From the NCBI RefSeq assembly GCF_000002425.4, contig NC_037267.1, positions 6,585,396 through 6,649,395 on the forward strand: 64,000 nt of DNA, given 5' to 3'. Positions 1 to 64,000 of the stretch are shown in pieces; position 1 is the first letter of the stretch; each line of letters starts with the position of its first letter. Under the pieces are notes generated by a model. That model had not been told where the DNA came from. It did no database searches and saw only the letters and a list, made by a program, of their open reading frames with translations. The DNA is from Physcomitrium patens. Lineage: Eukaryota > Streptophyta > Bryopsida > Funariales > Funariaceae. Both the position numbers and the translations under genes were made by a program.

Positions 1-1145
1 TGGCCTTTTCAAGATCTCACTCACACATGATTTATTTTCCACAGTTCTTTTTAAAATAGTGGTAATAATAATTTGTTGTTATTGGTTTGTTATACATCTA
101 AACATTAATTGAAGTTTGACCATGTTTCCATTTTCTTACATGGTTTAGTTTTCCACTTCACTCAAAAAAAATTGTATATTGTTGTAACTAGACATTCACA
201 GCTGGATTAGAATAGTAGTAGTGTTTAAAATAGTAATACAATACAGAGAACTCATGTTTTTACACTACAACAGGAACTTGTTCTAAAATTGTGTTTTAAA
301 AAGTAAAAAATAAAAATGAAGTTGAACTAGAAGAAATCCTTGAGGATGCTGACAATAGCCTTTGAGAAGAGCTCAGACCCTAGATTGAGATCTTCAAAAC
401 CATCTCCCATGAGTCCTCACAAGACTAAAGCATACAGCTCTTTTCATCAAGAACAGTCCTTGTCCAGCTGTGAGAGCACATAAATAGTTTATTTTCCACT
501 GGACCCAGTATCATTCAGAAATGAACATGCTCTGATTACAAGGGGGGAGAAGGGGGGTTCACCTTCTTTGGATGCATCCTCTCATGCTTCTTCTTCCAGT
601 CTCACCAGATGCCCACAACAGTTACCCCAAACCCCCTCAGCACCTTAGATTTAGAAGAGCCCAAAACAGAGCATGGAGTGTTTTGGAATCTAGTGGTCTC
701 TTCCCTGATAGCCATTCATTGGTCATTGTGGCACTGGTCGCCTGAACTCCACTACTATAACACACCCTAGAGAGATGCAGAATATGAGTCCCAAGTTTAG
801 ATATGCTGATCAGTTTTAGCATGTGCAACCACAACAATGGCACTACTTGTCTCATGTACTCATCCGTAAATTCATTCATTCACCCCCATCCTGTGGGTTT
901 TTTCCATCAGCAGAAGATGAAGGTTCCTCCATAGATTATCTAACTATTCCCCAAGCATGATGCATGTTTCAAAATAATGTGCCCCTGCTGTAATGAAGGG
1001 GAATAAACACAGAAGTGATTCACTGTAGTGGTTTGTGTCGAGCTTAGTCATTGCCAGGTTCATGGTATATAACAGCTTATTTGGAAGCAAACATAGGTCA
1101 ATGGAGCCCTTTGTTCCCCCAAGTCATAAGGGAGGAAATTAGTGG

Positions 1146-1149
<4 letters not shown>

Positions 1150-1181
<32 letters not shown>
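1150..1181. repeat. (TA)n microsatellite
   Basis: About 15 uninterrupted TA units. It lies in the gene-free left block with no gene context. Confidence 0.95.
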
Positions 1182-1182
<1 letters not shown>

Positions 1183-2334
1183 GAATTTTCAAATATTTTA
1201 TTTGAGGTCATAATTAGTTTTTATTTTTGGTTGTGTCTGAAAGGCTTTGACCACAATTAAGTGCAAAGAACAAATAAGAATAACAATTATTATAAATCTC
1301 CAGATAATCCAGACATAAAATAACATATCATAGATTCAATTTGGCTGCAGTATTCATGTGTCTTACAAATGTTGAAAGGATATGAAAGGTAATGACATAA
1401 CCTGTGGCCATTGCAGTCTTTGTTGTAGTGGTAATAATGGTTTTTTTTTATGTATACACAACTTGCATGCAAACTTCTTAAGCAGGACCATTTTATTGAA
1501 TAAGAATTTGTCACTTCAAGTGGGAGAGTTTTTTTTAAGAAAAATTGCTTGTTGTTATGATAAAAATAAAGGTAGTTGTTAGCAAACAATCTTAACCACT
1601 TCTAGTTTACCACAGGGAGGTCCATAGTTGTGCATAGATTATGCTTAGTGACAAGATTGGTGCACTTGCAGATACCAAACCTGCAGCACCCAAATTTGTA
1701 GAAGTGGCAAGGGTAGCAACTTTAATTAAGAACTTCCACATCTTCTTTCATATTTGTTTTAAAGATAATTTCGCAACTCAAGAAATAGAAAGTAAGGGAA
1801 TTAGAAAGACACCAGAAATACCCTGCCACAGGAAATTGCACTCTTATATTAACAACAACTAACTGTAGCATAGTTCAGTTGTAGCTGAAAATTAATTTGA
1901 TTCAGGTGGGTAAGGTTTGTGGTTTCATACTTTGGAAAATGACTGATGTTTGATTTAGCATACCTATTTATATTTATTATGTTTATTAAAATCTAAATCT
2001 AGGTTTCTTTGTTGTATATTTTTTCAAAAAAATAACACTACATACTGAGAATAATAATAATGATAATAAAAATAAAAGGTACCATGGAACAGAATGTATG
2101 ATAACAAATGTTAACAATAATGCAACAAGAAAGAGTTTTTATTTGTATATGTGTGAGTTTGGAGCTCAGAGGTTGTGTCCAACAGCACACACTCTCACTA
2201 CAAAAAGGATTTTACTGCTTGCATGGTTATTATAAAATAAACTTTGAAAGCCATTGTAGCCAAGGACAAGTCTACAATGGATTATCATAGCTTTCAAACC
2301 CTCAAAATTTCCAAAATTGTTTAAATCCCCAACC

Positions 2335-2352
2335 ATATATATATATATATAT
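2335..2352. repeat. (TA)n microsatellite
   Basis: Short TA run of about nine units in the left non-coding block. Confidence 0.9.
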
Positions 2353-2956
2353 GTAAGCATACCTTTAAACATGACCCCAGCTATTTTTCCAACCACAGAC
2401 TATGTAAGAAGAAATACATGTTGATTAACTAATTTTAACATGTTGAATAACAACTGTGTTGACTACCCATTTGAGAAGAAATACATGTTGGTTAACTTTT
2501 GTAATCAACCCTAAACCATTGTATTGAGTTAACTTGAACCAAAGCAGCAATTAATTTAGTTTGTGCAATGCAACTGCAAAGTCAATGTAACATAGTAACA
2601 GTAACAGTATATGGTGGAGATTATTGTGTGCAGACTATGTAAACAATTTTGGCTGGTTCAGATAAAAGAAATATTTAGTTGTCTTTGAAAGAAGTATTTG
2701 CAATCTCAATTCCACCTGAATGAAACTTTGCAAGACCATACAATCTCGATTCATATAATTCTGTACCCAATTGGAAGACATTGTTTATCTCTTTTGGATG
2801 CAAAAAATATGACTTTTAACATCACATTAAGAAGCAAATGAACACCTTTTAGATAAAATATATTATTTTGAAACATGTCAATGAAAATTTCCAATTTGGA
2901 TTGAAAAGATTTGCCAAAGTGGCATGAGAATAACCATGACTGATCATAATAGATGG

Positions 2957-2976
2957 ATATATATATATATATATAT
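2957..2976. repeat. (TA)n microsatellite
   Basis: Short TA run of about ten units in the left non-coding block. Confidence 0.9.
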
Positions 2977-5900
2977 GTATTTATAATGCTACTTTATAAA
3001 CTATCAATTGCTTCAAAGGAAACATATAAATAATAAATAATTTGGGTGGTCAAGAATTTGGAACTTTGGTGTTTTGTACATTTTCCTATTTAAGCAACAA
3101 TGACAAATTTAACATTAGTAGTGTGATCCTTAGGGAGCTAATAATCCATACATATCATTTAGAACATGAATATTGACCATTTACTCAATACATTTTAATA
3201 ACAAAATGTAGCATGTTCTATCAATGAAACACCTCACAACCAAAACATCTATGCAACATGTTTTTGTACAAGTTCAGTACTCTACATTCCCTTGGCAGTT
3301 GTTTTATTCAAGAAAGGGTTTTGAAAAAAAGAAAAAAGCATCCTATTGACAACCACAATAAAACTCTGTTCAGGTAATTCACAATTTCAGGTCCTAAAAA
3401 ATGGATTATGTGAGTACATACTTGTACAAAATAGTAAGAAAGAGTCAAAGGAAGGAAGGAAGGAAGGAAATGAAAGAAATAAAATACCAAAAAAGGATGT
3501 GTGTACATGTAGATAGAACCAAACGTACATGTAAAGTAGTCCCCCACTTCAAAAGTCAAGCCTCTACTTTAAATTTCCTTTTTTGTTTGTTTGTTTGGAT
3601 TGTTCCTGATTCCTCCCACCAGCCCCATGTTCTATGATTTTGGACCACTTGGGATGTGGAACTGCAGGGTTGGCCCTTGTAAGTTAGCCAATATCCTGGA
3701 ATGGTACAGACAGAATACCTTGTGTTGCTACATCCCCTTTGGGAATTGGGTGGTGGAGTGAACCAGGAGCTGACTGACCTACATACACCATGTTTCTGCC
3801 ATGTTGCCATTGTCCTGGGCAGGAGGACCAGTTTTGGAGGGTTCCTTGGGAGTCCTCCTCCTCATCCCCCCCCCCCTCCCCCTCCCCCTTCACCTGTGGC
3901 AGTCCAGCCATATTTTCATGGAACTTTTGCTCTTGACTTTTGGCTTTATTTCCTTTTTGTACTTTTTGATTTTTTTTACATTTTTGCACCAGTCATGGAC
4001 ACTCCTGTTCTAAAGCTGGTGTTCAGCAGGAAGTGTGTCCATTAGAGTGCTGTGCATCTGGTCCTGCTTCTGTTGTCAAAGCTTTCCCTCCCACCCAAAA
4101 TTGAAAATAAGAAGGGAAATAAAATATAATAAAATGAAATGAACTTGTAATGGAATTGGGGCCATTTCTAGCACCTATTTGGAGCACCTGTTTGTGTTGT
4201 TGTTGGGTTGGGTGAGTGTGCTAATTAAAGCACCTTGGTGGAGGGTTTTTGGTGTTGGATGAGAGGATGATGAGTTGAAATATATTTTTCTGCATGAGAT
4301 CTTCCATTTTGAATATAGCACTTTCCAAACAAAGTGACAGTCGGAGAGGGATTGTGTCTGCATTGCTGTGTTGACTCTTTCATGGGTTTTGTGGATTAGG
4401 TTCTCTTTTCCTAAGATTAGGGCTTTTGGTGTTTGTGTGAGTGATTGATTGTGTGGCAGTGAATGTGGTCACTAAAATGATCAGCTTTTGTGTGTGGTGG
4501 CAAAGTGGTTGTGGTCATTCTTCAAATCCTGGTGTCAACCCACTTGATACCCCAGTTGTGGCTCAGCCTTGTCCCCCCTGCTGAGATGGTTCAATCCTCA
4601 AAGGTCCCCCTACTTCCATAGGGCCCTATTCTACAGGCAAAATTCCACTTTTACTCCATTTCCAAGGCATAAAAGGTGGACAAAAAATCTTAAAAAACAA
4701 TAAAAATAATAATAATAATAACAACAACATTTTCTTCTTTTCTTTTCAGACCACCCTTCTCTTTATCCCCCCGTGTACATGACACATACCAGAAAAATTC
4801 TAGGCTTTGGTAATCCAAGACACATTTGAGCCCTTTAAATTGTGAATTGATGGGTTCAACTGAATGTTTTGGTGGTGTAATGCCATAATCAGAACTGCCT
4901 ATAAGAAATGCCATCACTTGTTCTTAAATGGGAATACATGAATATGACTACCAATCACAATTTTTTATTTGACAATTCAATTGATTAACTTGCTATTCTG
5001 GAATGATAAAATACTATTTCAGATATTCTCACCTTTTATAAGGTTTGCATTGAATTTCTTGCATGTTACTGTAGATGGTATTATTATGATTATTATTATT
5101 ACTACTTTTAGTGAACATGTACACCTACTTGAATGTCATTATAAAAATATAGTTTGACAATGATAAACATAGATAGATCATTTGTATACATATCTGATAG
5201 GTATGTCAAACCAAGGCGCACACAACTGACATTACGAGTCAAGCATGGTCCATAATTAAATAGGATATGTCAATATAAGATATCTTATGACACTATCAAA
5301 TACTTTCTGAAATTGGGCAGTACAACTTCAAAGGCATGGGAGCATTGTGCCATGTGAAAGAATTGATTCATAACTACACCACTCATTATTGTAGATCTTA
5401 TTTAATATAAAATAAAATAAAATAAAAAGGCACATTACCAAAATGTTCCACAAGCAAACATTATTGCTAATTGTCATAAAATTTTACTTTGAAGCATAAA
5501 AAACAGTGACATTGTTTACAGTCACCTTGTCATGCTTTTTGATGTAAATTTAACAATTATTATGTGTATATATATTTGAAAAAATAATCTCAGACATTTA
5601 AACTCTTACTATCATTTATTATACAATAATATGGCAAATAACTTGTTTTTATTTATCTTTGGTACAATAAGTGTTCCATAAAGCCTGTCCCTCTAAATAA
5701 GTATGTACATATACATATGAAAGTACATCTTAAAGCTAACAAGAAAATCTAACAAAGACCTATTGCCATGAAGTGATACACAGTTTTGTCAATGATTGAA
5801 TTTGTTCACATCACCACATTTACACAAAATCACAGATAATGTCCCAAGTCTAAATTATCACTAAATCTTCCATACCAGTAAAATTTAAACCTCTTTCATT

Positions 5901-6136
5901 TCTGGTGTTTACATGTTCCAGAAAAAGACAATGAGCAACAGAAGCAAAGATGAAGATCTGTCTGTTAAAATAAATAAATGAAACCAGGTTATGATTTACA
6001 TGACAATGTTGTAGACTCATTGTTATTTTGCAGTACTTAACAACATCTAAGTTGTGCATACAACATGGTTTTGATGATAGTGATGCAAATTTAGTTTGTA
6101 ATCTGACAAGTCAACATTGTACAAACAATATTGATG

Positions 6137-6208
6137 ACACACACACAAACACACACACACACACACACAGTGAGTGAGTGTGTGAGTATATATATATATA
6201 TATATATT
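6137..6208. repeat. compound (CA)n-(GAGT)n-(TA)n microsatellite
   Basis: A CA run with one interruption is followed by a few GAGT-like units and then about eleven TA units. The three types are directly adjacent, as in a compound slippage tract. Confidence 0.93.
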
Positions 6209-7471
6209 TATAGTGGATTGTTTTTAAATGCACAGAAGTGCATGCTTGATTCTCTGTGTTCAAAGATGCAATGGTAGTTGAATAGTTGCACTTAAATCTC
6301 AAGCACTAACTTGTTGATGCATATTTGTATACAGTGGTGCCATTATTACAATCAGTAGTAAATGCAGGTTTAACATGATGCTATTCAATGTTGTCGTGTT
6401 CTTACATTCAAGCTCACATGAGAATAACAGAGATTATTTTCCAACTTACCATGAAATATCCATGGTACAATTTGCTATTTTGTCTCATGTTTTGTATTCC
6501 AAATAACTATCTATGCATCTTGTTTCTTTTTCTTTTTATGTTCATTCCAGTGGGATGAATTCCAGCCTTCAAACTCTCTCTGCGCATTGACTCATCTATC
6601 CAGCATATTGAATGATGCCCAGCAGCAAGTTTAAAATCAGAGGGATCTGATGTCAAACAAAGCTCAAGTCCCATGGCACAGTCTGTGTACCACTGTGAAG
6701 TATTCTTTGTATATATTTTCAATATAATGAATAAATCAATTAAATTTAGTTGTCAGTAGACCCATTTCTTTATCCTTTTACCCTCATGAAGTGTGTGACT
6801 CAAACATGCAAGTACCTGGACAAAAAAATATGTGGGAATGGAAGGATGTGAGTTATGGATCCTCAGAGACAGATCCTTGTTGGGCAGTATGATTCCAAAG
6901 AGGACGACTAAGAATCATGCATGTTTTACATATATGATTCATGTCCATCCATCGATTGCCAGCTCATCTGCAAACTGGGAGGACCAATGAGAAGGTGCAC
7001 AGGAATAGAGAGAAGCTTTTGCTTTTTCTCATTTATCGTCCTTCTTCTTCTTTTACTTTTCTTCACTTTTTCCAGTCAGCTTGCCATGCCCATTCAACCC
7101 ACTATCTGGGAGCATCATTGGATCCCAAATCTTCACCTAGAGCTTCACTGCTGCTGCAGCAAGACACACCTCTAAAATAAAACAAAATAAAAAAAGAAAA
7201 AACCCAGAATGATGTTTGCTTGCCCTGCTACTGTCCTTTGAAAGAAACCAAGCCATGCCAAAGTAAGTACACTGCTACTGCTGCTGTACAACTACATTGG
7301 AAACTGAGATGGTCCCCTTGTGGCAGAGGACATAGACAGATATCTCTGCTCCCAAGCTTGCACCTGCTCTTGCAACCCTAACTTCCACTGGAACTACTCA
7401 CAGAACAAACTCACACTGGGGTGAGTCATTCAATACCCAACTCACAGTAAATAGGCTTGTTCCTCAAAAAA

Positions 7472-7511
7472 CTCACACACATACACACACATATATATGT
7501 ATGTATGTATG

Positions 7512-7548
<37 letters not shown>

Positions 7549-7575
7549 ATGTACCAAAACACACACACTCACACA
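7472..7575. repeat. compound CA/TA/TATG/TG microsatellite
   Basis: Successive runs of CA, TA, TATG, TA, TG and CA units. The outer CA and TG portions are complementary, so the tract could fold on itself. No gene is associated. Confidence 0.93.
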
Positions 7576-9227
7576 CATATATATGTTCATTGTGATTTGC
7601 CTCCATGTATTACCTGTAGTGGTAAAGGTTAAAACTAATGATTAATTGGGGATTTTCATGACTCATTATTCAACTATTTTTCACTACAATGTGTACACAG
7701 CTTTTTATTTATTTTTATTTCCTATATATGTAAAGACTCTTCAGATGCACTAGGTATTTATCTTCTACACGCTCAAAACTATAATTACATGCTTTTAGAG
7801 TTGGTCTTCATACACTTATATACATGCACATATTGCATTATGTTTGTTTATTTACATTTTCACGTGCCTTGGGTTTTGTTGTGGAGTATGTGAACCCATG
7901 TAACTTTTATGATGAAACTACAGTGTGTACCAAAGGAAAGTCTGGCTGTCTGTGTAACTCTGCTGGGAGCCGCCTCCTCCTCCTCATCCTGCTGCTTCTG
8001 CTTTGAACAGATGCTGAATGTGAGGGTGGAAGTGCAGGATGACAGTACCAGGCTCTGCAAACCTGTCCTCACTGACTGATTTTATTATTATTCTTATTAT
8101 TATTTCATTTTACTCTGAACTGCACAATGGGACATGGCCGGGGAACATGATACCATCCAGGTACATGGGACATGGCTGGGTTATACAAAGTTGACCTGTC
8201 TCATTGGGAAAAAAAAAAAAAAAAACAACAACCACACCTGATGTAGTATTTGACACACAGACCTCATCCATTTTTAATTAGGCCAAAGTAGAATAACAGC
8301 TTCTCGCATCAAACTGACACAAGCTCAATCTCTCATTTTCACCAACCACATGTTAGATAAATACAGTAGGGGATGCAGATAAAATGAACTAATTCACAGT
8401 TCATGTGCACAGATATCCAATCATGTGATCCAAAAAACTAATGACATATGGTTACAGGGGGGGGCACTGATTCTAAACAAATTGTGAATATCATGAACCC
8501 TCTATTCCTATGAACAGCATCTCTCTCTTGTTTTTTGTTTTTATTTTGCCTCTCATCTTTGGGAAGTGAAAAAAGCCTGTGTGTGGGGGGGGGGGTGATT
8601 TGGTGTCCTTGTTTCATGTGTCTTCTAGCTTTGTTTGTTTTTTCCCCTTCTTTCTTTTTCTTTTTCTTCTTCTTTTGTCAGTGAGTGTAGAAGTCTGTGT
8701 CTGCTCCTCTGTTCCCTTCAGAAAGCACCTATCCCAGTTAGCCAATCAGTATTGACAGTGGAAGAGAAAGAAGAGAGTATGAAAGGTCAGCAGTGGCCCC
8801 CAACCCAAAGCCAAAGGAAGTAAGGTAAGTTTCATCCCAAACAAAGCATCCAGGCAGACTCTGTTCCCAACACACACACCCCTTCCCCTCCCCCTAAGAA
8901 AAGCATGTTCCCATCCCAGGTTCCCCTCCCCCTCCATTCGGTTCTGTTCCAAGATTCCACCATTGTCACAGTTCCAGGGCTTCCTTGATGCTTGCTGTCT
9001 GCACTCACTTTGTAGTCCTATTAACCACTCTCACTGGATTTTATTATATTATTTTTGAATTTGAGGTCAGAGTGCAGGAGGGTCTTGTTTTTATGACTCC
9101 CAGATTTAGAAGGAGGAATGAAAGACAGAGATTAATTGAATTGGCTAATTCAAAATTTAAAGATGCTGCAAATGTTACTGGATGGGGACTGAAGCTGTGC
9201 ACATACGCCTTCACTATCTCCCTTTCC

Positions 9228-9250
9228 ATATATATATATATATAAATATA
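9228..9250. repeat. (TA)n microsatellite
   Basis: Short TA run, interrupted once, in the left non-coding block. Confidence 0.85.
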
Positions 9251-10249
9251 TTTGTATGATACCAGCAATGAACTTCCACTTGAAGGCTACATGTGAGAAT
9301 CATATCAGTCGTGTGTTGTTCATGTATATGACATCAGGTGGACATGTTGGAATTGATTGGAGTGTTACAAATATTGGTTTTGAATTCATCATGGATTCTA
9401 GTATTTCAAGTATTGGATGGTTGAAGATCTGTAGAAAAAAGAAGCCCATCAATCTATAAACATATATGACCATGAGCCTATTTCTTAAATGCATTTTCAA
9501 GTGTATGTGTGTAATGTGCAGGGCTGCTTTCCATATGTTGACTAGTGTTGTTATTGTTTTCATTTGTTGATATTTTCAATGGTCATGTCTTGCAAAATCA
9601 ATCCAATTTTGAATATGTTCTAGTTCCTTTCATTTTTTTTAAGGAAAGAAATCTATTTTTCTTAGGATTTTTCAAAATGAATGAACTTCTCCATACCAAT
9701 GTCTTTTTCAACATGTGTGGAAAAGGATCTATAAAGTTAAACTGATTTTTTGATGTTGTCAATGTGATTAAAGAAGTAACTGATGAAGCTGGATAGACCA
9801 AGAGTGATGCATGATACCAAATCTGAAGGTACAAAAGTGCAAATTTTAACACATGGAATCTCAGAATACAAGAATACATTAGTTGGATATTATATAATAC
9901 ATGTAAATACTTAGAAGCAATAATGTTGAATTCTTAATACTAATTTTTGAGGGCTGATTTTAAATTAACAAACTGTTTTTGTGAACATACTTATGAATCA
10001 AAATAAAATAAACTAGAAGTATGTCGAGATTTTGTAGAATATAACTTTATTCAGAATTTATCAATTTTTGTTGTTTTACAAAACTAAATTATTTCACAAG
10101 AACTGGATACGTAAATGAGATTTATTCAACAGTTAAAGTACATGTAAACTGGCTTAGACCTTGCCATAATTTAACTACAGAATCAATCATGTTTGAGCTG
10201 ATTTTATATTATTATAGATATCTGTACCATCTTCATTTGTTTACTGACC

Positions 10250-10276
10250 TTTTTTTTTTTTTTTTTTTTTTTTTTT
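10250..10276. repeat. poly(T) tract
   Basis: Uninterrupted T run of about 26 bases. It could be the reverse-strand poly(A) tail of an old retroposon, but I see no element body or target-site duplication beside it. Confidence 0.85.
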
Positions 10277-13265
10277 ACATAATACAGTTGAAGTTTCAGT
10301 TAATGAAACCAAATCAACTGTGAAAAAATCCATGCATTGCATCTCAAACTTATCGTATTTGATTAAATTTATACTAGAAACTTAGAACTTCAAAAGAACT
10401 ACACAAAACTTAACTCACAAGACATCTAAACATTGTCCAAGCCCACTTTTGTTTTAAAATCCTTATTTTAAGGTAGAAAGTGTGGAATACCTCAATTTTT
10501 TATTTTTTTATTTTTTTTAATTTGCAGCACTTAAAGTGATGGACATGATTCTCACTGAGCCATTTGCTGAAAATGAAGTTACATCGATTAAAGATCATTT
10601 TTAAATGGGATCTATCACATATGCCATGAGAGGATCCAAATAAAATTTGGTGAAGGACCTCTTATTATACAAAACACCCTCTCCTTGTCACATTCCCATA
10701 CTGTGTGCAATGCATCACTTGTCACAAATGTAAAGCTGCTACATCCATCAATCTCTTATCTTTTGTAGTCATTAGAACATGAATTGATAAAAAAGAATGC
10801 ACTTTGTCAAAAGCAGACACAGCCAACAACATCATTGACACAGTATGGGAAAATGGACTAAATCCTATTTATTGGTAGACAATGTTAATGGTTGACAACT
10901 ACACTGTAATAGGTTTAACACACCATCTATATTTGAAAGTTTTCCTGAGTTGTTTCATACTATATTTATATATTATACATATTAATATGCGAGAGGCATT
11001 GAAAATGACACTGTTGGTGCTGAACAATGACAATGAAATGGTCCATTGAGTGGTTGCTAGTGTTACAATTGTACTACTTCCTTTTTTCTGTTAAAATCTT
11101 TCATATTGCACCCATGTGAGCAGCATTTTGCTTTCCTATTTATAAAGAGAGAATCTCACCTTTGAAGGACTTTTTTATTTTCATTTGTTTTGATGTGAAA
11201 CCCAAATTTGAGACACAAATCTAAAGAAATAAAAAAATAAGATGTAATGATCATGAAGTTCAGATTCTAACAGGTCATTCCATGTACACACAATTTTAGA
11301 TTTCATGGTTTCCATATATCTAACATACAAAATGCTTGATGGCAATACTTCACATAAATGAAAGTGCATATGAACAAATGCTTGAGATTCATCTTTTTCT
11401 AAAATTTGCATCTATAGTTCACTTGACTTCAACACTTCATCAAACATGGATACCTCATCATTTATTTTTCAAAACTTAAAATTTAAGGTTCACAAATATT
11501 ATGTGTGCATGTGTTTGTTTGTTTGTTTTTTTCTTTTTTTGGCCTACATATATTTATTGCAGATTTTTGAAGCACTGAATAGAACTCTGGAAATTGAACC
11601 ATTTCCTAAAATATTGGTACATGTTTATTGGTGAGATTAAGAAAAACAGTTAAAAGATGATAATGATGATGATGTAAAATTGAATTCGTTAACAATATAT
11701 ATACAAAATACAGAAAGTACATAAAAACGATATACTCACATAGAACAACAACCTGTATGGAGGTTTGACTTTGGGATGGAGATTGATAGAAAAGGAATGG
11801 ATGAAAGAGTTTGGGAAACTGTTTTTCATGAATGGGTCATGTGTCACTTACATTTGTTAATTATCAGGTGTACAAAATAAACAGGAAGCCAGGCCTTTGC
11901 AAACTAATCAATCCCTTTTGGTGTCAGTGTGATATCAAACCAGAAGGCCTTGTGTATCCAAAGTGAAGTCATGTGAAAGAGATTGAACGCAGAACCCATC
12001 TCTTTCAAGTACCTAGTAAACGAGGAATTGGGTGATACATATATATAATGAGATTTAGAGGCAGTTTGATAAACATTAGACCACTGGATTTTTTCCAATA
12101 CTTCTTTCAAATATGATTATTGTGTTGATTTGGCTTTGATTGTGGCAAATTTTGTTTTGGAAACTCCATTTGTTAGCTGTTCAACAGTTTGTTTTCATCC
12201 TTAATGGGGTCCTTGAATTTTGTTTTTGTTTAAAACTATAAAAAATACACACAGGCACACTCTCCACAAGTCACATCTGTTAAGAAAGTCACCATGCTAC
12301 AAGTGACAAAAAAAACTCACTTGGCAAAAAACAAACTGGTGAGAGAAGTTGGGGAATCCATTCATATATGGGTCCCACCTCATCTTACACCACCAAACTA
12401 TAAAAACTCCTTGCAGTATGGAAAGTTGCTTGGTTCACACTGGTTTGAGAAGAGAAATGAGGGAAAATAAAAATGAGACAGAAAAGTAACCATATCAAAC
12501 AGCATTAACTTTGTAGCATACTAGGTAAATAAAATTTACCAAATTGTATCTTTCGATACATTTGAGAAAAAAGTGACAACAGACTTTCTCGTATCCCCTG
12601 CTTATCAAAAAAGAAATACGATTTTTTCTAGGGGTCCAAAAATAGTATTACAGTGAAAAAAATGATAAACGAACAAATAGAAACATCGATGAGACTTGAA
12701 GGCTTGGAGGCGGGGGGGTATCCTAGTCACATTTCCTAAGAGAGATCCCTTTGGAAGAATATTTGTGTGTGTTTTCCTTGAAGCAAAATGGGATTCATAA
12801 TGAATTGCATGTCAGACAAAAAGGAAGCTGACAAGAAGAAATCTGAAGGGAAGGGAAGGGGGGACTGGAGCAAAGGCAAGTCCGAAATCCTATCCATGAT
12901 TGCCGAGGCTCTTAGTTGTTTTCTTGGGGTCTACACCTTGCTTTTCCTAGACCAGCAAACCCTAAATCACACGTCACCAACCTATTGCAAAAGCAACCAC
13001 TGATAAAATGAAAACAAAAATGAAAAAAAAAGGAAATAAGAAGATGTCTGGAAGTGTACAGACTGGCATTTCCTCTATCACAACTGGGTTCCTGCTTCCT
13101 GCTTCACTGGTACAGTTATAAAGTTGTGCCATTAATTAAAAATTAATAAATACAACGCAACACTGCACAGAGGCAAGCTCCTAGTAATAGGAAGTTGTTG
13201 AAACCGTGAAGTAGGTTTCAAAATAACCCTACATCTTTTGGAATCCACGCCGAAAATATGTGGGT

Positions 13266-13288
13266 GTATATATATATATATATATATG
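13266..13288. repeat. (TA)n microsatellite
   Basis: TA run of about eleven units at the point where CpG begins to reappear, just before the GC-richer TOPLESS promoter region. Confidence 0.92.
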
Positions 13289-13499
13289 TACATACATATT
13301 TCTACATATGCCTTTTCACGTAGAAGCGCGGCAGTGGATGAATCTCTCCTTGGTTGACATTAAATCCACGCCCATGGAACAGAGCCAGGAAACTGACATA
13401 GAGAAAGGCATCTGTGAAAGGGGAGACAAATGTTCGTTCGCTGTAACCCTACAGCCGGGTCACCAAGACACATCAATAAATCCTTGAATTTCTACCATG

Positions 13500-15191
13500 C
13501 AAAGCGCACTTTCCACAATAATAATATAAAGCACCAGCAATGAAGAGCGGCCGGACCCCCTAGAGCAAGCGTGAGACACAGACGAGGCGCTACAGTAGGA
13601 GCGAGGCGACCATGCCATTGCCGTGCCGTGCCAAGCCAAGCCAAGGTAAGCCTATAACTTAAGCCAAGCTAAGCCATAGCCTAGCCAAGCCAAGCTAAGC
13701 CATAGCCTAGCCAAGCCAAGCCCCAGGCAACGCGGAGCTTCAAAGTCCCTGCAGGACCCATTCCCCAATTTATAAGCAGCGGCACTCAACGACAACATCC
13801 TCGATCTGATAACTATCCATCTGATAAGCGTACTGGCCGATACTGGTCTGATACGAGAACTTGACCTAATAACAGCAGTGATAAGCGCAAAGACGACTTA
13901 TCAAAGCGTCCCCAGAGGCCGGCAGCTCTGCAAGATAGGGAAAGACGGTCGAAGTTTAGCCTGATCGGTAGGAACGTAGAGAAGCCTGGGAGGTCGCTAC
14001 GAGAGGAGTACAAAAGGCGGAGCGTGTCGACACGCCGCCCGCTCTGCTCTGAGGTTTCCCATCCTCGTCTGCCATTCCATTCCTTTGGAGTGTGTTGAGA
14101 GAGAGCATTTGTCGTCGAGGCCTCCGAGGCTTGCGACGCGGTTTGGAGCCAGCGAGTTTGTTATTATTATTATTATTATTATTGTTTTTTTGTTTAATAT
14201 TTTAATCCTGCTCTTGGAGGCATTTCTGGCATTTATCTGGCTGTGTCTCTGAGCCTGTTCTGGATTAGTTGTGGGAGTGGTTTATTGAACCCGTTTTCGA
14301 ACGGTGTGGAGGTCGCAGGGAGCAGGAGATCGATGTGAGAGAGGGCGAGTCCCAGACGGTTGTGGCGTTGCGTGCTTCGAAAGGGTTAGTGTGACGACGA
14401 CGACTCAGGTTGTAGGTGATAGCCGCGGCGTCGGCGAGCATGGGGACGTTGGGAGGTTGACTCACGGGTTGAGGTTAAGGGGTGAGGTTTTCTAGATAAA
14501 GCCTGGTAAACGTGAGCCAGAGGAAGCAAGCATCGGAGAGTGTTGGGAGGAGGAGGAGCGGAGTAGGGCGCTGGTTCGAGTGTATCGTGCGTTTGGTTTG
14601 TGCGGAGATAGCTGTGGTTGTCCATTTCATAGCGAAGTAGTGTGGAAGCAAATGGTTAGCGTGGGCTGTTGAGAAGTTAGGGTCAAGAGCTGGGAGCGGG
14701 AGCTCAGGGCACAGGGCGCAGGAACCTAGAACATCTTCGTCGCAAGTTGTTCAGCCATCGGTCGTCGCAAAGACCGGAGCGGAGGAACGCTATTTTTAAC
14801 CCCTACAATATTTCTTGGTCTCATCAGTCGCGGTTTGATACTCTAATGTAAGAAGGCGGACAGGAGCTTCCGTTTACGAGGTGGTGATAGACTTATCCTG
14901 CGTGAGTTTACTTCCTCGAGTGTCTAACTTGAGATTTTACCGTTGCAAACTCAAGTATATAGTTTGTTTGAAGGTTCGGCAATTCGGTGATCCAGCGGAA
15001 GGAGCGGGGGAATCAGGGTAGCGGGCATCCGCTGTGAAATATAAAGGGGGAAGAGCTTCGTGGAAGATAAAAGTTTTTTCTCGGTTCTAGTTTCTTCTGG
15101 AAAAGGAAGGGGACAAGGAAATAAATGAAGGCAGTACTTTAAAAGTGGGTACAAATCATCGAGGAGCAAGGTAGCCGATAAGCAGGGAACA
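13500..15191 (+). promoter_or_regulatory. TOPLESS promoter and 5' leader region
   Basis: GC content and CpG frequency rise sharply from about 13,500, which marks the promoter and leader of the gene that follows. The transcription start and any 5' UTR intron cannot be fixed by eye. A (TTA)n run lies at 14,160-14,183. If the whole stretch is transcribed unspliced, it carries short upstream ORFs: 14,440-14,460 (six residues), 14,652-14,672 (six residues), 15,125-15,142 (five residues), and two ATG-stop pairs near 14,335 and 14,846. Long translated leaders with uORFs could modulate co-repressor level, but that is inference. Confidence 0.6.
13620..13730. repeat. GCCAA-rich degenerate tandem repeat
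   Basis: Short units of the type GCCAA(G) recur many times, organised as a higher-order unit of about 43 bp (AAGCTAAGCCATAGCCTAGC and variants) present about twice. It lies about 1.5 kb upstream of the TOPLESS start codon. It may be promoter-proximal or simply a slippage product; function unknown. Confidence 0.85.
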
Positions 15192-18100
15192 ATGTCGTCC
15201 TTAAGTAGGGAACTCGTGTTCCTGATCTTGCAGTTCCTTGATGAGGAAAAGTTCAAGGAAACAGTGCATAAGTAAGTGACTTCTCCTCATGTGAGTGGCT
15301 TTGACCACAGTAATAAAATTTACCACTAGTTCAGAATTTCCATACTTATGGGCATGTGTCCTTTGGATTTGTACCTTTCATTTTTTCATGTTTTCATTTT
15401 TTTCAGTTCCTTTTTTAATTTGGTTAGTACAACCTACTGCGGTATCTCCATGTGAGCGAATATTCCCATTTTTTCCTTTTTCCTTGGTAGGTTCTTGTTA
15501 AGACGAGGAATTGGTTGATGATTGAATTGGACATGAACGAAAGTATACATGTTATTTATTTATTTATTTATTTATTTGTTGTAGTTCAAATCCGAACGGT
15601 TCTGGTGGATGTCAACGCAATAAAATCGAAACGTTTATTATTGTGCCTCTGTTTACGGCAATCATCAGTCAAATTCTTCAGTGTTTCCCCTAGGTGGACT
15701 CTGGTTACGTGTAAATCTCGATGCGTCAGGCTCTTAACGATAACCCGTGATAATATCGCAATGCTGCCTGCTTCAAATGAAACTTGAGTTATTTCGAAGA
15801 TTTTCACGCAAGCCTCTATTTTTTCCACTGCTTTTACTTACTGGGCTTATAATGCACTTTACCCAGGTTGGAACAAGAGTCCGGATTCTTTTTCAATATG
15901 AAGTACTTCGAGGACCAAGTCCAAAGTGGTGAATGGGAGGAGGTGGAACGATATTTATCTGGGTTTACTAAAGTCGACGACAACCGCTATTCCATGAAAA
16001 TCTTCTTTGAGATTCGCAAGCAGAAGTATTTGGAAGCTCTGGATAAGTATGTAGCGATTTGTGCCGCGTGCGGGCTCATTTCTACCACTTGAAGCAAAAC
16101 ACATCAGATGAATGTTTGTTTAGAGGAATGGCTGTGTCTTGGTTTCAGGGTCGATCAGATTATTCGCCAATCATCTGGATGGGACCAAGGCGTAGTGTGT
16201 ATGATTTGTTTTCAAACAAATTGTTCACCTAAAGTTTTTTGTTCTTGTGCAGGCAAGACCGGGCTAAGGCTGTGGACATACTTGTCAAGGATCTGAAGGT
16301 TTTCTCATCTTTCAATGAGGAACTCTACAAGGAGATTACTCAGCTTCTAACTCTAGAAAACTTTAGGTGAATGCCTTCGCCAGCACAATTTCATGTGTGA
16401 CTGGGGGCCTCATCTCACCAAATGTGTGAAGTATTCAGGGTAACCTGTACGTTCGATTATAGTGAAGTGTTTGTAGCTCTATAGTGTTACAAGAAGTCGT
16501 AGCCAAATGACGAAAACTCAAGCGGCCCCACTCTGTGCTTGGTATTTGGTGCAGAGAAAATGAGCAGCTGTCAAAGTACGGAGATACGAAATCCGCCAGA
16601 AACATTATGCTTCTAGAACTCAAGAAGCTTATAGAAGCTAATCCACTCTTCCGAGACAAATTGGCTTTTCCGTCATTGAAAGCATCCCGCCTGCGCACCC
16701 TTATTAACCAGAGGTAACGTTTAGCCTCTGTACCACCTTAAATTACCATGTTCAAAGTTAAGTAGTATACACAGTTGTTTATTGTCGATCCGACATTACT
16801 CTGATTGTGATGGTTGAATTGCTCCAGCGTAATTATCGTCTTAGTTCTTGTCTTAAACTAGTCAATTTCATCTCGAGATAGCTACTAACGTGCCGAAATG
16901 AAACTGCTTCAAAAGGTGGTATCCGATGCTGAGTTGCTCATCGTTTTTTGTATGCAACATTTTCAACGTTTCATGTGTTGTTTTAAATATTCTTTTCATT
17001 GTACTTAATGAGAATTTAAATAAGAATTGCTTTCTTGTGCTTATTTTGTTACCCTGCAGTCTCAACTGGCAGCACCAGCTTTGCAAGAACCCAAGGCCGA
17101 ATCCTGACATCAAGACACTGTTTATTGATCACACTTGTGGACCTCCTAATGGTGCCCGTGCCCCACCGCCTACCAACAACCCCTTGGTGGGTGGGCTTCC
17201 GAAGCAGGGTGCCTTTCCTCCTCTTACTACTCACAGCGTAAGTGTGTGCAATCATCATTGGTTTCTACTTCGCATTTCACTGTAAAATTCTTTCAAAGTT
17301 TGGGTTTAGAATCGCTGCAATTGACAGTGAACAAAACTATGATGAATAATTTTATGATTACTCTCAAACAAACCGAATTGCCCGATGTCAAGTTTATTTC
17401 AAAACTTGTTTTCATCCACTCATATTTTAATGTTCTGTTTTGGTGCGGTTGTTCTTAAGTTCTGCTAACCGGTGGTATTTGATGACTTCAGCCATTTCAA
17501 CCAGCACCACCCTCTGCAAGTGCTTTAGCTGGATGGATGGCTAACCCAAACCCACCAGCTCCACATGCCCCAGTCGCGAATGGGCCAGCTGCCCTGACCG
17601 CTCCCCCTAATTCAGGTTCATCTTTGACCCTCTCACACTTAATTTGAAGTTTTGATTTAGAGTTGAAAAGTCAGCTTTTAGTCATATCTGTCTTCTTTTT
17701 TCTTGAATTCTTGAACCTGAATTTAACATTTTAAATCAAACATTTTCAATGCTCCCTAGTTATGATTAACGTGATTTGTAGTATGCGAGAAGTGTAGGAT
17801 TACGTATTGATGAATTTACTTGATGCGTATATTCCCAGCCACGTTGTTGAAGCGGCCCCGCACTCCTCCAAGCACTACACCAACCGTGGATTATCAGTCA
17901 GCTGACTCGGAGCATCTAATGAAGAGAGCCAGGCCAGGCATCCAATCAGTTGATGAGGCCAAGACAGTAAGCATCATGAGTCTCTCCTTCTCCTTTTTTT
18001 TTTTTTTTTTGTTTGTTTGTTTGTTTGTTGTTGTCGTCGTCGGCGTTGCCTCTCTAATAATGTTGTTTTGGATGGTTCGATATGTGTTTTTTTGTTCAGC

Positions 18101-21100
18101 TCTATTGGGGTCTCTTGCTGCAAGTCAAATTTCATCTCTTCGTACTTTGGCAACGCTTTTCTGAAGCTGGGTGATTGACAGGTGAATTGTGTTGGTCCCA
18201 GTCATCCTCAGAACAATGTTTCACCTGATGACTTGCCAAAGAATGTAGCTCGGTCTCTCAATCAAGGCTCATGTGTTATGAGTATGGATTTCCATCCAAT
18301 CCAGCTAAGCATTCTTCTTGGTACTTGTCTGAACCCTCTTGCGGCTATAATTTTTGATATGATGTAAATTTTATGATATTTACACAAATTCGACCAGGAC
18401 ATATTTACTGGTTTCTGTGAGAAGTAAGGAACAGTGATACGCCAGACCTGAATGTAGCTTAATTTAAATTGTGATTCCTCAGTTTCATGACTGAAATGGG
18501 CTCTTGTGTAGTGGGTACAAACGTTGGCGATATCGGAATTTGGGAAGTGGGATCGCGAGACAGGCTTGCTCAGCGAACATTCAAAGTCTGGGACATTACT
18601 GCTGCTTCTATGCCCATGCAGGTGAGTGCTATTTTCTGTTCTGGATGCGAATGCTACCCTGATTGTCATTCAAATGTGGCTCTGGACTTTTGTGTTGTTT
18701 CGGTTGAGCAAATATTTCTAAATACATATGTCTACTGCTTGCTTTTGCAACTATTTCTTTTACTTAGGCTGTTTGTTCTAGGGATTGGCCTCATTTAAGT
18801 GTGAGCATTCTCATGTTACAGGCTGCATTGGTCAAAGATCCAGCCGTGTCAGTCAACAGAACAGTGTGGAATCCTGATGGCACATTATTGGGTAACTATG
18901 TCTTTCCCAATCTAATAGTTACTCCCGATCACATACGTTGCACTAGGTAGTTGTGAGAACTCTGTGAGTGCTAGTGTCTAGCAAGGTCCACATATTTCGA
19001 TAACATCACGTCTAACGTGATTTACCGATGCATGCATTTTTTTATTCAAAGAATCCTGTGTTTAGAAAACATGTCACAAGTCCTTCCCATCGTGACCTGC
19101 TTAGCGCTTGTTTTTCTTCCAGGTGTGGCGTTTTCTAAACACATCGTGCACATCTATGCTTATAACGGTGGCAGTGATTTGCGGCAGCATTTGGAGGTTC
19201 GATTCAATCTACTTGAGCACTACCTCGTTCTCATACTTTCTGTTTTTAGATCGTCCATTCTGTAACTATCCCTAGGAAGAAATGGACCTGGTGTGTGGAC
19301 ATCACGGCATTGTACGTCATCAATCCACTTGAGAGTTGACCACTGCTTTCCTTTTCTACTCTTCCCTACCTTAAATCTGACGGCACGTTTGGGGTATCAG
19401 ATTGACGCACATGTTGGCGGTGTTAACGATCTTGCCTTTTCTCATCCTAACAAACAACTATGCGTTATCACATGCGGAGATGACAAAACTATCAAGGTGC
19501 GCACTTCATTACTACGTGCACTACTTCTTAATTTGGACCATTTCCAGTATGCCAAACCATGCCTGTGTATTTGGGTTATTTCTACATATGGTGAGAGAGA
19601 CCAAATTTTATTCTAGATAATTGTATCTGGAATTTGACTTTGGACGAACTTGTACATCCTTCAGGTTTGGGATGCTGCAACAGGGCGGAAGCAGTATACT
19701 TTTGAAGGTCATGAAGCACCCGTGTACTCTGTTTGTCCACACCACAAGGAGAGCATTCAGGTGGGACATTTGTATCAATGCTTTCTTCTCTTTTTTGCTC
19801 TCTTAGAGTCATGTTTGGGTCTTCGTAAGGTGTGTGTGTGCGTGAGTTGCTATAATTTCATTTTTGACATCTTTATGTTTAGCCCCATGTGAATTAAAAC
19901 AAAAATGGAGTAATTCGTATCTGAAATGTGCGGTGTGGTGTGTAAAACCTCTGACCTTTGGATGACCTCGTATGCCAGTTTATATTCTCAACAGCTATCG
20001 ATGGCAAGATAAAAGCCTGGCTCTATGATCTTCTTGGTTCTAGAGTTGACTATGATGCACCAGGGCATTGGTGCACTACAATGGCTTACAGTGCTGATGG
20101 CACTAGGTATGTAGAACCTTGATTCGCCTTTTATACGTGTCAAAGTTGTTTGGTTTAATTCACTAAATGCTCCATCTAAAATGGATGTTTGTGGTTGCCA
20201 TCTGGATAGCTTCTGGCTTCTGTATCGTGCCAATGAACGGTACAATGATGATTTACTGTCAGAATTTGATCCTCCATCTTTTTCTTACATGTAGAGGTAT
20301 CGTGAATATTGATTTATCTCCCCTTTTCTCTTTTTGATGTTAGGCTCTTCTCTTGCGGAACAAGTAAAGATGGAGAGTCTTATCTGGTGGAATGGAATGA
20401 GAGTGAGGGTGCAATCAAGCGGACATACTCAGGTTTCCGGAAGCGGTCCTCCGGAGTTGTGCAGTTCGATACTACCCGCAATCGTTTCTTGGCTGCTGGT
20501 GACGAATTCTTGATCAAGTTCTGGGACATGGATAACACGAACTTGCTAACAACAATTGATGCTGAAGGCGGCTTGCCGGTGAGTAGTGATTGTGAAAATG
20601 TCTTCATAGATTTTGAAGTAGAATCAGGCTTGTATTTGATCTGAGTATGAGCTGACATTCCCTTCCTGTGATGCAGGCTAGTCCACGCCTCAGATTTAAT
20701 AAAGAAGGCTCTTTGCTCGCCGTTACCTCCTCAGATAATGGTATTAAGATTTTGGCTAATCGCGACGGGATGCAGATGCTTCGTGCGCTGGAAGCTCGTG
20801 CTTATGATACTAACCGAGCACCTCCAGAGCCTGCTGTTTCTAAGGTTAGCTTAAATGTTCCTTGCCTGCACACCTCTCTCTTTTAACGTTTGATTAGGTT
20901 TACAGTTCTAGTGAAACTTTTCTAATTATGTTCTGATGATTCATCTACTTCTGCCTCAACGGATACAACACACCCTCGGCTCCAACAAGGATTGAATGCT
21001 TTATGAGATTTTTGTAGGGTTTGAGTGGAGTGTTTTGTACCAGCAAGCTTAACGGGAAACCAAACCATTAGCGAATGTCTAGATAGCATTGGAGCTAATT

Positions 21101-24100
21101 TGTCGAAGTGAATACCTACTGCAGCCCCCAGTCGGAAATACACTTGGGGTTGTGAGCACTCCAGGTGGTGGCGGTGGGGATCGACCCAACTCTTCGTCAA
21201 TGGCTGGGTCCGTTATGGATGGTCCAACCCTGAACATGGGGGGATCAAGGGTCCGACCACGAGACAGGGTCGGCAATGACCATGTACTTTTCCGAAACAT
21301 GCATAACATCTTGTCCAGCCAGTGTTTGTGGTGTTTGCAATGTTGAAGTTGAACAAGTTTATGTTAAAGTTAATTGTGACACATCAGTGTTGATGTGGGT
21401 TTACAAGACGAGTTTTCCCATCTTGTTGTACGAGCCCCTTACTGATACGCCAGACTTGAAGCAGTCTTGATTAGTCGTTTTCAACTTGGATAAGGTGCTT
21501 ATTACTTGGTGGTTGATATCAAATGTATAATTCAACCAACATCTAATGGATGGTCAAGGAGGTTTGTAGTTGTAATTTAATCGTGTGGCGTAACAAGGTT
21601 TTTCATGTCTGGTGCCGTTTCGCAATTCGTGTAAACGATAAAAGTAGGCTGTGCGTTGAATAATATTTGATGGCGGTTGGAATAATCTTTGTGCAGTCTG
21701 GTATGGAAGGAGGCCGCACACCTGAGACGAAACCAAGAATACCTGACGACATCCCAGATCGAAGCAAGAGTTGGAAGCTGACTGAAATTACTGAACAGAA
21801 TCAATGCCGGACAATTAGATTACCAGATAGTCTGCCACCAAACAAGGTCTAATAGCTCTTCCAAAACTAGTGATTGATGTAGAGTGCTTCACAACCTGAA
21901 TTCATTGAAAAGTAGATAGCTCTTAGCATACAATAGTAATACATGAGTGTCGATTATGTACCTTGGATCCAGTGGATAGTTGACAGTCTGTTTGTGGCGA
22001 CAACAGGTTGCAAGACTTATCTACACCAATGCAGGAGTTGCTTTGTTGGCACTGGCATCAAATGCTGTGCACAAACTTTGGAAGTGGCAACGAAACGAGC
22101 GCAACGTATCTGGCAAGGTGTGATGACAAACCTGCACAGTTTTTTCATAGAATCTTCTTTCTTTCTTTCTCCCCCTCCTTATGTTTTATCATGTTTTAAT
22201 TATTTATTGTTTTGTTGTTGCTCTCCTTCACTTCTTTGTTTTTCTCTCTTGTTTGTTTATTTTGTTTTACACAATAATAAGTCGTCACCAAATTCGACAA
22301 CGCTAATTCTGCATGTTAAGTTTGAGTGAAGTGTGTACCTTTCGTGAGGATAATGTCTTTGGGTCTTGAATAACATCATGTTTTCTTCTGCTTATCTTTA
22401 ATCGTTTTTGCAGGCTACTGCTAGTGTTACACCACAGTTGTGGCAACCTGCCAGCGGTATTTTGATGACCAATGACATCAGCGAAACCAACCCTGAAGAT
22501 GCCGTGCCTTGCATAGCGCTCTCTAAAAACGACTCTTATGTGATGTCTGCGTCCGGAGGGAAAGTTTCTTTGTTCAACATGATGACATTCAAGGTAAAGT
22601 CCGCGAATCATGAGGAGTCTATTTTATTCTTTGTTCTAATAATATGGTGAGAAGCGTTTTGTTTTTGGTAATTTTGACAGTTGTCAATTTTTATTCTGAC
22701 GCTTTTCTTCGGATTTTGACTCAGGTCATGACGACATTCATGCCACCACCTCCAGCAGCTACTTTTCTTGCATTTCATCCACAAGACAACAATATCATTG
22801 CTATCGGAATGGAAGATTCGACAATTCAGATTTATAATGTTCGTGTGGATGAGGTATGTTATCAAGTCCTTGCCAGATAAGTTGCGCTTTTGTGATTTGT
22901 CACACTTGTGTTGATGCATATGTCTCGGTTTTAATATAAGACTGTCGTTGATACGCTTAATAAGATTTCTCTGCTGTTCACAGGTGAAAAGCAAGTTGAA
23001 GGGTCATCAAAAGAGAATTACTGGCTTAGCTTTCTCTAACACTCTCAATGTTCTTGTATCATCCGGAGCGGATGCTCAGGTACATACTTGTTCATCAATT
23101 GCATACAGCTGTCTATTTGCACTTTGATCCAGCTATTTTCGTGTGAAACTCGTGCTCTGGTCCCGGGATGGACCCGTCCAGATCTTTATCTGACGCATTT
23201 CTTCTTTCCAGTTGTGTATGTGGGGAACTGATGGCTGGGAGAAAAAGAAGTCGAAGTTTGTGCAAGTTCAGCCCGGAGGGAGATCACCATCTATTGGGGA
23301 TACTCGTGTTCAGTTTCATAACGACCAAGTTCGCCTTCTTGTTGTTCATGAGTCACAGTTGGCCGTGTATGATGCTTCCAAGCTGGATCGCCTTCGTCAG
23401 GTGTGCTTATTTTGTTTTTATTTTTATTTTTGTTTTTACTTTTTATTATCACCACCCTATCATATCTTGTTGGGTGTAGGGTGTTCCATGTTTATGCACG
23501 ACGCAAAGAACAAACAGGGTTGAAACTTACATAAAACTACTCAAGGTCGTCGTCAACACTGTTTAAAAGTAGATTTTGGAAATGTGTGTTATTAAACCGA
23601 GCACCTCACGAGCTATTGGTTGGTATCTACAGTGGGTTCCTCAAAACCCCTTCCCAGCAGCTATTTCGAATGCTACCTACTCCTGTGACAGCCAGCTTAT
23701 TTATGCGGGCTTTGTTGATGGTTCTGTTGGGGTCTTCGATGCCGAAAGTCTACGACCACGATGCCGACTTGCCCCAACTGTGCACGTACCTTCGGGAGTA
23801 AGCGGGTATGGAATGCATTGTTGAGAAAGTCCTAAACCTGATTCACATGCACATGAGTACCACTGATTTTGCATATCGTATTGGAATTCAACAAGTTGTA
23901 TTGGTTCTTTCTTGCCTATTTTTGGTTTCTATTTGCTTCTTCTTTTTGACGACTGGCTTGAAACATGTGATGTATGCTGGTGTGGCAGATCGACGGTTTA
24001 CCCCCTAGTGATTGCCGCGCACCCTGCGGAGCCAAACCAGTTTGCATTGGGCTTGAGTGATGGAGGCGTTCAAGTAATAGAGCCACTAGAATCTGAGGGG

Positions 24101-24199
24101 AAATGGGGTACAGGCCCCCCAGCAGATAATGGAACAGCTAGTGGTGTACCGTCTGGCCCTGCTTCTGGCAACCAAGGATCGGACCAAACTCCAAGATGA
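15192..24199 (+). CDS. TPL: TOPLESS/TOPLESS-related transcriptional co-repressor, 25 coding exons
   Basis: Nuclear Groucho/Tup1-type co-repressor recruited by EAR-motif repressors such as Aux/IAA. Exons by GT-AG fit: 15192-15271, 15867-16046, 16253-16366, 16555-16713, 17060-17237, 17492-17615, 17839-17966, 18182-18320, 18512-18621, 18822-18891, 19123-19196, 19401-19496, 19665-19760, 19979-20106, 20344-20578, 20677-20844, 21125-21283, 21697-21846, 22007-22117, 22414-22593, 22725-22853, 22984-23079, 23212-23400, 23633-23805, 23989-24199. They sum to 3477 nt, in frame, 1158 aa (Arabidopsis TPL is about 1131). LisH about 4-36, CTLH about 34-92, CRA to about 190, Pro-rich linker about 210-340, then two WD40 propellers. 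EAR-groove residues Y68, K71, F74, L111, L130, L150 and the tpl-1 residue N176 are all present. The exon 17 donor is uncertain (21268 or 21283). A Gly/Ser-rich insert in exon 17 looks lineage-specific. Confidence 0.96.
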
Positions 24200-24760
24200 T
24201 GTACAGTTGTGACTACATAGATGGTGTTTTAGCAGTTGTAGCTGCGCAGCTTGCCAATTGGAGGACTGTACCTCTTTCTCAACATATGCATGCAAGGCCC
24301 TGTGATTTCTCCTGTTTGCAAGACAGTGGAGATGGGTCTATTCTTCAGTTCCAGAGACTGATTCATGGCCTGTGGCCTGTGACCCGGGGTTTGAATTCAT
24401 ATTTGTGAGCTCGTTGTAGAAAAAATGAACCGGAGGGAAAGGCCGTGTAGCCTAGGGTCTACTATGCGTTTGGTGAGTACTTGGAGTCGTTGGTATGAAA
24501 GTTGACCTAATATTGGGTTAGGGGGAGGTAAGGTGTTCTTTGTACAGAAAAAATGTTTGTTTTCATTATTCACTTTGGATAAGTTTTCTCCTTTAAATTC
24601 GGTGGTGGAGTTCATTTTATCATCGGCACTCCAGCATGTTGTTCCTATATACGTCTCAATGTATGTTTTCTCTGGTGTATTTATCGCTTTCACGCCCCAG
24701 AGTCTGGCTGTTACTAAACATGATGCTAGCGCCAAGCAAATGCGTGGGTAGGGTCGGATG
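24200..24760 (+). other. probable TOPLESS 3' UTR
   Basis: Base composition stays gene-like for about 550 bp after the stop codon and no new ORF begins. I could not single out a polyadenylation signal, so the end is approximate. Confidence 0.45.
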
Positions 24761-27028
24761 CAGTCTCAATTTCAATCATCACAAGCTCTGAAAGTGCCAA
24801 TGGTCTCCTAATGGTCTCGAATGGGGTGGTTTGATTGAGATACACGAAGGAGGAGAATCGTTTAGATAAAAATGTTCAAAACTATCTCATGTAGGCCTAA
24901 AGCACGAAATGCTAACATTATTTAGAAACACTTCTTCCCAGGGTTTCCCAAAATAAATTTAAATTTATTATGTTAAGGGGTTGTATGCGGCAGCTCTTGT
25001 CAAAATCCTCCACACAGAAAAGAGTTTTGAATGTCTCATCTCGGAATGGATTTTCATCTTTCCTCCACGGCAGGATTAGGGAAATTAGAGGTAAAGGATG
25101 TTCACCTTGCCCTTTCATCATTCATTAACAACAATGTCAGATAGTTTGCCTTTCCAACAGACACCCACGTCAAAGTGAAAAGCTAGATCTTGGTTGGAGT
25201 TTTGTGAAAACATTCATGGTTTTTGGTTCTGGTCCATTCTAAGTGGCCAGTTATATGAGTGTGAACATAAAACCATCAACTCTACTTCATGAGAATGAAG
25301 ATAGGGACATCCAAGTATTTATGCTTTATGGCTTTTGAAGAGAATTCTCACATTTACAACCACACACAATGTGGTATTTTTTCAAATTATTTTGGTAACA
25401 AGTTTTATTTTTATTGCATAGTTATACGAAATATGACACTTGTTGCAAATGTGATGTTATTTGGGACATGAATATCCACAAGGGCCTTGATGTTTTGTGG
25501 ATTTAGAAATTTTCTTATTTCATACTTAATGTGGTTTAAAAACTATTACAAAAGTGTTTTTGAATGATTGAATTTTAACCCATATTTTAAAAATAATTAG
25601 AAAAAAAATCTAAGTTTTTTTTTTTAAAATATGTGTTTGTAATTTCATAGATATTAAAACATCTAATAAAATTTTCATGAAGTTTTTGAGATAAGCCTTA
25701 AATGCTTAGAATACTATTCTTCTAATATGTGGATAGATGAAATACCATGGAGCACCTTCTTGTTGTAAAGAAGGTTTTGAGACACATATTAGGTTTAAAG
25801 ATGGACTTGATGATTTGGCACATTAGATCATATTCTAGAATTACACTTAACATGTTTGATAAACATCAAATGTATAATCACAATAAAATCTTCTAAAGGT
25901 TCTAGAATAAAAATTAAATTAAAATAGAACTCCAATATCAATATTATAAGCAAAGAAATTGCACAAACTTTAAGTTCTAAATAATTTTTTACTATAAAAC
26001 AAAGAGAAGATTAAATGATGATTTAAGACCTTCAATTAATGAACTTATAAAGAAATATAATTTTATAATCTCTATTATAATTGAATAAACTAAGTACTTT
26101 ATAATTTATTTATTTATAATTTGCACTTATTATTTTGTAGTTCCATTGATATCATAAATAAACTCAAATCGTATAATTAGATTCTCCTTTATATAAACAG
26201 AATGCTTCTTAAGAAAGCCATGGTTTTAGTTTTTTAGTTTTTTTTATTAAGATCTTTAGAATTTGTGCTATTAACCTACATATTTTTATTCTAATTGTTT
26301 GTTTCAATTGCCAATAGCATTGTAATAGCATTGTAATACATAATTTTTTAAACAAAATTAAAAACTTTTATTGTTGCATATAATAACAAAAATAATTTAT
26401 TAACTCAAAGTTCAAAGATAGAGAATGGAACAAGAATTTCTTACCATATTGTAATCTGTTAAAGATTTGAGTAATAAATATTATTTTAATCTATGTAACA
26501 CTTACATACCAAACAATTAATTTGCTATAAAACTCATATTTTGTTAGTAGTTGCATAATTTTTTATCATACTCATTGTATGATAATATATTAAAAATATA
26601 AATAATGGTTTTATTTTGGCTTTCATATACAATAATAAATATAAAGGTCATTTGTACTTATCTTAAAAACTAAAGGTTTCTATGCCTAATGTATTAAGTG
26701 TTAGATGTTCCTATCTTTGTTTTGTAGAAATAAAAAACTTGTAAGAGAAGTTTCTAAACTCACATAATGCACCTACAAATGTCATTAGTTTCTAAGAAGC
26801 TTCTTTGATATTCTATAAAGATGGCATTGTCTGCTTAAGTTAATTCTATTTTCTTCTACTTACATTTATTAAATTGAGCATTATTTGATTTTTTTAAAAA
26901 TACTAACTTTTATGTTGTAATTAAGATTAATGAGAATTTAATTTTATCACTATTCATAATTTAAAAAAGAACTATTAGGTAAATATAAATTTATATATGT
27001 ATTTAAAAAATATATATTTTTAATATAT
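24760..27028. other. AT-rich spacer, nothing recognised
   Basis: Base composition drops to strongly AT-rich beyond about 24,900. No coding similarity, LTR or repeat could be identified. It is probably relic transposon DNA decayed past recognition, because it borders the truncated element M. Confidence 0.5.
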
Positions 27029-27369
27029 TAATTTGGACATCTACTAAACTTATTTTTTACAAAGTCTTTACCTATAAAATAAGCTGAGGCTTTTGAATCT
27101 AACAAGGCTAAGACTTTGTAATTTTTTGGTCTTAAATAAATTTTTATTGTGAAACAAGATGAAGGATTTAAGAAGAAAATATGACCTTTACTAGGTATTG
27201 CACAAGATTTTAGCCACACAATCTCTATTGTAGCTAAAAAAAACTTATTTTTTAATACATTGTCCTCTTTAGCAATCAAATTCTTGATTTTGTGATTATG
27301 TTGCTTATTTAGATAATATTCAATAGTATACTTGGATTCCCCATAATATATGTGAGTCATCAAATTCAC
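27028..27369 (-). pseudogene. gag-protease junction fragment of element M
   Basis: An open frame of 113 codons contains a decayed aspartic-protease motif (ALLDSKASAYF, where element A has ALLDSGASACF) preceded by KNYK as in A. The catalytic D remains, but the adjacent Gly is replaced by Lys, so the enzyme would be inactive. Confidence 0.75.
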
Positions 27370-28565
27370 TCATTTATTGTCTTAGGATAAAAATATGCAT
27401 TTAGAATGGTTTGAATCACAAGATATAGTAAGTAGTATAGAAATGCTTAGAAAACTAGAAAATTAGAATGTTAGTGGTGGAAATAGAGTCTTAGTAAGAT
27501 TTGGAGGCAACTATCTTCATTAGTTTAGTATTTTTATTCATTATTGAATAGTAAGGATTATTTATTAAGACAAATATTTATATTAGTCTTCTATCTGTAT
27601 GTACTACTTATAAAAACTATAAATGTTAGTAGTTAGAAGAAGCATGAGAAAGAACCTCATGTCATTTTAGCTATTGGTATAAAAAATAGAATTTATAGTA
27701 GATTTTAATTGATTTTTATTATTATAAAAAATCAGCAAGGTAGGAAAATGTAGCCTTAGATGGATATAAGTATTATAGAAATATTATAGAATTTATTTAG
27801 AATTTTTTAGGAATTTTTAGAACAATTTTTAAGATCTTGGTAAAAATAAGTTTTACGACTTTGGGAGCCTTGATGAAGAAATGGAGGAAGATTTGAAGGC
27901 CACACGAAGATCTTTGACTAATTGGGTGTTTTTGAACACCATGGTGAGGTCAAAATTACAAAAATGTTGGTCCTTCTAGTAGAAAATAGGAGGACCAGCA
28001 GCTAATATAATCCTTGTAGGAAGGGAAGTGCATAAGTTCCATATGGGTTGTAGCACCTTGAAGGTAGTTAGGAGGATAAGACTAAGGCCTCATGGCGCCT
28101 CTAAAACACCCTTATACACTACATGTGAGCCTTGGTGAGGCTCGAATCCTTGATTTATAAGCAAGTTACCTTTGAGATAAAATATTTTTACTTCACTTTT
28201 CAATTATTTATTTCATATCTTTAAAACTTCATAACTTACTCATAGTAATTCGGATTTACATGTTTCTTACGTCATTGGAAAGAAAATAAAATAAAATATT
28301 TAAAAATATAATTTTTATTTTTTTAATTTCATTTTTACTAGGTGAAAATATAGTGAACAAATTGTGACTTAGTTTTGGATGTTGTAATTGCTTCATGTCA
28401 TTTATTTCTATTGCTTTGTGGTTGTTTTTCTTTTGTTCTTATTAATTGCTTACTTCCCTTTACACCACCAATTACAAAAAACTCTTAATTGAGGCCATCT
28501 TGTAACTTAAGTTGAGGAGTGAAAATTTACACTCATAATATAAATATAAAACTTCTTGACAATGA
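27370..28565. mobile_element. unidentified ~1.2-kb insertion inside element M
   Basis: Compared with the corresponding part of element E (about 61,540-61,620), M is interrupted here: the match stops just after 27,350 and resumes near 28,566. The inserted DNA has no coding potential and is the size of a solo LTR. I could not define its ends or a target-site duplication, and it does not match family-3 LTRs by eye. Confidence 0.4.
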
Positions 28566-29761
28566 CAAGTCTTTTTTTGCTAAGTAAGAAGTTCAAAACA
28601 TATTATGTCAATTTGCATAGGATTTGGCCTAGATGAATAAGCTTCCAAAAACTTAGAAGATATTGCTATGACTTGACCTATACTTCTTCAAGCAAATCTT
28701 TATTCTTTATGTCTTTCAAAGAATTGATTTTTGCATGGAATAGCTTCAATAAAAAATTACTTCAATAAGATATTTTTGGTATTGTCAATAATAAATCTTT
28801 AATATTATCTTTTAATCCATATCAAAATTTATTAATAAGAGTTTTATTATTTTAATCTACATTACAAGTAAGGTTTTGAAATTTAGCAACATTTATGGTG
28901 GCTGAACATGGTTTTTATTATAAAAATATGAACTTAATTTCTATTATGATTTTTTAATTATTTTTTCTAAATATAATTATAAATAATTCTAAAAATAAAT
29001 TAAAATTATATAATAGTCTTAAATATTTTTTTTATAAAATATGCAAATCAAAAAATAACACTTTTAAAGAATACTCTTATAAACTTGATTTAAGTAAATC
29101 CATTAGAGTAGTAAGAAAGATGCAACCTTAATTAGAATTTTACATATTATAGAAATCCTTAAAACTTTAATTTTTTTCCATCAAACTTTTTAAACGTACT
29201 TATCTTTGCCTTCTTTATACTTGTAGTAATAAGACTTCTTGAATTTAGTTGTAAACTTAATCCACTTATTTTTCTTAATTACACAATTTCTTTGCATAGA
29301 CTTTGGACTTGATTGCTGACTTCTTCTATAGGTATAGGAATAATATCTCTATGATTCATATTGAAAATATGTAAGATTTCTATTCTAAGAGTGTTGACAA
29401 AATCATAAAGATTTATAATAGTTGCAAATCTATTCTTACTTTTATTAAGAGTAGCATCTATAATTTTTCCTTCTATAAATAAATCAAATAAATTCAAAAA
29501 ATTAAATTAAAAAATATAATCTATAACCTCTAAAATCAAATAAAAATTTCTATAAAAGTTAGTAATCTACTTTCTTTAAAAAAAAATCAATTTAAAAAAA
29601 CTATAAGTTAATTTAAAGGTAGATGGTCTAAAATCTTCAAAAATAAAATAATAGAAGTGAGATAATCCACTTCCAAAATAAAATAAGAAAAATAAGTTAG
29701 GGCTCTTCTTAAATTATCTAAGACATGAATTTTAAAGAACAAAAAGACCAATATACTCTTA

Positions 29762-30112
29762 TGTCACTCGAAAAGACTAAAGAATTATTTAAAGATAATA
29801 TAATATTAAATTAAAATAGCTATTGTCAAAGATAAGAAGACTAAAAAGTCTTGAAAGAAGATTAAAGACTAAAATAGCATTCATAAGAGTAAAGAAGACT
29901 TCACTTTTTCTTCTATATATACTATCTAACTAGAAGTTATATAACAACATTCTATAGGACCTGTCATATATGTCCAAATTATAAGATACATGTCTTAACT
30001 TACAAGACAAGTTTTATATATGTGCTACATAGTTGGTTTGTTCAATTAGCTATCAATACATGCAACAAGTGGCTAACTTGTTGATCAAATTAATAGTTTG
30101 ATTTTCCATCTT
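29762..30112 (-). mobile_element. decayed partial 5' LTR of element M (family 1)
   Basis: Matches the reverse complement of the element A LTR, including the region just downstream of the TATA box and a stretch around 29,930-30,080, with heavy C-to-T and G-to-A change. It starts with TGTCA at 29,762. The upper part of the LTR is missing beyond about 30,112. Confidence 0.65.
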
Positions 30113-30240
30113 TTGTATTCCATTCTATTTAGTTTTGTTTAATTTTATTTTGGTCTATTTTGTCCTACTTTGTGATGAGGTTTTATGTTGTTATAGATTA
30201 GAAGGATCTTAGATTCTCCAAATAGATTGGTCTTCTTTAA
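30113..30240 (+). mobile_element. inverted fragment of a K-family LTR
   Basis: This stretch is the reverse complement of part of the upper LTR of element K (about 37,030-37,150), well conserved over about 120 bp. Its opposite orientation to K means it is a separate insertion or a rearranged piece that truncated the LTR of element M. Confidence 0.55.
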
Positions 30241-30659
30241 ATTATAATACTATATAGAAAAAATATAATCTTCTTAATATAGCTTCATTTATCAAATTTT
30301 ATTTTTATGCACATATTTTTTTTTTATACCAATAAGTAGGAAAATATATACAAAGCAACTCCATCCACTCTTTATTACTACTTACAATGCAACAAATGCA
30401 TGTGCAAAATGTTTATTAACATGATTTTTTGCAATAAAAGTACATTTTTATAAAAATTGGACAAATATATGTCAAAATAAGCAAAGAGATATTTATCTTA
30501 CAAATTTTTTAAGATGTAATAAAATTACCATCAATTTGATTTTGGTTTAGATTTCTTCAAGATTTATTTTGTTAATATTCAACCAATTTCCAAGAAAAAA
30601 TCATATAATCTTTTAAAAAAATTAAAAAAAAATTAAAGGATTTTTTTTAATCTTATTGA

Positions 30660-31143
30660 TTTTGAATAGTGAGTGATCTATATAATATTAAAACTAAATA
30701 AAATTAAATAAAATTAAAAAAATTAAAAAAAATAAGACATAAAATTGAACAAATGAAAATTAAAAAATAAAAATTGAACAAAATAGAATTGGACACAAAG
30801 ATACAAAATTAAACTTTATTAAAAAAAAGGTCCAAAATTATACTTGATCAACTGCCTAAACAATCCTCATTAATTCTATTTATATTTTATCCAACCATCG
30901 TGGAACTTTTTGGAATGTTCATAATGATGGACTCCACTTAGATAACCATCTTAAATTCTTTTTAAAAGGTTTCATGGTAGATCCTACCTAAATAATTAGA
31001 CTAAGTTCTTTCTAGAATGTTCCATAGTAGATTCTATATAGTCTATTAATCTAATCTCAATTCTAAAAACTTCTATAACTTCTGAGATATGGTTCCAACT
31101 ATCTATCTTTATATGTCAACAATACAAATATCTTATTTATACC
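30660..31143 (-). mobile_element. 3' LTR of element K with internal ~60-bp repeats
   Basis: The part from 31,011 to 31,143 matches 37,157-37,290 closely. Between about 30,900 and 31,040 a unit of roughly 55-60 bp occurs three times, whereas the upper LTR has one copy. One unit carries a perfect three-part heat-shock-element pattern. The lower boundary is uncertain because of A-rich degeneration. Confidence 0.55.
31010..31022. promoter_or_regulatory. heat-shock-element-like site in K LTR
   Basis: TTCTAGAATGTTC fits TTCnnGAAnnTTC, the three-unit consensus bound by heat-shock factors. A two-unit GAAnnTTC lies about 90 bp upstream in the neighbouring repeat unit. Activity is untested and the element is decayed. 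Confidence 0.5.
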
Positions 31144-31409
31144 CCATTATAGTTAATCTTCCTCTACAAATATGGATCATCTTTCTTTTGCTTTTAATGG
31201 TATCTCCAAATCGTCCCTTGACAATAGATAAGGTTTTGTGCAGGTTTCCACGTTGCATCGTGGATAGAATAACCTTTCTAAAGAACTTTGTATTGAAGTT
31301 GTGGACGTCTACTCCCACGGTGAAGGCAGCAATACTCTAAAATAATGTCCACTTCATACTCTTTTTGGTCATTAATTACAATTGGTAGTGGTCGTAGTTG
31401 ATGTCAATC

Positions 31410-32670
31410 CGGTTGGAATAGAGAGAATTTGCCTTAAAAAAGTAATGGATTTTTGGTTGTCGCTAATTCCTCAATTAAATCTTAAGATTAAAAAAATACA
31501 AAGTTATATATAATGTTATTCTTATAAGAGTAATTACGTCAATACATAAGCCTTAAGTATCAAAGATCACCAAAAATATGATAAAAATATTATGAATTCT
31601 TATATATCCCTAAAGTGATTTTTTTTCAAACTACAATAGTTCATATCTTATAATTGGATTGTCCAAACAAACCAAAATTTTATATGAAATATTAATATAC
31701 TTTAAAAAACTACCATAATAAATTTCAACTATAAATTCATTACACATCTTGAGATATTATCAAAATCCTAATAATAGCTTCAAACCCTTGTTTACATATG
31801 CTTATATGCAAATTTCTTCATATCTCATAAATTAAATATTTAAATATCATAAAATTTTGATATATAGCTTTTTAAGATAGTAACATTCATTTTTAGAAAA
31901 TTTGAGATAAAAATTCATCTATAAACCTAAGATGTGGCTTCAACTATTACTATCAACAAAATGACTTACTTATTGCCTTTGAATTACATATGCTATCTTC
32001 AATGCTTTATAACTTCATATAAATTCTAAATACAAATATTCTTTCACAAAAGATATAGATCTTAAAATTGTTCTTGTGATTGCACCTATTGATTTCTAAA
32101 ATTTGTCATAAAATTCTTTGTATCGTCAAAAGAGTAATAATATATCTTAAATAGATACTTTAACTTCAAACGGATATAATTCATCATCCTAATTCCATAT
32201 TCTCTAAAATTTGAACACAAATTATTGTTCAAATCTTAAATTTTATAATCTTTGCTTTTGATTCTCAAATGCTTCTTTTGAAGTCACCTAAATCCTTGTT
32301 ATGGTTGTGGATAGCCTACTAAATACCTATTGGGCATGGCCTTTGATCAATAGGGATGAAGAACTTTACTTTTTTCCTTCATCAATCCATACCTTGCTTT
32401 CATGCTTCCAAATAAATTTCTTAGAGGTTTGGATCTTCATTTTTGAGCTCCAATCTTTTCCTTAAATTTTATATTATATATCTAAATTTTATATAATTTA
32501 AACACTATAATCAATGTAAATAAATCTCAAAATAAATTTTCTTACATCAACTCTCTTTAAATTAAGTTACTAACCACTCTAATGTATATGGAAGTGGTTA
32601 TAAGTACATTTATAAATATATTATATATTTAAGTTAATTTTTACATACTATAAAGAATTATAATTTAATA
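31410..32670 (+). mobile_element. family-3 solo LTR (G3) inside element K
   Basis: About 1.26 kb that matches the reverse complement of the G2 and G1 LTRs along most of its length, including segments near 31,720-32,060 and the terminal 32,560-32,670. No internal coding region accompanies it, so it is a solo LTR. The exact ends and duplication could not be fixed. Confidence 0.7.
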
Positions 32671-32699
32671 TCAAAAAGTATTTTGCTCGATATGAAATT

Positions 32700-33850
32700 C
32701 TTTGATTTATGAAACATGAAAGATTGAAAAGTCCTAAAAATGGGGCAGAAGCTCAAGGCGGTATGTGACATCAAAAATCTCTACAGAAATGCAACAAGGT
32801 CCAAGCCATCGAGGTGCCAATTTATGGATTTGGATTGATGTAATAAGTGGCAAGTTGATATTGGAGAGTAACACCTGATCACCCTCCTAGAAGGTCTTGT
32901 ATTGTTGGTAGTTAATCGCATACTGCTTCTATTGATTCTATGTGGTGAGGAGGCAATGTCATGCCTACTATAATGCAATTGTAAGCTATTGTATAAATTC
33001 CTCCATTATCGGGTTGTTGGTGTCTATGGGACGATGGAGAGTTGCCAACATAATTAAATATTAATCAATATTAAGAAAAAATAGTAATTAATTGGAACTT
33101 TCTTGAATACTATAATTATAAGAAACTCCAAGGATGTCAAATATTCATCCTAGTCATTATGATGAACTATTATAAATGCTTGCAATATATCTTTGAAGGT
33201 CCAATTTGCATGCTCTATTTATCTATTTATTTGGAGATAGAAGGTTATAGACATGGCAAGTTATATGCTTAGTAGCTTGAACAAGACTTGCCAAAAACTT
33301 CCCCTGAAGAATAGATCCTGATTTGAAACAATAAAATAAGGTAATCCATTGTGACAAAAGATAATATCAAAGAAGATTCATACAAGTGTTAGGACATTAA
33401 TATTTGAGCGCACCAAGACCAAGTGAAGTTGCTTTGATAGTCAATCCACAAAGACAACAACTATGATGTAATTATGAAGCATTTGCAACAAATACATAGT
33501 GAAATCTATAGTTACATGCTCCTAATGTATCATAGGTAGTAGAATTGGCTGTAATAGTTTAAGAAATGATATATTACATACTTCATTACATTGATATAAC
33601 TTGCACAAGTGTACAAAAATTCAAACATCATAATCCAAACCTATCCAAAATCATGTCTTTAAGATCTGTTCTTAAGTCTTTTTTTGCCTTAAATATCCAA
33701 ATATTGAGATGCCATATCTCTCTTGAAGGATGTACATCTAGAGTATCACATTATCAGGTACATAAATTTGCTTTTTGAAATAAAACAAGCCATTACTAAG
33801 ACTATAATCTTGATATTATATATTACCCATATTTAGCCAATCGCTAATTA
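32700..33850 (-). pseudogene. decayed integrase region of element K
   Basis: Positioned between RNase H and the 3' LTR on the minus strand. The only support is its place in the element and short gypsy-integrase-like phrases in broken frames. Many stops. Confidence 0.4.
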
Positions 33851-34079
33851 TTTTGAAATAAGCATTTTAATGCATAACTTTTTTCTATTCTATTTCTTTT
33901 GTTATATTTAAAATGATATTACTAATCATAGCAACTTCTATCTTGTCTTTCAATTTGGCCTTAAAGTTTAGTCTTCGTAATAAGTTATCTAGTATAATAT
34001 GTTCTCACCTTTGCTTGTATTCAAGCTCAATATAAAAAAATTGCAACTATTCTTCTTGATGATGATGTCATGATTTCAT

Positions 34080-34460
34080 ATTTTTTAGATACAAATCATG
34101 TAGCAAAGATTGATGGTCAGTCCAAATAACCATTGGCTTCTCCAACAGATAGTGTCACCACAGTATTGTGGCATGTACAATTACTAATTGCTCTCGATCA
34201 TATGCAAAGTAATTGTGCTTTGCCTTTTTGAGTTTCTGTGATTTATATGCCATAGGTTGAAGGTCCCTATCAAAGTTTTGTTGAAGGACCCCTCCAATAG
34301 CAAAGTTAAAAGCATCAATGTCAAGTATACAAGAAAGATTGAAATCATATAATTGTAATATTAGAGCAATAATGAGTACCTCTTTTAACCTATTAAAGGC
34401 ACTTTGTTGCTCCAATTTCAATTCAAATGAGGCACCTTTCTCCAATAGGTTTATCAATGA
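34080..34460 (-). pseudogene. RNase H fragment of element K
   Basis: An open frame of 100 codons at 34,155-34,457 reads as the RT-RNase H connection and RNase H start of a gypsy pol: QQSAFNRLKEVL, then DIDAFNFAIGGVLQQ (normally TDASxxAIGAVLxQ), then AYKSQKL and YDREQLVIV. The catalytic Asp is shifted by decay. Confidence 0.8.
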
Positions 34461-35260
34461 GACAAAAATGTATATAAATTCCTGAACAAAATAACAATAA
34501 TATCCAAGAAGATCTAAAAATGAGCAAACTTTAGAAGCATCTTTGGAGATTGGCTAATCTTCTTCTCCTTTTACTTTATCTCACTCCATGCACATACCTT
34601 TGAAGAACACCACATGCTCCAAAAATGTGACTTTTAACTTCTAAAGTTTATATTTTGATTGCTTGTAATAAAAGCAACTATCTTACAAGTGGCACAGTAC
34701 TTTTCATAGGTATTGCTCATGCTCATCAAAGGTTTTATTATATTCAAAGATATCATCAATAAAAAAAATTATATACTTATCCAAAAGGTCTCAAAATAAT
34801 ATGTTCATGTGACCTATGAAAGAGGTTGGAGCATTGGTGAGGCCAAAAGGTAAAATAAGCCATTTAAAATATCCATACTATGTACAAAATATTATCTTTT
34901 TTCTACCTTTTTTTTACAATAAGTGTCTACTAATAGCCATTTTAAAAATCTAATTTATTAAAGATAGTCATACTTTAAAGTTGATCAAGAAGATCATCCA
35001 CATGTGAAAATAGATATACATTCTTAAGAATCTACTTATTGAAGCCTCGATAGTCGATGCCAATCCAAAGTCCACCATCTTTCTTAGGTGCAAAGAATAG
35101 AAGTGCTTCCCATGGTGATGTATTTTTTCAAATGGGGCTCTTTTACAAGAGCTAATCCAATGTCTTCCACAACTCTTTAAGTTTATTTGGTGCTAGGTGA
35201 TAAATTGGTTGACTTGCCTATTTGGCTCTAAGCAATAGTTTTATATGAAAGGGGGCCCCT
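34461..35260 (-). pseudogene. decayed reverse transcriptase region of element K
   Basis: Broken minus-strand frames. The stretch near 34,820-34,870 corresponds to the FGLTNAP region of RT and that near 35,040-35,100 to the region around the first catalytic Asp. No long ORF survives. Confidence 0.6.
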
Positions 35261-35599
35261 CAATCAAGAAGCATGCAAGTACATATGTTAATTAAAAAGA
35301 CATCTCAATATTTTTGTATGAATTGCACTATCCGTTCTACTCCTTTGGCTATCTTTTCTACCATTGATATAAGATTCGAAACTACCATATATATTGATTC
35401 TTTATGTTATATTTGCTTCTTTATAAAAATCATTTCTACAAGTATGTTTTTAATTGCAGATTATTTTTTTTCTTCATTCATTGCACAAGTATAAAGAGTC
35501 ACCTTGTATCTACCATCTTTCAAGGAGATTATTCTTGGTACTCAATCAACTTGCTTATTTTCCATTTCTAGCTATGTCATACTAAGGATAACATGATAT

Positions 35600-35960
35600 C
35601 TTAGCTTTGTTATCGTGAATCTCTCTCTTAAAATATAAGTGTCAGTCAACTTTAAGGTTTCTTATTCAATATATTTTCTTGATCACCTATAAGATATATA
35701 CTCTTTTTCTTGATTACTTTAGTTTTAATCCTAAGTCGATCAATAATTTCAATCAAAATATAATTTTTTATAGAGCTCAAATCCACAAGTATTTGACATG
35801 GCCGTTTTCTTAATAGTTCCATTAGATGCACCAATTGACTCTTTTTATAGTTGTCAAAGGCCATGCTATTTGTCTTTCAAAACTAGTAGCTATCTCTAAT
35901 ATTGGCCCTTGGTGCCTTTATTAGAGAGCTACATTTCTCTTTTTTATTTCATTATTGACT
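35600..35960 (-). pseudogene. decayed protease region of element K
   Basis: An open frame of 70 codons (35,652-35,864) reads QILVDLSSIKNYI, equivalent to the gypsy protease phrase ILVDSGSTHNFI with the active-site Ser-Gly lost. Confidence 0.65.
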
Positions 35961-36087
35961 TGATGAATCTCGAGATTGTGAACCCACCTTGATTTGTTGA
36001 TACTTGAATTTTGACATTTTGGAAACCTTCAATGTAATGGCCTCGCTTCTAATAATAAAAATGTAATTTCTTTTATACCAATATTTG

Positions 36088-36830
36088 TTATCTTTGTGGT
36101 GTCAATGATCCTTGTAGGGCATCAATCTCTATTGGCATTAGTTGTTGTACCATAGTATTAGATAATAGCATAGAACTTTGTATTATAAGTTGAGCTCTAT
36201 GATTTTTGAAATCTATAGCATTGATGCTCTCCACAATCTTAATTGCTTCTTCAAATGTTTGTAGATACTTCAGTTCTACCTCATATTGGACTTCAGGTTT
36301 CAAACCTCATAAGAATCAATCTATCATCTCTACTTTTGAAATATTTCTAATTTAGAGATATAAGGACTTGAATTGAGAAACATGATCTTGCACCAACCTA
36401 GATTGTATAGGATTTGTCAACTGATTGAGTACTATCTTCTCCGCATTGATGGGCCAAAATTGATTCCTAAACTCAATCTCAAACTCCTCTCAATTATAAA
36501 ATCCACCTTGAGCTCCATAGCTTTGAACTTCATATTGCCACCAAATGGTTGCTACATCTCTCAAATAGCTGACTACATACATAATTCTTTTAGTCTTATT
36601 TATCCTAGATAATTAGAGGTATTGTTGCATATTGAAGAACCATCGATATTCATCTTCTTGCATTGAAGTTCTGAAATATGTATTAGAATTATTCAATTTC
36701 AACCTAATAGATGTCGACTCTTTTATCCTAAAGGCTTCTATTTGCCTTTGCAAATTAGCAATCTAGCCTAAGAGGTATTGTATTTGAGCCTCTATTTGAG
36801 ATTGCTTTGTTATATCTTACATGTTATAAT
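36088..36830 (-). pseudogene. decayed gag region of element K
   Basis: Minus-strand frames include a phrase like gypsy capsid C-terminal sequence (KPEVQYEVEL then TFEEAIKIVES). Upstream frames are broken. A (TA)n run lies at the start of the leader. Confidence 0.55.
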
Positions 36831-36865
36831 TTTCTTGCTAAAATTTATTATTATAATGTCTTCTC

Positions 36866-36888
36866 ATATATATATATATATATATATT
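36866..36888. repeat. (TA)n microsatellite
   Basis: About eleven TA units in the leader of element K. Confidence 0.9.
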
Positions 36889-36994
36889 TTTTAAGAGTAG
36901 CTCATAATAGCATCAATACAATATCTAATGTGATTACAACAACTGACCTTGAACTACATGATGGCTATCAACATACTTCCAAAAAAATAGTCTA

Positions 36995-37290
36995 ATATTT
37001 GCTCTACTATCAATGAAATAGGTGCAGTCTATCTAAAGAGTTTAAGATCCTTCTAATCCACAAAAACATAAAACCTCATTACAAAGTAGGATAAAATAGA
37101 TCAAAACAAAATTAAATAGAATTAAACAAAATAGGACACAACAGATAAAATTGAGCATGTTCCATGATGGATGCTACATAGTCCATTAACTTAGCCCCAA
37201 TTCTATAAACTTCTATAACTTCTCAAACTTGATTCCAATTATCTATCTCTATGTATCAATAATACAAATATCTTATTTATACCTTGTTAT
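36995..37290 (-). mobile_element. 5' LTR of element K (partial)
   Basis: Shares its last about 130 bp with the lower LTR and an A-rich portion (37,090-37,150) with the fragment at 30,113. Ends are approximate because neither LTR has a clear TG/CA boundary left. Confidence 0.5.
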
Positions 37291-39120
37291 AATAATATTT
37301 ATATATTAATTCTAAACAGAAGAAAGAATTGATCAATATCTATTACCACAATTTGGATTTGATTTTAGAGGGTCAAAGCCATTTATGTGATAGAGAACCG
37401 CATCAAGATGACAATGGATGCACTTGAAAAAATGAATAAATAAAATCAAAAGATTTGTTGTCTTGGAATTTAGTTGAAAAAATTATGCATACCAAATTTG
37501 TGTACTTTATGATTGAGGATTGTTGTCCACAAGTACATAAGGCTATAGATTTTTAATGATTATTTGATATTAATGAGATAATGGTACAAATTTTTGGGCA
37601 ATTGGCCTATTTTTTGTAAGTAAATTAAAAAAATTAGAAGAATTATGTATATATAGATATATATATAATAAAAATTTATTTATAATTAATAAAAATTTAG
37701 ATTATAATAATATACTAGAGTATATGAAATTATTTTGGATATTGACACAAATTACAATAACAAAAAAATTATAATTTGAATAATATAAGTATAAAAATAA
37801 AAAAAATTCTAAAGTTTTATTGAAATAGCTTAAACACCAAAGCCAAAGCAAATTCTTACAACAAGTTTTTTTACTCTCAAAATCACTCACAACATTTGAC
37901 TTGATAAGAATGTCAAGTCAAGCATTTTTTTCTACTTAAGTATTCAAATTGTAATTGATATGAATCAAATTAATTTATGAAAAAACTATCAATGGATGAA
38001 AAATCACAAATCAAACTAAACTACATATATTTGATGGAATTTGGCATTTGATGCCATATCACATGATAGTTGTGATGTAAACAAAGATTATTACATACAA
38101 TACATCAAGTACTATGAATCAATTATAAAATATATAATTTAAATTAAATACAAATAAATACCAAATACACTTTCAAATGTCCTTTTTAATTGATTAAAAG
38201 CCTTTCTAGTCAACTAAGACTACAGAATTTATATTGTTGAAGATGAACATCACAATGATATTTTTGCCAAACTATACTTCTCTAAATTAATATTGTAGCA
38301 GGTTGACCACTAAAGTGTGTGATACATACAATAGAAATAATCTCCAATCCTTATGAAGAGATGAAGCATGGATAAGAGACTTCTTACAATAAAGACAAAT
38401 TCAAAATTTTTGTAGAAGAATTAAAAGAGATAGTATTAAACATGTTATATATCACCTACATTGGCATTGATCATATAAAAGTATGATAGCACCTCTTTCT
38501 TCTTACTACATAAAAAATAAGAAAGATCAAGTAGCACAAATGCCAATTTATGATGTATAGAGTCACGAATAGGAAGATGATAAGGAACACAATTTTTTGA
38601 ATAATCATGACACTCTTATCCATCGTTGCTTTCCAACAACAAAATACCACTAGGCAATACATTCTTTTTATATAAAATTATATGCCCTACCTTAACATCA
38701 AATATTATAAGCACCTTACGTTGTAAATATACATAATTTTCTTTAAAAAATCTTAATAACTAAGGTTAATAAGTTTTACTACAAATATGAATATATCATA
38801 AAGTATTACAATGTTTAGTGATAGATAAATTCTCCATAATCATAGGCATAGCTTGTTTGAAAAAATTTTCTCAATCATATAGACATTAAGCTGAAACATC
38901 AAGATTATCTAGGTCTATAATTAGAGCTAGCTTCTCTCATACTAAGCTAGGTAGATTTAACTCTAATCTATACAATAATTGATAAAAACTATAAGATATT
39001 AAAGATGCTTGTCTATTGAAGTGATAATCCATTGCAATCTATAGCAACATCAAGTGCCAATTATGATAGTTGCTACAATATAATCCATATTTTTGTAAAC
39101 CACATTTGATAGTTTAAATA
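37291..39120. other. AT-rich spacer, nothing recognised
   Basis: No gene, LTR or coding similarity could be identified. Open frames are short and low in complexity. Probably old transposon DNA. Confidence 0.4.
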
Positions 39121-40707
39121 ACCTACTTATATAGAATTTTTAGGATTTTAACCCTTGATGGTATAAATTATAGCCTAATTCCTTGAATTAGGTTAATTAG
39201 GACTAAAAAGATAAGAGTTAGAAAATTAGAATAGTAACTTAGTTAGTTTAATAATTTAGAGGTTGTTATTCATTACTATAAGGGTTGACTAAAAGCCTAT
39301 GAGTGCATCTATAATCATTCACATGATTTAAAAGTTGGAATTATAATTCTCTAAAAGATTTAGGGAAGTTAGCAATGGTATTTTTGGATTTTTCTCCAAA
39401 TTTGACAATTTTAAGTAGCATGGTGGTTCTTTTACTTAATGGGAGTCTTTTTAATGCAATGGTGGCACTGGATTTACCTCGTGGAGTGAAGAAAACAAGA
39501 TCAGCAACCTCTCCTTCAAAATACAAGAAAAGCAATGAAATTCTCATTTTGAAGAATTTCACAAAAATTGCAGAGATCTTTGTAAGTAAAAACTTCCATG
39601 AAAATTATAATTGAGCATGGATTGAGGCATGTGAGTGTCGATCTTAGCTTTAAAAGGTATTTTGAATATAATAGTGAAGTTAGATTTACAAAAAAAATGC
39701 TTTCTTGACCACTTATAAGAGCCATCAGCCTTAGTAACGAGATTGGCTCTTGGATGAATGAAGGCCGTAGATCTAGATTAGGGATCTTAAAAATCAAGGA
39801 TGGAGATGTAGCCACCCTCCTACAAGCCTCAACTCAATTGCATTGATTTTCCAAGCTCTCTCTCTCTCCTCTTTTGGGTGAAGGGCGGAGCCATGCCAAA
39901 ATTTGGCCGAAATCCTAATCTTAATTTTATTTAGATTTTAATTCTCATTGTGAACCTTTTGATTGTGTATGTATGGATTTTTCATTGTGAAAGATGGTCA
40001 TTAAGTTTAAAAATATGTTTCAATGAGGTAGATATCTCCTCGGCCTTCTAAATACTCCAAGGGTTTCAAGGGCCTCGGATTTTCTTCAATCAGTCACTCA
40101 ATTTCTGTTGTCTCAATGTGAGATTATGAAAAGTTTTAGATTTTGTTGTTAGCTTTCCAACAAGATAAGACTTGCTTGATTTGGAGTAAGAAGGATTTTT
40201 TGGTGAATTTTTGAGTTTGAGGGAGTCGACTGCCTTTGCAGTTTGAATCAATCGAGTTTGGAAAGACATTTCTCAGTGCTTGGTGATTGGATTTATTTAA
40301 AATTTTGGAAGAATCAAGCTTTATAAGCTAATCTCTGAAAGGCAAAAGTTTTGGTGAATTTGAAGACAATCTGAATTTTTAGTGAATTTCTAAGTGAAGA
40401 GGGTTGGTCACCGCGGTAGTTTGGATCAGTCAACTTCAAAGAAGGAATTCTCACGATTGGATCATTAGATTGCAACGAGGATTGTTGGATCAAAAGCGCC
40501 TTCAAGTCAGCCTTGCAACAAGCTTAGAATCATTCAAATTAAAGCTGATTACAAATTTTGGAAAATTTTGGAGTAGAGGGGGGTTGCTACCTTCAATCCT
40601 TAGGTGTTGTCAAGGTACCTTCGCTTTCACCTCTCTCACTTTATTTTTACTATCATCTTCACAGTGAATCGTAAGCTCCACATTTCACTTTTTGGCTAAT
40701 AAATTTT

Positions 40708-40940
40708 AAGTTTAACTTTTAACCTTTAATATTCTCACTTTAACTTTTAACTTTAACTTTTAACTTTAACTTGAATTTTAACTTTTTAATTGAACTTTTA
40801 ATTTTAAATTTTTACTTAACCTTTAATCTTAACTTTTTACTTAATTTTTTTACTTAACCTTTTAATTTTAACTTTAACTTAATCTTTTAATTTTAACTTT
40901 TAACTTAACTTTTAACTTAACTTTTAATTCAAATTTAAGT
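40708..40940. repeat. TTTTAACTTTAAC-type minisatellite
   Basis: About 230 bp of imperfect tandem units built from TTAACTTT and TTTTAA words of 6-13 bp, almost lacking G on this strand. The strand asymmetry is striking for so long a tract. Confidence 0.85.
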
Positions 40941-41547
40941 TTTATTCTTATGGTCAATTAATAGTAATAATTTAGTTAATTATTTTTATTATATTTTCAT
41001 AGTAAATTTCATTTAACATGTTAATTTAATATTGGTAACCATTGCTTGGAAGGCCTAAACTAATTGAATTTTTAATATAAAGATTTAAATTAATCTAAAA
41101 ATTACACAATTGAGAACTCTCCAATTCCACCTCTTAGACTTGTTGTATGGTATAGGTTTCATCAAGTAGTGAAATTTGGCCTCACACCATCTATCTCAAG
41201 ATAATTTTTAGACATAATATAATGATTTATTAAAGCTTTAGTATGCAATTCATACTGCCTAGCATACTGTAATTTCTCACAACTAAGCTCTCCAACTTGC
41301 TATTTATATTGTATGTGATAATTCACTCTCCTTGCAACGTTCCATCTCCTTCCAATGATACAACCATTCATTACATATAATAATCTATAATCCTATCATT
41401 TCCATATCATAATTTAGAAACAATAATTAGACAAAGGTTGGTATTTCAACTTGTGTATTCTAGTGCCTAGTATTTTGACTATATTCTAGTCATGGGTATA
41501 ATAATAGAACAAAAACAAAAATATATATCGAAAGAAACATTAAAGAA

Positions 41548-41548
<1 letters not shown>

Positions 41549-41581
<33 letters not shown>
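41549..41581. repeat. poly(T) tract
   Basis: About 31 consecutive T bases, 136 bp before the lower end of element E. A reverse-strand poly(A) tail of a LINE or retroposon is possible, but no body is seen. Confidence 0.85.
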
Positions 41582-41584
<3 letters not shown>

Positions 41585-41717
41585 CTACTCAATTTTAATT
41601 TACTACATCACAAATTGATGAAAAAAAAAAACGTTCTTATTAAGTAAAACAATAAAAATCTATATCAAATTAAGTCAAACTATCTCTCATACTACAAAGG
41701 AAGAATTCAAGAGTGTA

Positions 41718-42262
41718 TGTCAACAACATGAACTAAAAAAGATGCATTAACTTAAAAAATCTATGTCAAAAGTAAAATAAAAAATAGCAATTAAGTAGTA
41801 TGTATATTATAAAGAAATTGAAATGGCCATTTCCAAAAGACAAGGAAGTTAGACACTCTTAAATCTAAACTAAAAGTAAGAAAGAAGTTGACAAGAGTGA
41901 AGAGGGCTTCATTCTTTCCTTTATATATACTATTTAACTAGGAGCTATGTCGCAATATTCTTTAGGACCTTTAATATGAGTTGACTTTATAGGATACATG
42001 CCTTCGCTTATAAGGCAAGTTTTCTATGTGTGTGCCACATAGTTAGCTTGTTCTTCAAGTTACCAACATGTGTGGTACATGGTTAACTTGTTGACCACGT
42101 TTCTAATCTAAAAAATCAATTATAGATATCTATAAAATCAAAGCAACATCTATAAAGCTTCTAAAAAGCTTCTATAGAAGATATTATAGAATTAATCTAC
42201 TTTTATATATTTTTATCTAATCATATAGGTAATTATTGGTTTACATGTATATGTCTATAATA
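41718..42262 (-). mobile_element. 3' LTR of element E (family 1)
   Basis: About 545 bp matching the reverse complement of the element A LTR throughout, from TGTCA at 41,718 to the decayed counterpart of the TGTCACGG start at 42,262. The TATA box and downstream palindrome region remain recognisable. Confidence 0.85.
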
Positions 42263-42304
42263 TTATCCTCCCTTATAGGGACAAGTTCCACGAGGAGCAA
42301 TCAT

Positions 42305-42728
42305 CATATGTTGAAAAAATTCAAGATGAGGCAAATTATATTTGTCATATACTCTAATCTTTGTTCTCTTTGAAGATGATTGATATAGTCTTTTAACTAT
42401 TGATAGTGTCTCATACAAAGGTGAAAAGACCACCCGTTATTTGGTTGTTGTTGAGACCTTCATAACTTTTTTTAAATAAAAAATTTAAAATACCATCAAG
42501 AATTTTTCCTACCTCGAGTAAAATCACCAAACATGAGGAGTTCTTTTCAAGGTCGTGATATCAAATATGTTGTATCTTGCCATCTATTTAAGAAAAAATA
42601 TGTTGTTCTTGAAGATCTTCATGTCAATTGCGTCGTCTTAAAGGTTGTGACAATCATAATGTTTCATTTGGCAGGTCAGCAAATGAGGGCTCTTAAGTCA
42701 AATCTATTAGTTGCTGATTTTCTATCTC
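42305..42728 (-). pseudogene. ORF3 relic of element E
   Basis: Aligns base for base with ORF3 of elements A and D between the chromodomain and the 3' LTR, with many G-to-A changes and several broken codons. Start and stop codons are both lost. It shows that ORF3 was already part of the family when this old copy inserted. Confidence 0.75.
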
Positions 42729-42799
42729 CTTAATATCACAAATATAAAGTAGCTACAACAAGGATAGAAAGTAGAATGTTATCTTACCTAGATCTTATT

Positions 42800-43600
42800 T
42801 TTTTTTATAGAAGAGGTCTTGATTGTAGTTTTAATGGATGTTATTGATAAAAAGCCTTCATCTTCTTTGCTCCATTTTCAAGATTCTTTGTTGGCTCACA
42901 TGTACATTCACTAATATCATATCCACACCAATAGACAAGATATTCCAATTTATTTCAACGTTGCCTTAAATCTAGAACTTCTTCCATTTCAAACTTTTCA
43001 TGATTGTCCACTTCTATAGAAGGAGGTGGAGCTTGTTTTCTTCTTGGTATGTTCATAGTCTTATATGATTCAAGAAGAGACACGTGGATGATAAGATGGA
43101 TCTTCATTAATTCTAATACATATAATCAATAAGCAATTGGATTGATTTTTTCACAAATAAGAAAAGGTCTAAGCCTATAGTAGTTTAACTTATTACATGG
43201 ATGGATAGTCTTAATGTTATGATGAAGTAACAATACCTTATCACCAATATTAAAGTGTGGTTATTCCTTTTGATAGGCATCTACACTGATACTTTGTTAT
43301 TCTTGAGTTTTCTTTAATTGCACCTTTATTATTGCATGTAGCTCAAGCAAAGAATTTGCCAAATATTTTGCCGTATGATTATCAATTTTTGAAAAGTCAT
43401 AAGTATCAAGTTATAGATAATAACCATAATTAGCAAAAAAAGGTGTTTGTTACATAAAATAATGTATTGTATTATTATAAACAAATTTTCTCAATGGTAA
43501 GAAGGTTCTCTAATTGTCTTATTGATAATCGATGGTACACCTTATGTATTACTCCAAAACTTAATTTATATACTCCGTCTATCCATTAGTTTGAGGATAA
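42800..43600 (-). pseudogene. chromodomain and integrase C-terminus of element E
   Basis: Near 42,880-43,060 the sequence matches the element A and B chromodomain and the preceding phrase about FHVSLLEPY, in broken frames. The rest matches the integrase C-terminal region. Confidence 0.65.
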
Positions 43601-44361
43601 AAGGCTGAAGATAGTTTTATGTCTACTTTTGAAATCTTGAAAGTATTAATATGATTTGAGTCCCCCTATCCAATATAATATCCTTGGATAATCCATAATA
43701 TTGATAGATATGGTTAAGAAAAAACTTAGTTGTTTCTTTACTTGTGATAAATTTTATACATAGTACAAAATATGCCATTTTTGTAAAACAATCTACTATC
43801 ACAAATATAGAATCATACAAATCTGAGATTAAAAGATTCGTGATAAAATCCATAGAAATAGGAGACCGTAATTATTCTAAAATAGATAATGGCTCAAAGA
43901 GTCTATAGGATCAATGATGGGGAGTTTTTTTTATCTTGAACAAACATCACATGATTGAAAAAAAATCTTTGATTGCCTTCCACATTTGCAATCATTAAAA
44001 ATCTCTAGATATTAGCTCTAAAGTCTTGTTGTGTTCAAAATATCCAACTACTAGAAAATTGTGGTGTTCTTGAAGAACATGTAAATATACTTCTCTTTTT
44101 GAAATATATAGGCATCCTTCAAAATAAAGTAGGTTATTTTTGAATTCGAATTTAGAAGCATCATGAGACTTAGAAGAAGGATTCTTGATATCATGAAAAA
44201 GAAGATCAGAAGACATACTTGATTAAATTTATTTGACAAAAATTGAATCATCAATTAATATTGATTTCATTATTCAAAGATGAAAATTCTCACGCTTCAA
44301 AAGAATCATTATTTGTTGATCAAAAGATGCATCTCTTTCTTTTGGTGCAAGATAAGGATGT
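43600..44361 (-). pseudogene. integrase relic of element E
   Basis: One frame (43,623-43,853) holds the first catalytic region (MDFITNL) and the second Asp region (DIILDRGTQ). Another (43,995-44,216) holds the part upstream of the HHCC finger, with the phrase LQEHHNFLVVGYFEHNKTLE. Stops and frameshifts separate them. Confidence 0.85.
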
Positions 44362-45603
44362 TATCATATTGTAATTGCTTATAGTTTGTAAAAATTAATT
44401 AAGACATATAATATGTTTGTACATCTTGATGTAGATTAAAGTGGTTAGTAAATAAATTTAAAGAGAATTCATATAAGAAAATTTATTTGAAAATTTATCT
44501 ATTTTGATTATAGTGTTTATATTATATAGGATTTAGATATTTAGTATAAAGCTTAAGAGAATGTTGGAGTTTAAAGATGAAAGTCTAAACTATTAGGAGG
44601 CTTATTGGAAAGGATGAAAATAAGGTATGGTTGGATGAAGACAAGGGATGAAGACCTTATTGGTCGAATGTCATACCCAATGGGCTTCTAGGAGGCTATC
44701 CAAGGCCTTATTAGGGATTAGGATTTTTTTTTCCATGGCATTCGAGCTTTGGAGACTAGGATTAGTAAGTTTAGGATTTTGGATATAATTTGGATGAAGA
44801 GTTTGTGTAATTTCGAGTTTTTGTAAAGGAGATATAGGTATTCAAAGTTAAGATATCAAATTTGTACATACTATCATTCTTTAAAGCATAACATATGTGT
44901 ATGGAGAGTAATGAAAGATCGGCAATTGAATTTAGAAAGAAAACTTTTTTAACTACATTTTACATCTATTATTTTATGAATTCCAAGTTTTGATGAAGGA
45001 GTTATAAGGCATTGAAGATAGCACAAGTAAATCAAAGGTAGTAAGTGAGTCATTTTGTTGATAGTAATGGTTGGAGCCATATCTTGAGTTTTTCGATGAA
45101 GTTTTAGCTCAAAATTTTTAAAAATATGAGTTATTAGGTTAAAAAGCTATAGATCAAAGTTTCATGGTATTTGAGTACTTATTTTGTGAAATATGAAGAA
45201 TATAGCACGTGGGTGTATGTAAGCTAGGATTTAAAGCTACTATTAGGATTTTGGTGATAACTCAAGATCCGTAATGAATTTATAATAATTTTTTTTTTAG
45301 TAGTTTTTGAAAATATTTCAGTACTTTGTGTGAAATTTATGATTGTTTGAAGGGTCCAATCGTGAGATATGAGTTGTTGAAGTTCAAGAAATATTTTTCA
45401 TAAAGATATATAAGGTTTTAAGATACTTTATCATACATTTGGGTGTTTTTTTGGTACTTGGGCTTATATATTGATATAATTGCCCTAAAAGAGAACATAT
45501 TATATATAAAAATTTGGTACTTTTATATCTTAGACTTAATTTAGTATTTAGTAGCAACTAGAAGCCCAGTGCTTTCTTGAGGCAAACTCTCTCTATCTCA
45601 ACA
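44362..45603. mobile_element. family-3 solo LTR (G2) inside element E
   Basis: About 1,242 bp homologous along its length to G1 (58,007-59,257), inserted in E pol between RNase H and integrase. Flanked by a 4-bp duplication, atgt (44,358-44,361) and acgt (45,604-45,607), differing by one C-to-T type change. No coding interior, so it arose by LTR-LTR recombination. Confidence 0.8.
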
Positions 45604-45607
45604 ACGT

Positions 45608-46684
45608 CTAAAAAGGGCATCTAATAAACCTTATTATTTTTTAGGTTAATATATGATCTTGAAATCAAATCTTAATAAAGACATGCTCCAACATGCTTGG
45701 CGACAATTCAATACATGTATTGACATGAAGTAGTTGAGATTTTTGTAATCTATATTCATGATGACTAGACCATAAGTACCTTCTAAATAATGAACCATTC
45801 TTGAATAGAATCTACAATTGCAAAAAATTCTTTATTGTGGATCTCATAATTAATCTTCGCCATTGAAAATTTTTTGGAATGAAAAGCTATTGGATGAAGT
45901 TTATCATATATTTTCATTTGTAATAATATGATACTCAAAGCAAAGTTGAATGCATCTGTTTTCATAAAGAATGCCTTAGAAAAGTCAACATGATACAAGA
46001 TTGGTGCAAAAATAAATGATATCTTTAAAGCTTTAAATGCTACTTCTATTTCTTCATTCCACTAAAGTTTTGTCTTTCAAAGTCAAACGTGTAAGTGGAG
46101 CTACAACTCGAGAAAAGTCCTTGATGTAGATCTAATAGTAGTTAGCAAATCTCAAAAAATATTAGACATCTAGTACTATTTTTGAGATCTTCCAATCTAT
46201 AATAGTTTGAATTTTCTTAGGATCCATCATAAGTCTATTATTTGAAATAACATAATCTAAAAAATCAACTTGAATAGTGTAGAATATATTTTTTTCTATC
46301 TTTGCATAGAATCCCACATCTCTTAATTTTTGTAATACACAATGAACATAAAATTCATATTCTTCTATATTCTTAAAATTGATCAAGATGTTGTCTATAT
46401 AAAAGACAATAAAATCATCTAAATTTTTTTTAAAAACATCATTCATAAGATGTTGAAAAGTTGCTGGTGCATTTATAAGTCTAAAAGGTATGACATTATA
46501 TTTAAAATGCTGATACTTGGTTTGAAATATAGTCTATTCATCTCCTTCTTTGATGCATATTTGATTATATGTTCCTCGTAGGTCTATTTTTGTATATATG
46601 TTAGCTTCATTCACATGATCAAAAAATCTAGATATTAAAGGTAGTTGGTACTTGTTCTTGATGGTGATCTTATTGAGTCCTTGA
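45608..46684 (-). pseudogene. RT and RNase H relic of element E
   Basis: RNase H at 45,783-45,998 keeps METDA-type wording as MKTDAFNFAL and the phrase EIHNKEFFAIVDS. RT at 46,162-46,446 keeps FYIDNILI where A has CYLDDILI, so the catalytic YxDD second Asp has become Asn. The RT start continues at 60,587 beyond element B. Confidence 0.88.
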
Positions 46685-46689
46685 TAATC
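46685..46689. repeat. target-site duplication of element B, lower copy
   Basis: TAATC, repeated directly at 60,582-60,586. Removing element B and one copy rejoins the RT reading of element E, which confirms the insertion. Confidence 0.88.
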
Positions 46690-46816
46690 TATCACGGATA
46701 CAGAAATACAGGCTCGAGATCTAATAAGAAGTTCAAGAAGAACTGACAAGAACTAGATTAATCAGATGAATACAAGAACAACACCAGAGAGGTGAGCTAG
46801 AGCTCCAAGAGATGTG

Positions 46817-46830
46817 TTGTCGAGACTGAA
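46817..46830 (-). promoter_or_regulatory. predicted mRNA 5' end in B LTR, complementary to its primer site
   Basis: Read on the minus strand, TTCAGTCTCGACAA begins 29 nt after the first T of the TATA box, where transcription should start. It is the exact reverse complement (14 of 14) of the sequence 2 nt inside the 5' LTR at 60,059-60,072. The corresponding place in the 5' LTR itself has two mismatches. Confidence 0.7.
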
Positions 46831-46864
46831 GAACTCTTCAGCCTCGATTCCAATATATACTCCT

Positions 46865-47145
46865 ATTTAGGAAGCTTCTCAAGCAAATTCTACCAACTAG
46901 GAAGCTTCTCAAGTAACTTCTACCAACTAGGAAGCTTCTCAAGTGACTTCTACCAATTAAGAAGCTTTTCAAGCAACTTCCACCAATTAAAAAGCTTCTC
47001 AAGCAACTTCTACCAACTAGGAAGCTTCTCAAGCAACTTCCACCAACTAGGAAGCTTTTCAAGTGACTTCTACCAACTAGGAAGCTTCTCAAGCAACTTC
47101 CACTAACTAAAAAGCTTCTCAAGGAACTTCTACCAACTAAGAAGG
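46865..47145. repeat. 30-bp minisatellite in B 3' LTR (nine units)
   Basis: Units of the form AGGAAGCTTCTCAAGCAACT plus a 10-bp tail, nine full copies and a partial one, each containing the palindrome GAAGCTTC or a close variant. It sits in U3 upstream of the TATA box. A repetitive open frame of 94 codons over it is a by-product of the 30-bp period. Confidence 0.95.
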
Positions 47146-47158
47146 TTCTAGAAGGTTC
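47141..47158. promoter_or_regulatory. four-unit heat-shock-element pattern in B 3' LTR
   Basis: GAAGGTTCTAGAAGGTTC gives alternating GAA and TTC blocks with exact 2-bp spacing four times, the optimal arrangement for trimeric heat-shock factor. Confidence 0.6.
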
Positions 47159-47202
47159 CAGAGATTTGCTTCTAAAAGGTTCTAAGGACTATGTCCTTAA
47201 CA

Positions 47203-47220
47203 TCACCCCCTCCTTTAGCT
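47203..47220 (-). other. polypurine tract of element B
   Basis: On the minus strand the bases just before the 3' LTR read AAAGGAGGGGGTGA, a typical plus-strand primer site. Confidence 0.85.
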
Positions 47221-47252
47221 TCGAGGTCTCTGAGAAGCAATATTATTATTAA

Positions 47253-47606
47253 TCAGTACCAACGCAAGAAAATGAAGATCTGTCGCATAACGTCTGCTAT
47301 GAATTCCAACTGTTATTCACGAGGCAAGTGGTTCATTGGCCCTTGAAGCCAATGGTAGAGGCCCACGCCTTTGACTTCTAACCAAGGATGAACTTTCGTG
47401 TCTTCATTGTGAAATTGTCTTACAAACACGCCTTCTAGGTGACCATCATAAGCAAGCTCGAATTCAAATACAATTACCAGTGATCGGTTACTCGGTATCC
47501 TCCGTCATCGTCATGGTATAGGCGATTCTTCATCTTGGGGTCGCCTTCGTGAGCTAGTCGATTGAGATAATTTGATTGGCATAGTATCTATTTCTTGGCT
47601 ATCCAT
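47253..47606 (-). pseudogene. ORF3 of element B, broken by three stop codons
   Basis: A 118-codon frame between the chromodomain and the polypurine tract. It aligns with ORF3 of element A: MPIKLSQ against ETLRLSQ, an Arg-rich patch, then a shared C-terminal core with GLYHWLQGPMNHL against GHYRWLRGPINYL, followed by an E-F/Y-hydrophobic-A helix and R-Q/R-I. Three in-frame stops, two near the Arg-rich patch and one after the core, all fit CGA or CAA changed to a stop. LTR families 1 and 2 differ completely, so the shared frame is unlikely to be chance. Confidence 0.8.
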
Positions 47607-47699
47607 ATCAGAAGGCTATTGAAAAAATTCTATTTTATCAACTACGAGTTTTGGTGGTGCTCTCCACTTTTCTTATATTCTTGGATGAACAAGCTTCAA

Positions 47700-48036
47700 A
47701 AGGAAGCTATCCTCGAATCGGCTTAGGTTTATGAGGATGTTGTTGATAAAATTCCTGTACCTTTTGTGGCGCATTGGCAAGATTTTCAGCTGGTTCCCAC
47801 GTTCGCTCATTGATATCGTAGCTGCACCAATGAACAAGATACTCTAACTTGCCCCACCTTTGTCGTGAATCCAATACTTTTTCGACCTCATATTCCTCGT
47901 GGTTCTCGATCTCAATACTAGGTGGCGGACATTGCACTCTTCTAGGAAAGGACGACTCTCGATAAGGCTCCAACAGAGAAACATGAAAGACTGGATGTAC
48001 CTTCATAGAAGCCGGTAATTCCAGACGGTACGCCAC
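47700..48036 (-). CDS. integrase C-terminus and chromodomain of element B
   Basis: An open frame of 109 codons: [12 protein letters not shown] (the conserved end of chromovirus integrase), a Pro-rich link, then a chromodomain with [20 protein letters not shown] and [10 protein letters not shown]. The aromatic cage positions Y, W and W are present. Chromodomains direct integration to methylated-histone chromatin. The upstream frame is broken. Confidence 0.88.
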
Positions 48037-49127
48037 TGGATTGATTTGCTTTTGGATGATAAATGGTCCTAATCTTCAATAGTCCAACTTATCACATGGT
48101 CGCTTGGTCTTGATATTCCGTCGAAGAAGCCATGCTTTATCTCTAATTTTGAAAGTAGGTGCTTGATTCCGAAATCTATCTGCAGACGCCTTGTAGGATT
48201 CTTCATCGGATTATAATTGAAGCTTCAACGTAGTTTGAAGCTGTAATAGTTGCTTCGCAAATTATTTAGCTACTGGATTGTTATTTGTTGACGGACTTAA
48301 TAAATCAAACTTTGGATGATACCCATAGTTAGCAAAGAATGGTGTGTATTGAGTCGACACATGGAGGGTGTTGTTATATGCAAACTTGGCTAGCAGCAGA
48401 TATGCGGTCCAATCGTCTTGCTGATAGTTGATGCTGCATTGTAAGTATTGTTCCAAGACTTAGTTCACTCGTTTCGTTTGGCCGTCAGTTTGAGGATGAA
48501 AAGCCCAAGAAAGTTTGATATCTACCTTCAGTATCTCAAAAAGAAATCTCCAAAACTTTGATACGAACTCGGTTCCTCGATCTGATATGATATCATCTGG
48601 TAGTCCATGATAACGATACACATTATCAAGAAAGAGCCTTGCTGAGACTTCACTAGACGATGTCTTCTTGCAAGAAACAAAGTGCGCCATCTTTGTAAGC
48701 CGATCTACCACGACAAAGATGTTGTCAAATGAGTTCGATGATGGTAGGTCTGTGATAAAGTCCATGCAAAATGGAAGACCATGATCGACATAGAATCGAC
48801 AATGGTTGTAGAAGTCCATAAGGGCGATGTCGAGGATTCTTGGATCTTGAACAAATATCGTAGGAGAGGACAAAATCTTTCACATCCTTTCACATTTGGG
48901 GCCACCAAAAATCTCGAGAAATAAGCTCCAAGGTCTTGTTGAATCCAAAATGTCTCACAGCTGGAAAATCGTGGCGAGATTGAAGAACTCGAAGTCGTGC
49001 TAGTCCTTTTGGAATATACAACTGCTCCTCAAAGTATAAAAGATCTCCCTCCACCTTGAACTTGTCGTCATTGATACGCTGCTTGATATCAATGGCTACT
49101 GGATCTTCAATAGTTACGGCATGTACC
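48037..49127 (-). pseudogene. integrase of element B
   Basis: Frames 48,262-48,456 and 48,460-48,873 carry the catalytic core: MDFITDLPSS (first Asp), ISDRGTEFVS (second Asp) and TDGQTKRVN, where the catalytic Glu of the usual QTERVN is Lys. A stop follows. The HHCC finger region continues to 49,127, where element A is inserted. With the Glu lost and stops present it cannot work. Confidence 0.88.
49123..49127. repeat. target-site duplication of element A, left copy
   Basis: GTACC, matched by ATACC at 55,458-55,462 with a single G-to-A difference. Joining the flanks restores the B pol reading across the site. Confidence 0.85.
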
Positions 49128-49200
49128 TGTCACGGACATACATATAATTACCTATATGAATAGATAAAAGTATGTAAAAGTAGGTTAATTGTGTAATATC

Positions 49201-49226
49201 TTCTAGAGAAGCTTCTTAGAAGCTTC
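49201..49226. promoter_or_regulatory. GAAGCTTC pair, heat-shock-element-like, in A 5' LTR
   Basis: Two GAAGCTTC (GAAnnTTC) palindromes 3 bp apart, preceded by TTCTAGA. Spacing is one base off the perfect consensus, so this is a gapped rather than ideal element. The same arrangement recurs at 55,001-55,026 and in element D near 63,450-63,480. Confidence 0.45.
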
Positions 49227-49449
49227 ATAGATGCTGCTTTGACTTTATAGGAGTCTATAGTTGACTTTTAGGTTAGAAACTTGGTCAACAAGTTAGCCAT
49301 GTGCCACACATGTTGGAAGCTTAAAGAACAAGCTAACTACGTGGTCCATCCATAGAAAACTTGCCTTGCAAGCAAAGGCATGTGGCCTAAAAAGTCAACA
49401 TATATTGGAGGTCTTATAGAACATCGCCACGTGGCTTCTAGTTAGATAG

Positions 49450-49491
49450 TATATATAGAGGCAAGAGTGAAGCCCTCTTCACTCTTGTCAA
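49450..49491 (+). promoter_or_regulatory. element A core promoter and predicted mRNA start
   Basis: TATATATA begins at 49,450; 31 bp downstream, at 49,481, begins ACTCTTGTCAA, the 11 nt complementary to the primer site. The left arm of a perfect inverted repeat (11-bp arms, 4-bp loop, 49,462-49,487) lies between, so the start site sits in its right arm. Confidence 0.7.
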
Positions 49492-49659
49492 CTCCTTTCT
49501 TGCTTCTAGTCCAGGTTCAAGAGTCTTTAGTTTCTTGTCTTGTGGCAATAGCCATTCCAGTTTCCTTTTAATATACCTACTTGTTTATATTTTGACTTAT
49601 TATATCGAGATAGCCTTTTGGTGTATATTTTTCCTCATCGAGTCTTTGTCCTTGACAGA

Positions 49660-49670
49660 TTGACAAGAGT
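49660..49670 (+). other. self-primer binding site of element A
   Basis: TTGACAAGAGT is the exact reverse complement of ACTCTTGTCAA at the predicted mRNA 5' end. It lies 2 nt inside the LTR, the spacing expected if integrase trims two bases after CA. No tRNA-type site starting TGG follows the LTR. This is the geometry of fungal Tf1, whose first 11 mRNA bases prime reverse transcription. Element E keeps the site with one mismatch. Confidence 0.7.
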
Positions 49671-49677
49671 ACACTTA

Positions 49678-49786
49678 CAATATCAGAGCTTTGTTTTTTC
49701 TTGAGTAAGAGTGGATTACCCCTTTCTCTTGACAAGACATAAGCGTATTAGAAGTTTGCGGATTACCCACTTCTAAACTGATATTG
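49678..49786 (+). ncRNA. branched leader RNA structure of element A
   Basis: A 9-bp closing stem (CAATATCAG 49,678-49,686 with CTGATATTG 49,778-49,786) encloses two hairpins. One has stem AAGAG/CTCTT (49,707-49,730), the other TTAGAAGT/ACTTCTAA (49,748-49,776), and both loops contain GGATTACC. It lies between the primer site and gag, where retroelements carry packaging or dimerisation signals. Element B has the same layout with different stems. Confidence 0.65.
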
Positions 49787-49869
49787 TTCTTAGTATCTTC
49801 TTTGTTATCAAGTCTTTCTTTTCTTTTGTCTTGAGCAATATCAAACAAATTTTTCTTCTTAGTATCATT

Positions 49870-50874
49870 ATGGCAGAACTTGTTGAAATGAAGAGTGCAA
49901 TGGCACAAATGCAAGAGCAAATGAGGGAGTTAATGCTTGCGATGCATCAACTCAATTCACCAACACATGAAAGAACAAGAATAGCAGAAAGTGGAGATAT
50001 AGAGATGATCGGAGCTGCTTCAACATCTACAACAAATCACGTTCCTTCTCCAATTGTACAACACCCTATAAGCACTAGAGAACCAAGAATTGCCTTACCT
50101 GAGAAATTTGATGGTACGAGATCAAAGTTTCGAGGGTTCATCAATCAAGTACAATTGGCAATTGAACTTCAACCGCAAAGCTATCCAACTCCAAGATCAC
50201 AAGTCAGGTTTATTGGCACTCTACTTTCTGGTTCTGCATTATCGTGGTTTTCGTCTTTTCTTGAACAACGAAATCCAATATTGGACAATTTGGAAGCTTT
50301 TTTGGCAGAGTTTCGATCTATGTATGGTGAACACGATGCAACTCGTGTTGCAACAAATAAGATCCGAATTCTGCGACAAAGAAATCGCTCAGTAACAGTA
50401 TATGCTTCACAATTTCGACAACTTACAATTGACATCAAGTGGGATGATGCTGCACTCATCAGTCAATTTCTTTATGGATTGTAATACGAAGTAAAGAAAT
50501 TGATGCTCAACTTACCTGATCCTCAAACTTTGAGTCAAGCAATCGATTTTGCGGTAAAATGTGATAATCGACTTTTTGAATTTCGATCTGAGAATCATTC
50601 ACGGGAACCTCAACGTTATTACTCAATGACAACATCAACATCTTTGCCAAACGTACATTCGGAAGTAGAAGACATGCAAATTGACGCGGTACGTTTTAAA
50701 CCCCTAACTGAGCAAGAAAAGATTCGTCGTCGTCAAGAAGGATTATGTTTATATTGCGGAGAACCTAAGCACACTGCTCAACATTGTCCAAAGAAACGAC
50801 GCAACTATAAAATGAGGGATACGACGGTCAAAGAAGACAACATGTCGGAAAACGGATTCGTCCAGCTACAATAG
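49870..50874 (+). CDS. gag: gag polyprotein of element A (one internal stop)
   Basis: Structural protein forming the virus-like particle. Start at 49,870 (MAELVEMKSAMAQM) because elements E and A agree there; an upstream in-frame start at 49,831 is less likely. The N-terminus is heptad-like and Gln/Met-rich, followed by capsid with SALSWFSSFLE and RNRSVTVYASQF, then a zinc knuckle of CX2CX4HX4C form at 50,746-50,787. A TAA at 50,482 splits the 335-codon frame; the neighbouring codons suggest a former CAA. The pol frame opens near 50,812, overlapping the end of gag by about 60 nt in the -1 frame. Confidence 0.93.
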
Positions 50875-50879
50875 GGACC

Positions 50880-53800
50880 GTGCAGCTGGAACCTTGTACA
50901 ATTCCTAATGAAGGTCCTATCCTCTCCTCAGAACCCTCTCCTTATTTTATAATAGACTTATATTTAGGACCTAAGAATTACAAAGCCTCTGCTTTATTAG
51001 ATTCGGGAGCCTCAGCATGTTTTTTAGATGAACAATTTGTTAAAAGTCGTAAAATACCCTTTGTACAGAAACCTAAACCAGTACATGTAGAAGTCATAGA
51101 TGGTCGTCCCTTGTCTTCTGGAGATGTCACTCATGAAACTCATCCTATAAAAGTAACAATAGACGGTCATGATAGCTACATAGCTTTTAACATAATTAAA
51201 TCCCCGTCTAATCCAGTTATTTTAGGTTTATCCTGGCTAGAAAAATATAACCCTCGAATAGATTGGAATTCGCGTAAACTTGACTTTTCCAAAAGCGTTA
51301 TTAATAGTTCTACGAACCAAGTAAAAAATTATAAGTCTAGTACAGTAAAACCCGTACTGATAGGTGCAAAAGCATTTATACACGCAGCAAAAGAAGGATC
51401 AACTTTTGCTATTTATGCTGCACCTATTTCTGAAAACGTAAAGACTTCAAGTGGCATTCCAAGTCAATATCAGGAGTATCAAGACGTTTTTGAGAAAAAG
51501 AATGCAGATATTCTTCCTGAGCATCGTCCATATGATTGTTCAATCGACCTCAAGGAAGGAACTCAGCCACCATTTGGACCAATTTACAGTTTATCGCAAG
51601 ATGAGTTGGCTGAACTCAAGACATATATTGACGAGAATTTAGCGAAGAATTTCATACGCCATTCAAAATCTCCAGCAGGAGCTCCAATTCTATTCGTAAA
51701 GAAAAAAGATGGATCTTTACGAATGTATGTTGACTATCGAGGACTCAACAAGATCACAATCAAGAACAGGTATCCATTACCTTTGATATCAGGACTCCTT
51801 GACCAGTTGAATCAAGCTAAGATCTATACAAAAATAGATCTAAGAGGAGCATATAATCTAGTACGGATCAAAGAAGGAGATGAATGGAAGACTGCGTTTC
51901 GAACCAGGTATGGACATTTCGAATATAATGTCATGCCCTTTGGACTCACGAATGCACCAGCTGCTTTTCAACATCTCATGAATGATATATTTCGTGAATT
52001 CTTAGACAATTTTGTCGTCTGCTATCTAGACGATATCCTGATTTATTCCAAGAACGTCGAAGAACATGAAATACATGTTCGTCAAGTATTACAAAAACTT
52101 AGAGATGCAGGATTGTACGCCAAGATGGAAAAGTGTGTATTTCACACTACTCAAGTTGACTTTTTAGGATACATCATTTCAAATGATGGTCTCATGATGG
52201 ATTCTAAGAAAGTCCAAACAATCGTGGATTGGAAGATTCCAAGGACGGTAAGAGATGTCCAATGTTTCTTGGGATTTGCCAATTACTATCTAATCTTCAT
52301 CAAAGATTTCTCACGAGTTGCAGCTCCACTTACACGCTTCACTAGTAAAGATAAATTTCAATGGAATCAAGAAGCGGAAGCAGCATTTGAAGCCTTGAAG
52401 ACATTGTTTGTCTCTGCACCAGTCTTATATCGTGTTGACTTTTTCAAGGCATTTTTTATGGAAACAGATGCATCAGATTTTGCCTTGGGTGCAGTTTTAT
52501 CACAAATGGGAACAGATGACAAACTCCATCCGATAGCTTTTCATTCAAGAAAATTCTCAGCAGCCGAGATCAATTATGAGATCCACGATAAAGAACTTCT
52601 TGCAATCGTGGATTCCTTTCAAGAATGGCATCATTATCTAGAAGGCGCTTCTAGTCCAGTCACTGTGTATACAGATCACAAGAACCTCGAGTATTTCATG
52701 TCAACACGCGTGTTGAATCGTCGTCAAGCTCGTTGGAGTATGTCTTTGTCAAGATTCGAGTTCATTATCACTTATCGGCCAGGAAAACAACAAGGTTTAT
52801 CTGATGCCCTATCTAGACGTTCTTATTTTGCACCAAAAGAAGGAGATGCAGCTTTTGAGCAACAAAGAACGGTCCTCTTGAAACCGGAGCAATTTCATCT
52901 CCGAGCAATGAAATCAACATTAACTGTTGATTCAACTTTTCTCAAGCAAATCCAGTCCAGTATGTCCTCAGACCCTCTTGTTTATGATATCGAGAATAAT
53001 TCTTCCAAGTCTCATGATCCTTCTAAGTTTGAGTTCAAGAATAATCTATTATATTTTGAAGGACGCCTATATGTTCCAGAAGGAGAAGCACGTTTACGTG
53101 TTCTTCAAGCACGTCATGACTTTCCAGCAGCAGGGCACTTTGGATATAATAAGACTTTGGAACTCATATCAAGAGATTTTTGGTGGCCACAAATGTGGAA
53201 GTCAGTCAAAGACTTTGTACAATCATGTGATATTTGTTCAAGATCAAAAATTCCTCGTCATCGACCTTACGGACTTCTTCAGCCATTACCTATACCAGAA
53301 CAACCATGGTCTTCTGTTTCTATGGATTTCATCACAGATCTTCCAAGCTCAAGATCTTATGATTCTATATTTGTGATAGTAGATCGTTTCACCAAGATGG
53401 CACATTTTATGCCATGTACAAAATCTATCACAGGTGAAGAAACAGCTAAGCTTTTCATTGATAATATCTATCGCTATCATGGATTACCTAAAGATATCAT
53501 ATCGGATAGGGGAACTCAATTTGTGTCAAGATTCTGGAGGACTCTTTTCAAGATTTTAAAAGTGGACATAAAGCTATCTTCGACTTTCCATCCTCAAACT
53601 GATGAACAAACAGAGCGCGTAAACCAAGTCTTAGAGCAATATTTAAGGTGTACTATCAACTACCAACAAGATGATTGGACAATCCTTCTGCCATTGGCAG
53701 AGTTTGCTTATAATAATACAGTACATTTTTCCACGCAACAAACACCTTTCTTTGCCAATTATGGCTATCATCCACGACTTGATACTTTTGATTTTTCAAA

Positions 53801-54143
53801 AGTTGATAATCCTGCAGCAGAAGATATGACAAATCGGTTGTCAGAGTTACATGCAATAATGAAGGCGCAGTTGAAGAAAGCTCAAGAACGACAAAAGATA
53901 AATGCAGATGTATATCGTAAAGAGCAACCACAACTCAACGTGGGTGATAAGGTATGGCTACTTCGTCGCAATATCAAGACCACTCGACCTTGTGACAAAT
54001 TGGACTATCGTAGGCTTGGCCCCTTTTCTGTTTCTGAACAGATCAACCCAGTTGCATATCGGTTACATCTACCGGAGTCAATGAAGATCCATCCTGTATT
54101 CCACGTGTCTCTTCTTGAACCATATAAGACAGTGGATATATAA
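50880..54143 (+). CDS. pol: pro-pol polyprotein of element A (PR-RT-RNase H-IN)
   Basis: 1,087-codon open frame; the frame actually opens about 70 nt upstream, inside gag, without a good ATG, so expression by -1 frameshift is likely. Protease DSGAS at residues 41-45; reverse transcriptase with [21 protein letters not shown] and YLDD at 382-385; RNase H with TDAS (D530) and YTDHKNLEYF; integrase with an HHCC finger (about 745-785) and D816, D876, E912 (D-59-D-35-E); then FHVSLLEPY. All catalytic residues are intact. A TAA at 54,141 cuts off the chromodomain, which continues in the same frame. Confidence 0.97.
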   Translation: MQLEPCTIPNEGPILSSEPSPYFIIDLYLGPKNYKASALLDSGASACFLDEQFVKSRKIPFVQKPKPVHVEVIDGRPLSSGDVTHETHPIKVTIDGHDSYIAFNIIKSPSNPVILGLSWLEKYNPRIDWNSRKLDFSKSVINSSTNQVKNYKSSTVKPVLIGAKAFIHAAKEGSTFAIYAAPISENVKTSSGIPSQYQEYQDVFEKKNADILPEHRPYDCSIDLKEGTQPPFGPIYSLSQDELAELKTYIDENLAKNFIRHSKSPAGAPILFVKKKDGSLRMYVDYRGLNKITIKNRYPLPLISGLLDQLNQAKIYTKIDLRGAYNLVRIKEGDEWKTAFRTRYGHFEYNVMPFGLTNAPAAFQHLMNDIFREFLDNFVVCYLDDILIYSKNVEEHEIHVRQVLQKLRDAGLYAKMEKCVFHTTQVDFLGYIISNDGLMMDSKKVQTIVDWKIPRTVRDVQCFLGFANYYLIFIKDFSRVAAPLTRFTSKDKFQWNQEAEAAFEALKTLFVSAPVLYRVDFFKAFFMETDASDFALGAVLSQMGTDDKLHPIAFHSRKFSAAEINYEIHDKELLAIVDSFQEWHHYLEGASSPVTVYTDHKNLEYFMSTRVLNRRQARWSMSLSRFEFIITYRPGKQQGLSDALSRRSYFAPKEGDAAFEQQRTVLLKPEQFHLRAMKSTLTVDSTFLKQIQSSMSSDPLVYDIENNSSKSHDPSKFEFKNNLLYFEGRLYVPEGEARLRVLQARHDFPAAGHFGYNKTLELISRDFWWPQMWKSVKDFVQSCDICSRSKIPRHRPYGLLQPLPIPEQPWSSVSMDFITDLPSSRSYDSIFVIVDRFTKMAHFMPCTKSITGEETAKLFIDNIYRYHGLPKDIISDRGTQFVSRFWRTLFKILKVDIKLSSTFHPQTDEQTERVNQVLEQYLRCTINYQQDDWTILLPLAEFAYNNTVHFSTQQTPFFANYGYHPRLDTFDFSKVDNPAAEDMTNRLSELHAIMKAQLKKAQERQKINADVYRKEQPQLNVGDKVWLLRRNIKTTRPCDKLDYRRLGPFSVSEQINPVAYRLHLPESMKIHPVFHVSLLEPYKTVDI

Positions 54144-54155
54144 GGAAGAAGACAA

Positions 54156-54368
54156 ATGCCACCGCCTCCTATAGAAGTAGATAATAATGAAGAATTTGAG
54201 GTGGAAGAGATATTAGACTCAAGGCGGCGCCAAAATAAGCTGGAATATCTTGTTCATTGGCGCGGATATGATATTAGTGAGCGCACATGGGAGCCATCCA
54301 GGAATCTAGCAAATGCATCAGCTAAAGTCAAAGTTTTTCATCAACGACATCCATCAAAACCAAGATGA
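54156..54368 (+). CDS. chromodomain, C-terminal part of element A pol
   Basis: In the same frame as pol, separated from it by the stop at 54,141. [26 protein letters not shown] and ERTWEPSRNL are the three core strands and helix start of a chromodomain. In chromoviruses this tail guides integration to marked histones. Without it the present copy could not target normally unless the stop is read through. Confidence 0.93.
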   Translation: MPPPPIEVDNNEEFEVEEILDSRRRQNKLEYLVHWRGYDISERTWEPSRNLANASAKVKVFHQRHPSKPR

Positions 54369-54463
54369 AAACCTCTCTTATAAAAGAGACAAGATTGAGG
54401 CAAGATAACATTCAATTTCCTATCCTTGTTTGTAACTTCTTTGCATTTTGTGACGCTAATTAG

Positions 54464-54886
54464 ATGGAGAGCCAACAACCAGCGGATTCAACTCAAGAAC
54501 CTTCGTTTGCTGACTTACCGGATGAGACATTGCGATTGTCACAACCTTCAAGACGACGCAACCGAAATGAAGACCCTCAAGAACGACATGTTCTTCCTCG
54601 AATAGATGGTGAGATACAACGCGTTTGGTATCACGACCTTGGAAGAGATTCTCGATGTTTGGTGATATTATTGGAGATAGGAACGACTCCTGATGGTGTT
54701 TCAAATGTATTATTTGAAGGAAGTTATGAAGGCCTCAACAGTGATCAAATAACAGGGTGGTCTTCTCGCCCTGGAATGGGACACTATCGATGGCTAAGAG
54801 GACCCATCAACTATCTTCGAAGAGAACAAAGATCAGAGTATGTAGCAAATACAATTCGCCGCATATTAGATTTTCTCAATATATAA
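54464..54886 (+). CDS. ORF3, conserved unknown protein of element A
   Basis: 140-codon intact frame starting 95 nt after the chromodomain, in a different frame from pol, ending 41 nt before the 3' LTR. I do not recognise the family. It has an acidic/polar N-terminus, an Arg-rich patch SRRRNRNEDPQER, a hydrophobic strand CLVILLEIG, then MGHYRWLRGPINYLRRE and a C-terminal helix ending RRILDFL. No signal peptide or membrane segment, so it is not an obvious envelope protein. Copies exist in D (four substitutions seen over 119 residues), E (decayed) and, divergently, B. Conservation between families suggests a function. Confidence 0.82.
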   Translation: MESQQPADSTQEPSFADLPDETLRLSQPSRRRNRNEDPQERHVLPRIDGEIQRVWYHDLGRDSRCLVILLEIGTTPDGVSNVLFEGSYEGLNSDQITGWSSRPGMGHYRWLRGPINYLRREQRSEYVANTIRRILDFLNI

Positions 54887-54913
54887 TCATCGCTCCTCGT
54901 GGAACTCGTCCCT

Positions 54914-54927
54914 AGAAGGGGGGGTAA
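54914..54927 (+). other. polypurine tract of element A
   Basis: AGAAGGGGGGGTAA directly before the 3' LTR, the plus-strand primer for reverse transcription. Confidence 0.9.
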
Positions 54928-55457
54928 TGTCACGGACATACATATAATTACCTATATGAATAGATAAAAGTATGTAAAAGTAGGTTAATTGTGTAATATC
55001 TTCTAGAGAAGCTTCTTAGAAGCTTCATAGACGCTGCTTTGACTTTATAGGAGTCTATAGTTGACTTTTAGGTTAGAAACTTGGTCAACAAGTTAGCCAT
55101 GTGCCACACATGTTGGAAGCTTAAAGAACAAGCTAACTACGTGGTCCATCCATAGAAAACTTGCCTTGCAAGCAAAGGCATGTGGCCTAAAAAGTCAACA
55201 TATATTGGAGGTCTTATAGAACATCGCCACGTGGCTTCTAGTTAGATAGTATATATAGAGGCAAGAGTGAAGCCCTCTTCACTCTTGTCAACTCCTTTCT
55301 TGCTTCTAGTCCAGGTTCAAGAGTCTTTAGTTTCTTGTCTTGTGGCAATAGCCATTCCAGTTTCCTTTTAATATACCTACTTGTTTATATTTTGACTTAT
55401 TATATCGAGATAGCCTTTTGGTGTATATTTTTCCTCATCGAGTCTTTGTCCTTGACA
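54928..55457 (+). mobile_element. 3' LTR of element A
   Basis: 530 bp, identical to the 5' LTR except one base by eye, with the same TATA box (55,250-55,257), palindrome and GAAGCTTC pair. Followed by the right target duplication ATACC. Confidence 0.97.
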
Positions 55458-55462
55458 ATACC

Positions 55463-56367
55463 TGGTTCAGGAAGTCAGCATCAATTGGCACAATAGTAGC
55501 GCAAAGCCAAAAACGCTCTAGCTTCAATAACGTCGTACATTGTTGATCAAACGCTACTTCTCCAACCTTTGGTACAAGATACGATTTCCTCGATAAGGCA
55601 TCGGATAGTCCTTGCTGCTTTCCAGGTCGATAAGTGATAACAAAATCGAATCTAAATAGCAACATATTCCACCGAGCTTGACGCCGATTTAGAACTCGAG
55701 CCGACATAAAATACTCCAAATTCTTGTGATCAGTGTATATGCTCACTAGATGTGTAGCTCCTTTAAGAAAGTGACGCCATTCTTGGAAAGAATCCACTAT
55801 AGCAAGAAGTTCTTTATCGTGGATCTCATAATTGATTTCAGCAGTAGAGAACTTTCGAGAATAAAATGCAACCAGATGGAGCTTCTTGTCTTCTCTCATT
55901 TGTGAAAGTACAGCTCCTAAAGCAAAATCTGAAGCATCAGTTTCTAAATAGAAGGCCTTTATAAAGTCTGGATGTACCAAGATTGGAGCCGTAGTAAATG
56001 CCGTCTTCAGGTCTTGAAACGCCTTCTCCGCTAGAGGTCCCCATTCCAGCTTACTCTTGCATGTCAATCGAGTGAGAGGAGCAACAAATTGAGAGTAATT
56101 CTTGATCAAGATTCGATAGAAGTTAGCAAAGCCAAAAAAGCATTGTATGTCTCTAACCGTCTTCGGAACCTCCCAGGACACGATTGCTTCCACCTTCTTG
56201 GGGTCCATCTTCAAGCCTTCCGTAGTCGCAACGAATCCCAAAAATTCCATCTCTATTTGGTGAAATAAATACTTCTCCAACTTGGCATATAGTCCTCGCT
56301 TGTGTAGTTTCTCCAAGACCAAACGAACGTGCTTTTCATGCTCTTCCTCGTTTTTGGAGAATATCAT
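55463..56367 (-). pseudogene. RT end and RNase H of element B
   Basis: A long open frame (to 55,435 inside the A LTR) holds the RT thumb (LGFVATTEGLKMDPKKVEAI), the RNase H core (ETDASDFALGAVLSQ, YTDHKNLEYF) and the link to integrase. Its upper end is out of frame with the RT start: a small deletion directly after the catalytic YLDDIL, near 56,360, shifts the frame. Confidence 0.93.
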
Positions 56368-56791
56368 CTAAGTAGATGACAACAAAATTATCAAGGTGCT
56401 CCCGAAAAATGTCATTCATCATATGTTGGAAGACTGCTAGAGCATTGGTAAGACCAAAGGGCATGACATTATATTCAAAATGGCCATACCTTGTACGGAA
56501 CGTTGTCTTCCACTCATCTCCTTCCTTGATTCGTACGAGGTTGTAAGCTCTCCTTAGATCAATTTTTGTAAAGATCCTTGCACGTCCAAGTTGTTCTAAG
56601 AGACCAGAAATCAAGGGTAATGGGTAACGATTCTTCTTTGTTATCTTGTTGAGGCCTCGATAGTCCACACACATCTGCAATGAGTCATCTTTCTTCTTCA
56701 CAAATAAGATGGGTGCCCTAGTTGACGATTTTGAATGACGGATGAAGTTCTTGGCTAAATTCTCGTCGATGTACTTCTGCAACTCCGCCAA
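56336..56791 (-). pseudogene. RT N-terminal part of element B
   Basis: Open frame of 151 codons with [38 protein letters not shown] and YLDDIL, ending at the frameshift. At least two nonsense codons separate it from the protease frame upstream. Confidence 0.93.
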
Positions 56792-56869
56792 TTCCGTCTA
56801 CAATAGATTGTAGATTGGGCCAAAAGGCGGTCGTGCTCCTTTTTGCAAGTCTATCGCACAATCATATGG

Positions 56870-57595
56870 TCAGTGTTTCGATAGCATGTCGGCATTCTTC
56901 TTTTGAAACACGTCTTTAAAATCCTTATATTGCTCCGGTATACTTGTTGTCAAGATCTTCTCTCTAGTAGTTGGAATCGCATAAATGACAAATGGTGTGC
57001 CTTCCTTGGATGATCTTATAAACACTCTTGCTCCAATGAATAAGGATTTCTCTATTTGGGGTTTTCTACTAGGCTTGCTCTTGGATGATTTTGTGGGAAA
57101 GGTCATCTTCCGCAACCTCCAATCTATGGATGGGTTATGCTTTTCCAACCAGGAAAGATCAAGAATAATAGGATTTGATGGGGTTCTAATAATATTGAAA
57201 ATAATATGGCTACTATGGCCCTTAAACGTCACTTCTATAGGTTTTGATTCATGGGTGACACTACCAAAAAATAAGGGTCGCCCATCTATGACCTCAATGT
57301 GAACAGGTTTGGATTTTAATACTAAAGGGATCTTATGACGCTTTGTAAATTCTTCGTCTAAGAAACAAGCAGATGCTCCTGAATCTAATAATGCTAAGAT
57401 TCTCAGTTTTTGAGGGCCAATAAACAAAGAGATTGTAAAACAAAGGGTAGGTTGAGCGGAAAGAAAGGAACTTGATTGTTGTTGCGATATTTCACTATCG
57501 AGCCGTACGATTCCTATTGTGGCTGGGCATCCTTGTTTTCTTAAACAAACGCGCCCCTGGTCCTGACAATGCGTCAATTTTGCTTCTTGGGGCAA
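56870..57595 (-). CDS. protease region of element B pol
   Basis: 241-codon frame overlapping the end of gag by about 22 nt in the -1 frame, as in element A. Contains LLDSGASACFLDEEF (active aspartic protease motif) and the phrase VIDGRPLF found in A as VIDGRPLS. Ends at a stop before RT that A lacks, hence a truncated pol. Confidence 0.9.
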   Translation of the reverse strand: MPQEAKLTHCQDQGRVCLRKQGCPATIGIVRLDSEISQQQSSSFLSAQPTLCFTISLFIGPQKLRILALLDSGASACFLDEEFTKRHKIPLVLKSKPVHIEVIDGRPLFFGSVTHESKPIEVTFKGHSSHIIFNIIRTPSNPIILDLSWLEKHNPSIDWRLRKMTFPTKSSKSKPSRKPQIEKSLFIGARVFIRSSKEGTPFVIYAIPTTREKILTTSIPEQYKDFKDVFQKKNADMLSKH

Positions 57596-58002
57596 TTTCT
57601 AACTTTGTGGCGTTCTTCACCGCAATATAAGCATAGACCTTCCTCCATATGCCGCTTTATTTCTTTTAGAGTAAGAGATTTGACACGTACCGCATCAATT
57701 TGCATGTCTTCTACCTCTGAATGTGAATTCACGCTGCTTGCTGATATAGTTGGGACGTGACGAACCATATGTTGTCTTGAGCGTTAGTCTTAGCGACGTT
57801 GGAATAGGCGGTTATCGCACTTCATAGCTTGGCTAATAGCTTTGTTGAGCATTCATGGATTAGAAAGAGTTAGCAACAAATCCTTTACATCGTCCCTGAA
57901 ACCCCAATAGAATTGACTCATCAATGCTTCTTTGTCCCAATTGATGTTGCATGTTAGTTGCTTGAAATCCGATGCATAGATTGATGTAGAGCGCATCCCT
58001 TG
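57574..58002 (-). pseudogene. gag C-terminal part of element B
   Basis: Includes SIYASDFKQLTCNINWD (matching A), several stop codons, and an intact zinc knuckle in the frame 57,574-57,768 (CLYCGEERHKVRNC). The frame ends in TGA inside the overlap with pol. Confidence 0.88.
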
Positions 58003-58006
58003 TCGT

Positions 58007-59257
58007 TGTCGTAGTGTAAATGCTTATAATATGTAAAAATTAGTTAGAACACATTAAATGTTAATAAATCTAAATGTATGTTAGAGTGGATAATAGATTA
58101 AATTAAAAAGAATTGGTATGAAAAAATAATATTTTGTTTTCCTTACTTAGTTTGATTATAGTATATAAAAGTTATAGAACCTTAATGTTAAGTATGAAGC
58201 CTTGAGAGGAGATAGGGGCCTAAAGATGAAGATTTAAACGAATAGGAGGTTAATTGAGAGGGATGAAACCAAGGCATGGTTGGATGAAGGTAGAAATAAG
58301 GATCTTCATCGCCATTGGTCGAAATCCATGCCCAATGGGCTTTTAGGAAGCTGCCCACGACCTGAAAAGGGTTTCGGCGACTTCAAAGAGGCCATTAGGA
58401 AATCAGAGGCAAGGATTGTAAAGTTTAAGGTTTTAGCTACAGTTTTTGTGCAAATTTTATAGGGTTTGGAGTTAGGGTGAATAAGTTATAGCCGTTTGAA
58501 GTTAAGGTGTCAATTTGAGACCTACTGTTAGTCTTTTGTGTTTAAGAGGAGTCTTACGGAAGCTTTTGGAGATCGGAAGATGCTTTTGGAAGGGCAACTT
58601 CAAGACATACATCTTTTGCGAAGAAAATTTTGCATTTGGAGCTTATATGAAGGAGTTATAGGGAGTTAAAGACAGCGCATTCAAATCAAAAGCAGTAAGT
58701 GAACGGTTTTGTTCAAAGTAGTGTTAGGAGCCATAACTTGAGTTTTCGAACGAAATTTTGGCTCAAACTTTGGAAGAATGTAAACATTTGTGTTAAGAAG
58801 CTATCTATACAAGTTTCGTGGAATTTGGACTTATGGTTTGTGAGATATGAAGAAAATTGTGCGCGGGTATATAAAGATTAGGGTTTGAAGCGACTGTTAG
58901 GATTTTGACGATATCTCAAGATCCGCGACGAATTTGCGGTTGAAATTTGTTGTAAAAATTAATAACTACATATCAGTACTTCATGTAAATTTTGATCTTT
59001 TTTGGACGGTTGGATCAAGAGTTATGAGGTGTTGAGGTTCGGGAGAATTTCCACACAAGGATATACAAGGTTTTAGAGTACTTCTACCATATTTTGGCTG
59101 TTGTTGGTTATTTAAGACTTAAATATTTGGTGTAATTGTCCCAAAAAGAGAATTTATATATATAAGATTAGGATTTTCTTATTTTAAGCTTGATTGAGCA
59201 ATTAATGATAGCCAGAAGCCCAGCGCTTTCTTAAGGCAAAACCTCTCTACCTTGACA
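58007..59257. mobile_element. family-3 solo LTR (G1) inside element B gag
   Basis: 1,251 bp beginning TGTCG and ending TTGACA, flanked by the 4-bp duplication tcgt (58,003-58,006 and 59,258-59,261). Excision restores the gag reading SLRQGMRS, aligned with LRQRNRS of element A. No coding interior. Copies G2 and G3 share its length and sequence. Confidence 0.88.
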
Positions 59258-59261
59258 TCGT

Positions 59262-59794
59262 AGTGACCGGATCTTTGTTGTAGCCCATCGAACCTTGTCG
59301 TGTTCACCAAATGCTTCCACAAACGCCTCCAAGAAGGTTTCAAAGTTTTTTACTATGGATGATCGTTTTTCAAATAAAGGAACAAACCATGATAGAATTT
59401 ACCGTGTAAGTAAGGTTCCAACAAGCCCAACACATGACTCCTCCGTTGGATAGCGTTTGGGCTATAAAATTGTTATCAACCTGATTTGATTGAAAAATCC
59501 TCGAAACTTGGAACACATACCATCAAACTTGTCCGGAAGGCTAACTCGGGGCTCCTTATGTTGTAGAACTAATGGTGCTTGTCGAACTTGAGGGAAAGTT
59601 GCTTCTCCAAGTGTAGAAGTTTGAGGCTGGTGCAACCTAGATTGTGCCATCCCAGATGCTCCATCATTATGAAGCCTTACCACGACTCCTTCAATTTCTA
59701 CAGTTCTTTACGATAACGTATCAAGGACATTCATGATAGCATCCAACTTGGACTCCAAACTTTCTGTCATATTAATGTCTTGGCCTCTAGCCAT
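59262..59794 (-). pseudogene. gag N-terminal part of element B
   Basis: Start at 59,794 (MARGQDIN). Early stops, then EPRVSLPDKFDG and KFRGFFNQIRL matching EPRIALPEKFDG and KFRGFINQVQL of A. The frame is disrupted repeatedly. Confidence 0.85.
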
Positions 59795-59829
59795 TCTAAG
59801 AGAAGGACAGAAATTACTCTATAAGAAGA

Positions 59830-60047
59830 CAATATTGGTTTAGAAGAGGGTACTTCGCAACCTCTAAAATACCTTAAGAGCTTGAAGAAAAGGGGTAATC
59901 CACTCTCTCCAAGAAGAATAAGACTCCAATATTGTAACAAAAGAAGTATCAGTTTAGAGGAGGGTAATCCATAACGTCTAAAATGCTAGTATACCTTCAA
60001 GTAGAGTGGTAATCCATACTCTAGCAAGGAAGAAACTAACTCTGATA
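59830..60047 (-). ncRNA. duplicated branched leader RNA of element B
   Basis: Two tandem units. Near-LTR unit 59,947-60,047: closing stem TATCAG/CTGATA, hairpins TAGAGT/ACTCTA (60,002-60,023) and TTTAGA/TCTAAA (59,953-59,982), both with GGTAATCC (GGATTACC on the element strand) in the loop. Distal unit 59,830-59,934: closing stem CAATATTGG/CCAATATTG, hairpin TTTAGA/TCTAAA and a second GGTAATCC. Stems differ from element A while pairing is kept. Confidence 0.6.
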
Positions 60048-60058
60048 TAGGAGATGAG

Positions 60059-60072
60059 TTCAGTCTCGACAA
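60059..60072 (-). other. self-primer binding site of element B
   Basis: On the minus strand TTGTCGAGACTGAA lies 2 nt (GT) inside the 5' LTR. It is the 14-nt reverse complement of the predicted mRNA start in the 3' LTR. The sequence has nothing in common with the element A site, but the position and relationship are the same. Confidence 0.68.
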
Positions 60073-60253
60073 ACTATCACGGACACAAAAATACAGGCTC
60101 GAGATCTAACAAGAAGTTCAAGAAGAACTGGCAAGAACTAGATTAATCAGATGAATACAAGAACAACACCAGAGAGGTGAGCTAGAGCTCCAAGAGATGT
60201 GTTCTCGAGATTGAAGAACTCTTCAACCTCGATTCCAATATATACTCCTATTT

Positions 60254-60495
60254 AGGAAGCTTCTCAAGCAACTTCTACCAACTAGGAAGCTTTTCAAGCG
60301 ACTTCCACTAATTAGGAAGCTTTTCAAGCAACTTCCACCAATTAAGAAGCTTTTCAAGCAACTTCTACCAACTAGGAAGCTTCTCAAGCAACTTCCACCA
60401 ACTAGAAAGCTTCTCAAGCGACTTCCACCAATTAGAAAGCTTCTCAAGCAACTTCCACTAACTAAAAAGCTTCTCAAGTAACTTCTACCAACTAA
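60254..60495. repeat. 30-bp minisatellite in B 5' LTR (eight units)
   Basis: Eight full copies and one partial of the same GAAGCTT(C/T)-centred unit as in the 3' LTR, which has nine. The change in copy number since insertion shows the array is unstable. Confidence 0.95.
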
Positions 60496-60513
60496 GAAGC
60501 TTCTAGAAGGTTC
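60496..60513. promoter_or_regulatory. perfect four-unit heat-shock-element pattern in B 5' LTR
   Basis: GAAGCTTCTAGAAGGTTC: GAA, TTC, GAA, TTC with exact 2-bp spacers. Further TTCTAGAAGGTT and CTAGAAGGTTC copies follow within 60 bp, on the upstream side of U3. Confidence 0.65.
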
Positions 60514-60581
60514 CAGAGATTTGCTTCTAGAAGGTTTTAGAAACTTGTCTCTAGAAGGTTCTAAGGACTATGTCCTTAACA

Positions 60582-60586
60582 TAATC
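60582..60586. repeat. target-site duplication of element B, upper copy
   Basis: TAATC, the partner of 46,685-46,689. Confidence 0.88.
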
Positions 60587-61560
60587 AATACATCCATAAT
60601 GATCCATTTTTTTTCTTCACAAATAGAATTAGAGTTCTTACTAGAGATTTAGAATGACATATAAAATTTTTGGCTAGATTCTCTTTAATATACTTCTTGA
60701 GTTCTGTCAACTCATTTTGTAATAAATTATAGATTGGTCCAAATGGTGGTTGTGCTCTTTCTTGAAGGTCAATTTAGCAGCCATAGAGATGATGTTTTGG
60801 AAGAGTATCCATATTTTTTTTTTCTTAAATACATCTTGAAATTCTTGATATTGGCTTGGAAAGCCGCTTAAAGTCTTTGCACCATTAAAAATAAATGTGG
60901 CATAAATGACATAAGATGATCTTTTGTAACATGCAAGAAAGCTCTTATACATACAAACATAGGTTTAATTGTATTAGACTTGTGATTTTATACTTGATTA
61001 ATTATATTCTTAGTTATATTTTTAGAAAAGTTGAAAATACAAGAAATCTAATCTATTCAAGGATTGTACTTTTTTAACAACAATAAGCCTAAAATGATTG
61101 GATTAGAAGGAGATCTAATGATATTAAATGCCACAAAGCTATTATAACCATTAGTTATTATTTCTATAAGAAGGATTTTGTGAGTAATATTTTTAAAAGA
61201 TAATGAATGACCATCTATGATTTCTATACTGAACAAGTTTAGTTTTCGTCACTAAAGATATGCTAAGACTTTTAATAAATTCTTCATCTAAGAAACATAT
61301 TAAGACTCTTGAATCTAACAAGGTAGAGGCTTTGTAATATTTAGGTCATAAAATAATATTTAATATAAAACAAGGAGAAGGTTCTTACGAGAGAATACGA
61401 CCTTTATGAGGTATTGTACAAGGTTCCAACCGCACAATCCCTATTGTAACTAGACAAACTTGTTTTTTAATATATTGTCTTCTTTGAAATTTATACTTCT
61501 CATTTTATAATTGTGTCGCTTCTTTGTATGATATTGAGTAGTGTGCTTAGGTACTCCATA
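60587..61560 (-). pseudogene. RT start and protease relic of element E
   Basis: Continuation of E pol above element B. The part at 60,600-60,720 matches the phrase before VDYRGLNK; 60,707-60,952 matches the protease-RT link (FPSQYQEFQDVF, as in A); about 61,200-61,400 matches protease with the catalytic motif decayed. Confidence 0.82.
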
Positions 61561-62434
61561 ATATAAGCACAATCCTTCCTAACGGTGATGAACTTTTTTT
61601 TGCTCAATAAGAGGTTTAAAACATACTACATCAATTTATATATCCTCTACTTCAGAATATATGTGTTAAAGAGGCATTGATATTGCTATTCAATTATAGT
61701 AATATTGAGGCCTACTTGTTCAACTCTCATATTAAAATTTGAAAAGTCAATTGTCACACTTTACATCAAAGTCAATTACTTGATTTAATATTTGAGGATC
61801 ATATAAGTTGAATATCAATTTCTCTACCTTATATTGTAATCCATAGAGAAATTGGCTAATAAGTAGAGTATCATCTCATTTGATATTAATTGCAAGTTAT
61901 CAAAATTTTGAATCATATAATATTATGGATTGATTGCCTTATCGTAAAATATGGATCTTATTCGTTACAACACATGTTGGATCATGTTTTTTATATATGG
62001 ATCAAAATTCTGCTAAAAAAAACCTCTAAATTATCTTATATTGGATCTTATTGTTCAAAAAAAGATGAAAACCATGATAATATTGAACCTCAAAGAAATA
62101 TACCAATGAATTTAACTTGTGATCATGGAGTTAGAAGTTCAATCAGAAGTTGTACTTGATTGATAAATCCTTGAAACTTAGATCTTATGCCATAAAACTT
62201 CTCAAGCATGACAACTCTTGGTTCTCTAGTATCGAAAGGATGTTCCACCTTAAGAAAAGGGACATGATTGGGTGTAAATATTGAAGCATCTCCAATCATA
62301 TCTATATCTTTACTTCATGTCATTCTTGTTGTTATTTGTGGTGGTAAATTAAGTTGATGCATCGGAAGTATTAATTCTTTTAATTGCTCTTACATTTGTA
62401 CGATTGCACTCTTCATTTTAAGAAGCTCTGCCAT
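61561..62434 (-). pseudogene. gag relic of element E
   Basis: Start ATG at 62,434 (MAELLKMKS, as MAELVEMKS in A). The capsid region and a zinc-knuckle remnant follow in broken frames full of nonsense codons. Confidence 0.82.
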
Positions 62435-62644
62435 AATAATACTTAAAAAATAAATATCTAATATTGCTCAAGACAAGCAAAAGAAGGGATTTAAAAATAA
62501 AGAAGATATTAAGAATAATATTAGTTTAGAAGAGGATAATCTGTAACTTCTAATATGCTTATGTCTTATCAAGAGAAAGGGATAATCCGCTCTTAATGAA
62601 AAAAAGACAAAGCTCTAATATTGTAAGTGTACTCTTGTTAATCT
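62435..62644 (-). ncRNA. decayed leader and self-primer site of element E
   Basis: Matches the element A leader. The closing stem is AATATTAG/CTAATATT, still paired, and both GGATTACC loops are recognisable (GGATAATC, GGGATAATCC). The primer site reads TTAACAAGAGT, one base from A. Confidence 0.6.
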
Positions 62645-62842
62645 ATCAAAGACATGAATTGGAAGAAGATTCATAAACTTGAAAAATTTGTGTCAAAGGA
62701 AAAGTAACAAAATAGCAATAAAATAGTATGTATACTAAAAGAAAACTAAAAAAGCTATTGCAAAAAGATAAGAAAATTAGACATTCTTAAATCTAGACTA
62801 AAAGGAAGAAAGGAATTGACAAGAGTAAAGAAGGCTTCACTC

Positions 62843-62897
<55 letters not shown>

Positions 62898-63022
62898 TAT
62901 ATTATTTAACTAAGAGCTACGTTGTGATATTCTATAGGACCTCTAATATGTGTTGACTTTATAAGATACATGTCTTAGCTTACAAGGCAAGTTTTCTATA
63001 TATGCGCCACATAGTTAGCTTG
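62645..63022 (-). mobile_element. 5' LTR of element E, interrupted by element D
   Basis: The R/U5 and lower U3 parts match the element A LTR up to the segment AGTTAGCTTG, where element D begins. The rest must lie beyond the window. The TATA box has expanded into a long (TA)n run. Confidence 0.83.
62849..62892. repeat. (TA)n run grown from the TATA box of E 5' LTR
   Basis: About 21 TA units at the place where element A has TATATATA, upstream of the conserved GAGTGAAG palindrome arm. A clear case of a promoter motif seeding a microsatellite. Confidence 0.9.
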
Positions 63023-63560
63023 TGTCAAGGACAAGAACTCGATGAAAGCTAAAGAGTAAGTGAGACTTTTCTCAAAGAAATAGGACAAAATAGAATAATG
63101 TATATTAAGAAAGAAATTAGAATGGCTATTGCCAAAATACAAGAAAACTAGAGACCCTTGAAACTAGACTAGAAGCAAGAAAGGAGTTGACAAGAGTGAA
63201 GAGGGCTTCACTCTTGCCTCTATATATACTATCTAACTAGAAGCCACATGGCGATGTTCTATAAGACCTCCAATATATGTTGACTTTCTAGGCCACATGC
63301 CTTTGCTTACAAGGCAAGTTTTCTATGGATGGACCACGTAGTTAGCTTGTTCTTTAAGCTTCCAACATGTGTGGCACATGGCTAACTTGTTGACCAAGTT
63401 TTTAGCCTAAAAGTCAACTATAGACTCTTATAAAGTCAAAGCAGCATCTATGAAGCTTCTAAGAAGCTTCTCTAGAAGATATTACACAATTAACCTACTT
63501 TTATCTACTTTTACATACTTTTATCTATTCATATAGGTAATTATATGTATGTCCGTGACA
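63023..63560 (-). mobile_element. 3' LTR of element D
   Basis: 538 bp from TGTCAAGG to CCGTGACA on the plus strand, the reverse complement of a family-1 LTR. GAAGCTTC palindromes, TATA box and start-site palindrome are intact. Confidence 0.92.
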
Positions 63561-63601
63561 TTATCTCCCCTTCTAGGGACGAGTTCCACGAGGAGCGGTG
63601 A

Positions 63602-64000
63602 TTATATATTGAGAAAATCTAATATGCGGCGAATTGTATTTGCTACATACTCTGATCTTTGTTCTCTTCGAAGATAGTTGATGGGTCCTCTTAGCCATCG
63701 ATAGTGTCCCATTCCAGGGCGAGAAGACCACCCTGTTATTTGATCACTGTTGAGGCCTTCATAACTTCCTTCAAATAATATATTTGAAATACCATCAGGA
63801 GTCGTTCCTATCTCCAATAATATCACCAAACATCGAGAATCTCTTCCAAGGTCGTGATACCAAATGCGTTGTATCTCACCATCTATTCGAGGAAGAACAT
63901 GTCGTTCTTGAGGATCTTCATCTCGGTTGCGTCGTCTTGAAGGTTGTGACAATCGCAATGTCTCATCCGGTAAGTTAGCAAACGAAGGTTCTTGAGTTGA
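63602..64000 (-). CDS. ORF3 of element D, running off the window
   Basis: Open from the window edge to TAA at 63,602. Over 119 residues it differs from element A ORF3 only by N/D and three V/I changes. The start lies beyond 64,000. Its integrity next to the decayed E copy marks D as a young insertion. Confidence 0.85.
   Translation of the reverse strand, partial: STQEPSFANLPDETLRLSQPSRRRNRDEDPQERHVLPRIDGEIQRIWYHDLGRDSRCLVILLEIGTTPDGISNILFEGSYEGLNSDQITGWSSRPGMGHYRWLRGPINYLRREQRSEYVANTIRRILDFLNI

Follow-up and report, generated by a model that had tools for sequence, protein, structure and literature searches.

A signature of probable self-priming in nested LTR elements of Physcomitrium patens and a variable dinucleotide beside the primer-binding site

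In this study, related LTR elements were observed nested within one another in a 64-kb window of the genome of the moss Physcomitrium patens, the window being the whole stretch of DNA analysed (64,000 nucleotides), and the coordinates of their features are collected in Table 1. The oldest is D/E, into which element B has been inserted, and element A has in turn been inserted into B. Element A is flanked by GTACC and ATACC, a 5-bp target duplication with one difference, and element B is bounded by the target-site duplication GATTA, its LTRs being identical at 460 of 483 aligned bases. D/E lies on the minus strand, with its 3' LTR ending at 41717 and its 5' LTR at 62644; from the break points of their pieces, we infer that D and E form a single element, the LTR pieces of which are identical at 276 of 331 aligned bases. 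The 3' LTR of a fourth copy, C, ends at 63023, and C continues past the right edge of the window. The B LTRs also carry tandem 30-bp repeats 5' of the TATA box (46767-47244, with 7 registers, and 60182-60599, with 5 registers). A repeat of about 1.25 kb, with copies 68-70% alike, was noticed at 44357-45600, 58005-59261 and 31412-32673, two of these copies sitting between parts of E and of B and the third elsewhere in the window. A TOPLESS zinc-finger match falls within the reading frame 16902-17282, and neither tRNA genes nor Rfam matches at gathering score were detected in the 64-kb window.

Table 1. Features of the nested LTR elements, in window coordinates
Feature	Position	Strand	Basis or remark
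TATA box of A, TATATATA	49450..49457	+	sequence
Putative mRNA 5' end and self-primer of A, ACTCTTGTCAA	49481..49491	+	sequence match; intact in 36/38 copies
5' LTR of A, 530 bp	49128..49657	+	529/530 identical to 3' LTR
2-nt spacer of A, LTR end to PBS	49658..49659	+	sequence and LTR boundary
Putative primer-binding site (PBS) of A, TTGACAAGAGT	49660..49670	+	sequence match; intact in 35/38 copies
Variable dinucleotide AC just past the 11-nt PBS of A	49671..49672	+	22/100 listed copies differ
Predicted structured leader of A, stem closing two hairpins carrying GGATTACC	49678..49786	+	fold of 49678-49791, z -5.12
gag reading frame piece of A	49834..50481	+	Pfam Retrotrans_gag
pol reading frame of A (RT, integrase pieces)	50880..54143	+	stop just 5' of chromodomain
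3' LTR of A	54928..55457	+	LTR pair
3' LTR of B	46690..47202	-	sequence match
Candidate self-primer of B kept in 3' LTR, AGTCTCGACAA	46817..46827	-	match to PBS extends to 46830, 14 nt
5' LTR of B (B holds A)	60075..60581	-	sequence match
Candidate self-primer site of B in 5' LTR, two bases different	60202..60212	-	sequence match
Putative PBS of B, TTGTCGAGACT, 2 nt past its LTR	60062..60072	-	sequence match
Dinucleotide GA past the B PBS	60060..60061	-	most variable columns of family sample
Candidate self-primer of D/E, 3' LTR	41888..41898	-	sequence match
Candidate self-primer of D/E, 5' LTR	62816..62826	-	sequence match
Putative PBS of D/E, TTAACAAGAGT, one base off	62631..62641	-	sequence match

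With its LTR pair, gag, reverse transcriptase (RT), integrase and 5-bp target duplication, element A has the characters of a Ty3/gypsy LTR retrotransposon. Its chromodomain, lying past the in-frame stop, reads EFEVEEIL...LVHWRGY...TWEP and may include the residues of the aromatic cage. The stop itself (54141-54143) directly precedes the chromodomain and is absent from the near-identical P0012, a sequence 98% identical to A in RT which carries Pfam PF00385. P0012 and P0013, 96-98% identical to A in RT, were encountered on short contigs (lgn, ena), P0012 in 36 of them with a longest of 6147 bases, and these contigs are perhaps metagenomes containing the moss or a relative. Past the chromodomain region, an extra 140-aa reading frame of A (54464-54886) is covered when copies C and E are aligned at the DNA level, and it gave no Pfam match. 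Viral contigs scanned with the RT piece of A yielded seven pattern matches, none of which was confirmed. In an RT tree of 40 rows, picked from the 120 listed of 7966 matches, A was placed among unnamed relatives between two groups, namely Asteraceae with Closterium (10 rows) behind a branch of 0.62 (100/100) and amphibian rows (9) behind another (100/99); several open forks, a long-branch warning and the lack of a named Tcn1 or Tf1 row leave the clade unsettled in this tree. A very probably belongs to the Tcn1-clade chromoviruses, described as having an aromatic-cage chromodomain (PMC6317226) of group I (PMC3350952). By abundance and type, A is probably RLG1 of P. patens, which is described as the most abundant element of this moss, making up 47% of its class I space, with a chromodomain integrase, transcription in protonema and a possible relationship to fungal elements (PMC7466625); the term PBS is absent from the text of that paper.

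The initial annotation had proposed that 11 nt of the LTR downstream of the TATA box pair with a site at the LTR boundary, and this was confirmed, since 49481-49491 is the exact reverse complement of 49660-49670, the match extends no further than 11 nt, and TATATATA starts at 49450, 31 nt upstream of 49481. The site had been placed 2 nt inside the LTR, which needs correction: the LTR ends at 49657, so the PBS begins 2 nt beyond it. This primer/PBS pair is the sole complementary match of at least 8 nt between the 5' LTR of A and the following 60 nt. Among random pairs of 36-nt and 21-nt stretches drawn from the same window, an 11-nt complementary match appeared in 135 of 400000, or about 3 in 10000, a rate which is if anything too high because the window contains repeats. 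The putative mRNA start near 49481 is predicted from the position of the TATA box.

The same layout was found in element B, where TTCAGTCTCGACAA of the 3' LTR (46830-46817) is the reverse complement of the 14 nt at 60072-60059, located 2 nt past the 5' LTR, the spacer thus being that of A. In this copy, the 14-nt match reaches 3 nt beyond the supposed mRNA start. The chance control for this match was run with 12-nt words, and 73 of 400000 random pairs matched over 12 nt. The candidate primer of B lies about 29-32 nt past the start of its TATA box. Comparing ACTCTTGTCAA of A with AGTCTCGACAA of B, the primers differ at positions 2, 6 and 8. The primer sequence of A is also present in both D/E LTRs.

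Covariation of primer and PBS among copies had been suggested as a check, and its outcome was divided: between families A and B it was observed, all three of the differing positions being compensated in the PBS, while within a family it was almost absent. Using a query located past the PBS, we collected 38 A copies and likewise 38 B copies. Co-change of primer and PBS was seen in one of the 38 A copies, and a matching primer change accompanied none of the eight A copies in which, genome-wide, the last PBS base was changed; in B, co-change was recorded in 2 of 38 and 1 of 37 copies, as transitions that could have arisen by chance. Rewriting of the PBS from the primer predicts that changed primers come with changed PBSs, so the co-change test gives little support. 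The rarity of co-change within a family may reflect decay after insertion, yet the initial annotation had listed a partner that changes freely among the findings that would refute its reading.

Conservation is not special to the primer and the PBS. In the 38 A copies the mean variant fraction was 0.0072 in the primer and 0.0096 in the PBS against 0.0325 in the R/U5 between them, so that variation in either site is between a quarter and a third of that in R/U5; however, the stretches before the primer (0.0064) and after the PBS (0.0088) are equally constant, and 16 of 156 R/U5 11-mers are as constant as the primer and 17 of 156 as constant as the PBS. Across 28 B copies, the primer (0.0422) and the PBS (0.039) showed no extra conservation in comparison with R/U5 (0.0483) and the leader (0.0287), and the exact AGTCTCGACAA was kept in 21 of 38 B copies.

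RNA folding was considered as evidence for self-priming and rejected, as a leader with its middle shuffled pairs equally well. The predicted primer/PBS duplex in A had a probability of 0.95 (35 of 38 copies scored) as against 0.949 with the middle shuffled, and 21 of 40 shuffles were at least as high as the real A leader, so folding adds nothing beyond the complementarity itself. For B the predicted duplex had a mean of 0.49 (27 of 38 copies scored); the pattern was not found in the 3 A and 11 B copies left unscored. The central duplex is present in the best fold of A and in 10 of 24 B copies, a set that leaves out L052 and five loci lacking the primer pattern. Tf1 has been described as forming a three-duplex 'pretzel' (PMC10085805), which was not evident in the predicted folds here; its side duplexes were not evident on an unsystematic inspection of the folds of A and B. 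Behind the PBS of A, the predicted structured leader is perhaps a packaging or dimer signal. The B leader is predicted to fold into two such modules in tandem on the minus strand (60049-59951 and 59940-59822) with z values of -0.66 and -2.81, the piece giving -0.66 having been cut a few bases short, and the closing stem varies between leader modules with complementarity kept by eye.

The proposed absence of a tRNA-type site was borne out for ordinary tRNA 3' ends, TGG being missing from the 40 nt past the A and B LTRs and from the 39 nt past that of D. The TGG of a PBS pairs with the CCA end of a tRNA, and a PBS starting with TGG, as in the tRNA-primed plant chromoviruses Tekay, Reina, CRM and Galadriel, was found in none of A, B and D.

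We further observed that, in families A and B alike, variation rises sharply at the very point at which an 11-nt primer would end. In the genome, the exact PBS of A with the next two bases left free gave 2242 matches and the reversed control none; among the 100 of these matches that were listed, all from one contig (C1), the dinucleotide was AC in 78, GC in 11, GT in 6, AT in 3, and AA and CC in one each. Genome-wide, with every other base of the pattern unchanged, the last PBS base was changed in only 8 copies, and 15 copies had a change at the third base past the PBS. The odds ratios of the hot spot were 62 against the last PBS base and 33 against the third base, taking the 100 listed of 2242 and estimating the unchanged number as 78% of 2242. 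Counting single-base changes only, the first base had changed in 12 and the second in 4 of the 100 listed, which, relative to the last PBS base, gives odds ratios of 34 and 11, respectively. The closest A sample showed a difference at the dinucleotide in only 3 of 38 copies.

In B, the two bases rank first and second for variability, both among 461 columns in a set of 28 copies and among 221 columns in a set of 38. The 28 copies are what remained of 30 loci once L039, which is the copy in the window itself, and L052, which had insufficient aligned length, had been dropped, and they were tallied with a query that omits the two bases, a PBS-spanning query (29 copies) being biased towards the GA of the window. 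Their first base was G in 9, T in 17 and A in 2, and their second A in 5, T in 5, C in 17 and G in 1. In the set of 38, one of 39 having been dropped, TC was recorded in 18, GA in 8, TT and GC in 4 each, and GT, AG, AC and AA in one each. One pattern-based parse covered 26 of 30 loci, 11 of which were without the PBS string by the pattern used. This 2-nt hot spot is a new feature of the present analysis and may be a trace of self-priming; among open-access titles, we found none on such a variable self-primer site.

Taking the expected Tf1-type layout, its compensated recurrence in B and the lack of a tRNA-type site together, the self-priming reading is supported, and we consider it probable, at roughly 0.88, that element A is a Tf1/sushi-type (Tcn1-like) moss chromovirus that primes its own reverse transcription. 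In such a cycle, the mRNA would begin at or beside A49481 and its first 11 nt would fold back onto the PBS, the RNase H of the element's RT would cut after nucleotide 11, and the 11-mer would then prime minus-strand DNA. Plus-strand strong-stop DNA would copy the 11-mer and end at the 5' end of the primer RNA, making the PBS rewritable from the message's own start. A ragged copying end, whether through starts 1-2 nt upstream, untemplated bases or both, would leave two variable bases past the PBS. With a start at the C at -1, G would be expected there, and G is first in 17 of the 100 listed A copies and 13 of 38 B copies; with a start at -2, the expected dinucleotide would be GA, which was seen in 8 of 38 B copies and none of the 100 listed A copies. 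The T found first in 22 of 38 B copies would need another source, either an ancestral state or untemplated addition, and the RT of Tf1 has been reported to add non-templated bases in vitro (PMC3185545). A cap-templated C was rejected as the main source of the variable base, C being first in one of the 100 listed A copies and none of 38 B copies. On balance we lean slightly towards the view that the dinucleotide is a footprint of copying the 5' end of the self-primer, rewritten at transposition through starts 1-2 nt upstream or untemplated addition.

The complementarity itself could in principle be fortuitous, or an inverted repeat kept for some other reason such as an RNA stem in packaging or translation, and the data are not all against this: primer/PBS pairing would also form a stem, duplex formation is independent of the intervening sequence, and co-change within a family is almost absent. 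Nevertheless, we regard this account as very improbable, for a match expected in A at about 3 in 10000 is found again in B, spelled with different letters and having an identical 2-nt spacer and an almost equal distance from the TATA box, and a plain stem leaves the jump in variation exactly at the end of the 11-mer unexplained. Priming by a tRNA or tRNA fragment elsewhere was also considered, for example at TATCAGAGC (49681-49689), a sequence similar to the initiator-Met site of plant elements. Both TATCAGAGC in A and TATCAGAG in B resemble the acceptor end of the initiator tRNA-Met, but the TGG partner of the CCA end is missing in A, B and D, the site begins 24 nt past the LTR, and it shares bases with one arm of a predicted stem (CAATATCAG pairing with CTGATATTG). 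An initiator-tRNA site at 49681 was accordingly rejected, and tRNA priming of this kind is highly unlikely.

For the dinucleotide, the competing account is a subfamily polymorphism or a mutation hot spot independent of priming, such as a methylated cytosine. The changes in A, mostly transitions from A to G and from C to T among the 100 listed of 2242 copies, would suit it. On the other hand, A to G on that strand is not cytosine decay, the changes in B include many transversions and show no tie to overall similarity (permutation p 0.225, 28 copies), and the hot spot is common to both families at one place, nucleotides 1-2 past the 11-mer. The missing link to overall similarity led us to reject subfamily polymorphism as the source of the B dinucleotide, and the competing account as a whole appears improbable, if less so than the two alternatives to self-priming.

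With reference to known systems, the first 11 RNA bases of Tf1 of Schizosaccharomyces pombe are complementary to its PBS, and RNase H cuts between bases 11 and 12 (PMC7175516). Element A resembles Tf1 in the 11 nt, in a PBS adjoining the LTR and in being a chromodomain Ty3/gypsy element; it differs in its plant host, and in that start, cleavage and priming in A are predictions from sequence. Self-priming has been demonstrated for Tf1 and elsewhere inferred from sequence, and it was also proposed for Tj1 of Schizosaccharomyces japonicus, whose PBS is complementary to its own mRNA 5' end (PMC4600332); Tj1, unlike A, is fungal, and its transposition was assayed. The signature had been thought to be possibly undescribed for plant elements, a claim to novelty that does not stand, as Neumann et al. 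in 2019 already predicted self-priming there (PMC6317226). Main-text passages of that paper predict it for most Tcn1-clade chromoviruses of both mosses and club mosses, and state that no other plant chromovirus group uses it. They also predict it for the TAR lineage of plant Ty1/copia, which like A is a plant lineage with predicted self-priming but belongs to a different superfamily. Their descriptions of the Tcn1 clade are given without primer sequence, between-family co-change or variable dinucleotide. For SM-Tcn1 of Selaginella, Novikova (2010; PMC2864245) reported evidence for neither tRNA priming nor self-priming. The self-priming signature of A is thus real and well-formed as read from its sequence, and known in kind; the putative 2-nt footprint is new.

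If the footprint reading is true, the genome records the exact primer length and also how ragged the transcript start is. The hot spot would then be a genomic readout of the primer end that could be sought in any self-primed family, which could help to tell true self-priming from chance inverted repeats. Again, if the element is indeed the most abundant one in a model plant and is, as reported, transcribed in ordinary protonema, self-priming could be tested directly in the plant.
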